Below, one piece after another: positions 1 through 64,000 of a stretch of DNA of 64,000 bases. The translations under genes and the position numbers were made by a program. Under the pieces are notes generated by a model, which saw only the letters and a list, made by a program, of their open reading frames with translations, did not search any database and was not told the origin of the DNA. Positions within the stretch are counted from its first letter, which is position 1. Each line of letters starts with the position of its first letter. The stretch comes from Watersipora subatra (lineage: Eukaryota > Bryozoa > Gymnolaemata > Cheilostomatida > Watersiporidae): positions 51,695,196 to 51,759,195 of the forward strand of contig NC_088708.1 of the NCBI RefSeq assembly GCF_963576615.1, written 5' to 3'.

Positions 1-700
1 AACTATTGTTTATTATTATGTATTTAGTTAGATTGGAATGTTTAATAAATTAACATTAAGATTGAAATATTTCTAAGTGTTTACAATTAGCTGGATGTAT
101 GAATGAAATGCCAACCTTTGCTTTTAAAAATGGTCTTGAATGGGTTTAGTCTGTCAGCGTGGCAATCGTAGTTTCACAACCCACCCATCTGCACCTTTCT
201 GATGCCCTGATTATCATAAAAGACATAACTGCTGTTCAATATTTTTCATAGATGTATGAATTCCTGATAGATAAAATTAAGCTGCTTTTCCTATGTATGT
301 GTATTGCTCGCTGATTTGGTCAATCTTCGCTGGATCCCTGGCTGATTGTGGCTGGATCCCTAGCTGACCAAAGAGTTTTAACTCCTAAATCACATTTAGT
401 TAAGTTCATCATGGAAATAGTTCATTTATGTCTAAAAAAAACATCTTTGAAGGAGCATCTACAATAACTGATATGTTGATAAACGATCACCACCGTAGGC
501 TATTCATGCATCCGAGCGCTAGTCAAGATGTGTTGCTAGGCTACTCAAAACATTTTGTGTTATTTAATGTTTACATAAAGAAGAAATTTGCAGAGAATTT
601 AAAATTGACACCTTTCGGTTTTAAGATGTGTTGAAAAGTTTACTTTAATAAAATCATTAGTGTGTGTTTTTCACCAAGTAGCTGTACATTTCGAAAGTTT
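1..700. other. Unique AT-rich sequence, no gene recognised
   Basis: No repeat, splice-flanked exon or known domain was recognised. A 68-codon open frame at 428-634 (+) has no family resemblance that I can see and is probably chance. Confidence 0.5.
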
Positions 701-919
701 AGTAGCATCTGTTACATAGATAATGATTGGTCGAGAGTAGCATCTGTTACATAGATAGTGATTGGTCAATAGTAGCATCTGTTACATAAATAGTGATTGG
801 TCGAGAGTAGCATCTGTTACATAGATAGTGATTGGTCGAGAGTAGCATCTGTTACATAGATAGTGATTGGTCGAGAGTAGCATCTGTTAAATAGATAGTG
901 ATTGGTCAAGAGTAGCATT
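701..919. repeat. 35-bp minisatellite, about six copies
   Basis: A unit beginning AGTAGCATCTGTTACATAGA and ending GATTGGTCGAG repeats every 35 bp from 701 to about 910, then breaks off part-way into a seventh copy. Copies differ at only a few positions, so the expansion is fairly young. Confidence 0.95.
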
Positions 920-1937
920 TTGACTTTTTGCTTTGTTGTTAGAAACCAAGGTGTTGCTAGGCTACAAAGTGGAAAAAATTTCATCTTCTAATGAAGGTAT
1001 TGTCTTTCAACTTACCAAACCAGACTGCAAGCTTGTTGAACCGATGGTCTTCAAAACAGACACTGCTGCATCTGCAGAAAAGTACGTTTATGCAGGGCTT
1101 ATCAACTACAATAAAGCTGGCTCACGCTGTATCACAGCATGTCGGAGTCGTCCCATCACCGATTCTTTGTCAACTATATGCGCTGTAAACCAAAAGCATC
1201 GTCGAGGCAACACAGATATGTTGGGAAATATTGCAGCTGTCATACTTAACCGATAGTTTACTGCTCACCGAGCATCGACGACAGCCTTTGCGATGTATAC
1301 CACATCAGCCGTGGTGATTGGCTGTTGTCGATTGCTTGATCTATATTTTCTTTTGGCAGTTTTTACGGGACTAGTATTTTGTCATCTCTGCGACCAAATT
1401 GTATAGTGAGAACGCTATGACGCGGACATTTTGCTGATGAGTTTGTGATAGTGTGAACGTTGTTATCACAGACGATCACCAAAGTATTAAGCGATTAATA
1501 CCGACATACGGTCATGTAGTGTGAAGCAGTCTTAAGCCGTCGAAGGAATGCCAACCTTGTTGTAGTAGTTAAGTGCTCTATTTAAACAAACTCGAAAAAA
1601 TGTCTGCTAATGAGCTTCATTATGGGTTGATTATATTTTATGTTCGCTCTCACTTTTCATCCCACAGCCGGTTCATTTGACTCAGAAAGTTTTCATAGTC
1701 ATGTTTAATTGACTATCGCAGAAATAGTCTGTGAAACATGACTATTTCTGTAATTATGAAATAGATAAATAGTTACGGTCGAATCCTCAAGCTTTTCCTT
1801 ATTTGTGTGTCGTTGTTCTTCACATGTAATCATCTGCAATCCCGCTAGAGGAGGTTCCGGCATGGAACGGGCCATCTGAGATTTTCATAGGAGCCTCTTG
1901 TAGTATCATAAATATTTCTCTAGGCAATGTTTAAGTA
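920..1937. other. Spacer with an unrecognised open frame
   Basis: Non-repetitive sequence between two minisatellites. A 107-codon frame (933-1256, +) is open but has no recognisable domain and no clear splice signals. A short string, GTGTTGCTAGGCTAC, occurs both here (~950) and near 530. No other feature is supported. Confidence 0.4.
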
Positions 1938-4205
1938 GGATTTTTGTATTTAATGGCTGCCTTTCCCTCCTCGTGTTGTTTGTATCTAATGGCTGCCTTT
2001 CCCTCCTCGCGTTGTTTGTATCTAATGGCTGCCTTTCCCTCCTCGTGTTGTTTGTATTTAATGGCTGCCTTTCCCCTCGTGTTGTTTGTATCTAATGGCT
2101 GCCTTTCCCCCCTCGTGTTGTTTGTATCTAATGGTTACCTTTCCCCCCTCGTGTTGTTTGTATCTAATGGCTGCCTTTCCCCCCTGGTGTTGTTTGTATC
2201 TAATGGCTGCCTTTTCCCCTCTTGTGTTGTTTGTATTTAATGGCTGCTTTTCCCCCTCGTGTTGTTTGTATCTAATGGTTACCTTTCCCCCCTCGTGTTG
2301 TTTGTATCTAATGGCTGCCTTTCCCCCCTGGTGTTGTTTGTATCTAATGGCTGCCTTTTCCCCTCTTGTGTTGTTTGTATTTAATGGCTGCTTTTCCCCC
2401 TCGTGTTGTTTGTATTTAATGGCTGCCTTTCCCCCCTCGTGTTGTTTGTATCTAATGGCTGCCTTTTCCCCTCTTGTGTTGTTTGTATTTAATGGCTGCT
2501 TTTCCCCCTCGTGTTGTTTGTATTTAATGGCTGCCTTTCACGCTCGTGTTGTTTGTATTTAATGGCTGCCTTTCCCCCCTCGTGTTGTTTGTATCTAATG
2601 GCTGCCTTTTCCCCTCTTGTGTTGTTTGTATTTAATGGCTGCTTTTCCCCCTCGTGTTGTTTGTATTTAATGGCTGCCTTTCACGCTCGTGTTGTTTGTA
2701 TTTAATGGCTGCCTTTCCCCCCTCGTGTTGTTTGTATCTAATGGCTGCCTTTTCCCCTCTCGTGTTGTTTGTATTTAATGGCTGCTTTTCCCCCTCGTGT
2801 TGTTTGTATTTAATGGCTGCCTTTCCCCCCTCGTGTTGTTTGTATCTAATGGCTGCCTTTCCCCCCTCGTGTTGTCTGTATCTAATGGCTGCCTTTTCCC
2901 CCTCATGTTGTTTGTATTTAATGGCTGCCTTTCCCCTCGTGTTGTATGTATCTAATGGCTGCCTTTCCCCCTCGTGTTGTTTGTATTTAATGGCTGCCTT
3001 TCCCCTCGTGTTGTTTGTATCTAATGGCTGCCTTTCCCCCCTCGTGTTGTTTGTATCTAATGGTTGCCTTTCCCCCCTCGTGTTGTTTGTATCTAATGGC
3101 TGCCTTTGCCCCCGGGTGTTGTTTGTATCTAATGGCTGCCTTTTCCCCTCTCGTGTTGTTTGTATTTAATGGCTGCTTTTCCCCCTCGTGTTGTTTGTAT
3201 TTAATGGCTGCCTTTCCCCCCTCGTGTTGTTTGTATCTAATGGCTGCCTTTCCCCCCTGGTGTTGTTTGTATCTAATGGCTGCCTTTTCCCCTCTCATGT
3301 TGTTTGTATTTAATGGCTGCTTTTCCCCCTCGTGTTGTTTGTATTTAATGGCTGCCTTTCCCCCCTCGTGTTGTTTGTATTTAATGGCTGCTTTTCCCCC
3401 TCGTGTTGTTTGTATTTAATGGCTGCCTTTCCCCCCTGGTGTTGTTTGTATCTAATGGCTGCCTTTTCCCCTCTCATGTTGTTTGTATTTAATGGCTGCT
3501 TTTCCCCCTCGTGTTGTTTGTATTTAATGGCTGCCTTTCCCCCTCGTGTTGTTTGTATCTAATGGCTGCCTTTCCCCTCGTGTTGTTTGTATTTAATGGC
3601 TGCCTTTCACGCTCGTGTTGTTTGTATTTAATGGCTACCTTTCCCTCCTCGTGTTGTTTGTATTTAATGGCTGCCTTTCCCCTCGTGTTGTTTGTATTTA
3701 ATGGCTGCCTTTCCCCCTGGTGTTGTTTGTATTTAATGGCTGCCTTTCCCCCTCGTGAAGTTTGTATTTAATGGCTGCCTTTCCCCCTCGTGTTGTTTGT
3801 ATTTAATGGTTGCCTTTCCCCCCTGGTGTTGTTTGTATCTAATGGCTGCCTTTCCCCCCTCGTGTTGTCTGTATCTAATGGCTGCCTTTTCCCCCTCGTG
3901 TTGTTTGTATTTAATGGCTGCCTTTCCCCTTGTGTTGTATGTATCTAATGGCTGCCTTTCCCCCTCGTGTTGTTTGTATTTAATGGCTGCCTTTCCTCTC
4001 GTGTTGTTTGTATTTAATGGCTGCCTTTCCCTCCTCGTGTTGTTTGTATTTAATGGCTGCCTTTTCCCCCTCGTGTTGTTTGTATTTAATGGCTGCCTTT
4101 CCCCTCATGTTGTTTGTATCTAATGGCTGCCTTTCCCCTCGTGTTGTTTGTATTTAATGGCTGTTTTTCCCCCCTCGTGTTGTTTGTATTTAATGGCTGC
4201 CTAAA
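1938..4205. repeat. Large ~36-bp minisatellite, about 60 copies
   Basis: The unit contains TTTGTATCTAATGGCTGCC followed by a variable C-run and CGTGTTG. It repeats with 35-37 bp spacing for about 2.27 kb; length variation comes from the C-run. Because the usual period of 36 is a multiple of three, long stop-free frames arise on both strands with 12-residue peptide repeats. These are by-products and not genes: phase breaks occur wherever a unit gains or loses a C. Larger blocks of several units are themselves duplicated. Confidence 0.97.
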
Positions 4206-4225
4206 AACTTTCTTGGATTTCTTGG

Positions 4226-4673
4226 GTCTTGTACTGTATTTATTAGTGTATCATTGTTGTCTACTACTGTATTTATTAGTGTATCATTGTTGTCTACTAC
4301 TGTATTTATTAGTGTATCATTGTTGTCTTCTACTGTATTTATTAATGTATCATTGTTGTCTACTACTGTATTTATTGGTGTATCATTGTTGTCTACTACT
4401 GTATTTATTAGTGTATCATTGTTGTCTACTACTGTATTTATTAGTGTATCATTGTTGTCTACTACTGTATTTATTAGTGTATCATTGTTGTCTACTACTG
4501 TATTTATTAGTGTATCATTGTTGTCTTCTACTGTATTTATTAGTGTATCATTGTTGTCTACTACTGTATTTATTAGTGTATCATTGTTGTCTACTACTGT
4601 ATTTATTAGTGTATCATTGTTGTCTTCTACTGTATTTATTAGTGTATCATTGTTGTCTACTACTGTATTTGCA
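4226..4673. repeat. 33-bp minisatellite, about 13 copies
   Basis: The unit CTGTATTTATTAGTGTATCA plus TTGTTGTCTACTA repeats at exactly 33 bp with very few substitutions. Two frames stay open across the array because 33 is divisible by three. It follows the 36-bp array after only about 20 bp, yet the two units look unrelated. Confidence 0.96.
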
Positions 4674-5984
4674 GATTTGGTTTCTTATCTGTTGCTTGCA
4701 TTTTCATCGTTTAAAAGCGTGATTTCTACCTAGCTGTTAATAGCAGTGATACATGGAAGCTTTTGGTGTGATATATTGTTGCACAGCTGTATGGAGCAAA
4801 CCGTATTGGTAGTGGTTATGGCTTATCAGTGAGATAGCATTGCTTCTACTCCAAATTCTTTCTGTTGTTAGCTACTATAGACAAAGAGTCAACCTTTGAG
4901 CCAACGTCATAGGTGTGTCATTACTATTGTGAGGAGGTCTCGACTTTGATTCCATGTCCAGAATTTTCCTTTTTCTGGTCCTGGTTAGGCATTCGGTACT
5001 AAAACACAAATATCACCATTGCGCGACCACCTGAAAGCCTTAATGATGAAGCATCTTTATCTTTTACTACTCTCTAAATACTATAAGAATACTATTATTA
5101 ATATTATTAAATAGTATTCTTATAGTATTTAGAGAGTATTAAAAGATTGAGGCGTTCATTATAGAAGTACGCCTTCCTGGCTTAGAAATTCACTATTTCG
5201 AATTTTATGAAGAAGATATAATAACAAACCAAAAGTGGATGTGGCTCGGCGCATCTTTCACTCATGTCATTGGGGAGCCTAAGTTCATTTCATAGGCTTG
5301 TTTAGGCTTCTGTTTGTGCATATTCTTTCCTTTCTTGCAGGTGGATAGCCAAAATGGGAGAAAGTGCAATAGCGTAGATTCAGTTCCTCACAGTTACCAA
5401 TTACAGTTTAATCGATGCAAATAGATATATTATTAATGCTTATTAACTACAGTCGATTTATTGATCCAATTTCAGATACAACGTTTTCTCAATCAAGTTA
5501 TATTAACTGTGTAACACTGAATTTTACCTTATTCATTTTTTTCTCAGATCGGAACAGATATATCAGATACAATTATTTGACCTATTTACAGTGTTTATCT
5601 ACTTTTATCGTTATCATCACATCATGTAGCTTTGACATTAAAAGCATTTTCATTTTCATATCACTATAGAATCATTTCATGAATTTTGTACAATGTTTTT
5701 AATAGAAGTGTTTATGCTATTCATTTTTATGGTGCAAAGTTTGTTCTGTGTTATTTGTGTTTAATATTACAATTGAATGGTCATTCGTTTTTCAATCCCA
5801 AGTTGTAAACTGGCCCTACTACTGGCCTCCTTAAATCTTTTTACGGCGTTATGTATTTGAATTGCTAATGCAAATGCAAATATACTAACCGATGGCACAA
5901 TGAGCAATTATTGACCCAAGGATAGCACGCCATTGTTGTTATAGCGCATCCAAGCAGTTATTTCTATTAGCCAACAATACAGGG
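4674..5984. other. Spacer without a supported gene
   Basis: Unique sequence apart from the hairpin at 5068-5138. A pyrimidine-rich tract ending CAG at 5340 looks like a splice acceptor, followed by about 25 open codons, but no homology or donor supports an exon. Confidence 0.4.
5068..5138. repeat. 29-bp perfect inverted repeat (hairpin)
   Basis: Arms at 5068-5096 and 5110-5138 are exact reverse complements (outer end TACTCTCTAAATAC) around a 13-bp AT-rich loop. This may be the core of a small palindromic MITE; no flanking duplication was identified. Confidence 0.9.
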
Positions 5985-6091
5985 ACGAGTATAGTACTTT
6001 ATTGGCAATAATTTCATTTCACAAATAGAATTTTTTTTCAAATTAGGCCATACAACAATAGTAAAACAAAAAAAAGGGAAAAAAGCAACAG

Positions 6092-8865
6092 TTAGCCATT
6101 AAAATTGAATAAATAGTCTGACAAATAGTGTTTAAAATGCCTTTCTCTGCTAAGAGAACGGATATTAGGTAGAAGATTGTTAAAGCAGCTGGCAATGACA
6201 TTTTCAAAATGATTGTTAGTGATTGTATGCAATTTGTTCATATCACGTAAGTTGAAATGAGTTGAGAACCTGTAATTGTCATGTAAAAAACGAGGACACA
6301 AAACATGAAAAATCTTGAAACATTGAATTGAAGTAAAATAAATATTTAGCATAGGCAGAGTAAGAAGACGCAGAAATTTGGAAAGATCATTCATTGGGAT
6401 AATATATGCAGGAATATGATGTAGATTTGCAATGAGTCGAAAGGCTCTTTTTTGCAACAAAAATAAACCCTTAGTGACATATCTTGGAGCTAGATTATAA
6501 TAAATGTGGATACCATAAATAATATGGCAAAATATAAACTGATAATAAAATGCAATAGCAGATTTTGAGTTCATGTATGGCCTGCAAAGCTGGAGCAGAG
6601 TCAACGACTTCGTGACCTTACTACAAATAGTGTCGACATGATTATTCCATGAGAGTAGATCTGTCCAAACAAATCCTAACAATTTTGTTTCATGTCTACA
6701 AGTGATGGATTGACTGTTAAACTTAAAAGTAAAGCTGTTTCGAAGGTTGTCATCAGTATTATAAAGAAGAAAGTGTGATTTTTGTAAATTGATTGTCATA
6801 TGATTTGCTGTACACCAGTTGCTGATAATTTGCATGATTAGATTGCAGCTCGTCTCAAGAAGTTGCACATCTTTGTGATAACTGACAAAAACAGTATCAT
6901 CGGCGTAGGCAAAGCCTTTTGGAATAAGTCTAAGAAGATCATTTATATACAGTATATTAAAAATAATACTGGCGCAATAAGTGACCCCTGTGGAACACCA
7001 ACATCAATATCTAGTGTCAATGATTCCTTGTCATTCATGACGACCTTTTGGCGCCTTTTGTGAAAATAGGATTGAAGTATTCGCAACGATTTATTTTTAA
7101 AACCAGCAAGTTCTAGTTTATGATATAATATTTTGTGATTGACACAGTCGAAAGCTTTGCTGAAATCCAAAAACATCAAGCAAATCTTCTCACCTCTGGT
7201 TTTCAAATCCAAACAATCTGAGATTAGTTTATGAACAGCATCAGTGCATGAATGACTTTTTTCTGAAACCACACTGATAAGGATGTAAAATATTATTTTT
7301 GGACAAATGAGAGTAGATGTGAATATTTAAGTGCTTTTCAAAAACTTTAGATAAAGTCGAGAGTACTGAAATAGGGTGAAAATTTGACGGGTTGCTATTA
7401 TCTCCTCCTTTAAACAATGGAGTAACTCGTGCATGTCTCCATGCTGAAGGAAAATAGCCATCAATCAATATTCTGTTAAACATATCAGTGATAATAGGTA
7501 CAATGAATGGAAGAGTTGCTTTTATCATTTTTACAGAAATATTGTCTATGCCTGAGGCTTTGGAATTAGGAATGTTACTGATATATTTTACAATATCATG
7601 AGGAGTAAATTTTGGAAACTCATTAAATGTGGTCTTCAACTCAGTGTTTTGACAAGACAAATAAGGATTGGATGACTGTAAAATTGAATTTGAAAGTTTA
7701 CTTGCAATAGACACAAAATGTGAGTTAAGTTCTGAAGCTGACAAACAGGTGTCACAGCTTTGAGGTTTCTTATTTTTCACATTCAAAGCTTGCCAAAGCT
7801 TACGCATATCACCAGGTTTTAACTGTTTAACAAGTTCGTCGATACATTTTGTTTTTTTCTTTTAATGAGATTTGTGACAAAATTGCGCTGCTTTTTGTAA
7901 GCAGTCCAATCTTTGCAGTTTTTCAGTTTTTCTCTCAACTTTATATTTTGCTGTACCTCTTTGTCAAGCCAGATAGGTAAAGATTCTGACTTGAAGTTTC
8001 TAGTTTTAAGAGGTGCTAACTCATTGACAGCCGTAGAAAACTTTTGATTAAATAAGTTAATAATGTCATTAGTGTTCTTTTTAATCAAAATATCATTCCA
8101 ACTGATGAAGGAAAACTTATTTGAAATATTATCAGGAACGAATCTGAAATAATCTCTATAAGTGATTTTCCGAGGAAATGATTTATGTGCAACACCAATT
8201 TTTCTCACAATAAATACCAAATTATGATCACTCATAGACAATTTAACCACTCCAGAAAACTTGGCGTGATAAGAAAAATTTGTATACACATGATCAATTA
8301 ATGTCGAGGAGTTTACAGTTACTCTTGTGGGTTCGCCAATCAGCTGATTTAAAGGCAGCGGATTACATATTTTCCTTTTCCAATTGGAACTCTCTTTTGT
8401 GTTCAACAAATTGATATTGAAATCACCTAATATCAAAATTTCTTCAGTGTTGCTGTAACACTCTTTCACGAAGTCTGAAAATTTTGTTATCCAATCTACT
8501 GTAGAATTTGGAGGTCTGTAAACAAAAGACACTATGTAAGGTCTCGAAATAACTGGAATGATTTTAATGGAAAGACTATCAGCAGCAATTTCGTTAATAG
8601 CAAATTACAAACGCTTGAAATTAATGGAGTTGTGAATATAGCATAATAAGCCACCGCCCTGATTATAGTTCCTATCATTTCTTATCATATTGTAACCAGA
8701 AATTTTAAAGTAATCATCACCATGTCTAGCTCCAAGAAATGTCTCAGAAAAACAAATAACTTTAAATTTATACTTAAAAATCAAATACTTAACTTCCTCC
8801 ATTTTGGAAGATAAACCTCTTATATTTAAATGGGCAATGGAAAATCCTTTAGAGAGATCCATCAT
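6092..8865 (-). pseudogene. ORF2: APE endonuclease + reverse transcriptase, broken
   Basis: The N-terminal endonuclease shows AHLNIRG, SETFL, GDFNI, a TLIDHVYTN block and SDHNLV. The reverse transcriptase follows with KASGIDNIS, FLDFSKAFDCVNH, VPQGSLIAPVLFLIY and the catalytic YADD at 6896-6907. The frame is broken by a stop at 8605-8607, a frameshift near 7850 in an A-rich run, another near 7250, and one near 6950 just before YADD. About 920 residues in total, a normal length for the class. The C-terminal ~250 residues (6092-6868) are a continuous open stretch. The catalytic aspartates remain, so the copy is fairly young despite its breaks. Confidence 0.9.
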
Positions 8866-10462
8866 TTAAGAGGTTCAGCATGACATAAACAAAGAGTTGA
8901 TGGTATACTTATTCCATGTGAGATGGCATTTTGGTAGAATAGGGAAGAGGAGAATTTAATCTTCAAGGACCTCAATTTTTTACCATCTTTGAACAATCTT
9001 TCTATGAAGGCATCAAAGTCAGTATCTTTGATATCTTGATGTATTTTATTGTCATCTGCATCGAGTGGGACACCTTTAACAATAACTCCATTCTCTTTAA
9101 GAGAATCTGGATCAATGGACAGTATGCAGGAGGATCCGTCAAACAGATCAGATTTCCAGCAATCTGTAACTCCTTTAGCGATGTCCCGGGATCAGAATTG
9201 AATCATAATTCTAGGATTGTTTGACTTGAAGTTGTAACGAGTAACGAGTTCAATGATGGTTGGCCCGTACTGACTGTTTATAGCTTTCCGTATCGTGTCT
9301 TGATTAAATGATTTATGGAGAGAAGAGTTTGGTCAAATTGAAACCACAATGTTGTTGTTTCCAACAAAAGCAGTCTTCTGTTGTTTAGATTGAGCTGGTT
9401 GCTTGACAACTGTTGCTGGAATACTCTGATCAACACCATTTAGGGTAAGATTTGAAGTTGACGGCGTATTTTGTTTGTTGCACGATTTACTTTCTGGGTT
9501 TGTACACACTGTAGCCATTAGCTGAATGTTTCCTTAGTGGTTGATCTTGAAAATAAAGATTTCGCTTTGTTGTCTCAGCATAAGAACTTTGTTGTTCCTT
9601 GAGCTTATCAAATAGTGATTTTTGCATAGCTAAAAGTTTGTTATCAAACTGATTTGATGACCATGATGAATACCTGATGAATTCATCCTTAAGGTTTTCT
9701 GTAGAAATAGATGTTGATTGTAACTTGTCAATTTTTGTTTCCAAATCCGCAACTCTGGTGATTAAGAATTCTACTGTAGTACTCAATTTTGAGCAGCTTT
9801 TACATGTTACTGTAGCTTTTTCGGAAGTATTGTATGAAGCACTTGTTGAAGCTTCATGATTGACTGTAGACAGACACAAAGGTACTGGTTGAATATATGA
9901 TGGAGAATTAGATGAAGACAGCGTTGAAAGCTCATCAATGCACTTTGTTTTTATTTGCACATTAAGAGCCTTCTCTTGATCTTTTGTGACAGTTTTTAAT
10001 ATCTGTTCATAGTGGGAAAAGAAGATGTCAAGATTTGTAAGCTTGTTCACAAGTATTCTACTCGTAGTGTTGTCAAAATTTTACGGTATATAAGGCTGAA
10101 ACACTCGAGTGCACTACTAGACCAGAATGGTCTATATTCTTCTTGATCGACTCCACTTTATAGTTAGATGAAAGGTGAACCACGAAACTACGTTTGAAAA
10201 CCTCATAACCGGCAGCAGTACAATTTATTACTATCTGTGGGTTTTCAGGCTTACCCAGAATGTCCTAGCTAGTTTTAGTCCTTGCGGCATGATCTATTTT
10301 CTTGTGAAGAGATTTGATCCTGGACAAGATGTATGGCAGCTGATTGGATTTTAATACTTCACTTGTTTCTTCTTCAGAAGTCTGGCTGTCCATTTCGTCT
10401 ATCTGCCCTTCTTTATTAGTTTCAGAAGATGACTTTTTCCTCTTTTTTGGCTTGTTACCCAT
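8862..10462 (-). pseudogene. ORF1: coiled-coil and RRM-like nucleic-acid-binding protein, broken
   Basis: The start (10462) is rich in lysine and serine (MGNKPKKRKK). A helical coiled-coil segment lies near 9650-9750 and the C-terminal part contains GVIVKGVPLDADD, resembling the RRM-like half of LINE ORF1 proteins. Stops or shifts occur at 10265, near 10080, near 9520, at 9333 and near 9195. The frame ends with a TGA at 8862-8864 that overlaps the ATG of ORF2 by two bases. In related LINEs ORF1 binds the RNA and forms the RNP; that role here is inferred from family knowledge. Confidence 0.75.
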
Positions 10463-10486
10463 TGCTTTTCAGAACTATTTCCTATA

Positions 10487-10771
10487 ACTGGAGTGGCTCA
10501 GAACCTGGTCACCTCTCTGTGTACAATAGTCTTATGCAAGAATCCGCAACTATTTATGCACATTTTTGCATAATATCTTATCTTATATTTCTTAACAGTA
10601 TAGGGTTATTAGTAGTGGGTTATTGCAATATTGCTGTGATAGAATATAGCTTTGTGGCCAGTGTCTAATATTAATCATGATACATGATTAAATGCAACTG
10701 GGCATGTGCAAGACATGTGACAAAAACAGAAAATTCCCCCATCAAGTGACCAGGTTCTGAGCCACTCCAGT
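10487..10771. mobile_element. 285-bp MITE with ~28-bp perfect TIRs, TA flanks
   Basis: The left end ACTGGAGTGGCTCAGAACCT continues for ~28 bp and is exactly inverted at the right end. TA dinucleotides sit immediately outside both ends (10485-10486, 10772-10773), as expected for Tc1/mariner-type insertion. The interior has no coding potential. It abuts the 5' end of the neighbouring retrotransposon. Confidence 0.88.
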
Positions 10772-11525
10772 TATACTCGTCCACAATACAGCTGTTTATA
10801 GCGCATCTAATACATCAAAATTTAATTCATTCAGTTCATTCTGGGTGAACAGCCGATCGGAGTGGTATGTATAAATACGCTTAAATTCCATTGCTTTTAG
10901 TGGAATCGTTGATGGGTTCTCATTTTCCAAGTTAAATTTGTTAGACTTGTAGTCATCGTGTTCAATGGCTTGTGATTAACTTCATATCGGACCTAAGCAA
11001 TTTGCGAATGTATCAGAAACTGCTGTTTGGTGTAGTTTAAATTGTAGAGCTCTTATGTCGTTGAATTTGATAGCGGCTGTTTGTACTACCCATCTAACTG
11101 GGCAGAAAATCTAGCTTTGGCTATCGCGTGGACTCGATGACATCTAGCCAGAAAGTATTACCAGGATTAATAGACTGCATGCATGGGAGTTTCACCATGT
11201 TCTTTGAACCACTACATCGCCGTTTTTATGCTGAGAAAGGTTTGATTACACAACTATTTATTGGATTAATAAATTCACTATTGCAGATCAGTAAATTTAG
11301 TCTAAAGGTAATGATGGGTGCTAAATTATTTGCTGCCAACAGATGCTGAAAATCCAGTGGTGCATTAACTTTGCAGTATATTGCTGAAATGCAGTATATT
11401 AATTAAGAAATATATGAATTCCCAATGTTAAGGTCATCACTTCATCTATATAAATCTCAAACTTGGCATGTCTGTAGTCCGGTTTGTCCGGCTATAGCTA
11501 TTAAAGTATTAAAATGCAGAATCTT

Positions 11526-11592
11526 TATTGCATGAGATTTAATCTCGGAACCTCTGGTTCACCAGGGAAATGACTTACCAGCTTGGCTATCC
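11526..11592 (-). repeat. tRNA-derived (SINE-like) fragment
   Basis: On the minus strand an A-box-like TAGCCAAGCTGG is followed by a B-box-like GGTTCCGAGATTAAATC. The same B-box region recurs at 23610-23635 (GGTTCCGAGATCAAATC), so this is a dispersed family and not a functional tRNA. No full cloverleaf could be drawn. Confidence 0.45.
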
Positions 11593-11952
11593 GAGATTGA
11601 TGGATTAATTGGGATTGATGGATTAATATGTCGCTATGTGGGTGAAATTACGCTACAGTAGCGTAAGTTTATGCTGTGCTCAACTGTGAGAGCAAGTGGT
11701 TAGCTCTTATTAGTAAGCTTACTCAAATTAGCCATTGCCAATGAGCCAGGCTAATGGCAAGTGGCAAGCAGCTACATTACTTTTCATCATTTATAAGCTA
11801 CTTTTTAATACCTGTGCAACGTCGGGCATTCCGATAGTTATTCATAAAAGAATTATTTATTGCTTGATGGATATAAGTAAAACAAACATATATCTTTACT
11901 ATAATAAGAGCGGTTTCTACTTGTCTGAAGCATGCATTTGAGGTTAGGATAA

Positions 11953-12020
11953 AACATCGCTTTCAACGAGGCTCAAACTTGTGACATTTGGCTTGGTAGA
12001 CCGACACTCTAACACCTGAA
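11953..12020 (-). repeat. tRNA-like (SINE-like) fragment
   Basis: The minus strand reads GTTAGAGTGTCGGTCTACC and, about 20 bp on, AAGTTTGAGCC, resembling A- and B-box segments of a tRNA-derived SINE. Acceptor-stem pairing was not found. Confidence 0.35.
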
Positions 12021-12139
12021 ATGCAAAATTTTTAAAACTGCCCAGTTAAACAGCTTCAATTCTAATCCATAAAAATTAACATGAGGCCAAAAGTCATTGG
12101 TTTAATTGATGCAATATCATTCAGCCATCTTATGTGTAC

Positions 12140-12270
12140 TCTGCTGCGCTTCAGAAACGTACTTATACCAGCTACGCACCAACACTGAACATCAGAATTG
12201 TACTTTTACCAGCTACACACCGACCCTGCACCTCAGAGATGTTTTTATACTAGCTACACACTGAAACTGC
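12140..12270. repeat. ~50-bp imperfect tandem repeat, three copies
   Basis: Phrases such as ACCAGCTACACACC(G)A recur at about 50-bp spacing with CAGAAACGTAC/CAGAATTGTAC/CAGAGATGTTT variants. Divergent, therefore old. Confidence 0.7.
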
Positions 12271-12736
12271 ATTAATATTAATGTTTTGTTAAGTAACCCG
12301 GTAACGCATGTATCGGACTAGCCATCCACAGAGCTACCTATGCATCAAGCCTATTTTTCTATCTGCTAAAGTTCCCAACAATCTTGTACGAAGTCAATCA
12401 TCGGTCACAGTCACAGAAATAACCAGCTACCCTTTAAAAGTTTTTTTCAGGTTAGGGAAAAAATAAGTTCTCATATTTTTATTCTTTATTTTATATCAAT
12501 TTTGAATTAACCGTTATTAGATGATTTGGTATATTGAGCAATTAGGTTTTCGACTATGCGTCTTTGGACAAATTGGCCATTTAGACCAATTGGCATTAGA
12601 CCAAACATCGTTAAACCATTCATAACAAATCCCTTTTTGTTAACTATGCCTAAGTTGGCTAGCTGTTAGAGGTACTAATGATGCAGTTAGAGAGTTTGAT
12701 GTCAACTTTTCACCATCATGTTCCTTTAGTTTGCAG

Positions 12737-15700
12737 CTACAATCTTTGGAAATCCCGGTTTTAATATCTGGTGTTCTCCAGTAGACAGATCAGACAACAT
12801 CCTGGCAGTCAGAGTAAGTAATATTCTTAAGTATGTCATTGAAAAGTTAGAATTAACTTATTACCAGGTCGTTTCGTAGTTTATGCTGCTGAGCATTTTT
12901 AAATTCTAACATTAAAACCTCGACAGTTAACTTTTCCAAATGATTCCAAAGTTTATTAATGAGTAAGTCACCTTCTTGTTCAAAGTTACCTTCTTGGCAT
13001 GTAAGACTATCATAAGGTGCCTGATTTGTTTCTTTTACTGCAGCTTGCCAAGGCAGTCTGGTGGTATTACTTCTCCAAACCAGTTGAGTTTCTTGACACT
13101 GTAAGTATATGAACATTTCTCCAAAGTAAGTATATAGGTATGTGAATTTCTTGTGAAATAGAGCAATGGTGCAAAGGAAACATTGATATGTGACACTGTG
13201 GCACTTACATTGATCAGTAGTGTGTTACCTAGGTTGTCCAAAAAATGTGTTATATAATTAACATAAGTTGTCTACAAAAATAAATTTTGGTAAGCAAAAG
13301 ATGAAAAATGCTTAACTGCATTTTATTTAGAAAGTACCAACAAATGGAAATTATACAGCATTATCTTATTCTTGAGTCTTTTAAAAAATGGGACGGAAGG
13401 CAAAAAAGGGAGTTGTTAAAGTATGTTATTAACATGTTATTAAATATCACTTGTCGTTGTGTTAAGTATGTTAAGTCATATGCAAGTGCGGATATTTGTC
13501 AATTGTATTAACATCGACTCTGGAGTACCTACTTACTAATAAGATGGATCAGGCTGGGTTTGAGTCTTCCCAACGAAAGAGGCGCAGAGACTGTTAACAA
13601 GAATGGTTTGCCGCAGGTTGTTTACACAATTACAAGGTTTCCATAATGTAGCTGATAGTTACAATAAATGAACAAGGAATTGCACAAAACCAGTAGTAGT
13701 TGTTTCACTTCCACGTCCCTCTTATTGGGCTCATGAAAAATAAAATTCATATGAACTGATTTTCAATTAATTAAGAAACAAAGTACAAACCATTTCGTTT
13801 GACCTCATTCAGATAAGACAGAAACTGTCGCATACTTCTGGAATTTCTACAAAATATTGAAAAATAATAACCGTATTCCTTGTTGTTGGTGTTAGACTTA
13901 TTATTTTTCATATGTATTTCATTGCATCTTGTAGCTATTCTTTGTACTCAGAAAAAAGAACAATCAAATATCCTTTTTACACGTCTACCATCACTAAACA
14001 ATGCCCTTACTTTGGTGGGTTGGAACCTGATACCTTCCAGCTGGTTGCGGTAAGTTGTCTCCTTTACTCCCCAGTCCCATTTAACCTGCTCACCTACAGG
14101 TTTCGGAGTTGTTATTTCTTGACACAAAATAGCATCTCTTAAATTTACAGATTCTGCAAGTTTAATGGTGAGTAAGTAGATTAACTTCATAAATAGAATA
14201 GCTAAGTAGATTCTGGCATGTTTGCTCAGAAGCCTTTACGGTTGTGCAGATAGACATTCCATAGATAGATACATCAATATATATATTCTATTTTATACCT
14301 ATTTATTTATGGTAATAGGTAGTATTTTATACCTATAGTTATTTTATATCTATTCTATACTCTTTGTGAAGAATTAGATAATTAAGCTATGAATTCAAGG
14401 GAGATAAACCCTAATAATTTTAGGATAAGTGTTATTCATAAGTTCGGCTTGCATTTACGTCTAACAAACACTGACGTATTTTAATGTCATAAGTTTGTTC
14501 TTTGGTAAGTGGACTTTAATCTCCAACATATGTTATAATGAATATTGGACATTTAATCTCAGTTTACTCAGAACTCTTAGTTCAGAAATAGATATAATAA
14601 TAAAATTTTAATTTGTCATTTTTAAGAAATATTTTTATTAAATGAACAAAAAGATACTAGTTTTGAATTGATTTATTTGAGCAATAGTGTTTACAAATGC
14701 ATAAACTAATGACAATAGTTTTAATTAGAGTTGTAAATAACAGCACAGAACTTGTAAATTAGCTAGTAGCTAGTATAAGTATATTGATGTTGAGATCTTT
14801 CAATGCTTTCGATGTAGAAATATACACAGAACTGTTTTCACTGAATAAAGTTCAAAGGTTTTGAGTTGTTACTCATTTTTCAATAAAATAGCTCTATGAT
14901 GACGACAGACTAGAAACTCTCTGGAGGATTTTAGGGCTAACATTGATGTTAATAATTGTAGCCTATTTCTCTGCAATGCTTAATTCCGGTGTACATACCC
15001 TCATGTACTCCTACTATATGCTGTCGGCAATGGGTCCAAGAGTTAGAAAGTTTCTCTGATGGAAGAAATACATGACGGCAATTCAGCTGGTATGTTCATC
15101 ACTGTCTTCTTACTGTCATGATTTAGCTTAGCTCAAGTCAGAAATGTCAAACACTTGAAATTAGTGTTGGATCACCATCCCATAAAATAAATTTGCCAAG
15201 CGAAGAAACGTATTTTCAGCATATCTTGATGTCTATGCTACTATTGTATATTGAGGTCTATGTAACAGTAGATTAACCCTAATTCTATTATGTATTGAGG
15301 TCTATGCAACAGTAGATTAAGTTTATTTCTATTCTGTATTGAGGTCTATGTAGCGGTGGATTAACCCTATTTCTATTATATAATGATGTCTATGTAACAG
15401 TAGATTAACTCTATTTCTATTATATAATGAGGTCTATATAACAGTAGATTGACTCTATTTCTATTATAATTATATTGAAGTTTATGTAACAGTAGATTAA
15501 CCTTATTTCTATTATATAATGATGTCTATGTAACAGTAGATTAACTCTATTTCTATTATATAATGAGGTCTATGTAACAGTAGATTAACTCTATTTCTAT
15601 TATAATTATATTGAAGTTTATGTAACAGTAGATTAACCTTATTTCTATTATATATTGAGGTTTATGTAACAGTAGAATAACCCTATTTAGATTATATATT

Positions 15701-16535
15701 GAGGTCAATGTAACAGTAGATTAACCCTATTTCTATTATATATTGAGGTCTATGTAACAGTAGATTAACTCTATTTCTATTATATAATGAGGTCTATATA
15801 ACATTAGATTGACTCTATTTCTATTATAATTATATTGAAGTTTATGTAATAGTAGATTAACCTTATTTCTATTATATAATGATGTCTATGTAACAGTAGA
15901 TTAACTCTATTTCTATTATATAATGAGGTCTATATAACAGTAGATTGACTCTATTTCTATTATAATTATATTGAAGTTTATGTAACAGTAGATTAACCTT
16001 ATTTCTATTATATAATGATGTCTATGTAACAGTAGATTAACTCTATTTCTATTATATAATGAGGTCTATGTAACAGTAGATTAACTCTATTTCTATTATA
16101 ATTATATTGAAGTTTATGTAACAGTAGATTAACCTTATTTCTATTATATATTGAGGTTTATGTAACAGTAGAATAACCCTATTTAGATTATATATTGAGG
16201 TCAATGTAACAGTAGATTAACCCTATTTCTATTATATATTGAGGTCTATGTAACAGTAGATTACCTCTAATTCTATTATATCTTGAGGCCTTGTATCTTT
16301 GCAGATACAGTTCTGGCTAATACTGCTACACACAGCAAATGCAACTTATACTGACTGTGGCTACCCCACCGGATATGGAACTGCTCTGATTATTTATGTA
16401 GTGTCACATATTTTCCTTTTCACTGACTTTTACAATAATGCTTACCATGTCGGTGCCGATGCTGTAAAAGGACTCTCGTCAAAAGAAAACTCGAAGATAA
16501 CGTCGCCTTTGAACTACCATGTGAAAGAAGATTAA
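12737..16535 (+). pseudogene. ELOVL-family fatty-acid elongase, five exons with three in-frame stops
   Basis: ELOVL enzymes are ER multipass condensing enzymes that extend acyl-CoA using malonyl-CoA. Exons read: 12737-12813 (GNPGFNIWCSPVD...), 13044-13100 (VWWYYFSKPVEFLDT), 13935-14049 (FFVLRKKNNQISF then the histidine box LHVYHH), 14962-15089 (NSGVHTLMYSYYMLSAMGP) and 16305-16535, ending at TAA. All have AG/GT borders and intron phases that agree (a split GCC codon joins 14049 and 14962). Three stops interrupt the frame: TAA 13995-13997 right after HVYHH, TGA 14028-14030, and TGA 15057-15059 where the family has Trp before WKK. N-terminal exons were not found. Retained introns mean a non-processed pseudogene or a disabled allele. 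Confidence 0.9.
15240..16288. repeat. ~44-bp minisatellite filling an elongase intron
   Basis: Units built on TATTGAGGTCTATGTAACAG plus TAGATTAACCCTATTTCTATTATA repeat about 23 times at 44-50 bp. A distinctive variant (AGAATAACCCTATTTAGATT) recurs about 496 bp apart (near 15672 and 16168), showing block-wise duplication. The array occupies nearly all of the intron between 15089 and 16305 but leaves both splice sites intact. Confidence 0.95.
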
Positions 16536-17907
16536 TTGCAAATACAAGTAATTGTATTACACAGATAATTTTATCTTGATCTCATCCAGTGTCCTTTGCA
16601 TGGCATGTTTTTAATAAGCATCTTTACATTTAAGCGTTTCTGTAAGATATTTTTAGATTAATTTTATGTGATAAATCTTACGCTTTGCTGTAAAACTTAA
16701 GTAGCAAAATGCCTAGAAATGGTTGAAAACAGAAATCAGACCAGTTGTCTCAAGGAAAGTACTCAGAGATTCTAGCATTGTACAAGCATTTGTAATTTAT
16801 AGGATTATATAATTATAATCCTATAAATTATTAATAGGATTATTATAATATCTTGATATAATCAAGATATTATATCACTACTATAGGCTCGTAGTGATAT
16901 AATATTATATCACTACTAGCCTCTAGTAGTGATATAATATTTTTATTATATCACTACTTATAGACTGCAGCATGCAATAGACACAACATTCTTAGCAATC
17001 CGTATCTGAAAAATTAGGTGAAGGGAAAATGAATTGTATGAGTGCCTAATTTGTGACTAATAGTATTTAAAGCCAAAGAAGGGTATTCAACAACACCTTG
17101 GCAAAAGAAAGTGCAAAAGGTAGTGTTTCAGTTAGTAGAATAGATTGTCATTCGCGTAACTACAACAGTGTCAAGGCCTTTTATTTTTCTGTTACATCTG
17201 CAATTGTTCTAAATATTTCAACTTCAACACAATTAAAAAATACCGCAGATGTAAAAATAACAATAGTATAGGTGACAGATCAATACAAATAAGTTCAAAT
17301 CACAAAACTACTTTAGCCCTATATAATAGAGAAAATTCTAAGCTTTTCAAAACTATTTTCAGAATTTAAATTGAGGCAGTTTATCATGAGATACAGCTTT
17401 TTATGGAAGCTGGTGTTGGTCAATACGGTGACCACAACAACCTGAGAAATCTGCCTTCAAAGATGATGGATTGGATTTTAAACAGTTATATTTGTTGGCG
17501 TTTAGGAAGCTCATAGCAACCACATGCTACAAACATTACATTTTCATGAATGTTGGGAATGACTTGGCTTCACAAAAGCCACATGGACAAGTTTTATTTT
17601 GGGAGTCAAATTGTGTACTACATAAAATGCCTCATTTGTATTGAATATTCGATCTGTCACATTATTATTAGATGTCCGTCTGTTTTTAGAATTAAGAAAA
17701 ACAATGTTACATGTTGCCTTCTTAACCTTTTACAAGTCTTCTTGATTTTTATCATAAAACCATAAATGGGAAATCAAATCTGTTGAAATTTATTTATTTA
17801 TTAAACTTCTCAATTTAAGTAATTACTGCAATAAAAAATCTTATTAAGTACTCAAAACATTTGCTTTAGTAAAAACTTGCTACTAAAACGCCTTTTAATA
17901 ATTTTAG
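16536..17907. other. Spacer after the elongase remnant
   Basis: No gene recognised. It includes the AT-rich palindrome cluster at 16801-16965 and an open frame of about 60 codons without ATG near 17,455-17,640 that matches nothing I recognise. Confidence 0.4.
16801..16965. repeat. Cluster of nested AT-rich palindromes
   Basis: Successive inverted repeats: AGGATTATATAATTATAATCCT, a TATCTTGATATAATCAAGATA hairpin, and three ATATCACTACTA-type arms facing TAGTAGTGATAT around different loops. Such sequence can extrude cruciforms and is prone to rearrangement. Confidence 0.85.
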
Positions 17908-19098
17908 TACCTACATGGAGTTTCTGTCTATCCAAGTGATGAACTAAAAGGTTCGGAAGAAAGAGTTGATATCAACATTAATTTATCTAGAGGTTTGAGT
18001 ATGTCTTTACTTTCCTCTAGTTCTTACATAATTCTAACTTTATATCATTTAGTTATATTTATACTTCATGTTGTATTACTGAAAGACGATAAGCAGTTAA
18101 GAAACAACCTGTAAAATATATAGGCCTACATTATATTATATTGTAATATATTATACTCTGCTATAGTATAGCAATTGCAGATAACTACAATATGCGACAT
18201 TATATTGAATTATGTGACATAGCAAACAGAAAACATAGTATACTAGACTAAATTATAATATGATAAATTGCATAAATTACATTGAATTATATTGCCTAAC
18301 ATTTAAAATACAACGTACATTAAATAAATTAAGCCATAGCTTCATTAATTAAAATAATATAATTTTCTGACCAAAAGTTATCTGTTTTACTCTTATTTTA
18401 CCAAGCTGCAGCCTTCTATTTTATAAATGTGTTTTCAACGCTCATCAAATCATGAGATTTTTCTAATTATAACAAATAAGACAGCATAAATACATGTATG
18501 TAACTATAATAATCAATATATAAGCTTCAGAGAGTAAGAGTGATGCTATCGGATCACCAGGACCTCAAAGACTACCAGGGCCTCAAGAACCTCCAGGACC
18601 TCAATGACCACCAGGATCTCAAGGACCTCTAGGACCTCAAAGACCACCAGGATCTCAAGGACTAACAGGGCCTCAAGGACCTCCAGAACCACCAGGATCT
18701 CAAGGACCTACAGGCTTGCAAGGGTCACAGGGTCTTCCAGGAGAGGAGGGTGAGACATAACAATACCAAAACCAAAAGTAACTGACAATCCAAAAGAGTA
18801 GGCTAATTGATATTGATTACTAAAGCTGAAATGATGCTTACTTCATTCATATTGATGTTCACCCTTAAGAATGTCTCACAGTTACAGTAGAACTATGTCT
18901 ATAATGCAATTTTTCTAAATCTTCTACTACAGGTTTTAATCTTACTATTTCAGGTAAATCAGGAGCAATAGGTTCACCCGGAGCAACAAAACTGCCTGGC
19001 ACACCTGGTATTAATAGAACTTCAGCTGAAAATGGAGGAGTCGTCTACACGCAACGGGAAGAAAGAGATGTGGAGACAACTCTACTCTTCTTTACAAT
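17908..19098 (+). pseudogene. Collagen-like protein with RWGRxxC-type domain, decayed
   Basis: Three phase-compatible exons: 17908-17992 (28 codons), 18531-18749 (collagen repeat), 18954 to about 19098. Exon 2 encodes ~22 Gly-X-Y triplets (GSP-GPQ, GSQ-GPL, GLP-GEE); five Gly positions are lost, as AGA or GAA, and one is a TGA stop at 18605-18607. Exon 3 continues GKSGAIGSPG, then NGGVVYT; a one-base deletion near 19052 shifts the frame before GRKRCGDNSTLLYNG. That order, a short collagen followed by an RWGRxxC...LxYxG domain, is known from secreted invertebrate proteins. Exon assignment rests on splice phase and triplet pattern. The stop, Gly losses and frameshift indicate a pseudogene. Confidence 0.8.
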
Positions 19099-19199
19099 GG
19101 TATAATTTCTATTACTAGTCTGAAACAGTCGTAAGACAGTGAGTGATGTTAATGCAATTCTAGAGTAGCGCATCATTTCCTGTGAGCCCCTCTTGTTAA

Positions 19200-19312
19200 G
19201 TATTGTCAGAGCTTTAAAGATGTTTATTAATACTTGATAATAGTTATAGTTGTGATAGATGTTTATTAATACTTTATAATAGTTATAGCAGTGATAGATG
19301 TATATCAATCTT
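19200..19312. repeat. 39-bp minisatellite, short array A
   Basis: About three copies of the unit containing ATAATAGTTATAG and GATAGATGTATATCAAT. The same unit forms arrays at 22580-22890 and 26150-26285. This array and the second share the following TTCAATCTATATACTGTA. Confidence 0.88.
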
Positions 19313-19954
19313 CAATCTATATACTGTATATACTATATAGTATATACCAATACTTCACTAGAAATTCCACTGTCATACAGCCCACGACCAAAGTGATATT
19401 GGAAAAAAGAAAGGGTACTGATGGTTGAGAAATGCAGTATTAGCCTTCAAATGGCACTGCAGTGCAATAGGATAACTGCAATGGTAGCTGTAATGTACTG
19501 GGTGTGGTGTTATTATATACAACAAACAGCAGTAATGAAAGGAAAAGATTATTTGTTTATATCTCTCCCCCTGCAATAGGAGAAAAGCAATTTTGGCCAA
19601 AATTAGAAGTAAAATGCACTGATATTATTAGAATAACCGATCTTATTAATATAGTAATAATATAAAACCAATGCACAATTTTGTTTACATTACAAAACGT
19701 CATAGCTAACAATATCAAGAAGTTGTGATATTTACATAGATTTTTAACAAATCTGTACTACGTAGTCATTGTTCTGTAGTCATCCAAACTTAAAATTAAA
19801 TATTGTAATAATCTCATAAGAATCGTTAGAAAAAAAAATCATCATCATTTCCTTTACTTACACTGAGTTGGACATCAGTTAGAATACCAAAGTGCTAAAA
19901 ATTGTCTAAAATGTCAGTTACTTTGAAATCGGCAAAAATGAAACGATTTCAGTA

Positions 19955-22114
19955 CAGTCATACTTCAACTTACGAGCTTAATGCGTTCTGAGACTGAGCT
20001 CGTATGTCAATTTACTCGCATGTTGGTACAATTTATTTTTAAATAGAACAATTAAATATATATTTATTGGTTTCCATACTCTGTAAAATGCAAATAAAAC
20101 ACTCAAAACAAGATATTGTAACAGAAAGAACATGTTGGTTATTGTCCTAACCTACCACTTGCTTTCAAAAAGCAACAAATAAAAAATAATGTAAGGAAAT
20201 GTGTTAAATTAAAATGTAAAATTAAATACATTGTTATGTGTGGTATTTAAGGAATTTACTCACTCGAACACCACACTAACATCAGTGATTAGTGATTACC
20301 TTGTCTCACTTTATCCAGACTATGCTTTTATGATTAATGTCTCAGAAGGCAAGCCGCCTTATTATGGTTGCCAAGAATTGTTGCCAAGAGTTCAATTTAT
20401 AGGACTTGACCCAAATCTTTAGTCCAAGCCTAAATATGCTATTTATCAGATGTCAGTGTAGCAATAGAAGTACTCTTTATTCTCATAAACCAAAACCTTA
20501 ATACACAATAGCAAAATTCTAAAATAAAGCAAAGCAACAATAAGTAATAAAAGCTAAGTAATAAAGTATCTGACGCCAACAGCTAGCTGTGTCTGCCCTT
20601 AAGCTCTGTTTTGTACGTCTACAAGAGGTCACAGTCAAAAGAGGATGAACTACTATAAATGTTCTCTTTTATAGGCATATGTTTAGCCTGAGGGTAGGCG
20701 TATAAGTGTTAAGGGTTGTGTCTTTCGGTTACTGTGGTTGGTCATTGAGGGAGCGCTGTCTTCTAGTACGTCAATGGAAATTCACCAGATTAATGAGATG
20801 GTATATTCAAATTATTTTGTCAATGTCCAGTGTTTAGCTGGAAGGAGAATGAATTTTAGCTTCACTTGGTGGTTGATTCTTCTATGTTTAGAGTTCTTAA
20901 TTAGCTGGTTGCTGCATTTGAATTATTGAACTTTGGATGCCTTCAGGGGTCTTGTTGCTGGTGTGGCTTGCTATCTGTACGTCCCGTTGTGTGTGTTGTG
21001 TGTACAACTTCTGGGCATAATCCATTCTTTAGCGGTGTCTTTGTATTTCCAAGCAACAGCATAATGTATGTAAATCTAGTAATCTGTTCCATTCCGAGTC
21101 CATATCGAGTTTTAGTAAAATGTCAATATAACAACATGCAATAGCAGCTAACGCTAGCATTTGCCAGAGAGAGATATATGTATAAGTTATCCTTCATTAC
21201 AACAGTTGACTTTGATAAATTTGGATTTTATCAAAGTCTTAAAAGACAAACTTTGAAGCAAATCTAAAAGCAAACTTTCATTTTTAACTTAACGTAATTA
21301 AAAATTTTTCGTCGTTCATAGTTTCAAGTTTCTCGCTAGTTAGCTAATTTTTCCTTTGTTTCGCTTTCACGACTAGTCGGCCGTTTTAAGATGAACCCAT
21401 CTAAGGACGTTTGCTTTTGTCGCCCTTTAAACATGTCGCGATTAGGACGAACCCAGGTGTCGTCACAAAGGTTTAATGCACGACCACTAGCCATCTTGTC
21501 CGAATGTCTATTTTTATAGTTTTGATAGATAGCAACGGCCTTTTCAAATAGCGTCGTTTCAGTTACGCTGTCACCGGCCAATTGTTTATCTTTTATCCAT
21601 TGCCTGAGCGGTCTCTCCATCAGCGGTGGTGAAGATCGCCATGCCGTTTAGAAACTACGGTTAGTACTTTTGCGAGCTAAATGCCCTGAATATAATCCTT
21701 CTGTTTGATAATTGTGGATGTATTTCTGTCATATTGCTGAGCTAGCTCAATCATGCATCCACATTTGGCATATTTTTCAATAATTTTTCGTTTAATATCA
21801 ATTGTTATCATTTGCTTTTTCTTTGCATTATTTTTTATTTTACTGGCAAACTTTTGGTCTACGCACAGTACTTTTAATTCACATAATTCTGCACTGAAAA
21901 GCGTGCACAAAAACACGGTACAAAAGTATAACCTGTGCAGTTGAAAAATACAGATTGGTGCTGGTGTCATAAAACACCTCCGGCATACTTGGCAACTGAC
22001 TCACGTGCTCGTATCTCAAATATGGTCGTATGTTAGTGCTAAAACTTGCTTAAAAGCTGGCTCGTATCTCAAGTTTCTCGTACGTTGGAGCACTCGTAAG
22101 TTGAAGTATAACTG
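19955..22114 (-). mobile_element. pogo/Tigger-like DNA transposon with TA target duplication
   Basis: Ends CAGTCATACTTCAACTTACGAG (19955) and its imperfect inverted partner ending ACTG at 22114, flanked by TA on both sides. The minus strand encodes CENP-B/Tigger-type transposase pieces. The paralogous empty site TTTCAGTACTTC in unit 2 (TA at 24132-24133) confirms the insertion borders. The roughly 1.3 kb between 20,000 and 21,330 has no recognised coding sequence. Confidence 0.92.
21336..21970 (-). pseudogene. Internally deleted Tigger/CENP-B-like transposase
   Basis: Minus-strand segments read in family order: an N-terminal helix-turn-helix (KRKIIEKYAKCGCMIELAQQY, ~21690-21810), a linking stretch ending at a stop near 21620, the second CENP-B-type HTH (WIKDKQLAGDSVTETTLFEKA), then directly a C-terminal tail (RQKQTSLDGFILKRP). 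The DDE catalytic core expected between the second HTH and the tail is absent, so this looks like a deletion derivative keeping DNA-binding and tail but no catalysis. The N-terminal 30 or so codons of the upstream open frame are probably not coding. Confidence 0.8.
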
Positions 22115-22579
22115 TACTCCTAAGTTAATTAAAGAAACCGTCGGCAATTCGACAATGCTATAGACTGGTGAAATGTGCACGTTATTTTTTTGTAAAATGC
22201 GCACGACTTAATCGTTCTATTCTCTGTCGCTCGGCGTTTCAATTTCCGGTCCTAATTTTGGGAAAAGTAAGGCTTAGCAAGTTTTAATAACGATTTTAGG
22301 CCTAATCAATCAGTCTATTTGTGTATAATCCGTTCAGATGGGTAAGTTTTAGTAATATGTCGACACTTTTCAAAGATTTGGTGACATATTTAAATATGTT
22401 TTTATGTGTTTTGTATCGTTATTATAATTAAACGACTCTACACACAAATGGTTAAATTTGTTGATGAGATTTTGTAACAAGGGTTTGCGACGTTGTTGAT
22501 GAATAATTTTCGTGAGTTGTGTGCACATGCATTTATCATAAACACTCTCAAACATTCGCTCAGCTCGTTTGGTCGTGGG

Positions 22580-22890
22580 ATAATAGTTATAGTAGTTATA
22601 GATATCTATCAATACTCCATAAAAGTTGTAGTTGTGATAGATGTATATCAATACTTTATAATAGTTATAGTAGTGATAAGTGTATATCAATACTTTATAA
22701 TAGTTATAGTAGTGATAGATGTATATCAATACTTTGTAATAGTTATAATAATGATAGATGTATATCAATACTTTATAATAGTTATAGTAGTGATAGATGT
22801 ATATCAATATTTTATAATAGTTATAGTGGTGGTAGATGAATATCAATACTTTATAAAAGTTATAGTAGTGATAGATGTATATCAATTTTC
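22580..22890. repeat. 39-bp minisatellite, array B (~8 copies)
   Basis: The unit TTTATAATAGTTATAGTAGT plus GATAGATGTATATCAATAC repeats at 39 bp. It begins immediately after inverted unit 1. Frames are open because 39 is divisible by three; no protein is implied. Confidence 0.95.
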
Positions 22891-22904
22891 AATCTATATA
22901 CTGT

Positions 22905-23530
22905 AAAACCTCTAATTGAATGCCACTTCTAATTGAACGCCACCTCCAATTGATCGTCAACCTGAGAGAAGGGTTGATAAATAGACCGCCACTTTCCAAT
23001 TGAATGCCACCTCCATTTGGCCACCACTTTGACGCTATTTGATCTTTACGAGCCCGATCCAACCGATACCAACACGATCCATAGAAAAGTGTACACAAAA
23101 TCGTATTAATAATGATTCGTATATATCAATAACAATTAATTCTCTCGTCCTATTTTGAAACTTTTTGTTTTCTTTCGTTAAAACTTTGAAAGCAATACCA
23201 AAGCAATAATCAATAGCAGTTTTAGGCTAGCGGTATCTCTTTGTCTAACGTAGTATTTCTACTTCAAAGTAGCCTACATATATAAAAAATCGAGTTAAAT
23301 TCATGATGGTAGATGAACTTTCAGAGCAACGCTATAGTAATAATTACTGTCTCGGGTTAATAGTGGTTTCTTGTTTAACGCTGTCCTAATACTTCGAAGG
23401 ACATGCATATAAAAATTGCTTACACACTAATATCAAATAGTTCAGCAGTGCAGAAGAAAACATGAGGCCAGAAGATATTGTGGACAGCTAAATGATGTTC
23501 ATCATGTTCATCGAAAGCCCAATTAGAACA
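22905..23530 (+). mobile_element. Terminal segment of an AAAACCTCTAATTGAA repeat family
   Basis: Starts CTGTAAAACCTCTAATTGAA, followed by repeated AATTGAACGCCACC phrases and GTACACAAAATCGTATTAAT. The same arm occurs inverted at 40300-40655 and, more diverged, at 58350-58620. The end resembles TIRs of pogo-like DNA transposons but classification is uncertain. The far boundary is approximate. Confidence 0.65.
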
Positions 23531-23653
23531 CAGTTATCCGAGCAAACGTTGGAAATATTTTTGTTTTAAAAATGGTGAAACAGTTTTTAAAATGCGAACC
23601 AGAGGTTCCGAGATCAAATCTCATGCGATACAGATTGGGCATTCTAATATTTT

Positions 23654-24825
23654 CCCACGACCAAACACGAGCAAAGCGATTGTTTGGGAGATTTACATAT
23701 GATAAATACACATGTGCACACGACTCCCAAAAAATTATCCGTTAATGGCTGTGACCAAACCCTTGTACCGAAATCTCTTCAACAAATTTAACCATTTTTG
23801 TGTAGAGTCGTTGCAGCATAATAACGATACAAAACACATATAAACCTATTTAAATATGTTACCAAGTCTTTGACAGGTTACCGCAATATCCTAAAACTAA
23901 CCCATCTGATCGGATGATACATAAATAGACAGATTAATTCGACCTAAAATCAAAATGGAAACTTGAGAAGCCTTTTTTAATCAAAATTAAGACCGGTCAA
24001 CGAAACGCCAATAAGGCTGTGCGACATATAGTATAACCATTAAGATGTCCAAATTTCACAAACAATCGTGCACATTTCACTAATCTATGGAAATGTTCAA
24101 TTGCCGAAGGTTTCTGTAATTAGCGTAGAAGTACTGAAATATAATCGGATTTTTTTGCCGATTTCAAAGAAACTGACATTTTGGACACTTTTGAGTACTT
24201 TGGGATTCTAACTGATGCACAAAGCAGTGAAAGTAAAGGAAATGACGATGATATTTTTTCTAACGATTCTTATGAAATTATTACAGAATTTAATTATAAG
24301 AATAATTATTCGATTTCATAAGATTTAATTATAAGAAGAAGCATTCGAATTTACAAGATCGAAGTATATAGTGATCGATGTTGGGCAATATGTTACTGTT
24401 ATTATTTTTTTTAAATAGTTTTGTTAAATAGATTTTCTAAAAATCTATATAAATATCACAACTTCTTGATATTGTTAGCTATGAAGTTTTGAAATGTAAA
24501 CAAAATTGTGCATTGGTTTTTTGTTATTACTGTATTACTATATTAATAATATTGGTTATTTTAATAATATCAGTGCATTTTCCCTCTAATATTGCATTTC
24601 TCCTATTGCGGGGGAGAGATATAACAATAGAATCCTTTTTTTTCATTGTTGCTGTTTGTTGTATATAATAACACCCACACCCAGTACATTACAGCTACCA
24701 TTGCAGTTATCCTATTGCACTGCAGTGCCACTTGAAGGCTAATATTGCATTTCTCAAGCATCAGTACCCTTTCTTTTTTCCGATATCACTTTGGTCGTGG
24801 GCTGTATGACAGGAGAATTTCTAGT
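23654..24825 (-). mobile_element. Inverted unit 2, CCCACGACCAAA-ended, intact empty site
   Basis: CCCACGACCAAA at 23654 to GGTCGTGGG at 24801, with flank homology extending to CTAGT at 24825. It is the reverse complement of unit 1 and lacks the Tigger insertion. About 1.15 kb, no coding capacity recognised. A tRNA-like B-box lies just before it (23610-23635). Confidence 0.78.
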
Positions 24826-26149
24826 TTTAATATTTAATTATAAGAATAGTCATTAGAATTTACTACATCAAAGTATATAATGATTGCATTGTCCAATTGC
24901 CAAAGGTTTCTTTAATTAACGTAGACCGTTTGGGTGGTGTACACAGTTTGGGTGGTGTCCACATCTGTGGTACACAGTTTATCAGCCCATGTTTTTTGTC
25001 CAATTACCAAAGGTTTCATTAAATTATCTAGAACATTAGCCAGATTTCTTTACTTCTTATCTACAAGCTAGGGCCGAACTACAATGCCCCTTTGTAACAA
25101 GAATATTTCTTTATTTTACTCCAGTTTGCAGAAAATTTCCAGTCGCGTTAATGCTAATGCTTACTTTCTGTTACATATCGCTGTCAAAACCATTCTACAT
25201 TCAACACAACCAACTTTCAACGTTCCAACGCAACTTTCAAACTGTGTATATTACACGGCAGCTTGCCATTTTACTTTTAATATCACATTTCGGAGATATA
25301 ATAAACATATTATATTATTGCTGTTGTTAGTTAAATTAGGTACAGATGGTTTTTTTCCGCAGTTAATCCTTTTTATTCATAGATCACGATATCGCAATTG
25401 TTCTGGCTGTGATTTTGTTGCTGAATCAAAGGTATTTTCTTTATCCTAATAAATGCTGACTGAAACCTAAGTACCCAACTGAATCTTTTGAACACTATTT
25501 TTGCACACACACAATCTTATCATTTCAGTAGATCTTATGCCATGACAATCCTTGTTCCCTTGATAATTATTGAGAAATTCTTTTTTGTCAACTCAATGTT
25601 TTATCAATGACCTATCGTTGACCGATAGATCAATAGTTATTTTATTTTGGTAGGTAGTTGATTGCATCACCAATATTTTGGAGTTATTGGTAACTTGATA
25701 TATCGAAAAGACAACTCCCAAAAATATGAGATTAGCATATCAGTATTTATCGTCCATCCCTAGTAGAGGCGTGTACTAATTGGAGATTCCCGTTAATGTG
25801 CCCTAGCGGTTAAAGAAAACCGCAGAATAGCCGCACCCATATATAAGCCGCATGGCCCACAAACTGTCAGAAAAAAGTAGCGGCTAATAGTCCGAAAAGT
25901 ACGGTACTCTATAAGGCGGACACATACATACACAGACAACGATTGCCGTTTATATAGTAGATTATCTGCTCAGTTCATAAGTGTTACAAGAATGCTCAAG
26001 TAATAGGCAATGAACAGGCCCAGAACAGCTCTGCTCTCTACTGCAAATGTTTGTGCTTATATAGCTGGTAGGCCCCGCCTCTGTTCTACTTGAACTGGGC
26101 TCGGCTTTGGCTTGACTCGGCTTGGCTAAATGCAGGTAGACGCCATCCA
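24826..26149. other. Spacer; terminal repeat fragment at 25807-25912
   Basis: No gene recognised. A 121-codon open frame (25084-25449) resembles nothing known. The segment 25807-25912 contains GCCGCACCCATATATAAGCC and AGTCCGAAAAGTACGGTAC, an inverted-pair pattern (AAGCCGC/GCGGCT) typical of a DNA-transposon terminus. A hAT-like TATCGTCCATCCCTAG end lies near 25750. Confidence 0.4.
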
Positions 26150-26285
26150 CCCAGTACTTTATAATAGTTATAGTAGTGATAGATGTATATCAATACTTTA
26201 TAATAGTTATAGTAGTGATGGATGTATATCAATACTTTATAATGTTCATAGTAGTGATAGATGTACAGTATATTAATACTTGATA
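26150..26285. repeat. 39-bp minisatellite, array C (~3.5 copies)
   Basis: Same unit as arrays A and B (ATAATAGTTATAGTAGTGAT), entered abruptly after CACCCAGTAC and leaving at GATGTACAGTATATTAATAC. Confidence 0.92.
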
Positions 26286-26525
26286 AAGACGCCCATAACA
26301 CGGAACTTGTAAAGACAAACTTGTTAACAATTTGTATTTAAACTCACTAATAGTTTTCCAATTTTTTAAACTGCTTATATAACAAATCAGTTCCAATCCT
26401 ATTATTATTACTATTATTATAGAATTCTAATAATAATAGTCTTATAGTCCTGTAATGACAATTATTTAGACAAATACTCTCTAAAATACGAAACAATACT
26501 CATCTCTTTTGATTTTTATAACACA

Positions 26526-28020
26526 ATGTTATCTCCAACCAAATTAGGCAGCAGCAAGGAGACTCGGCTAGACCATATTATCACAACTGTCATGGAAAAG
26601 AAAATAATTTTTTGTACAATTGATTTAGAAAATTCTGATCATCATGCTATGGTTACATCAGTTGAATTATTCCAGTCCAACCCGGAATCACCCATTTGTA
26701 ATAATAACTCACAAGCTAACTACACATTTTTAAAGAAAAACTTTCAAGTTTCAATTGGAATAAAGTTTACAATAATATAGCGATGTTAATCAAAGTTTCT
26801 ATGATTTCTATAAAATTATAGCAGATTTAACAGCACAAGCAGCTTCAAGCTTCAGGCAAATCCACAAAAATTTCTTTAGAAAGCTTTGGATCAACTGTAC
26901 ATTGTTTACAGTATTTTAAAAAAGAAGTAGACAATCACAATCACTATAAACATGAGCCTTTAAATACACAGGTTTTAGTTAAATCTTGTAAATTTAGAAA
27001 CTATGTTACTAAGGAAAGTTTTTCGCAAAATCAAAAATCTCTCGTGATTAGTGTGAAAAGTGTAAATGAAAAGTAAATGATAAATGAAAAATTTTAAACA
27101 AAATTCGGAAACAAGATTTTACACATTCTAATCATGGTCCTACAACCATAGATGTAGGAAGCGTCAAATTAAAGATCTTTTAAATATTTCTGAATGTAAT
27201 AATGACTATTTTGTGAATATTTGAGTAAATCTGGCGGTGAAATTTCCTAATTCTAATATAATTTAAAAATTCTATCTACAGCAATTACTGATATCTAATA
27301 ATAAATTTAAATATGAGCAGGTCCTAGACTTAAAGGATACTATAATAAAAGTGATAAAGTAGTTAAACATGCAAAAATCAGCAGGGCATAATAACATTTA
27401 TTTAAAACTGTTAAAAAAATTTCCTTTTTATAATCAAAGACTTTATTAATAATATAATTGCAAAATCCCCATTTCCAAACTGTGTGAAGATAGCAAGTCA
27501 CTCTATACCAAAAAGTTAGGAAAACAGATCCCAATAACTACAGGCTTATTGCAATACTACCAGTTTTATCCAAAATTATAGAGAAAGTTTTGGTAAAAAA
27601 ATACGGTCCTTACATATATGAGAGACCTAAATTTGCTGGTTGCTAACCAATAGGGATTTTTTTGAAAAGAGCAACACCACAGGAGCTATTAATGAAAAGT
27701 TTAAAAAGCTACACTTTAATTTTGATAGTGGCACAGTTACACGGGCACATTTTTATATTTTTCAAACTCCTTCTATACGATTGACCGTATAATTCTAATT
27801 AACAAACTTAAATTTTACAACTTCTTTGATGATTCTGCACTTTAGTCAAGCTATCTAAACAATCTTTCACTATCTGTAAGGAATACTAACATATCTTCAT
27901 TCCTAAAACATGTAAAAATTGGTGTTTCACAAGGTTCTATCATGGGTCAACTACTATTCATTATATTTATTAATGATTTGGTCAATTTTGCTCCATCATT
28001 AAGCTGCATAGCATTAAACG
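26526..28020 (+). pseudogene. Decayed non-LTR retrotransposon: endonuclease and RT relics
   Basis: Recognisable islands in order: endonuclease end (TRLDHIIT ... DHHAMVTSVEL, 26550-26670), RT palm/finger (DPNNYRLIAILPVLSKIIEK, ~27527-27590), a KRATPQELLMK block (~27667-27700), and GVSQGSIMGQLLFIIFINDL (27920-27980). Order and motifs match an APE-type LINE. The frame is broken many times, so it is older than the 6-10 kb copy. The YxDD box was not found; the sequence merges near 28026 into a different repeat. Confidence 0.8.
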
Positions 28021-28025
28021 AGAGG

Positions 28026-28573
28026 TACCAGTATCGTAGTATTCAAAGTTTCCATGAATAGCTTCTGCTGGAACAGTAACTTTTTTATATAATATACCCA
28101 CTTACAAGCACACGCACACGTTTCTACACAATAATTGTTATTATTGATTCCACATAATCAGGATTTTTATTTGGTTTTCTCAATTCGTATTAATTGTATT
28201 ATTACCGAATCATCTTTTGATGTAATCGTAGCAAAACTGACATAATTTAGCTATTACTTGCTTATTATTTCACATTTACATCTAAACTCTTTAATAGTTG
28301 TTTTATTTTTTTTAATTTATTTGACCTGCACAACAATTTTGTTCTCCTGATATGAATTTTGAAAGTTACAGTTGTGGCTGTTGTTTGACAAAGTTAAAAA
28401 ATTTTTACAGTTGTTTTTATTTTCTCTCAAATTATTTCAACTACACAAACCACTTTTCTCCTAATATACAGTTTAAAAGTTAGAAGGGCAAATGTTGTTA
28501 TATGTTAAATACAAACCAATTTTCTGTCCATAGACTCTTTCATTTCCCGGGCAACGCCGGGTAGTACAGTTAG
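28026..28573 (+). mobile_element. Helitron-like non-autonomous element, 3' part
   Basis: Ends with the hairpin CCCGGGCAACGCCGGG, then about ten bases to TTAG (from CTAG) before T, the layout of a Helitron 3' end. About 550 bp upstream is homologous to the minus-strand copy at 32161-32480 (shared TACCAGTATC near 28026, CAACTACACAAACCACTTTTCTC). The 5' TC end was not located. Confidence 0.5.
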
Positions 28574-28855
<282 letters not shown>

Positions 28856-28956
28856 TTATATTGATACACATTAGTAAAAAGAGTGCTCAATGTTTAGAGT
28901 AAAAACAGAGCTGATATAAAACTATGTGTACTAAAAAAACTACAAGTTTAATTAAA

Positions 28957-29011
28957 ACATTTTATTACTTAAAGTTTCGTGCGGTAGGCTTGCACTCTTC
29001 AGATAAAATGT
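28957..29011 (-). ncRNA. Hammerhead ribozyme, sense with the PLE ORF
   Basis: Minus strand: stem I ACATTTTAT, core CTGAAGA, stem II GTGC/GCAC with a 9-nt loop, GAAA, a short stem III CT-TTA-AG, cleavage position TA, then ATAAAATGT closing a 9-bp stem I. All conserved hammerhead core bases are present. Known PLE pLTRs carry minimal hammerheads with just this short stem III. Confidence 0.9.
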
Positions 29012-29065
29012 CAAAGAAAATATTCTACTAGCAGTAAAGCTGTATAAGCGCTAAAAGCTAGAGTC

Positions 29066-29763
29066 TTAAGTGACACTGTTTCTTAGCAGAAATTTATTGG
29101 CATGACGGCAACTGGATAAAATTTCGTTGCGCTTATTCAAGGTGGCTAATTGAGGCTTGCATATTATATAATACTTCTCCCATATACAGAGCTCGCATCT
29201 CTTAGTGATAGGGCTATAAGGTCTAGCAGTTTTTAAGATTGACCATTTGATGTTGTAGTCTAATCCGCTATCCTTTAGTTGCCATATATATTTGCTTAGC
29301 TCAGTGGCATTCCTTTTTGATGTATGGTTGAATGAAGCCTTATGGTTGGTGTATCTAGTTTTGAAAGTATTTTGAGTCAAGCCGACATATGTCTCCTCTG
29401 TTCCGTTGTTGGTGGTGACTGATGCTTGGTAAACAGCGTTCTCTGTTAGGCACTTGCCATCCATTGGGCAGCTGGCTCTATTTCTACAGTTACATGTCCT
29501 TGAGTTATCACCACGAGTAGGCAATAACAAAGCTTTATTGTGAGCGTTGATATGGCTTTTAATATTAGACATGCACCGGTAGCTAAGTTTGATAGTGTTG
29601 GCATTAAATACTTTATGCAGTTTATGGCCAGGTGGAAATTCTGTTCTTAAGATGTTCAGAAACTGCTTTCCTATGTTGGAGGCAACATTCATACTATATG
29701 GCGGGTTATACCATATTATATTCCGTCTTCGCTTTTGCTTGTTGGTCTGGTCGGATTTGGGTA
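29066..29763 (-). CDS. Penelope-like RT C-terminus + GIY-YIG endonuclease (partial)
   Basis: Minus-strand frame open from about 29763 (no start; 5'-truncated) to the stop at 29066; the first internal ATG is 29692. It begins NIIWYNPPYS, a conserved PLE segment after the RT, then a Cys motif CNCRNRASCPMDGKC and a GIY-YIG-type nuclease: VYQASV (GIY position), TYVGLTQ (YIG position), FKTRYTNHKASF with the catalytic Arg, and the CELCIWEKYYII block with the catalytic Glu. About 230 residues remain; the RT catalytic core is missing. The nuclease nicks DNA for target-primed reverse transcription in related elements. Coding sequence here is uninterrupted, unlike other TEs in the window. Confidence 0.9.
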
Positions 29764-29857
29764 AATATGATAGTCACTTAAGACTCACTTTTGTGTCACT
29801 TAAGACTCTAGCTTTTAGCGCTTATACAGCTTTACTGCTAGTAGAATATTTTCTTTG

Positions 29858-29912
29858 ACATTTTATCTGAAGAGTGCAAGCCTACCGCACGAAACTTTAA
29901 GTAATAAAATGT
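29858..29912 (+). ncRNA. Hammerhead ribozyme in the opposite PLE repeat
   Basis: Exact inverted copy of the ribozyme at 28957-29011: ACATTTTAT, CTGAAGA, GTGC/GCAC, GAAA, CT-TTA-AG, TA, ATAAAATGT. It faces away from the element's ORF. Confidence 0.9.
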
Positions 29913-29987
29913 TTTAATTAAACTTGTAGTTTTTTTAGTACACATAGTTTTATATATATATATATATATATATAGATATATATATAA

Positions 29988-31312
29988 TTGTGTCCTAACC
30001 TCGGATACCCCGTATGGGTGGTAAATTCTGCTCTAACTCGGGTCTCTTACCAGAGACCTGGGAGTTTGAGCACTCGCCTCAAGATCTTATAGCTGTTCCC
30101 AACAGCGCACTTTTTTGCAACTCACCTGAGTTGATTGTTGTTGGTATTTGGGCAAGCCACATTTTATGTGACGGTGTTATTGCGCCCAGTGCCCCAATGA
30201 CTACTGGGATTACAGTTGTTTTTACCTTCCAGCATTTTTTAATTTCTTCTCCAAGAGGGAGATATCTCTCTACCTTTTATTTTTCTTTGCTGGCTATATT
30301 GTAGTCATTGGGTCCTGCTATATCTATTATAGTAGCCCTCTTGTTCTCCTTGCCTACCACCACTATATCTGGTTGGTTTGCTAGGACATGCTTGTCAGTT
30401 CAGATGTAGAATTCCCAGAGGATCTTAGCGCGGTCATTTTCATTGACCTTACCAGGAGCTTCCCACCAGTGTTGTGGTTTATTAAGGCCATACTCATCAC
30501 ATAGACTTCTATACACAACACCTGCCACATGATTATGCCGCTCAGTGTATGCGTTTCCTGCTAGCTGCTTGCATCCACTGATGATGTGTTGGATGGTCTC
30601 AGGTGCATCTTTGCACAGTCTGCATCTAGGATCGTCTCTAGTGTGATAGATTTTCATTTGGAGTTGCCTTGTTGGGAGCACTTGCTCCTGGGCTGCCATG
30701 ATTAGCGACTCTGTATTGGTCGTTAGGTTTCCTTTGTTCAGCCACATATATGTCTGGTGAAGATCGCCAACCTTAGATATTTGTTGGTGGTAAGCACCAT
30801 GAAGAGGTTCCGTGTGCCAATCAATTTCCTCATCATCAGGGCGTAGGTCTGTTGTAAGAGCAGCCAATTGAAATTCAGCTAGCAACTTATCTGAGATGGC
30901 CATGGAGGCTGCATATGCTTTGATGCTTTGCTCCTCCTCTTTTACTGTCTGCTGTACATTTTTGAGTCCTCTACTGCCATCTTTTCTCTCAAGATACAAT
31001 CTAGTAGTATCAGATTTTGGGTGGAGTGCTCCATGCATGGTCAGCAGTTTACAAGTTGCTATATCTGTCTCTTTGATGGCTTTCTCAGTCCACTTTATTA
31101 TGACTGATGAATATCTTACTACTAGCAGTGCATAGGTATTTATTGCCATGACTTGGTTCTTGGCATTGAGCTGGCTCCGTAAGACCTGCCGAAAGCGTTT
31201 CTTGGCTTTGGTAATGGCTTTGTGACGTACCTCGGCTTCGTGGTTGATGTTGCTTTGCATAATCCCTAAGTACTTGTACCCTTCTTCTATATCTTTGATG
31301 GTACCATTTGGC
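29988..31312 (-). mobile_element. R4/Dong-like non-LTR element with restriction-like endonuclease, 5'-truncated, in (TA)n
   Basis: Minus-strand coding relic bounded on both sides by (TA)n (29950-29988 and 31312-31505). It has the post-RT region, a zinc knuckle and a restriction-like endonuclease, the hallmark of R2/R4-type LINEs. Dong/R4 relatives are known to insert in simple repeats, which fits the (TA)n borders. Nonsense codons at 30400-30402 and 30277-30279 disable it. Confidence 0.83.
30060..31312 (-). pseudogene. RT C-terminus, CCHC knuckle and restriction-like endonuclease
   Basis: Begins [18 protein letters not shown] at 31312, then the thumb/linker ([41 protein letters not shown]), the knuckle [18 protein letters not shown] (C-X2-C-X8-H-X4-C), WWEAPGKV and [12 protein letters not shown] (30400-30402) interrupts; in the same frame the endonuclease follows with NQPDIVVVGKENKRATIIDI (PD...D), a TAA (30277-30279), then KVERYLPLGEEIKKCW and VIPVVIGALGAI. 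The open frame upstream of 31312 is only translated (TA)n and should not be counted. The RT palm domain is absent, so this is a 3' fragment. Confidence 0.85.
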
Positions 31313-31329
31313 ATTATATATATATACAC

Positions 31330-31384
<55 letters not shown>

Positions 31385-31505
31385 TATATAATGGATATAT
31401 ATAATTGATATATATAATGGATATATATATATATGTATATATATATATAATTGATATATATATATATATATACATATATATGTATGTATATGTATATATA
31501 TATAT
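31313..31505. repeat. (TA)n microsatellite
   Basis: TA-rich tract with GGATATATATAATTG-type interruptions between two retroelement fragments. Confidence 0.96.
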
Positions 31506-31740
31506 ATTCGGCTCTGCCTGATGAACTGTGTAGAGTAGTGAGCAAGCCCACTTTTAGATGTGCCCTCAAGCTGTACCTGTTGAGCGGTGACTAAATAGTT
31601 TCTGGCTGCTTGCTGTTAACTTGTGGCCCAGCGCCTTGACTAGCAATGCTACTGCGCAGTTTGGGCCTCATCATTATTTCTTTTTTTTTTTGTTTTTTTT
31701 TTCTGTTTTCATATCTTTTGATGAAATAAAACAAACAAAT
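31506..31740 (+). mobile_element. 3' end of a Jockey/CR1-like LINE
   Basis: The first part encodes [11 protein letters not shown]...[12 protein letters not shown] and stops near 31592, the usual C-terminus of LINE ORF2 (SLPDEL...FK..LK..L). A ~150-bp 3' UTR follows, with a T-run and a terminal GATGAAATAAAACAAACAAA tail. Severely 5'-truncated and joined to (TA)n. Confidence 0.72.
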
Positions 31741-31761
31741 ATTGGCAGGCTAGCATCTCGA

Positions 31762-31820
31762 CTTCCGTAGTCTAGTGGCCTAGGCTTGGTCCGAGATCGA
31801 ATCCTCTTGGGTGTGGAATA
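31762..31820 (+). repeat. tRNA-derived SINE-like fragment
   Basis: CCGTAGTCTAGTGGCC (A box) and GAGATCGAATCCTC (B box) are clear, but too close together for a full tRNA, so this is a SINE head or relic. Confidence 0.5.
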
Positions 31821-31904
31821 TTTATTCTAAGATTTTAAGATCTATAGCCGGATTTCTGACAGCTGGATTTTCAACACATATTTGAGAAAATTTTGAGAAT
31901 TTTG

Positions 31905-32010
31905 AGTTTGAGAAATATATATATAGGTATAAGGTATATATATGTATATATACGTGTATATAAATAAATATATATCTATATTTATATTTATATACATATA
32001 CACGTATATA
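31905..32010. repeat. TA-rich microsatellite tract
   Basis: ATATATATAGGTATAAGG and related TA/GTA-rich sequence; no coding meaning. Confidence 0.8.
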
Positions 32011-32160
32011 CATTAACAATAGATAACCAATCAGGCCGTTATACTAATGGCGCTCTACTCTCTAAAAAGTTGTTTTAAATAGCTAAAGTAGTAGAATAAG
32101 TTAACCTATAATAATTAGGCCTGACTAGTTATTTATTACATATGCATTTATATGAACATA

Positions 32161-32480
32161 CTAGCTATACTACCCGGCATTGCCCGGGTAATAAAAAAGT
32201 CTGCACAGAAAATTTATTTGTATTCAACATACATGTATATAAGACTTTTGCCATTCTACTGCAAACTACATATCATGAGAAAAGTGTTTTGTGTAGTTGA
32301 AATATTTTGAGAGAAAATAAAAACAACAATAAAGGGTTTCAAACTTTGTCAAACATATATCAATTTCTTGAATATGTTAAATTAATAATAGCAATTCTTA
32401 AATAGAAGTGTGTGAGTATAAAAAGGTTACTGTTTCACCAAGAGCTATCCATCAAAACTCTGAATACAATGATACTGGTA
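32161..32480 (-). mobile_element. Helitron-like element, minus-strand copy
   Basis: Minus strand ends CCCGGGCAATGCCGGG-TAGTATAG-CTAG, followed by T: a terminal hairpin about ten bases from CTAG. The body matches 28026-28573. The family spreads as short non-coding copies. Confidence 0.5.
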
Positions 32481-32892
32481 ATGACGACATGTAAAAATGA
32501 GATATTGTATTGTCTTTGTCTGATCGAAAGTGAGAAAACCTAAAGGTCTTCCTAATCGAGATAATACAATTGTCCGCTGCGAAAAACATTAACCTTTACA
32601 GAGATTTAGCAATTGAACCTTACAAAAAGTCGGAGATAGAGGTTCACAAAAATGTAACAAAAGGCATCGTGTTCCACAGAGTTAATAGAATTTAATTGCC
32701 AAATTCTAATATCGAGATAGTTTATTGTTGATATCATTTTTCCGAAAAAAAATTAGCCCTAATACGGGGAGGGCTAAAAAAGCATCGCGTGTCATAGAGC
32801 TAAGAGTTAATAGAATTGTAATTATTACATCATTTTAGTGTGAAACGGAAAACAATGTATACTTTATGTATAAAGAGTAAACACTTGTATGA

Positions 32893-32965
32893 TCTTCCGT
32901 GGTGTTTTGGTTAAAGCGTTGATTTATCAGTGTGTCTTCTCGTTCCTCGTGAGTGCAAGTCCAGC
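32893..32965 (+). repeat. tRNA-derived SINE-like fragment
   Basis: CCGTGGTGTTTTGGTTAAAG resembles a tRNA D-arm/A box; GAGTGCAAGTCCAGC resembles a B box about 45 bp on. Followed by an AT-rich stretch and (TA)n at 33049-33088. Confidence 0.42.
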
Positions 32966-33043
32966 ATAATGAGGAAATTTGAGTCCAAAATTTTAGTAGC
33001 TATAGCTGGACATACCGAAAACAGAAAACATACTACATACTTT

Positions 33044-33048
<5 letters not shown>

Positions 33049-33088
<40 letters not shown>
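33049..33088. repeat. (TA)n microsatellite
   Basis: About 20 pure TA dinucleotides. Confidence 0.97.
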
Positions 33089-33091
<3 letters not shown>

Positions 33092-33109
33092 TATAAACGA
33101 ATTATGGAC

Positions 33110-33245
33110 GGTTAGGTGACAGTCAATAGGGCAACAGACACTTAGGCGGCAACTTCAGATGGAAAGGTGGCACAGCGGACAGAAAGGCGACAATTCCGGA
33201 CTTTTAAGTGACAATTCTGGACTGAAAGGCAACACTTAGATTTAC
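33110..33245 (+). repeat. Dispersed GGCAAC/GGACAATTC repeat, copy 1
   Basis: Contains GGGCAACAGACACTTAGG, GATGGAAAGGTGGCAC and GGACTTTTAAGTGACAATTC. An inverted, diverged copy lies at 36765-36875. Probably the terminus of an unclassified DNA transposon. Confidence 0.6.
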
Positions 33246-33967
33246 TTACTAGTTCCCATGCATTGGCTGGATGTAAGGTTTGATGCAACACAAATTGGAT
33301 TAATTTTGAATAACTATACATTACAATGTTTTAAAAAGTTGTTTCATAGCTTTCTGTTATTAAATGATATCAATACTTCAGGTGAAAGCCAACAAAGTGT
33401 ATGCACATTTACCTGGTCCTGTCAAATGGGATTTGGGAAGGTTTATGTTATATACAATTATTCTGAAGCCACACATAGATCATTGTTGAATATACTGTAT
33501 CGCCATATTCTATTTTGATTGTTTTTAGTCTGTGCACTTTTGCTTAGCTTGTGTGAACTAAGTTGAATATTACTGGTTCAGCCATTAGTCTAGGTGCTGA
33601 GTAATTGTAAACCAAAAATGTATTTACCAGGAAATACTACTTAATTATTCTATAAGTTAAGCAATTAAAATATACAACTAGTAAAATTTTAAACAATAAT
33701 ATTATTGTTTATAATGACAAAAAGTTACAATAGCTAATAAAAGTTACACTCTTATTTGGACAGTCATTCCGGCTTATTTGCTCGGTCTCATACAGCTGCG
33801 AGTCTCGAAAATCAAATGAGGGTCATGAGAGTATTTAGGCAGAAAGTTTCAACAGGTGGAAAGAAGAGACTTCACAAGCAGGAGAGAGAGAAAGGCTCTT
33901 CAGCAAGCAGAGGAGAGAACGCCTAAGCAGGCCCTTAGGAAAAAGAGGCTTACTCATTGGAGACATG

Positions 33968-34135
33968 TAAAAAGTAAAATTTGTTGGCAGAATGGTAGCC
34001 ACAAATGTATAAAGTCAAATTTGTTTGCAGAGACGGAGCCACAAATGTATAAAGTCAAATTTTTTGGCAGAGAGGGAGCCACAGATGAAAAAAGTATAAT
34101 TTGTTGGCAGAGAGGTAGCAGCAAATGCAAAAAGT
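33968..34135. repeat. ~42-bp tandem repeat, four copies
   Basis: The unit around TTGGCAGAGAGGGAGCCACA plus AATGTATAAAGTCAAATTTG occurs four times with moderate divergence. A 135-codon frame (33856-34263) runs through it but has no other support. Confidence 0.85.
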
Positions 34136-34933
34136 TGAGAAATCTTATCAGTCTGTTTCTCTGGTTTTACAAATTGAATTGTTTAATTAAAGTAAGTGCA
34201 TTTCTCGATTTTCATTCTAGTCTGGCTCTCCTGGCTTTACATAACCATCAACCTTTTGCGTAAGTCTTACCTATTGTTGCTCATGACTGTTTCATCTTTG
34301 CCTCAGCTTTGCACCTCCTCAGCCCGCATAGTCAATCTAAGGGCCGCATTAATTTAAAATATCAAGTCCTGATATGTTGTTGTGAATTAGTAGTGAACAC
34401 TAACAAGACACCAAATTTATCGATGCACAGATCGGAAATTTGCATTAGAACATTTTTCATTCATTGCTCTACCTTATTTCCTTGGGATCTATTACCTGCT
34501 TATATCCAAATTAATCTGATTAGATAATTATTTTACACGCAGTTGACTTTCATATTATATTGAAGCTTGTACCAAATATTCACTTAATTGAGATGGTTAA
34601 TATTCAAAAAAGCTGCCGAAACTTATCTGTCTTAAATCACCCAACTATTCTTCTGTTCATCCTTTTCCACAAATTTAACTCTAGAGTTTGTCAACTCTAC
34701 ATGCCTTCTATGTCACAACTTTCTTTTTCACTTCCTTGACTGCTTGTGAAAACTGGTAAGTTGCTTATCGGTGTTGCAAAAGTCTGAAATTCCTTACCAC
34801 CATATATGACATCCTGGAGGTACCAACTTTTTGACCCGTTTGAAGTGATGCATTCTTGAGTCACTAGCATAACCCGGTTGATGAATTATTATACTATTGC
34901 TGCCTCATGTATTATATATTTGCAGCCTCATTA

Positions 34934-34985
34934 GTGTGTGTGCGCGTGCGTGTGTGTGTGTGCGTGCGTGTGCCTATGTGTGTAT
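34934..34985. repeat. (TG)n microsatellite with GC interruptions
   Basis: TGTGTGTGCGCGTGCGTGTG-type tract, a potential Z-DNA former. Confidence 0.95.
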
Positions 34986-36764
34986 TTCATTTCATCAATT
35001 ACTAGAAATATAACATTAAGCAAAAATGAAGATAGTTATAATATTGATTAAGGTGAAACAAAATAAATGAAAGCTAAGTTCTTACTCCTTGAGACAAGAT
35101 AAGGCCCACATGCATCATAGCACTGCAGCTAGTAGAGGCGCTGGGCCCACAATCTTTATTAACTCTCTAACTAAAGTATACCCTTGTTCTAATTGCAGTA
35201 TTTAAATAAATACATACATCGAAGTTTAGCTTGGAACATTTTAGTAAATTTGCTTTTTGGTATATTTATACAAGTGTGTAAAGCTGATATTCATCATATA
35301 TAATTTTTAAAAATATGTATATCAATAGTTTTTGGCATTAAGTTTTTTGTTTTTTTGACGATGACTTTATTCTGATTGATACTATGATTGATTGATAATA
35401 TTGTTATTAATAATACTATGTAGATAAACACATCTAGCGATGGAACTTCTCTATCCTATTTAGAGTGACGAGATCAGGTTCACGGTTATAAATTGGCAAC
35501 TAAATATTACTTTCTACTAATTCTTCAACTTACATGAAAAAATAATTTGAATTGCAGGAGTATAAGTACACAGTCACATGCAGGTGTTTGAATGCATTTG
35601 CACTTCCAATCATACGCAAAAATAATAGCAGGAAATATCCTACACTACTCTTTAATAAAGCTGTCATTAAAGTTCAAGCCAATGGCTGTCTCTACAATAT
35701 CTTCCATTCTATAATGAAGTCTGTCCTTTGTTAAAATAGCCACATATAAAAACGATTCATAGTGCGTGTCAGAATGCAAAATATAGTGTATGATGTGGCA
35801 CATGGCAGCATTAACCTGCAGCTGAGTATATATCACAAAGGTCTTTGAGGTGTTGATCACTCCTCATTGTCTCAAACTACAAGTTGTGTGTGCCATCAGG
35901 ATCTGTGACAAGGGTGATTCGGGTAAATATCTTAAGTGACTTCAAGGGTAACAGGGCATCAGGACCGGCTGATTTCTATGATTTGGAATAGGTAATTTCT
36001 CCATCAGCTTTCTATGATGCTATTTAGTCCTCTTGCGACAAGCTGTAAAAGTTAGTAAAATATGGATATGATTTAGACACCTATGTCAGAAAAAGTCTTC
36101 ATTCTTCATACTCAAATAAAATCTCAACAAACATAGATCAGTGTGAATCGCAATTTAGCCTATTGAGTCTGCATTATAATGACATCAGATTATTATCATA
36201 ACTGTAAAGAAACAAGGATAAGGCAATCATCCTTGCCATAAGTAAATGGGAGCTTACAATATTAGGTGTCTTTTCATCTCACGCAAAAAGCAAACTTCTC
36301 TCGCAGGCTCCTGTGAACTTCGATGATCGAAACCATAAAATTATTTCTTCTCGAGGTGAGATAACTCTGAAATTTTAACAATCAGAAAATATTGTTGACA
36401 ATTCAGCTGAGAGCGGGACTTCTCAAACCGTTTTGAACAAACAAGTGGATACAAAAATAATTTTTTTGTAGTTTAATTGAATAAGCTAGATGCATTTTAA
36501 AAACTAGCTTTAATATTTCGTTAAATGTCTGGGCTAGCGTAATTTGAGAAATCCCACCAATGGTGTGTAAATATACATGCCACTATTTCTTTTTTATAAA
36601 AAATCCGTAAAAAGAAAACAAGAACACTGTAAAGGCTACACTTCAAAAATATATGTAAGCACTGCACACGATGATAGAATCCCATAGTTTGTCAGTAGAG
36701 TACTGTACTTAGCCTTCAACCAAACAGCAAACCAATTTGTTTCTTTTCAGTTTGGAATTGTTGC

Positions 36765-36875
36765 CGGCTTGTCTGCCGTGTCACCTTTCCGTCTGCAGTT
36801 GTTGTTTTTTGAACCAAAACTGTCTGTTCCCCTATCAAATATCACCCAAAAGTTCAGTTACCTAGAAGGTATACG
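36765..36875 (-). repeat. Dispersed GGCAAC repeat, copy 2 (inverted)
   Basis: The reverse complement carries GACGGAAAGGTGACAC and GGGGAACAGACAG, matching 33110-33245 with many substitutions. Confidence 0.55.
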
Positions 36876-37680
36876 TTATAGGAGTATCTACTAGAAAAAA
36901 CCAAGATTTTAGCTGCAGCACCAAGAGGAAGAGATAATAGCTTACTCTGTAAATTATAGAAAATGTTATAAACTTAGTTGCTGATTTAAAGAAAAACAGA
37001 TAACTCAGTTATATTTGAGATGTGCATGCTCATTGTATATCAAGCCATAAAATATACAGATAATGCCACACCTTTCACCATCTCCTGCCATTACCTGAAA
37101 CTGTTGTCCAGATATAAGTAGCTATTGTTACTAGTCAATCGGTAGAGTCACGCTTTGTTCAAGGCTTCTACATGAACTTACAACTCGTGTTCCTGTTATA
37201 AAAAACTGCAGCCAGTGAAGTATTACTGATATTGAATTGAATTTTGAATGAAGGATTTATACTCTGATACTCTGTCTGTGAATATGCAGTCTCTAGAGAA
37301 AGAATTTTGCGCATGTATATATATATATACATATAAAATTCCCGCAGTGTGATGTCAGAATTATCAGTTAGCTTTAGGTCGTCGATCTTTTTCACTGCCA
37401 TTGAGGTTGAGCTTTTCTGTGACAATCGACGCTCTTAAACCCAGAGAGCGCTAATAATAAACTAGGATTCTAGATAATCAACAATGCTCGGGGATCGTGC
37501 TAACGCCCGACCATTACAAACACATGTTCTGGGTTAATAGAGTTCGGGCGATTGTTACACTGCTTTTTTCATTCTATTGTTCATTTTAAACATTTACAAA
37601 AATGTATAGTATTATTGTCTGAAGAATTTGTATCGCTTTCCATGTTGCGTTCTACATATGTTTATGCTTCACTAAACATT

Positions 37681-40164
37681 CAGTGCACCCTCGAGATACG
37701 ATGTTGATCCATTCCAGGGTTGGCATCGTATGGTGAAAAATTTGTATGTTGGGGTATAGACACCATTGTAATTATACAATGCAAACATCCCCTGGTAAAA
37801 ATCGTCAAAGTTTTTATAAAAATGTGTACACATTGAAAGTTAGCAACAAAATAGTATGTTAACTTTAGCAATTATAGTTATCTAAAGTAACTGTATCGTA
37901 TTTAGTGTATTTTAATGGTTATGATCTGCAATAAAATGCAAAATTATAATGTATGTACCAAATGCGGTACGTACGGTAAGGAGTTCTTACCTTTAAAAGG
38001 TACGCATAACATAAACTTTGAGTTCATTTCAAGTAAGTTTAGCTTGCTAAGCTCACACTTAAAACTAAGTTTTAGTATGTATTTTAATTATTTTACTGAA
38101 TTTCAACTTTTTATCACAAAATTTTATCCTTCATCACTTCCTATCTTCACATTCACTATAAAATTTAGCGTGTCTGGTTGAAACCTTTTCAACTTAATTC
38201 AACAGGAAAGGCCGAGCGATGCAGTTATCGAAAGCGGCCTCTCGCACACTTGACCATTTAATGGCTACCGAAAAAGAAAAAGGAAATTTTATTTACTATA
38301 CAAGATGTACATACCTTTGGAGTAACGTGACTTTAGCTGGTACATGTAATGAGTAAAGCAGAGAAGAGGCAAAAATGCACCAATGCTAATTATGTTGCTG
38401 TACACTTGAAAATAAATTTAATACGTAATGAAATGGAATTTTTTAGCAGGCTAAACGAAGTTGTCTATTCCTGTCTAATTTTTCTACTAGTTTAAAAGAA
38501 AAAATTGCTGGTGTAATGCAGAAATATGCTAGCTAGTTAACGCTTGCAAAGAATCTAGAGTAGTACAGTAGTTTGTCTTGTATGAAATGTGCACAAGAAT
38601 CAATGTAACCATACATACAAAGTTTGCACGTATTTATACCTTAGAGGACAGGGCTTTAGCAAGTTCCAGAAAGTAATGTGGATTTATATAACTATTTTGA
38701 GTAGCTAGTCATATATGAGTTACATACATACGATGAATTGTATTTACGTAGTAGAAAACAGGCCTGCAAAGACATGGTTGAACAAAAAAACGAAACATAA
38801 AAACAAAATGAAATGAATAAAACATAAAAAACATGCCACACAAAGAAGATAAATAATGGTATACATTATTGTATTGAGAGGATTTTTTATTAGGCCAAAC
38901 ATTGGCTTTGTTTAGTTTGTTCACTGTAACCTATTACAAAGTGTACGATCGCCACTACGTCTATCGCAAGTAATATCTACAATTGGCGGAGTTCTCATCA
39001 CCTAGCAACGCGATTGAGTTGGAGACTAGCGAGCATTCTCATTGGATAAAGATTTCATTGTGTGCAGCGACTTGAGCAGACTTGTGAAGCAACGCTACGC
39101 TAAAGCGTGAAGAAAAGCGCGACGTACGCACATTGTTCAGTTTGAAAGTATCAAGCCTTAGTCAGTAGCTGTTGGTCAGTTTTCTTAATTAAATCGAACT
39201 CTACAAAGACCAGTAATCTTTGTAAGTAGAAACTAACTTATTTATTTCATCTAGCTTTGAAATTTATTATAATTATAAATGTTTTGTCAATTTACATGCA
39301 TACACTACTAATATGTTTGACAGCACGATGTGTTAAGATTAATAAAAGACCAGAACATATATCTTACCATCTGTTGATGTTACTGGATACGTACAGAGCT
39401 TCCAATACAATTATATATGCATTGTTTTGATGTACCAGTCTAAATCAGTAAATTAAACACTTGAAATATTCCTGCTGATGTAGGTTTTCTGTATCTTCTG
39501 CTTCCTCGCCCATACAAAAGGGTTGCTCCTCTTGGATGCTGATCGCGCGCATGTCCTTCCAACTCTTTCAAATCGTCAGTCGTAAGCTCCTACTTATGCT
39601 TGCTTTAACGGAGTTCTTGTTTTAATAATAACTGCAAATGTTGATTGGTTGCGACCGTATTCCTTGACAATATTAACAATACGGGCACTTTCTTCTTATT
39701 TATTTATGACCTCCAACTTTGTTGACATGGAAATCATTTTTCTTTCGTTTTATAACGTTTGTATCGGTCTCAGATTCCATAACTAACGAATTAAATATAG
39801 ATACTTGTAGTTGTACATGTACACAGATGCTGACTACATGTTTATAGTAAAAGAAAGTATAACGCTAAAAGTGAATATTTACTCTTGCTTGTGTATTTTA
39901 CACAAAGTTACACCTCACAGAAGCCGATCAACGTGTCTCTTCTAAACATTCTGAAAATGTTTTCGGCGAACCGTATTTCTGCGTCTTTGCTATTTCGACG
40001 TGTGTTATGAGCACGTCTGCCGCCAAATTTTAACTCGGGGGAAACTTTTCTCAAATTCGTATTGGGAAATAAAACTCGTATAGTGAAGTGAAGATCTCAC
40101 AATTTTCAACGTCGTAAGGTGAAAAAATCGCATATCAGAGTAATCGTATCCCGAGGGTGCACTG
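37681..40164 (-). mobile_element. Second Tigger-like DNA transposon (~2.5 kb), degenerate
   Basis: Ends CAGTGCACCCTCGAGATACG (37681) and its inverted partner closing CGAGGGTGCACTG (40164) with TA following; the left flank is TT, probably a mutated TA. A minus-strand stretch near 39483-39600 reads ELTTDDLKELEGHARDQ, resembling a pogo-class transposase C-terminus. The rest of the coding region is unreadable. Confidence 0.8.
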
Positions 40165-40299
40165 TAGTTATTTCTATGGTGCTGCTTTTCAAGTTCTATC
40201 TACCATTGAAAATTTAAGCGGTTTTTTTATAAATGTATGTGTTTATGTATGTATTTTATAATTTATAATTTTATAATGTATGTATTTTATACAGGTATA

Positions 40300-40655
40300 T
40301 GCAGGCTAATTTGAAGCAGAAAGACCGCGTTAGACAGAGAGCTACTACTAGCCTGAGAACGTGATTGATTATTGCTATGGTGTTGCCTTCGAAGTTCTAA
40401 CAAAAAAAACGAAAAGCTTTGAAATTGGACAACGAGAGAATTACCTGTTATTGATATAGGCGATTCATTATTAATACGATTTTGTGTACACTTTTTCTAC
40501 TGATCAGCTGATAATATGGGCTGTAAAAGATCAAATAATGTCAAAGTGGCGGTCAAATGGAAGTGGCGTTCAATTGGAAAGTGGTGGTCAATTTTTCAAC
40601 CCTTCTCACAGAGTGGCGGTCAATTGGAGGTGGCGTTCAATTAGAGGTTTTTTGG
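40300..40655 (-). mobile_element. Inverted copy of the AAAACCTCTAATTGAA family end
   Basis: The reverse complement starts AAAAAACCTCTAATTGAACG and contains GCCACCTCCAATTGACCGCC and GTACACAAAATCGTATTAAT, matching 22905-23130. It lies just outside the Tigger-like element. Confidence 0.68.
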
Positions 40656-40676
40656 TATTTAACATTGTATATTTAA

Positions 40677-40745
40677 AAATGAGCTTAAAAAAGCGTGATA
40701 ACAATGCTAGCTTGTAATAAAATCACGCTTTTTTGAGCTCATTTT
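40677..40745. repeat. Hairpin with ~24-bp arms
   Basis: AATGAGCTTAAAAAAGCGTGAT faces ATCACGCTTTTTTGAGCTCATT around a ~20-bp loop, with one mismatch. Confidence 0.85.
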
Positions 40746-43700
40746 TCTTGACATTCAGGCTATTAAACATCATGTAACAAACTACATTCAATTTTAAATA
40801 GTTTATCTACCTTTCATAAAAAGTCTGAGATTATTTTACAGGCTGAATTTAGATAATAATGGTTTTTAAGACACCCATCTTTATCATTTTAAATCGGACT
40901 AAACATCCCCAACTTTCGTTTCTAAAAAGCTATGCTGCGTCACATATTCATGGGTGGAGCTTGTTGTGCCAATTGTGTTGTTGTTGAGACGGATATTGAA
41001 ACGCTTTAAAAAATCCTTTATGACTTTGAAGGTTAGTGGACCAATCTTTATTTTGAGTGCAAAATCGTAATCAGCGTGTCTTATTTACCTAGAACATACA
41101 GTAAAAGTTGTATGTGACAGTTATGGTTTAATGGTTAGAAGTACCAAATAATAGTGTTGTTAGTTACTGCATACCTGTACATATAAAATGTAATCATACT
41201 GTACACTTGAAGGGTATTACAAGCACTTAACACTTTTACACTTTACAAAACTTAACAAGCTGTGATACGCGACGACTGCTATCACAATGACGCTTGTAGA
41301 GGTATCTCACCTCACTGGAGTATGAGAAAGATTTATGTATTTTAGGTTTGAATTTGTTTCATTCAACTTCAAAGTACGAAAACGTGAAAGCTGAACTGCG
41401 ATGTAGCGAGGAAACACTGTATTTATTAAGGGTTACATATATTTTAGGGATATGAACACTCATATTTCACAGCTGACCTCAACTCTGCTGGGTAGACAAA
41501 CAGTTTACACATAGATTACTCTCTGTAAAGAGGAGTATCTGTGTGTAAACTGTATCTGTAGTCTTAGTGCCTAGTCTAAGCAATCTTGACAAAATTGATA
41601 AGCTGTCGTATGTCATTATATGAACATAGCCTGTGGATCTGTCAACACTGTTAAGCTGTCGTATGTCAATACTTGAACATAGCCTGTTGATGGCTTAGAC
41701 AGCAATGTAATTTAACAATGTTTGAGAAAAGCTCAGTGTGAACCAGGGCTAATGCATATGCATAGCGAATCGTAATCATACTTCACATGATTGATTTCCT
41801 ATTGCCCCTTATGCTAACAATTGACTGAAGTTCATAGCGGGCTCTCTAATTGCAAAACATGCGGGTTTTGGCAAGTGTGCTAACTGGTTTCCTGTCAGCG
41901 CCAGCCAAAGCTTATCAACCAATACTGTATTGCGCATTTAAATTGTCTGTCTAGTAGTTCACAGCTGATCTGTGGTATTTGTTGGAACAACCTCCCATAG
42001 GTCAGTTACATCGAGGCTATAGCAGTAGTAGTTATCTACACTTGCCATAGAAGCAAGATAACTCCAACTTTTAGAGTGGTGCTGCATTGCACTTTGCAAT
42101 GAATGCAAACTGCAAGGAATGGATTTTTATTCTTACTTTAAAAAAATACTTGCCAAAGTTTTTATTGACAGCCATCTTACCTAAAAGTGAATTTACTACA
42201 AGATATATACATTTGCAAGTGTTGCTGGAAGGAGCCTCGAAACTTTAATACACCCGTCATAGGGCATTCTTGCACAAGATTCTACTCTGTATTACTATTG
42301 AGTAGTTTTCTAAAGTTTTATTTGCATGTTTAGTTCTGATACAGTCAACAAGAATAACACGCACTCATGAAATTGATAATACTTTATGAACCTGATCAAG
42401 AATGTATACTCGTCAATCTAATAATAATGCTGCTTAGCGCATGTTTTTTTCAATTAGCTGGTATATGAACTTTTATATTTACTACAGTTGTATCAATAGT
42501 ATTGTTGAGTTTTTAAAATTTTGCCATGTTTGCAAAATGGTTTGTTGCTCATATTTTTTTGCTATGACGCAACACTACGTATCTTTCTAACTTTCTATCT
42601 AGAAATAGTGGTTAGTGTTACATTTCTCCATATGCACAATAATACAAGTATAATAAATGTAGTTTATTCACTCTCGAGTATTTGATAGGCTTTTGATTTG
42701 TATAAGTTTTTGATAGGCTTTTGATTTGTATATATAAATATTTGATATGATTTTTATATACCCATTAGCTATGGCTATATTCCACATACCTATTTTACGC
42801 AGCTGAAAAAAGCTAGCAACACAAGTATATATACAACAATATATAAATGTGAGTGTCTGTTTGTCATTCGTGTGTCCATTTACAGTGATCAAGTTTTAGG
42901 AACAAAAACCGCTTCGAACTGGAATTGAACTCTAAAATCTCCAATCTGCGGACGGGCCTACTTGCCATACTATGAAATAATTGTGTGCTTACTTATTACA
43001 TCAATTAAAATACACACATTTAAAGCGCTTGGGAAAATACGATTGGTTACTACAAGCATACTTGAATATCATGATTGATTGCATAAGAGATCATTAGGTG
43101 CAAGGTAAAGAGTGTAAGCACAATTATAAGCACGGCTCTTATTATAGTAAAATTTTAGACTAGCTTAAGTTACTCAAATTCATTGGGTAAAAAAACTTAG
43201 CCAGTGTCAACTACATTACCTGCCACTGTTTATAAGCTGTTTTATATCTTGAACTTATGTCTAGCATAAGAAGAAAGAAATGTTTTTGTGCAAAAACTTT
43301 TGTATTCCCTGTACACTGCTGGGCACTCATCTAGTAAGTGTATATAGTGTGGTCTTAGCTTTAAGCTTTATCCCAACTTTTTCATATATCACTATATCAA
43401 TTGCTACCAAAATATGATACGATATTTAGTGGTTTTACTCCAACTAACTTCATTAAGGGAGTTGCTGGTTGTCCTATAACAATCACAAATCGCTTGTTTT
43501 ACTTAACCTGTCTATGTAGCAGTGGCTTTTGTTTACGCTTTCTTTAGTGCTTGAAACATACAATAATATTCAGTGTCTTTTTGTACCATTTCTTCGCGCA
43601 CATGTTTGATCAAGACTTGTGGATGTTTTTTTGAGCTTGTGGGGTACATAATATCACAGAGGAGAGGGTTACAATTACATGAATCCTGCGTTTATTGCTT

Positions 43701-44639
43701 CCACAACTTTTATCCAAAAGATTTTAAATATGCAATACATCCTGAATAGAAATGGTACAATGCGTTTTGCCTTGGAATCTTATCATCATCAGGGACAATT
43801 AAAATAATGGGATAATTTTAAAATTTGTTTTTCTTAATTTTGACTTGGTTTTTGTAAATCTTGCATAGACAGAAGAAGGAGCACTTTTGAATGTTTTTAG
43901 GAGACATAATGATAGACTATACATATGTGGAGTGCACTTCAGCGGTGATGCAAGCGCTCTCTCATTTTACTCAACAGATGCCAACTTATAGGGCCTCAGA
44001 CATACAGTGAGTGTATACTTTCTACCACAATGCCTACTCTTGAATCAACGAATTAGCAGAGAGTTGTCTTTCCACTGCAACTTATAAAGATAACTAAGTT
44101 TAAAAAAATTAGTGTACTGCTATAGCTTATTCATCACAGTCTCTTGGCTCACAAGCGCTTCTCTGTTGGCAAACCCGAAATTCAAAAGTCAATTGACACT
44201 TATGCAATATAGTAAAATTATAATGGCTGACACTCATCGTCTGCTCCTAGACAGAAGTGATTCAAACTTCAAGTTTTAATTGGATTGAAGATTTCTTATC
44301 AGATGATTGCCCACTATTGTTTGTATTTTTGTTAAAAAATTATCAAAAGGAAGGACATCATCTGTAGCTAGTTCTTCATGGACTTAGCCCTAGTTTTGTG
44401 TAGCTAGTTACAGTTTATGCGTTGTGAGGTGCTTTCATAGCGTCGCATGAGCTATAGCTCTTGGCCAGCTTACGACACATCTAACTATTTCCTGTTAGAG
44501 ACTATTCCACTATATTAGTGCCTATTTGTTTTCACACTGATGTCTAACCTTGCATATACAAGCAAGTCCCTGATCCTAGACCATATTGACAACTTTCAAT
44601 CGGCTATGAAAGTACTTAGAGTAGCGCAAGTAGCTCAAG
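40746..44639. other. Long region without a supported gene
   Basis: Unique AT-rich sequence. Features seen: a two-copy ~53-bp duplication (41588-41695, GATAAGCTGTCGTATGTCA), a hairpin around 41500-41560 (CAGTTTACACA/TGTGTAAACTG), and a tRNA-like minus-strand piece at 42893-42970. A possible THAP-like exon at 43901-44008 is too weak to call. Confidence 0.45.
42893..42970 (-). repeat. tRNA-derived SINE-like fragment
   Basis: On the minus strand, GTATGGCAAGTAGG and GAGTTCAATTCCAGTTCG resemble A- and B-box parts of a tRNA, with CCGTCCGCAGATTGGAG between them. No intact acceptor stem. Confidence 0.42.
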
Positions 44640-44862
44640 TGTCCTTGATACTTTGGATAATTTGATACTTTGGATAATTTGATACTTTGGATAATTTGAT
44701 ACTTTGGATAATTTGATACTTTGGACAATTTGATACTTTGGACAATTTGATACTTTGGACAATTTGATACTTTGGACAATTTAATACTTCGGCAATTTGA
44801 TACTTTGGATAATTTGATACTTTGGACAATTTGATACTTTGGACAATTTGATACTTTGGCAA
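44640..44862. repeat. 17-bp minisatellite, about 13 copies
   Basis: The unit GATACTTTGGACAATTT (or GATAATTT) repeats at 17 bp with one shorter copy. Minus-strand frames are stop-free over 51-bp (three-unit) periods. Confidence 0.96.
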
Positions 44863-45149
44863 TTTCTCCAGGACTAATGGTTCAATCAAATTAAATTTTA
44901 GAAATTATACTGAAGATTTGTTCCTCACTAAACAACCAGAATGTCATAATTCTGTGGAGACCAGCTTCAGACTGATAATAGTAAACAGCACGTCATACCT
45001 TCCTTTTTATTTTTACAATCCTGGATTTCAAAAAGTCTAGTGCAAGTGGCAGTCATTGTTAAAAAACAGTGTTTCTCTTAGACATGAAAGAACAATGAAA
45101 AATTATGAGAAAACATCTTCAAATCAGTTCTTTAAAAAATCTCTGAAAG

Positions 45150-45216
45150 CATCTTAGTTACCAGGATGGAGAAGGCATCTTAGTTACCAGGATGGAGAAG
45201 GCATCTTAGTTACCAG
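45150..45216. repeat. 26-bp minisatellite, left part
   Basis: Units GCATCTTAGTTACCAGGATG plus GAGAAG. The array is interrupted at ...TTACCAG by the solo LTR and resumes at 45739. Confidence 0.93.
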
Positions 45217-45738
45217 TGTGATGGAAACGTGCGTTACCATCTCCTTTTTCTGATTGTCGTTAGAGTTGTATTCTCTTTTTTCCTTTATGTAGTCACGCCC
45301 CTAGAGGAGGCTGGCCCTTGCCACCTCATTTACATATTTGATTGTATTTAAGGCCGAGCTTCGGCTCAGTTAGATCGTTCAATACATGCTTTGCATTTGG
45401 ACCCACACTCTTCTGTTACCTTGCGCACTAACAGAATCACACTGAGCACTTATTTACTCCAAGCCTCAGTCTACGGACTGTGCTTTGGGAGTAGAGTTAT
45501 AGACACACTGTCGACCCCGTCGACCTCAGGTCGACCTTGTCGAACGAGCATAATATCACTCAGGGAGCAATTCCCCGTGTAAGGTAGTTGAAGTAGACCG
45601 GTGGTGTAAGTCGACCTAGTCGCCTCCGCGTGTTGGTCAACGGGCAACACTTACACGGCCCCTGTGGAGAGTGAATGCAGACCGGTAGAGTAAGCCGACC
45701 CAGGTCGCCTCTACGTGTTGGTCGCAGGATCTAACACA
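45217..45738. mobile_element. 522-bp solo LTR
   Basis: Begins TGTGATGGAAACG and ends GATCTAACACA (TG...CA with TGTG/CACA termini), flanked by the 4-bp duplication CCAG (45213-45216, 45739-45742). Internal features fit an LTR: TATTTAAGGCCGAG near 45345 as a possible promoter, and a ~46-bp internal duplication around CGACCTAGTCGCCTCC and CGACCCAGGTCGCCTC. It splits a minisatellite unit exactly. A 4-bp duplication is usual for Ty3/Gypsy-type integration. No internal coding region remains, so it probably arose by LTR-LTR recombination. Confidence 0.87.
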
Positions 45739-45806
45739 CCAGGATGGAGAAGGTATCTTAGTTACCAGGATGGAGAAGGCATCTTAGTTACCAGGATGGA
45801 GAAGGT
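45739..45806. repeat. 26-bp minisatellite, right part
   Basis: Continues the interrupted array: CCAGGATGGAGAAGGTATCT and further copies. Confidence 0.93.
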
Positions 45807-45949
45807 AACAGTAATGAGAAAAATTAAACTCGCGCTTGCAACGATAATTGAAAGTAAAATAATAAAACATACAAAAATTAAAAACAACAAAAATCATGTT
45901 CATTCGTAAAAATTGACTTGTCTAAATTATACTAGCTTATCTATTTATA

Positions 45950-48900
45950 GCCCCACTTCTACCTACACATATTCCATCTCTTGTATACTTCTACCTACAC
46001 ATATTCCATCTCTTGCATACTTCTACCTACACATATTCCATTTCTTGTATACTTCTAACTATACATATACCATCTCTTGTATACTTCTACCTACACATAT
46101 TCCATCTCTTGTATACTTCTACCTACATATATTCCATCTCTTGTAAACTTCTACCTACACATATTCCATCTCTTGTATACTTCTACCTACACATATTCCA
46201 TCTCTTGTATATTACTACCTACACATATTCCATCTCTTGCATACTTCTACCTACACATACTCCATCTCTTGTAAACTTCTACCTACACATATTCCATCCC
46301 TTGTATACTTCTACCTACACATATTTCATCTCTTGTAAACTTCTACCTACACATATTCCATCTCTTGTATACTTCTACCTACACATATTCTATCTCTTGT
46401 ATATTTCTACCTACACCTATTCCATCGCTTGTATTCTTCTACCTACACATATTCCATCTCTTGTACACTTCTACCTACACATATACCATCTCTTGTATAT
46501 TACTACCTACACATATTCCATCCCTTGTATACTTCTACCTACACATATTCCATCTCTTGTACACTTCTACCTACACATATTCCATCTCTTGCACACTTTT
46601 GCCTACACATATTCCATCTCTTGTATACTTCTACCTACACATATTCCATCTCTTGCATACTTCTACCTACACATACTCCATCTCTTGTAAACTTCTACCT
46701 ACACATATTCCATCTCTTGTAAACTTCTACCTACACATATTCCATCTCTTGTATACTTCTACCTACACATATTCCATCTCTGGTATACTTCTACTTACAC
46801 ATATTCCATCTCTTGCATACTTCTACCTACACATATTCCATCTCTTGTATACTTCTACCTACACATATTCCATCTCTTGTATACTTCTACCTACACATAT
46901 TCCATCTCTTGTATACTTCTACCTACACATATTCCATCTCTTGTATATTACTACCTACACATATTCCATCTCTTGCATACTTCTACCTACACATACTCCA
47001 TCTCTTGTAAACTTCTACCTACACATATTCCATCCCTTGTATACTTCTACCTACACATATTTCATCTCTTGTAAACTTCTACCTACACATATTCCATCTC
47101 TTGTATACTTCTACCTACACATATTCCATCTCTTGTATACTTCTACCTACACATACTCCATCTCTTGTAAACTTCTACCTACACATATTCCATCTCTTGT
47201 AAACTTCTACCTACACATATTCCATCTCTTGTATATTACTACCTACACATATTCCATCACTTGTATACTTCTACCTACACATATTCCATCTCTTGTACAC
47301 TTCTACCTACACATATTCCATCTCTTGCATACTTCTACCTACACATATTCCATTTCTTGTATGCTTCTACCTACACATATTCCATCTCTTGTACACTTCT
47401 ACCTACACATATACCATCTCTTGTATATTACTACCTACACATATTCCATCTCTTGTATACTTCTACCTACACATACTCCATCTCTTGTAAACTTCTACCT
47501 ACACATATTCCATCTCTTGTAAACTTCTACCTACACATATTCCATCTCTTGTATATTACTACCTACACATATTCCATCACTTGTATACTTCTACCTACAC
47601 ATATTCCATCTCTTGTACACTTCTACCTACACATATTCCATCTCTTGCATACTTCTACCTACACATATTCCATTTCTTGTATGCTTCTACCTACACATAT
47701 TCCATCTCTTGTACACTTCTACCTACACATATACCATCTCTTGTATATTACTACCTACACATATTCCATCCCTTGTATACTTCTACCTACACATATTCCA
47801 TCTCTTGTACACTTCTACCTACACATATACCATCTTTTGTATATTACTACCTACACATATTCCATCTCTTGAACACTTCTACCTACACATATTACATCTC
47901 TTGTATACTTCTACCTACACATATTCCATCTCTTGTATACTTCTACCTACACATATTCCATCTCTTGTATACTTCTACCTACATATATTCCATCTCTTGT
48001 AAACTTCTACCTACACATATTCCATCTCTTGTATACTTCTACCTACACATATTCCATCTCTTGTATACTTCTACCTACATATATTCCATCTCTTGTAAAC
48101 TTCTACCTACACATATTCCATCTCTTGTATACTTCTACCTACACATATTCCGTTTCTTGTATGCTTCTACCTACACATATTCCATCTCTTGTATACTTCT
48201 ACCTACACATATTCCATCTCTTGTACACTTCTACCTACACATATACCATCTCTTGTATATTACTACCTACACATATTCCATCCCTTGTATACTTCTACCT
48301 ACACATATTCCATCTCTTGTACACTTCTACCTACACATATTCCATCTCTTGTATACTTCTACCTACACATATTCCATCTCTTGCATACTTCTACCTACAC
48401 ATACTCCATCTCTTGTAAACTTCTACCTACACATATTCCATCTCTTGTAAACTTCTACCTACACATATTCCATCTCTTGTATACTTCTACCTACACATAT
48501 TCCATCTCTGGTATACTTCTACTTACACATATTCCATCTCTTGCATACTTCTACCTACACATATTCCATCTCTTGTATACTTCTACCTACACATATTCCA
48601 TCTCTTGTATACTTCTACCTACACATATTCCATCTCTTGTATACTTCTACCTACACATATTCCATCTCTTGTATATTACTACCTACACATATTCCATCTC
48701 TTGCATACTTCTACCTACACATACTCCATCTCTTGTAAACTTCTACCTACACATATTCCATCCCTTGTATACTTCTACCTACACATATTTCATCTCTTGT
48801 AAACTTCTACCTACACATATTCCATCTCTTGTATACTTCTACCTACACATATTCTATCTCTTGTATATTTCTACCTACACCTATTCCATCGCTTGTATTC

Positions 48901-49860
48901 TTCTACCTACACATATTCCATCTCTTGTACACTTCTACCTACACATATACCATCTCTTGTATATTACTACCTACACATATTCCATCCCTTGTATACTTCT
49001 ACCTACACATATTCCATCTCTTGTACACTTCTACCTACACATATTCCATCTCTTGCACACTTTTGCCTACACATATTCCATCTCTTGTATACTTCTACCT
49101 ACACATATTCCATCTCTTGCATACTTCTACCTACACATACTCCATCTCTTGTAAACTTCTACCTACACATATTCCATCTCTTGTAAACTTCTACCTACAC
49201 ATATTCCATCTCTTGTATACTTCTACCTACACATATTCCATCTCTGGTATACTTCTACTTACACATATTCCATCTCTTGCATACTTCTACCTACACATAT
49301 TCCATCTCTTGTATACTTCTACCTACACATATTCCATCTCTTGTATACTTCTACCTACACATATTCCATCTCTTGTATACTTCTACCTACACATATTCCA
49401 TCTCTTGTATATTACTACCTACACATATTCCATCTCTTGCATACTTCTACCTACACATACTCCATCTCTTGTAAACTTCTACCTACACATATTCCATCCC
49501 TTGTATACTTCTACCTACACATATTTCATCTCTTGTAAACTTCTACCTACACATATTCCATCTTTTGTATACTTCTACCTACACATATTCTATCTCTTGT
49601 ATATTTCTACCTACACCTATTCCATCGCTTGTATTCTTCTACCTACACATATTCCATCTCTTGTACACTTCTACCTACACATATACCATCTCTTGTATAT
49701 TACTACCTACACATATTCCATCCCTTGTATACTTCTACCTACACATATTCCATCTCTTGTACACTTCTACCTACACATATTCCATCTCTTGCACACTTTT
49801 GCCTACACATATTTCATCTCTTGTATACTTCTACCTACACATATAACATTTCTTGTATCA
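45950..49860. repeat. 32-bp minisatellite, ~122 copies, with higher-order repeats
   Basis: The unit ACTTCTACCTACACATATTC plus CATCTCTTGTAT repeats at 32 bp for about 3.9 kb. Variant units recur in ordered blocks: a 736-bp (23-unit) period links 48541-48802 with 49277-49538 and 48829 with 49565; related blocks lie at 46365-47074; a 320-bp (10-unit) duplication links 47261 and 47581. As 32 is not a multiple of three and the unit has no stop in any plus-strand frame, all three frames stay open (one for 385 codons) with a 32-residue super-repeat. No start, splice or homology evidence supports a gene. Confidence 0.97.
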
Positions 49861-50094
49861 TTATCCCAATCAGCAGGCTGGAAGGATGGCTCATAGGAGT
49901 TTCTGCCTCAGTAGACACGGTTTTATATCTCATATACGTTGGATGCCATTTTAACCACTTTTAAGTTAAATGGCCATTATACCGGCAGCAGGCTTTAATT
50001 TAATGCTTAATGCAAGTACAGTTATTGCAATTAAAGTTAAGTGAACTTTAATTAAGTTAATTTAACATATGGTACATATGTAACATATATGTAC

Positions 50095-50825
50095 CTTGCT
50101 TATAGCGATAGGCTTGGTCCTTGGTACCTTGCTTATGTACCTTGGTATATGGTACCTTGGTATATGGTACCTTGGTATGTACCTTGCTTATAGCGATAGG
50201 CTTGGTCCTTGGTACCTTGCTTATGTACCTTGGTACCTTGGTATATAGTACCTTGGTATGTACCTTGCTTATAGCGATAGGCTTGGTCCTTGGTACCTTG
50301 CTTATGTACCTTGGTATATAGTACCTTGGTATGTACCTTGCTTATAGCGATAGGCTTGGTCCTTGGTACCTTGCTTATGTACCTTGGTATATAGTACCTT
50401 GGTATGTACCTTGCTTATAGCAACAGGCTTGGTCCTTGGTACCTTGCTTATGTACCTTGGTACCTTGGTATATAGTACCTTGGTATGTACCTTGCTTATA
50501 GCGATAGGCTTGGTCCTTGGTACCTTGCTTATGTACCTTGGTATATAGTACCTTGGTATGTACCTTGCTTATAGCGATAGGCTTGGTCCTTGATACCTTG
50601 CTTATGTACCTTGGTATGTACCTTGCTTATAGCGATAGGCTTGGTCCTTGGTACCTTGCTTATGTACCTTGGTACCTTGGTATATGGTACCTTGGTATGT
50701 ACCTTGCTTATAGCGATAGGCTTGGTCCTTGGTACCTTGCTTATGTACCTTGGTACCTTGGTATATGGTACCTTGGTATATGGTACCTTGGTATGTACCT
50801 TGCTTATAGCGATAGGCTTGGTCCC
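50095..50825. repeat. ~73-bp minisatellite, ten copies, KpnI-rich
   Basis: The unit CTTGCTTATAGCGATAGGCT plus TGGTCCTTGGTACC and ATGTACCTTGGTATATAGTA repeats ten times. Within each unit a shorter TACCTTGGTA motif is itself repeated a variable number of times, giving unit lengths from about 55 to 90 bp. Confidence 0.95.
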
Positions 50826-50829
50826 AAAT

Positions 50830-53380
50830 TTCCTCACTATAACACTCTTGGTGGAATTAATAGTTTATTTTTGCAACCAGAACATACATGGAATGACCAG
50901 TGCTGTCTTTATGGTAGAATAGAAATATTCATGGCTGGTATTACTTGATGCACCCAGCCATTAGTATTAGCCAAAGGGGGATTGTTTGAGCCATAGATGT
51001 GACAGCGATGGGAGTGTGAAGTCATTAAGAACGCTTGTTTAACCTTAGTATTTTACTTTTAAACTTTGTGCATGGTTAATTTAGTGATGTTAGACTATAA
51101 ATTATTGGAAAAAATTATGTGATAGAATACCAATAATTATATGTAAATATAACATTCTTTTTAATTTCGCAAATGTGGCATCTTTACAGAGGTACCGTCA
51201 AGCTTTTCCTTGGTCAATGGTTTTATACTTTGAGCGTTTGCCTCATATGACAGACGCTTGAGTCATATGACAGGTGCTTGCTTCATATGACAGATGCTTG
51301 TGTCATATGACAGGTGTTTGTTTTACATGACATGTGTTTGTCTCATATGACTGGTGCTTACCTCATATGACCGGTATTTGCCTCATGAGACAGGTATTTG
51401 CACATTTGCTAATTTATAGTTGACGAAGCCAGACACAGTTATCATGTACCCTAGTCTGCCAAATATCAAAATAAAAACTACCGTAATTTCACAATTGTGA
51501 GGGACACAGCTCAAATATTCACCACAACCCTTACAAGCTGCCTGCATAAAATTAGGGTTTGCACTTAAATGCAAGGAGATTAGAAAACTTCTTTCTATGA
51601 CGCTACTAGATGGGGCTACTGCGATTGGTCGATGGGGTGTTTGAGATTAACAATTATAGGTTTACGCTAGCCAAACTAAATGTTTCATAGATTCAGCCAA
51701 CTTACGGTATATGAAATTGGTTGAACTACGATTTTGTTAGCAAAGCAATTACATTACTAGCTAATCATTCATTGTTAATGTATTAATGATCAGCAGTGTA
51801 TAGCTACAAGTTACCTCACTACTCTAGCTACTCCATACTAACACTCGTTATATGCTTACTATGTTATGTTACAGAGAATTGAATAGTGCATATTGGTGAT
51901 GACTGTCGATTTCAGATTTATGAGTTTACAAATAACAACAAATTGATGTTTGTTTCATTATTAAAATATAAGTGCAGTTGTTTTTTGTCTTCTGATTGAA
52001 CTCGAAAATAACTTTGGACTTGTCTCCCCACTCTGCTACTGGTGTGAGCATTTATTCAAAATATGGCAACTGCCCTTTTTTCAGCAGTCTCATTATGTAA
52101 TACTTAATGTAACGCCAGGTGGGGAATAGCTGAAAAGGGAAATTTCTTTTTTGTTTCGGAACTTTTAGAAAATGTGTGAAGAATTCTAGCTGTTCAGGTA
52201 AAATTTAAACATGTTGCTTTAAAATAACAACCGTATCAGTTTCCAGCTTAGTCTTTATCACTACCTTGGTGACAGCAGAATAGTTGTAATAGGCACAATG
52301 GCTGAAAATCTTGCAGTAGCAGAATACTGAACAGGACAAAATTGTTAGTGGGACAATAAACCGTGGTTCTATAGGAATACACACAGCTCAGTAAATGAGA
52401 CCTTGTAATCTCATCAGTGCGACATGTTGTCTCATGAGCTTTTGACAATAGTACCACCTTTTATTTTTATTTACACAATAGTTCATGCGCTTGAATTAAT
52501 GGAATACAGACAAATAATGACAAAATCTAATAATAATAAATAATAACAATGACAAAAATAATGATGAGAATCTGTTTCACAGATTTTCTCTTTTCTTGGT
52601 TCTTTACGCAGTGAGCGGGCCAAGGAAGTGAAATTAACATGTAACTTCCTCCTGTCAAAACAGAGAAAGGATGGGGCTGGGCAGAAAATTTTGAGTCTTG
52701 CGAACAGAGGAAATATATAGAGGCAGATGACTTCCAGATTCACAATACTTGTTGGGCATTACTAAGTCTAATGGCTGTAAGGTGCCAAACATGCTAGTAT
52801 ATGTGGAATAAGTGTTTGTGAATGCAAAGCTGTCCTTTTTAACAACATAGGGATTAATGACTTGCTCACCAGTGTGTTGAATCAACTGACTATTAAAATA
52901 CTAGTGCAGACAAGTATTTAGGTAAGTTCAGCAAAGTATGTTTAAAAAGAAAACGAATTGTCTACTCTCTTTGCAAGTGAGTTGGGAAAATAAGAAGACA
53001 ATTCCAAATTTCATGCTATGGAGCTAACAATGTGCAGTTGTAAGCTAAATACTTTTTGCCAGTGCAGTCAATGTTGTGCAATAGACATTTACAGTGCCAC
53101 AAAATACGCATCATCCTTTAATTATGTTTGCCAATTCTTGTAGTTTGTTAGAACCAGAAGCTTTTGAACTAGTTTATTTGAAATTAATTTTAGCCGTATG
53201 ACCATCCAAAATAAAATTAGTAGATATAAAATGTTAAATAAAAAACAGAAAAATCGGAAATTGTTAAAAGAAAAGTTTTTAGTTTATGTGTGACCATACA
53301 GTCATTAAATTAAAAAATCTAGTTCAGCTTTTCATTATGAATGGTCAAATGGGTGAGCTTGAGAAGAAACCGATAATGCT
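50830..53380. other. Region without a recognised gene
   Basis: Apart from the 21-bp repeat at 51238-51405, only unique AT-rich sequence with short open frames of no recognisable family. Confidence 0.45.
51238..51405. repeat. ~21-bp tandem repeat, eight or nine copies
   Basis: The unit around CATATGACAGGTGCTTGCCT repeats with substantial divergence, so it is older than the long arrays. Confidence 0.9.
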
Positions 53381-53463
53381 ATATATATAAATATATATAT
53401 ATATATAGAGTAATGTCCCGCTTCTCTAGCATAGTGCTCTATTACTAGAAGTAAGAGCTAAAG

Positions 53464-53608
53464 TATAAAAGAAGTAGGAGATGACTAAAAATGAGTTTTT
53501 GTTACTAATAGTTTCATGTACAGAGTACAATCATCAGACGATTGTACTCTGTACATGAAACTATTAGTAACAAAAACTCATTTTTAGTCATCTCTTACTT
53601 CTTTTATA
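53464..53608. repeat. 69-bp-arm palindrome with hammerhead 3' halves
   Basis: Arms 53464-53532 and 53540-53608 are inverted copies with one mismatch around a 7-bp centre. Read outward on the minus strand from the centre: CTGATGA, TGTAC/GTACA stem II with a UCU loop, GAAA, CT-ATT-AG, TA, which is a hammerhead core without the 5' strand of stem I. On the plus strand the first core box is degraded (CAGACGA). This looks like two PLE repeat ends joined head-to-head at the ribozyme core. Confidence 0.75.
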
Positions 53609-53670
53609 TATATATACATATACATATATATACTAATAAATTATTTAAAAGCAATACTTATCTTTTTTCT

Positions 53671-53711
53671 CAGCTACTGTCAGTTTCATGATATTATCAT
53701 TCATCAGGCTG
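53671..53711 (-). ncRNA. Hammerhead ribozyme in left arm of second PLE
   Basis: Minus strand: CAGC, core CTGATGA, stem II ATGAT/ATCAT, GAAA, CT-GAC-AG, cleavage TA, GCTG closing stem I (4 bp). Core bases all conserved. Confidence 0.82.
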
Positions 53712-53938
53712 TGTTGAAATAAACAAGATGGTGACTAATCTCTTCCTGGCTATTTTTCCCTCCTTTAGTTCTTATTGTTTAATTTCCTCTTCTTCTGATT
53801 GGTTGTTGGTTAGTAGCTACAAAATGAGAGAGAAGATAACTTCTGGAATGACGACAGGTTGAGACTAATTCAGATTTTTTATTAAGTGTTGCTAAGTCAG
53901 GTCTATTAATGATGTAGTATTTTTCTGTCAAACATAGG

Positions 53939-54287
53939 ACTTTGTGAAACTGACTTTAAAACACGATATAGTAACCACAAAACTAGTATCAAAAATAGCA
54001 CCAAGCGAAACGCAACTGAACTAAGCAAACACATTTGGAAACTGAAAGACCAAGACATTGACTACAAACTAGACTGGACTGTACTAAAACAAACAAAATC
54101 ATACAACAACTCCAGCAAAAGGTGCAACCTATGTTTGACAGAAAAATACTACATCATTAATAGACCTGACTTAGCAACACTTAATAAAAAATCTGAATTA
54201 GTCTCAACCTGTCGTCATTCCAGAAGTTATATTCTCTCTCATTTTGTAGCTACTAACCAACAACTAATCAGAAGAAGAGGAAATTAA
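53939..54287 (+). pseudogene. Truncated GIY-YIG endonuclease of a Penelope-like element
   Basis: The frame is open with no start: LCETDFKTRYSNHK (just after the YIG position, with the catalytic Arg), RNATELSKHIWKLKD, RCNLCLTEKYYIINRP (the Glu of the EK pair), ending RRRGN before TAA at 54285-54287. The first half of the nuclease, including GIY-YIG, is cut off where the inverted left arm begins, so it cannot be functional. No stop lies inside. Confidence 0.85.
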
Positions 54288-54354
54288 ACAATAAGAACTA
54301 AAGGAGGGAAAAATAGCCAGGAAGAGATTAGTCACCATCTTGTTTATTTCAACA

Positions 54355-54395
54355 CAGCCTGATGAATGAGAATATCATGAAACTGACAGTAGCTG
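54355..54395 (+). ncRNA. Hammerhead ribozyme in right arm of second PLE
   Basis: Plus strand, sense with the nuclease frame: CAGC, CTGATGA, stem II ATGA/TCAT, GAAA, CT-GAC-AG, TA, GCTG. It differs from the left-arm copy by one base in stem II. Confidence 0.82.
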
Positions 54396-54579
54396 AGAAA
54401 ACAGATAAGTATTGCTTTTAAATAATTTATTAGTATATAGCTGCTCCAATATATTGTTGAGCACTCTAACTTTAGTAATACTAGTTCATAATTCTTAGGA
54501 ATTTATAGTTTATATATATATAATTTATTTCCATATTATTTCCATAACATTTCCATAATTCTTTTCCATAGTTTTTTAT

Positions 54580-54597
54580 ATATATATATATTTTTCC

Positions 54598-54645
<48 letters not shown>
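54580..54645. repeat. (TA)n microsatellite
   Basis: Pure TA over most of 54600-54645. Confidence 0.95.
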
Positions 54646-54648
<3 letters not shown>

Positions 54649-55078
54649 GGATCGCTAAATATATTATGGAAATGTTTACTTTTCCATATCCATAAACATA
54701 AATATTTCCATAATTTTATGGAAATGGATATGGAAACTTTATTTTAGAAATATGGAAATGTTATAGAAATGGAAAAAATATGGAAATGAATTATGGAAAT
54801 GTTATGGAAATGGAAATAATATGGAAATGAATTATGGAAATGTTATGGAAATGGAAAAAAATATGGAAATGAATTATGGAAATGGAAATAATATGGAAAT
54901 AAATTATGGAAATGGAAATAATATGGAAATAAATTATGGAAATGGAAATAATATGGAAATAAATTATGGAAAGGGTATGGAAATGGAAATAATATGGAAA
55001 TGGAAATGAATTATGGAAAATTTATGGAAATGGAAATAATATAGAAATGAATTATGGAAATTGTAACATACACGTAAT
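54646..55078. mobile_element. GGAAATG-rich MITE, copy 1 (hAT-like end)
   Basis: Starts CAGGGATCGCTAAATATATT; the interior is an array of GGAAATGAATTATGGAAATG-type units; the end CACGTAATCCAAG is a mutated form of the intact ...CGTAATCCCTG end of copy 2. CAGGGAT/ATCCCTG ends suggest a hAT-type MITE; no 8-bp target duplication was confirmed. Confidence 0.68.
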
Positions 55079-55109
55079 CCAAGATATAAACAGAGGGGAG
55101 TTATATTGT

Positions 55110-55460
55110 ATAGACTAGGCTACATGAATAGACAATGTTAATACACAAACAGCTAACATCAGTGGTATTACAAAAACTATTAAAGGGGTCTGGAAGAAAC
55201 TAACTCAAATTGTCTCTTGCTCGGCTACATGTATAGACAATGGTTACACACAAACCCAGCTAACATCCGTGGTATTACAGAAACTATTAAAGGGGCCTAC
55301 AAGAAATTAACTCAAATTGTCTCTGGACTTGGCTACATGTACAGACAATGGTAGCACAAAACCCAGCTAACATCAGTGGTATTACAGAAACTATTAAGGG
55401 AGTCTGAAAGAAACTATCTCAAATCGTCTCTGACTTAGTTATAGGCAATGGTAGCATACA
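55110..55460. repeat. ~115-bp tandem repeat, three copies
   Basis: Each copy has GGCTACATG(T)A, AGACAATG, CCAGCTAACATC(A/C)GTGG, TATTACAGAAACTATTAA and AACTCAAATTGTCTC in the same order; moderate divergence. It lies between the two MITE copies. Confidence 0.9.
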
Positions 55461-55612
55461 GCTTTGATGTTGCCTGGACCCTAAATAAAGTATATTAGCA
55501 AGCAAATATCATATTCATATTATGTATACATTAATCACATGTTCGGGAAGAGTTGACGATTGCACACACACACACACTCATTTGACACGCAAGCGCGCAC
55601 ACATACGTACAC

Positions 55613-56083
55613 ACCAGGGATCGCTAAACATATTATGGAAATTTTTACTTTTTCATTTCCATAAACATAAATATTTCCATAATTTTATGGAAATGGAAAT
55701 TTTATTTTAGAAATACGGAAATGTTATGGAAATGGAAATAATATAGAAATGAATTATGGAAATGTTATGGAAATGGAAAAAATATGGAAATGAATTATGG
55801 AAATGTTATGGAAATGGAAATAATATGGAAATAAATTATGGAAATGTTATGGAACTGGAAAAAAAACTATGGAAAAGAATTATGGAAATGTTATGGAAAT
55901 AATATGGAAATAAATTATGGAAATGTTATGGAAATAATATGGAAATAAATTATGGAAATGGAAATAATATGGAAATGAATTATGGAAATGTTATGGAAGT
56001 AATATGGAAATTAATTATGGAAATGGAAATAATATGGAAATGAATTATGGAAATGGAAATTGTGACAAACACGTAATCCCTGA
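55613..56083. mobile_element. GGAAATG-rich MITE, copy 2 (both ends present)
   Basis: CAGGGATCGCTAAACATATT to CACGTAATCCCTG, interior as in copy 1 with a different unit order. Followed directly by (TA)n at 56084-56122. Confidence 0.7.
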
Positions 56084-57299
56084 TATATATATATATATAT
56101 AGCCTATATATATATATATATGTCTTTTACAATTTGTATAATATAAGAACCTTGGAATGTAACAGTTTTCGGAATGGATTACTTACGGTGTGGGAGAGAG
56201 GGGTCTATTGTGCATAAATATGCTTTTAATGGTGGACCACAACACTAAGCACACTGTTTAACAGCTTGTGAACTCTGGAATGGTGCTAAACAAATCCTTC
56301 AAAGCTGTAGTATAAATTTTTACATCATGTCTGGGTTGGTCCCCTCTGCCATTGTAAGACCACATGTGAGTAGTGGAAAGAAGGATACAGCTAAGGTATA
56401 ACTAACTATAGTTCATTTATAAAACATACGTTTTATTTTATATAAATATGATATCTATTTGACTTAGTTAAAAATCACATTTATCGATTCAATAAAGCTG
56501 TACCTTCTTTAAAATTGGAACATTGAGATTCCGGTAATATTGTGCTGTTTTTACATTTCTGTAGAAATTCTTAACATATACGTCGTTTGTCTTTTACCTC
56601 GGCTTGCAAAGCCCTAAGCAGTTGAAGAGAAACACGCTCAAGGGCTGTCATGTCATCTAAAAATAGAAATATAGCGTTATTACTATTGTCTGTATTACAG
56701 AAATAAATTCAACCACAACCATGAAATAATATTTTCAAAATGTTGTCTGTACCTACGTAATGAACTAAAACAATCTGACATCACAGGGCAGAATCAACGC
56801 TCGCCATCTTGTCAGCAACAAAAGCTTTTGGATTGCTTAGCATATCTATATTAACATATCTACAAATACCAAGTTATTATACGAGAGGTTACTAAGAACA
56901 TCCAAGTACTATAAATGAGGTAATTAAGTGGAGCAGCTGATAGTCAAGATTTTTGGCAAGGCAGTAATACTACCTAGTCTTTTATCGACATGCAAATTGT
57001 TTTTTGATGAATAAGTTAAATTATGACTTTCCAGAAACAGCAAAAATGGTGCATTCTTTAATTGTTTGTGAGTTATCAGGATAGCTTGGCGCTTGATGTG
57101 GTGAAGAAGTTGTTTAACTCCAAGCATTTGAAAAGCTAGCATCAATACAGACATAGTTGTCCGATTAGCGCAGATCTACAATCCGCAGTTCCATGATCTA
57201 AAGCGATAATGCATGTTTCCTAAACATAGGAACACGTCTGCTTTGGTTAACGAAAAATTGACTTGGATTGAAGTGTTCCACTTAACATACCGTGTAAGA

Positions 57300-57455
57300 T
57301 TAAGATGCTTTTTTGAGTGTTACTCTAAAATGTGTTACTCAGAGTGTAACTCTAAAGTGTTGCTCAGAGTGTTAATCTCTGAGCAACACGTTAGAGTTAC
57401 ATTGGGGTGAACAACTCAGAGAGTGTTACTTTCTGAGCTGATCACCCAATGTAGG
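57300..57455. repeat. Fold-back segment built on GAGTGTTACTCT motifs
   Basis: AGAGTGTAACTCTAAAGTGT...CAGAG faces CTCTGAGCAACACGTTAGAG, and CATTGGGGTGA faces TCACCCAATG. Several short GAGTGTTACTC repeats create nested hairpins. Confidence 0.75.
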
Positions 57456-58349
57456 AAAAGGAGTGAGTGCTGCCCCCTCTTTAGTTCCTGAGAAAGCCTG
57501 TTGCAATTAGCTTACAATTAAAGATCTCTCTTTGTTAATGGCCTATTTTATTCAACTAAAAATACAACATATTTCATGTTAGTAGCAATGCCATACACCT
57601 AATGGAAAACTTCAGTAAAAGTTTACCATGAATGGCTATTGTTCTTGCAATATCTTTACGATACGTAAATAAAAAGTTTACTAACTCAGCGCAAGCTAGT
57701 CTTACAACTTGACAAATTGTAAATATTTTAGCATACTTCGGCAACATTTGACAGCTTTACTGTTGAACTCCATCAATACATTAAAAGTTTAATCAACTTT
57801 AATGCCAAACAAACTGTTTTGGAAAGAAAAAAATTGTATTACTCAACGAAGATTCAATCATCTAACCATAAATTGAAGATTCTCCCTTTTGATTACTTGA
57901 CTAACACTTGGTATAATTTGAACTATCAAACTAAACACAAACGTTAAAAATCTTAATCAATTTGAGATAATGTCGACAAACTTCCATGTAGCACAAAGGA
58001 GCTAAAGTTAAAATAAAATTAGTTAATAACTGTGTGGTGCATAATGAGTGAGAGAGGTACTACGCTGCAACAATAGTTAACAGTGAATCTCACTGCTGAA
58101 ACAGTCGACATTAAATTAACAACATATGACAGTATCAATTGATTATAAAATAAGATGTCGAAATTGAAACAAATGGGGAGACAAAAGAGTTTTCTGTAGT
58201 CCATTCTCCAACTCATTAAAGTGAAAAAATTTGGACGTGCTGACGAAAGAAACTAAAATAATATACGAAAACAGGGATAGTTTTCATAAATCATCTAATC
58301 CAGCATATTGCTTGCAGGGAAATTGCAATGACAGTGTGCAACATAGCCT

Positions 58350-58620
58350 ACCATAAAACCTCTACTCGAATGCAGCCTGTAATAGAACGCCACTATAGGA
58401 AAAAGGATTAAAAAATACACTGTCACCCTTTAATTGAATTCCACCTCTATTAGACTGCCACTTTGACATTTATTACATTTAATTTTGACTCATCACGTTT
58501 GTCATCCACTTTAGACATTTATTTTTGCAAACCAATAGAAGAAAGTGATCTGTAGAAAAATGTCTACAAAATGGTACTAATAATGACTCAGTTACATCAA
58601 TAAACAATTTTTTGTTGTTG
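58350..58620 (+). mobile_element. Diverged AAAACCTCTA repeat-family end
   Basis: CATAAAACCTCTACTCGAAT, AATAGAACGCCACTA, CCTTTAATTGAATTCCACC and TACTAATAATGACTC match the order of motifs in the copies at 22905 and 40655. More diverged, so older or a subfamily. Confidence 0.6.
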
Positions 58621-58639
58621 CTAAAGTGTTACCATTGTT

Positions 58640-58834
58640 TTAGTGACAGTGTACTGCAACGTAATTGTAATCATCAGAACTGAAACCTGATTTGAGGTCA
58701 TTAAAGTCTAAATCCGATCCATTGTCTTCAGATTCATAAATAGTGTGGCTTACAACCTGATCTGAAGAGCTAAAATGCTTTGATAATTGATGAGAATACT
58801 CATCAGAAATGCCGGACGACCTAATAGCAGCCAT
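58640..58834 (-). CDS. Short acidic open frame beside the repeat end
   Basis: A 64-codon minus-strand frame beginning MAAIRSSGISDEYSHQLSK and rich in Ser and Asp/Glu (ESEDNGSDLDFND). It runs toward the terminal segment of the neighbouring repeat, so it may be the C-terminal exon of that element's transposase, but no family motif is visible. A host exon or chance frame is equally possible. Confidence 0.25.
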   Translation of the reverse strand: MAAIRSSGISDEYSHQLSKHFSSSDQVVSHTIYESEDNGSDLDFNDLKSGFSSDDYNYVAVHCH

Positions 58835-60487
58835 TGTTATGGCATATTGAAGTCCGTTTTTTAACTCTAAAATTTTATACAGTTTTTTCTTGAAAACTTA
58901 GAAAGCGACACCATCAAAATAATTTATCATTGTATGTGTAATGTTGTACTCTAAATAGTTTCTTGTTTATTTTGGCCTGGTATTTTGACATCGACGAAAA
59001 ACAGTTCAGCCAAAATGTCACTTCTTAAATTGGAATAATTTTAATTAATCTTGCTCCACATGAAAGAGAATGCAAAACATAGGCGACATTAGCATCGCTT
59101 CGCCCCAAAAGGGTTAGATTTATTTTTCCAAAGTCTTGACGAGCTAATGGAAAAATATAGGGTCAACATCTATTTAAACATCATGTCACCTATAATAATG
59201 TAATGCTACTATGAGAAAAAGGTTGAAAAATGCAGCACCATGGTGCTGAAATAAAGGTTTTACAGTATTTATTAGGAGGCAACAAATTTGATGGTTTCAG
59301 CACTTCTCTTAGTATATCATCAGTTGTATTACTATATTTGCAATGAAAATGGTTGATACAGCAAAAATATAATGCGATCATATCATATGCACATTAACAC
59401 ATTAAGTATAGGCCAACACATGCATTCTAACTGGCATCGCTCTTTAATTACCAGAAAAAATAGTTGCCAAGAACAAGATGTTCAATTTTAAAATAATACT
59501 CAACTACACCGTAAATACAGCCACGCAGGCTAATCACAAAACAGAGACTGTTTCACAGACTGTTTCATTACAAAAGATATTAGGATATGCCAGTCTACAA
59601 ACGAGACTGTCAAATGCACAAGCACATTTGCGTATATATTCACAATTATTCTTTAAACGTGTCATTATAACCAAGAATGTATTACCAAAAGTATAAAAAG
59701 GTTGTAGCTACAAACCACTGAGTAGATGTTACATTGAAAACCAGCAGGAGAGTTTCATACTGTCTGTACTTTTATTCATATATTTAATATTTAGACAAAT
59801 GGCTTACCATTATAAAGTTATTTTGAAAATACATGATATTAAACTTTATTCAGGTCTTTTGTATGGTTCAGATGGCATGCGCTATTTAAATTCTTTAGCA
59901 CATAATCCACTCAGGACTGTTGCGGTATTATACTAAGGCTGCTGTATCAAGCAAAAACATTTAAATTTTCAACAGGAATAATCTACCAAAAACTAAACTG
60001 GACGACCTACAGCATTTTGCTAATGGGTAGCTTATTCTAAAACATGTTTTACTTTTAATGATCTTGGTTTTTATTTGTAGTTCCTGATGTCACGTTATTT
60101 ATGAAGCCAACTTGATTTTGCTGAATACCAGCTAAATTAAAAGATAAAACCCTTTGTGTTATGAAGCCAGTACACTAAGTTATCAATATCAACTGCGGTA
60201 GTGTTCAGACAAAATATTGTGGGTTGTTAAACAACCCATTAACTTTGCTAATTGCAAACAATCATGAGATTTGACGCCCGCTAAAAATTATGACTATGTA
60301 GCTGATTGTTTAAATCAATTGAAACACCTAATCCACCCTAGATAGTCATTTCTTTCTACTGATTACCTATAGCAGCTAATGCACATCTTAGTGAAATGAG
60401 TATTGCATTAGATGTTTGCTAGACACAGGGTGCTTGTCAAAAATGTACAAACTAAGCACGTAATCTATTTCGTGTTTTCTTTTACAG

Positions 60488-60565
60488 CAAGGGAACCTCG
60501 GCGATGTTAAGTATAAATTAACTCCTACTCAGTACTTCAGATTAGCTGCAAACTACATCACAGAA
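60488..60565 (+). CDS. Putative internal exon of an unidentified gene
   Basis: A strong acceptor (pyrimidine-rich TTTTCTTTTACAG) and a donor (GAA|GTGAGT) bracket 78 bases, exactly 26 codons, of which only one frame is open: QGNLGDVKYKLTPTQYFRLA and ANYITE. The composition (Gly, Pro, Gln, Arg, few Ile/Asn/Lys runs) is protein-like against the AT-rich surroundings. I do not recognise the family. It is phase 0 at both ends. Joined directly to the exon at 63791 it would run into a stop, so either another exon lies between or they are different genes. Confidence 0.55.
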
Positions 60566-62509
60566 GTGAGTGACTAACTGTATATGCTCTGCACAAATAT
60601 CCAAGACTGGCTGCTATCACGTCTGAAGGCTACCATTGAGTTTTTCCTCTGCTAGCTGCAGTAAAAACCAGCATTTTCTATTAAATGTTATTTATGTGTA
60701 ATAGCACACTGAAGGAAGCGCTGTAGGTATATTGTACTTTTTTTGTGAAAGAGTGAGACATGACTGCGTCTGGGCTATGTCAGCTGCACGTTATAAGTTG
60801 GTTCTGTCACTGAAGGACTCTAACAGCTTAAAAAAATATGCAGAAAGCTCAATTCCGCCGGTTAAGTGAAAATGCAACAGTTTAGATATATCACAAACAA
60901 AAAAAGCGCAGAAGATAGTCACAGATATTCCTATACTACATAATCTTTAAATTGTTTAACAGAACAGCTATTTTCTCCCTAACTATGGTATGAGAAAAGG
61001 GTCTCTGCAAATCTACCTTAATATTACAATAGCAAAAAAGTTGCTGCTGTCGAATCGTTTTGATTTACAAAGATCCATTTGATTCCGAAAAATTGAACGA
61101 ACTCAAATATATTTTGCTGCATAACCAAAAATCAATGACACAAGCCAGTATCTTTACCAATGTGTTCAATTTTTAGTGATCCTGAAACTAAAGAAAATGA
61201 CTACGGCACGAATGAAGACTGTCTAATTGTACATCTAATATTAAGTTCACGCTCAATTTGTTACACGACATAACCATCACTGTTTTATATTTGTCACTAG
61301 CTTTAAAGTAGTAAATAGAGGTAAATATTGGTAAAATTCTTTCGAAGAGAGAAAAATCTAGTTCCTATCCAAAAAGTTTTGGGAAGAGCCACGGTATACG
61401 GCGTATACGGTAGAAAAATTTCCGTTTCCATTCCGGAAATCTCCACTCGCTAATTACTTATCTCACCTCGAGCTAGTAACAAAATGAAGTTGATACTCCA
61501 TTCTGAAGAAATGACGGTTATTTATAATTTCCTATACCATTTACACGCAGGATTGGAGGGAGATAGATTAAGCGGGTTGTTGCGAGAGAGATTAAGCGGG
61601 TTGTAGAAAATGTTTTACCGTATATACCGTATAACCGCACACTGCAAGCGTAGGACTTTTTGAATAGGAACTAGTATTTACCAATATAAAACGAACCATT
61701 TGAAGTTTTTTTTGCCTCCAACGCAAAAGATCAGCGTTTTCCGGATAATCCGGATAAGTTCAATGTTATTGCGTTGCCATGTCCGCATTGTTTCCAATCC
61801 AATAAAAATGTCTTGTTTTTGTTTTAATATTTTGTATTCTAAAGTAATTTTTTCAATTATATTACAATATTTCTGTTTTTTCATTATATTATCGTTATTA
61901 ATTAAACTAACAAATTTGCAAAACGAATGTACATAAATGTCGCAGATCAAAACAAGGAAAACTAGGAAGCATGAAACGCTAGGAACATCGCATACATGTA
62001 GATATCTCTGAGAAAACCCTTTGTAGGGCGCTACGCAAACACGATTGTTTAATCAGGTACATTAAATGTTATGTTACATAATAATTGCTGTCGTGCTCTT
62101 TGCTTTTCAGTTTGTTTTTGTAACGGCATTAGTAAAATATTGTTTTCGCCTTCGGTTAGTGCAAAGTTGTGGTCGTTTACCGATAAAACTAGCGGAAAAC
62201 ATTCACCATGATAGTGCTGCCATAATTGTAATTGCACAGATATATTGTTTGTAAATTAATCTATAAGCTATTGCAAGTCTAGAGCAATGTATGTTAAAAG
62301 TTGGTGCAGTTTGCTGCTACAACATACGCATGCATTATAATTTTGTAGCTGGTGATTTAAAACTTTGTATTGTGCTTGCCACATTACTGAAGTGATAGCT
62401 CTACTCATAAAGTTTATGGTAGTGCTGAAGAGTACTTCATGAGTACGATAATAATTCTAATATGACTCGTATTTTGTATGTGCGTAAGTGCCTTCCATAT
62501 AGTGTGTAT

Positions 62510-62551
<42 letters not shown>

Positions 62552-63790
62552 GAGAGAGGGAGAGAGAGGGGGAAAAGACTTGCTAGTTGGTACTGAGTGC
62601 TAGTTTGAACACTCGACAATTTTCAGCATGTATACATTTTCAATATTTATCAAGTGATCGTTGAACAATTGCATATTTGGTTGATTGTATTTGTTAGTCA
62701 TAGATTGTCTCTATTTGATTAATAAAAGTAATAAAACTAATAAAAGACTAGTACAACAATGTGAATGTAAGGTATGCTATGAAGTGCACAGCCAAAACAC
62801 ATCACACTTTCATTTATTGACCAGGTGATCTTCTAACAAACACATTACTGTGAAAAAGTGTTTATTCGAGTTTTTATAGATTGGTGTTCTTTGAATACTG
62901 TTACCGAAATTGAATTTTCAAATCTTGGCTTGCATTTTTAGAGGATTTTATTTTCTAATGATTTCTGAAAATGTTTTTCTGCACTACTGATGAATACTCA
63001 AGTATGTCACCAAAGTCTAAACAGTACCACTTCAGTATTCTGTTAGACAATATATCAAATTTATACTAAGACCAGCGTCATACTAATAGGTCTGTGCAGT
63101 TAACTTGCTCAGTAGGAATTCTTAATGATTCTCTTCATGTACGTTTGCCATCATATAATGGTATCCTTATGGTTAAACAAACTGGGTTGGAAACTATGTT
63201 TTAAAGAGAATTCAGCATTTTTATGACTTTTTGATTGAAAAATCTTTAATTCCTTGCGAACAGCAGCTCGTGAGAACTAAACAAAGTGCAAGTGAGGAAG
63301 ATGGCATAAAATATTAAAACTGGCATCAACTATTGATGATTCAGCATAAGGAGGTCTAAAACTATTTTTCCATGTTGATTTTGACAGAACGAAGGGATAA
63401 GAGTGTATAGTTTATGTTTTTTAAGTTTCGCTCTTCTCCACTGGCGTTTGATTCTTTCAAACGAATTTTAAACAATGCTCATTGTAATTGATAAGGACAC
63501 ATGGTGCTAGATAGCTTCAGTCATGTACCAACATACTTCTGATGGGAAACATTGGAACACGTATTGTAATTTTCATAAAAACCAATTATTGAAAACAACG
63601 ATAGCAAAACCTAAGCTTTACAGGATTTTTCATCATAATTGCTGTTTATTTGAATTAACCTTGTGGCCAAATCCATAAATAAGCAAAGTTCTATGAGACT
63701 TCTGAAAACTTCTAAACCATAAATCCCTTCTTGCCAAATAGAGCTAGTACAATATATGCATAGATTTGTTACAGCAGTTTATTTTTGTAG
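60566..63790. other. Region without a recognised gene, upstream of an edge gene
   Basis: AT-rich unique sequence. A GA/G-rich purine tract lies at 62511-62575. Promoter or 5' untranslated exons of the gene at 63793 could be here but no clear signal was seen. Confidence 0.4.
62511..62575. repeat. (GA)n and G-run purine tract
   Basis: About 14 GA dinucleotides, a run of 12 G, then GA/G-rich sequence: a purine-only strand able to form triplex or quadruplex structures. Confidence 0.95.
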
Positions 63791-64000
63791 CCATGGCAGC
63801 GCTCACAAAGTCTCCTCGACCACCCATAGCTCCAAAGCCAACCTTCAAGTAAGTTTTGCTATGTAGTATTGGATAACTTTTCAATGCTATTTAAACATTT
63901 ATTTCAAAATTACTGTTATTAGATGATACATAAATTTTAACATTAGAGGTTCTGTGCAGGATAAAACCTACAAAGGAGGATGAAGCCGAAACTAGTAGTA
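63791..64000 (+). CDS. First coding exons of a gene with FGD-like proline-rich N-terminus (partial)
   Basis: Exon 63791-63848 follows an acceptor (TTTATTTTTGTAG) and contains GCCATGG at 63793, a good start context; it encodes MAALTKSPRPPIAPKPTF and two bases of the next codon, then donor GTAAGT. The next exon begins at 63960 after TCTGTGCAG and continues in phase: K, IKPTKEDEAETSS to the window edge. The PPIAPKP stretch near the start resembles the N-termini of FGD5/FGD6-type FYVE-RhoGEF proteins and generally marks an SH3-binding segment. The exon calls are firm; the family assignment is a guess because no domain is visible. The gene continues to the right. Confidence 0.65.

What the first reader, a model, noticed from the sequence alone, without database searches (positions are those of the whole stretch)
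28957..29912. Two complete hammerhead ribozymes in mirror-image positions of a Penelope-like element
Both 55-nt motifs contain every conserved core block (CTGAAGA, GAAA, TA cleavage site), a 9-bp stem I, stem II GTGC/GCAC and a short stem III. One is sense to the ORF, the other antisense. In an inverted-repeat element, transcripts from either strand could self-cleave. Hammerheads in PLE repeats are known; this inverted identical pair is a clean, testable instance.
Basis: partly seen in the sequence, partly recalled or inferred. Interest (0 to 1): 0.85.

Follow-up and report, generated by a model that had tools for sequence, protein, structure and literature searches.

The report
Mirror-image Penelope insertion carrying two hammerheads
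Two self-cleaving-RNA motifs lie face to face because a jumping gene appears to have been copied into both ends of one DNA break; the motifs are of a known kind, but the pattern across copies hints at how such elements insert.

Summary
Confirmed: a perfect 163-nt inverted repeat holds two identical 55-nt type I hammerheads, 28957-29011 (-) and 29858-29912 (+). Rfam scores them 26.3 bits (cut-off 34; E 7e-4). A structural scan finds four hammerheads in the window and none in 60 randomised windows; the other two form a second mirrored pair at 53675-53707 / 54359-54391.

The element is a 5'-truncated, probably Neptune-like Penelope-like element (PLE) in (TA)n, not a fixed inverted-repeat element. 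At 50 places with family copies I count 24 independent head-to-head insertions whose arms, both anchored at the RNA 3' end, vary in length. Of 22 with both ends resolved, 20 start one arm at an inner site (S) and the other at an outer site (T); none is T/T. Three other families agree, one example each. Four of 23 have exactly equal arms. Best reading: both ends of a target break primed reverse transcription, perhaps on one RNA, and the cDNAs were joined. The second hammerhead is a by-product, absent in 6 of 23, and read-through RNA should bury both motifs in a 163-bp duplex.

Hammerheads, inverted pseudo-LTRs and one-sided tails in PLEs are published; the T/S pairing makes the insertion mechanism testable.

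The parts
28848..28914 (-). 'tail': 3' extension of the long arm beyond the inner start site S; outer start site T at 28848, followed by (TA)n
   Evidence: (tail -66..0 matched 100%)
28915..29774 (-). long (T) arm: 860 nt of the PLE 3' part (pseudo-LTR with HHR plus C-terminal ORF)
28957..29011 (-). hammerhead ribozyme, sense to the ORF; predicted cleavage after 28966
29066..29692 (-). 208-codon remnant of the PLE ORF: Cys-rich stretch then GIY-YIG-like motif (YVGLTQNTFKTRYTNH), stop at 29066
   Evidence: motif assignment by eye and recalled; no Pfam match
29775..29792 (.). 18-nt filler at the head-to-head junction; includes CACTTAAGACTC, a repeat of sequence in the short arm
29793..29955 (+). 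short (S) arm: inverted copy of the 3' end, no tail, runs straight into (TA)n
29858..29912 (+). hammerhead ribozyme, antisense to the ORF; predicted cleavage after 29903
53627..54439 (.). second mirrored PLE (family F2): 312-nt arms, 99% complementary; right end T (tail from 54440), left end S
53964..54287 (+). F2 ORF remnant, 107 codons and stop; 54% identical over 95 aa to the F1 remnant
53675..53707 (-). F2 hammerhead, left arm (CTGATGA to cleavage base)
54359..54391 (+). F2 hammerhead, right arm (CTGATGA to cleavage base)
53464..53608 (.). third mirrored PLE-like end (family F3): 72-nt arms, 1-nt centre, partial hammerhead; left end T (tail about 53409-53463), right end S, sharing the TA tract of F2

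Best explanation
A Penelope-like retroelement was inserted head-to-head: reverse transcription was primed from both ends of a break in a (TA)n tract. One cDNA started at the inner 3' site (S) and the other at the outer site (T, leaving the 'tail'), each copied a stretch of element RNA, and the two cDNA 3' ends were then joined with short microhomology or filler. Because both cDNAs begin at the RNA 3' end, both carry the pseudo-LTR and, if long enough, the hammerhead; the antisense hammerhead is a by-product. Shown: the anatomy, the T/S regularity, variable and sometimes equal arm lengths, the (TA)n setting and junction microhomology. Inferred: two-sided target priming. More speculative: that the two starts lie on one and the same RNA molecule. 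The hammerhead's own role, perhaps processing tandem PLE transcripts, was not tested and is described as unknown in PMC7761336.
For: 24 independent F1 insertions (duplicates merged) are two 3'-anchored segments facing each other. Ends: 20 T/S, 2 S/S (L047, L048), 0 T/T, 2 unresolved (L035, L065); P = 6e-5 against independent ends. Three other families, one example each, are also T/S. Equal arms: 4 of 23 exactly, 6 of 23 within 6 nt, against 0.17 and 0.52 expected in permutations. T/S also holds in the equal or near-equal copies L033, L042, L044, L063. Unequal junctions without filler: 8, mean microhomology 2.9 nt against 0.68 for random joins; the other 9 have filler. 32 of 48 ends (24 insertions: L056 included, L031 not) have strongly alternating AT in the 20 nt outside, against 0.7% of the window. 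The Anolis PLE protein cleaves and extends both target strands and starts at two adjacent internal sites that match the tail (PMC11167929, main text read). S and T sites share TTTATATC-(A)AGCTC...TTGAGCACTC.
Against: Mirroring is not obligatory: of 17 copies without a clear inverted arm, 14 show no inverted element sequence in the 120 nt past their 5' end, while 3 (L066, L069, L071) show 14-20 nt of it. Two mirrored copies are S/S. Arms of one insertion are not clearly sister sequences: partner strictly closest in 7, tied in 15, beaten in 14 of 36 tests; 4 shared-private against 46 one-arm changes. So one RNA molecule, or even one source locus, is not shown. No target-site duplication could be read in (TA)n. 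L063 has an AT-rich 25-nt filler that could be target DNA between two insertions. PAc starts showed no difference between top and bottom strands in vitro (PMC11167929), which gives no support for a fixed T/S polarity.
Confidence: 0.62

Rival explanations
1. Self-priming: the end of a first cDNA (or of an antisense RNA template, as proposed for Adineta vaga Penelope) folds back and copies itself, giving a head-to-head palindrome.
For: Perfect or near-perfect palindromic centres in some copies (L033, L042, and L044 at a native GAGCTC). Self-priming on an antisense template was proposed in PMC3846280 (Discussion read).
Against: Copying back should reproduce the first arm's terminus, giving T/T or S/S; observed 20 T/S of 22. 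The unequal junctions have only 1-6 nt of pairing or filler. L033 has no loop at its centre.
Confidence: 0.18
2. Two separate PLE insertions into the same TA tract happened to lie head-to-head.
For: F2 and F3 in this window share one TA tract, so clustered insertion occurs.
Against: In the 23 junctions read, the arms meet with at most 32 nt between them and, except perhaps L063, no TA tract between; matching T/S ends and equal arms are unexplained.
Confidence: 0.08
3. One reading: a functional inverted-repeat element in which two opposed hammerheads serve transcripts of both strands.
For: Two intact identical HHRs on opposite strands; 51 of 62 arms keep the core.
Against: Arm lengths are not fixed; 6 of 23 mirrored insertions lack a second complete HHR; read-through RNA is predicted to bury the HHR in a 163-bp duplex.
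Confidence: 0.06
4. Assembly artefact (palindromic read or fold-back error).
For: One copy (L031) has a 200-N stretch at its centre, which may be an assembly gap at a palindrome or a withheld stretch.
Against: Termini differ (T on one side, S on the other), arms differ in length and by independent changes (46 one-arm changes); four insertions are present twice in related flanks.
Confidence: 0.02

Closest known systems
Minimal type I hammerheads in pseudo-LTRs of Penelope-like elements (Cervera and de la Pena 2014; Lunse et al. 2017; neither held, both seen only as cited in PMC7761336, passages)
   Same: Type I topology, tiny stem III, position in the pseudo-LTR of a PLE, tandem units in the same family (L056, L081).
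   Different: Those motifs usually lack the non-conserved part of helix III; here stem III has 3 bp and a 3-nt loop. The ACUUUAAGU strand is nearly self-complementary, so dimeric cleavage is plausible but untested.
Anolis Poseidon PLE, PAc (PMC11167929, main text)
   Same: Two adjacent internal RT start sites that explain the tail; protein cuts and extends both target strands; AT-rich targets; HHR near the pLTR/ORF boundary.
   Different: Here both start sites carry TTTATA next to (TA)n targets, so primer-template pairing is possible, whereas PAc starts at a site not homologous to the cut DNA; the T/S pairing across the two ends is counted here.
Adineta vaga Penelope families with inverted pLTRs (PMC3846280, passages and Discussion)
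   Same: Head-to-head inverted pLTRs, tail on one of the inverted pLTRs, 5' truncation, simple AT-rich targets.
   Different: There explained by self-priming on an antisense template; here T/S ends and equal arms favour two separate starts.

Membership tests
Hammerhead ribozyme, type I (RF00163) | conserved core CUGANGA...GAAA...UH with three stems | tested here: met
Hammerhead ribozyme, type I (RF00163) | score at or above Rfam gathering threshold | tested here: not met
   26.3 bits against 34. This is the curators' cut-off, not a structural feature; core and stems are complete
Hammerhead ribozyme, type I (RF00163) | self-cleavage | not testable with these tools
   needs transcription in vitro
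Penelope-like element | RT of PLE type | tested here: inconclusive
   open frame of related copy L032 shows FYPSI and YRDDG by eye (motifs recalled); no RT match in Pfam, NCBIfam or PDB
Penelope-like element | GIY-YIG endonuclease at the C terminus | tested here: inconclusive
   VYQ...YVGLTQNTFKTRYTNH by eye (motif recalled); Pfam and NCBIfam find none; fold without alignment failed, pLDDT 32
Penelope-like element | tandem units giving pseudo-LTRs | tested here: met
   L056 and L081: full unit next to tail plus body in the same direction; L070 partly
Penelope-like element | optional 3' tail, inverted pLTRs, 5' truncation, AT-rich target | tested here: met
   described in PMC3846280
Penelope-like element | target-site duplication | not testable with these tools
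   flanks are (TA)n, where a duplication cannot be told
[quoted passage not shown]
   TCNCRNRASCPMDGKCLTENAVY just before the YVG motif, by eye; definition from PMC3846280 passage. No tree was built
Inverted-repeat (ITR) element | fixed inverted termini as a unit of mobility | tested here: not met
   arm pairs range from 1174/1174 to 860/162 and 497/tail only; 14 copies show no inverted arm

The most novel reading that the evidence does not exclude
PLE RNA carries two tandem RT-start modules (S and T), and one RNA serves both ends of a double-strand break: one end primed at T, the other at S, each cDNA running towards the RNA's 5' end before the two are joined. This 'one RNA, two ends' reaction would make mirror-image insertion a normal product of PLE integration, would explain the one-sided tail and the equal arms, and would differ from R2 and LINE-1 target-primed reverse transcription, for which only bottom-strand priming has been shown.
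Probability: 0.33. Interest if true: 0.75.

Novelty: new member of a known kind. Interest (0 to 1): 0.45.

Why it matters
How PLEs complete integration is described as not yet validated in PMC11167929 and as unresolved in PMC3846280. A family with young mirrored copies, two sharply defined start sites and an almost exclusive T/S pairing turns that question into a test: one primed end or two, one RNA or two. It also shows that an antisense hammerhead beside a PLE need not be functional.

Tried and rejected
Rfam at gathering threshold: nothing; the HHR shows only at relaxed threshold. Own-genome Rfam search for RF00163: one sub-threshold match, 73 of 61516 candidates scored, so uninformative. 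Domain searches of the ORF in Pfam, NCBIfam and PDB gave no RT or GIY-YIG match. AlphaFold of the 208-aa remnant without an alignment: pLDDT 32, discarded. A viral-contig scan found no relative. Idea that hammerhead cleavage sets the arm ends: rejected; the cleavage site lies about 51 nt inside S, none of the inner arm ends listed is there, and tandem copies read through it. Idea that a hairpin follows each start site: visible in F1, but over seven stretches z ran from -1.7 to +1.0 against shuffles, so not claimed. Same-molecule test by shared variants: inconclusive; the 16 of 932 discordant cells against 146 expected are confounded by subfamilies (within the younger group only 5 cells were usable, 0 discordant against 1.6; older group 14 of 159 against 57). 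Covariation within the family: none. A scan for more mirrored repeats in the fetched loci added no further clear T/S case beyond those; L042 holds a mirrored HHR type whose ends I could not type, and L079 1557-1654 a palindrome with both outer sides unlike the T/S pattern.

Copies: the first DNA search scored 40 of 416 candidates and later ones 40 of 446, 40 of 1099 and 40 of 249, so the set is the best-matching part of a larger family; of the new places listed I fetched most, not all. Merged or dropped before counting: segmental duplicates L040, L045, L051, L052 and L077 (same junction and flank as L076); L073 (5' end not reached); L056, L070, L081 (tandem or complex). L031 was dropped from arm-length tests (200 N at its centre). 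L047 can be aligned with an 83-nt arm and 2-nt filler or, as counted, a 64-nt arm and 32-nt filler; neither spans the HHR. Three copies first called unmirrored (L066, L069, L071) carry short inverted pieces; the stretch past L069 could not be fetched.

Full report
OBSERVATION. The inverted repeat 28914-29076 / 29793-29955 is real: 163 nt, fully complementary, 716 nt apart. Each arm holds the same 55-nt hammerhead, at 28957-29011 on - and 29858-29912 on +, with 9-bp stem I, stem II GTGC/GCAC, a 3-bp stem III and the conserved core. Rfam Hammerhead_1 gives both 26.3 bits, E 7.1e-4 for the 1.2 kb searched, below the gathering score of 34. A structural scan finds four hammerheads in the 64 kb and none in 60 Markov resamples. 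The other two, 53675-53707 (-) and 54359-54391 (+), are a second mirrored pair in another family.

HAMMERHEAD SUPPORT. Of 62 family arms that span the motif, 51 keep the core pattern and 35 are identical to the window. Mean minor-allele frequency is 0.012 in the HHR block and 0.037 elsewhere in positions 1-160. As a 55-nt window the HHR ranks 99 of 1125; among the windows printed (starts 1 to 681, every 20 nt) the one at 41 is the lowest, but deeper in the element fewer and younger copies contribute. Within the family there is no compensatory change. Six HHR types of this genome keep pairing (76 of 78 cells) with changes on both sides at 11 of 13 pairs, but five were chosen as structural hits, so that pairing is partly by construction. 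The isolated 55-mer's minimum-energy fold is not the hammerhead fold. Activity was not testable.

THE ELEMENT. On the minus strand a 208-codon remnant ends at 29066. It carries a Cys-rich stretch and a GIY-YIG-like motif; a longer copy, L032, shows FYPSI and YRDDG (read by eye). These motif names are recalled; Pfam, NCBIfam and PDB searches found no such domain. PLE identity therefore rests on architecture: full tandem units with pseudo-LTRs in L056 and L081, a tail, inverted arms, 5' truncation, AT-rich targets, and the Cys-rich region before EN that PMC3846280 gives as typical of Neptune-like PLEs (passage). The second mirrored element, F2, encodes a related remnant, 54% identical over 95 aa.

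COPIES. The genome (784 Mb) holds many copies. I read 49 fetched loci with family copies plus the window's own: 50 places. After merging duplicates there are 24 mirrored insertions, 17 without a clear inverted arm, 3 tandem or complex, and L073 unresolved. Of the 17, 3 carry 14-20 nt of inverted element sequence just past the 5' end (L066, L069, L071; L069 is cut off by the fetched stretch) and 14 show none in 120 nt. Each mirrored copy is two segments that face each other and start at the element's 3' end; in L035 and L065 one arm lacks its first 35 or 20 nt. Arm lengths differ: 860/162 here, 1383/full length in L032, 1174/1174 in L033, 379/82 in L037, 497 and tail only in L039.

TWO START SITES. 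An arm starts either at S or, 67 nt further out, at T. Of 22 mirrored insertions with both ends resolved, 20 are T/S, 2 S/S (L047, L048), 0 T/T; P = 6e-5 against independence. In the window the left, ORF-bearing arm is T and the right is S. Families F2 and F3 of this window and F6 in L057, one example each, show the same: arms identical out to S, then one enters (TA)n directly and the other continues through a family-specific tail. In F1 the S and T sites share a module, TTTATATC-(A)AGCTC...TTGAGCACTC (score 34, highest of 2000 randomised pairs 32).

EQUAL ARMS AND JUNCTIONS. Four of 23 insertions have arms of exactly equal length and 6 of 23 agree within 6 nt; permutations give 0.17 and 0.52. 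One of the four (L044) centres on a native GAGCTC palindrome, which can explain it by annealing; two (L035, L065) have a 23-nt filler at the centre. Of the 17 unequal junctions, 8 show 1-6 nt of microhomology (mean 2.9, random 0.68) and 9 show filler of 1-18 nt, or 32 in L047 where the alignment is ambiguous. The window's 18-nt filler contains a 12-nt repeat of the short arm, as in templated end joining (inference).

MECHANISM. Copying-back models predict the same terminus on both arms. T/S ends argue for two separate starts, one on each side of a break; the Anolis PLE protein is reported to cut and extend both strands and to start at two adjacent sites, without a difference between strands in vitro (PMC11167929, main text). 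Equal arms are expected if both cDNAs run to the 5' end of one RNA. Whether it is one molecule is open: the partner arm is the strictly closest relative in 7 of 36 tests, tied in 15 and beaten in 14.

ROLE OF THE PAIR. Both arms contain an HHR because both contain the pseudo-LTR; 6 of 23 insertions have one arm too short for it. On each strand the catalytic copy is transcribed after its complement, and the 1042-nt minus-strand RNA is predicted to close the complete 163-bp duplex (the plus strand was not folded but has the same two arms). So the claim that transcripts of either strand self-cleave is doubtful for read-through RNA.

KNOWN OR NEW. Minimal type I HHRs in PLE pseudo-LTRs are known (PMC7761336, passages). 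Inverted pLTRs with a tail on one of them, and head-to-head palindromes, are known (PMC3846280, passages and Discussion; inverted pLTRs and short 3' extensions also PMC8969392, passages). I saw no count of T/S pairing or equal arms in what I read; the eight paper searches cover open-licence papers only, most hits were seen as listings, and the main older PLE papers were not held.

Noticed in passing
window 53627-54439: Second mirrored PLE with its own hammerhead pair, T/S ends and an ORF remnant 54% identical over 95 aa to the first; not in the finding.
   Followed up: partly
window 53464-53608: Third mirrored PLE-like end, 72-nt arms around a 1-nt centre that falls at the hammerhead core; shares the TA tract with the second.
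   Followed up: partly
L034 1251-2027: 259-nt tandem repeat (two perfect units, a third at 68%), each with a hammerhead (CTGATGAGGCTTCAATAGCCGAAACAGTACTGTC); resembles a non-LTR retrozyme (recalled), beside a PLE in a TA tract. The same HHR occurs in L031 and L039, a variant in L071.
   Followed up: no
L057 2863-3113; L041 1973-2006; L042 623-665: Further hammerhead types; the L057 one is a mirrored pair with 122-nt arms, a 7-nt centre and T/S ends.
   Followed up: partly
L040 (G000 C1:51600956-51603597): The window's element and its flanks are repeated about 122 kb upstream (98.3% over 2.6 kb): a segmental duplication, not a second insertion.
   Followed up: yes
L031 1569-1768: 200 N at the centre of a mirrored copy: an assembly gap or a withheld stretch; if a gap, mirrored copies may be undercounted.
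   Followed up: no
L081 371-1275: Left arm jumps from position 204 to 875 of the element, a deletion or template jump within one arm.
   Followed up: no
window 54722-55102: ATGGAAATG-type minisatellite next to the second mirrored PLE, followed by a 107-nt tandem repeat at 55143-55431.
   Followed up: no
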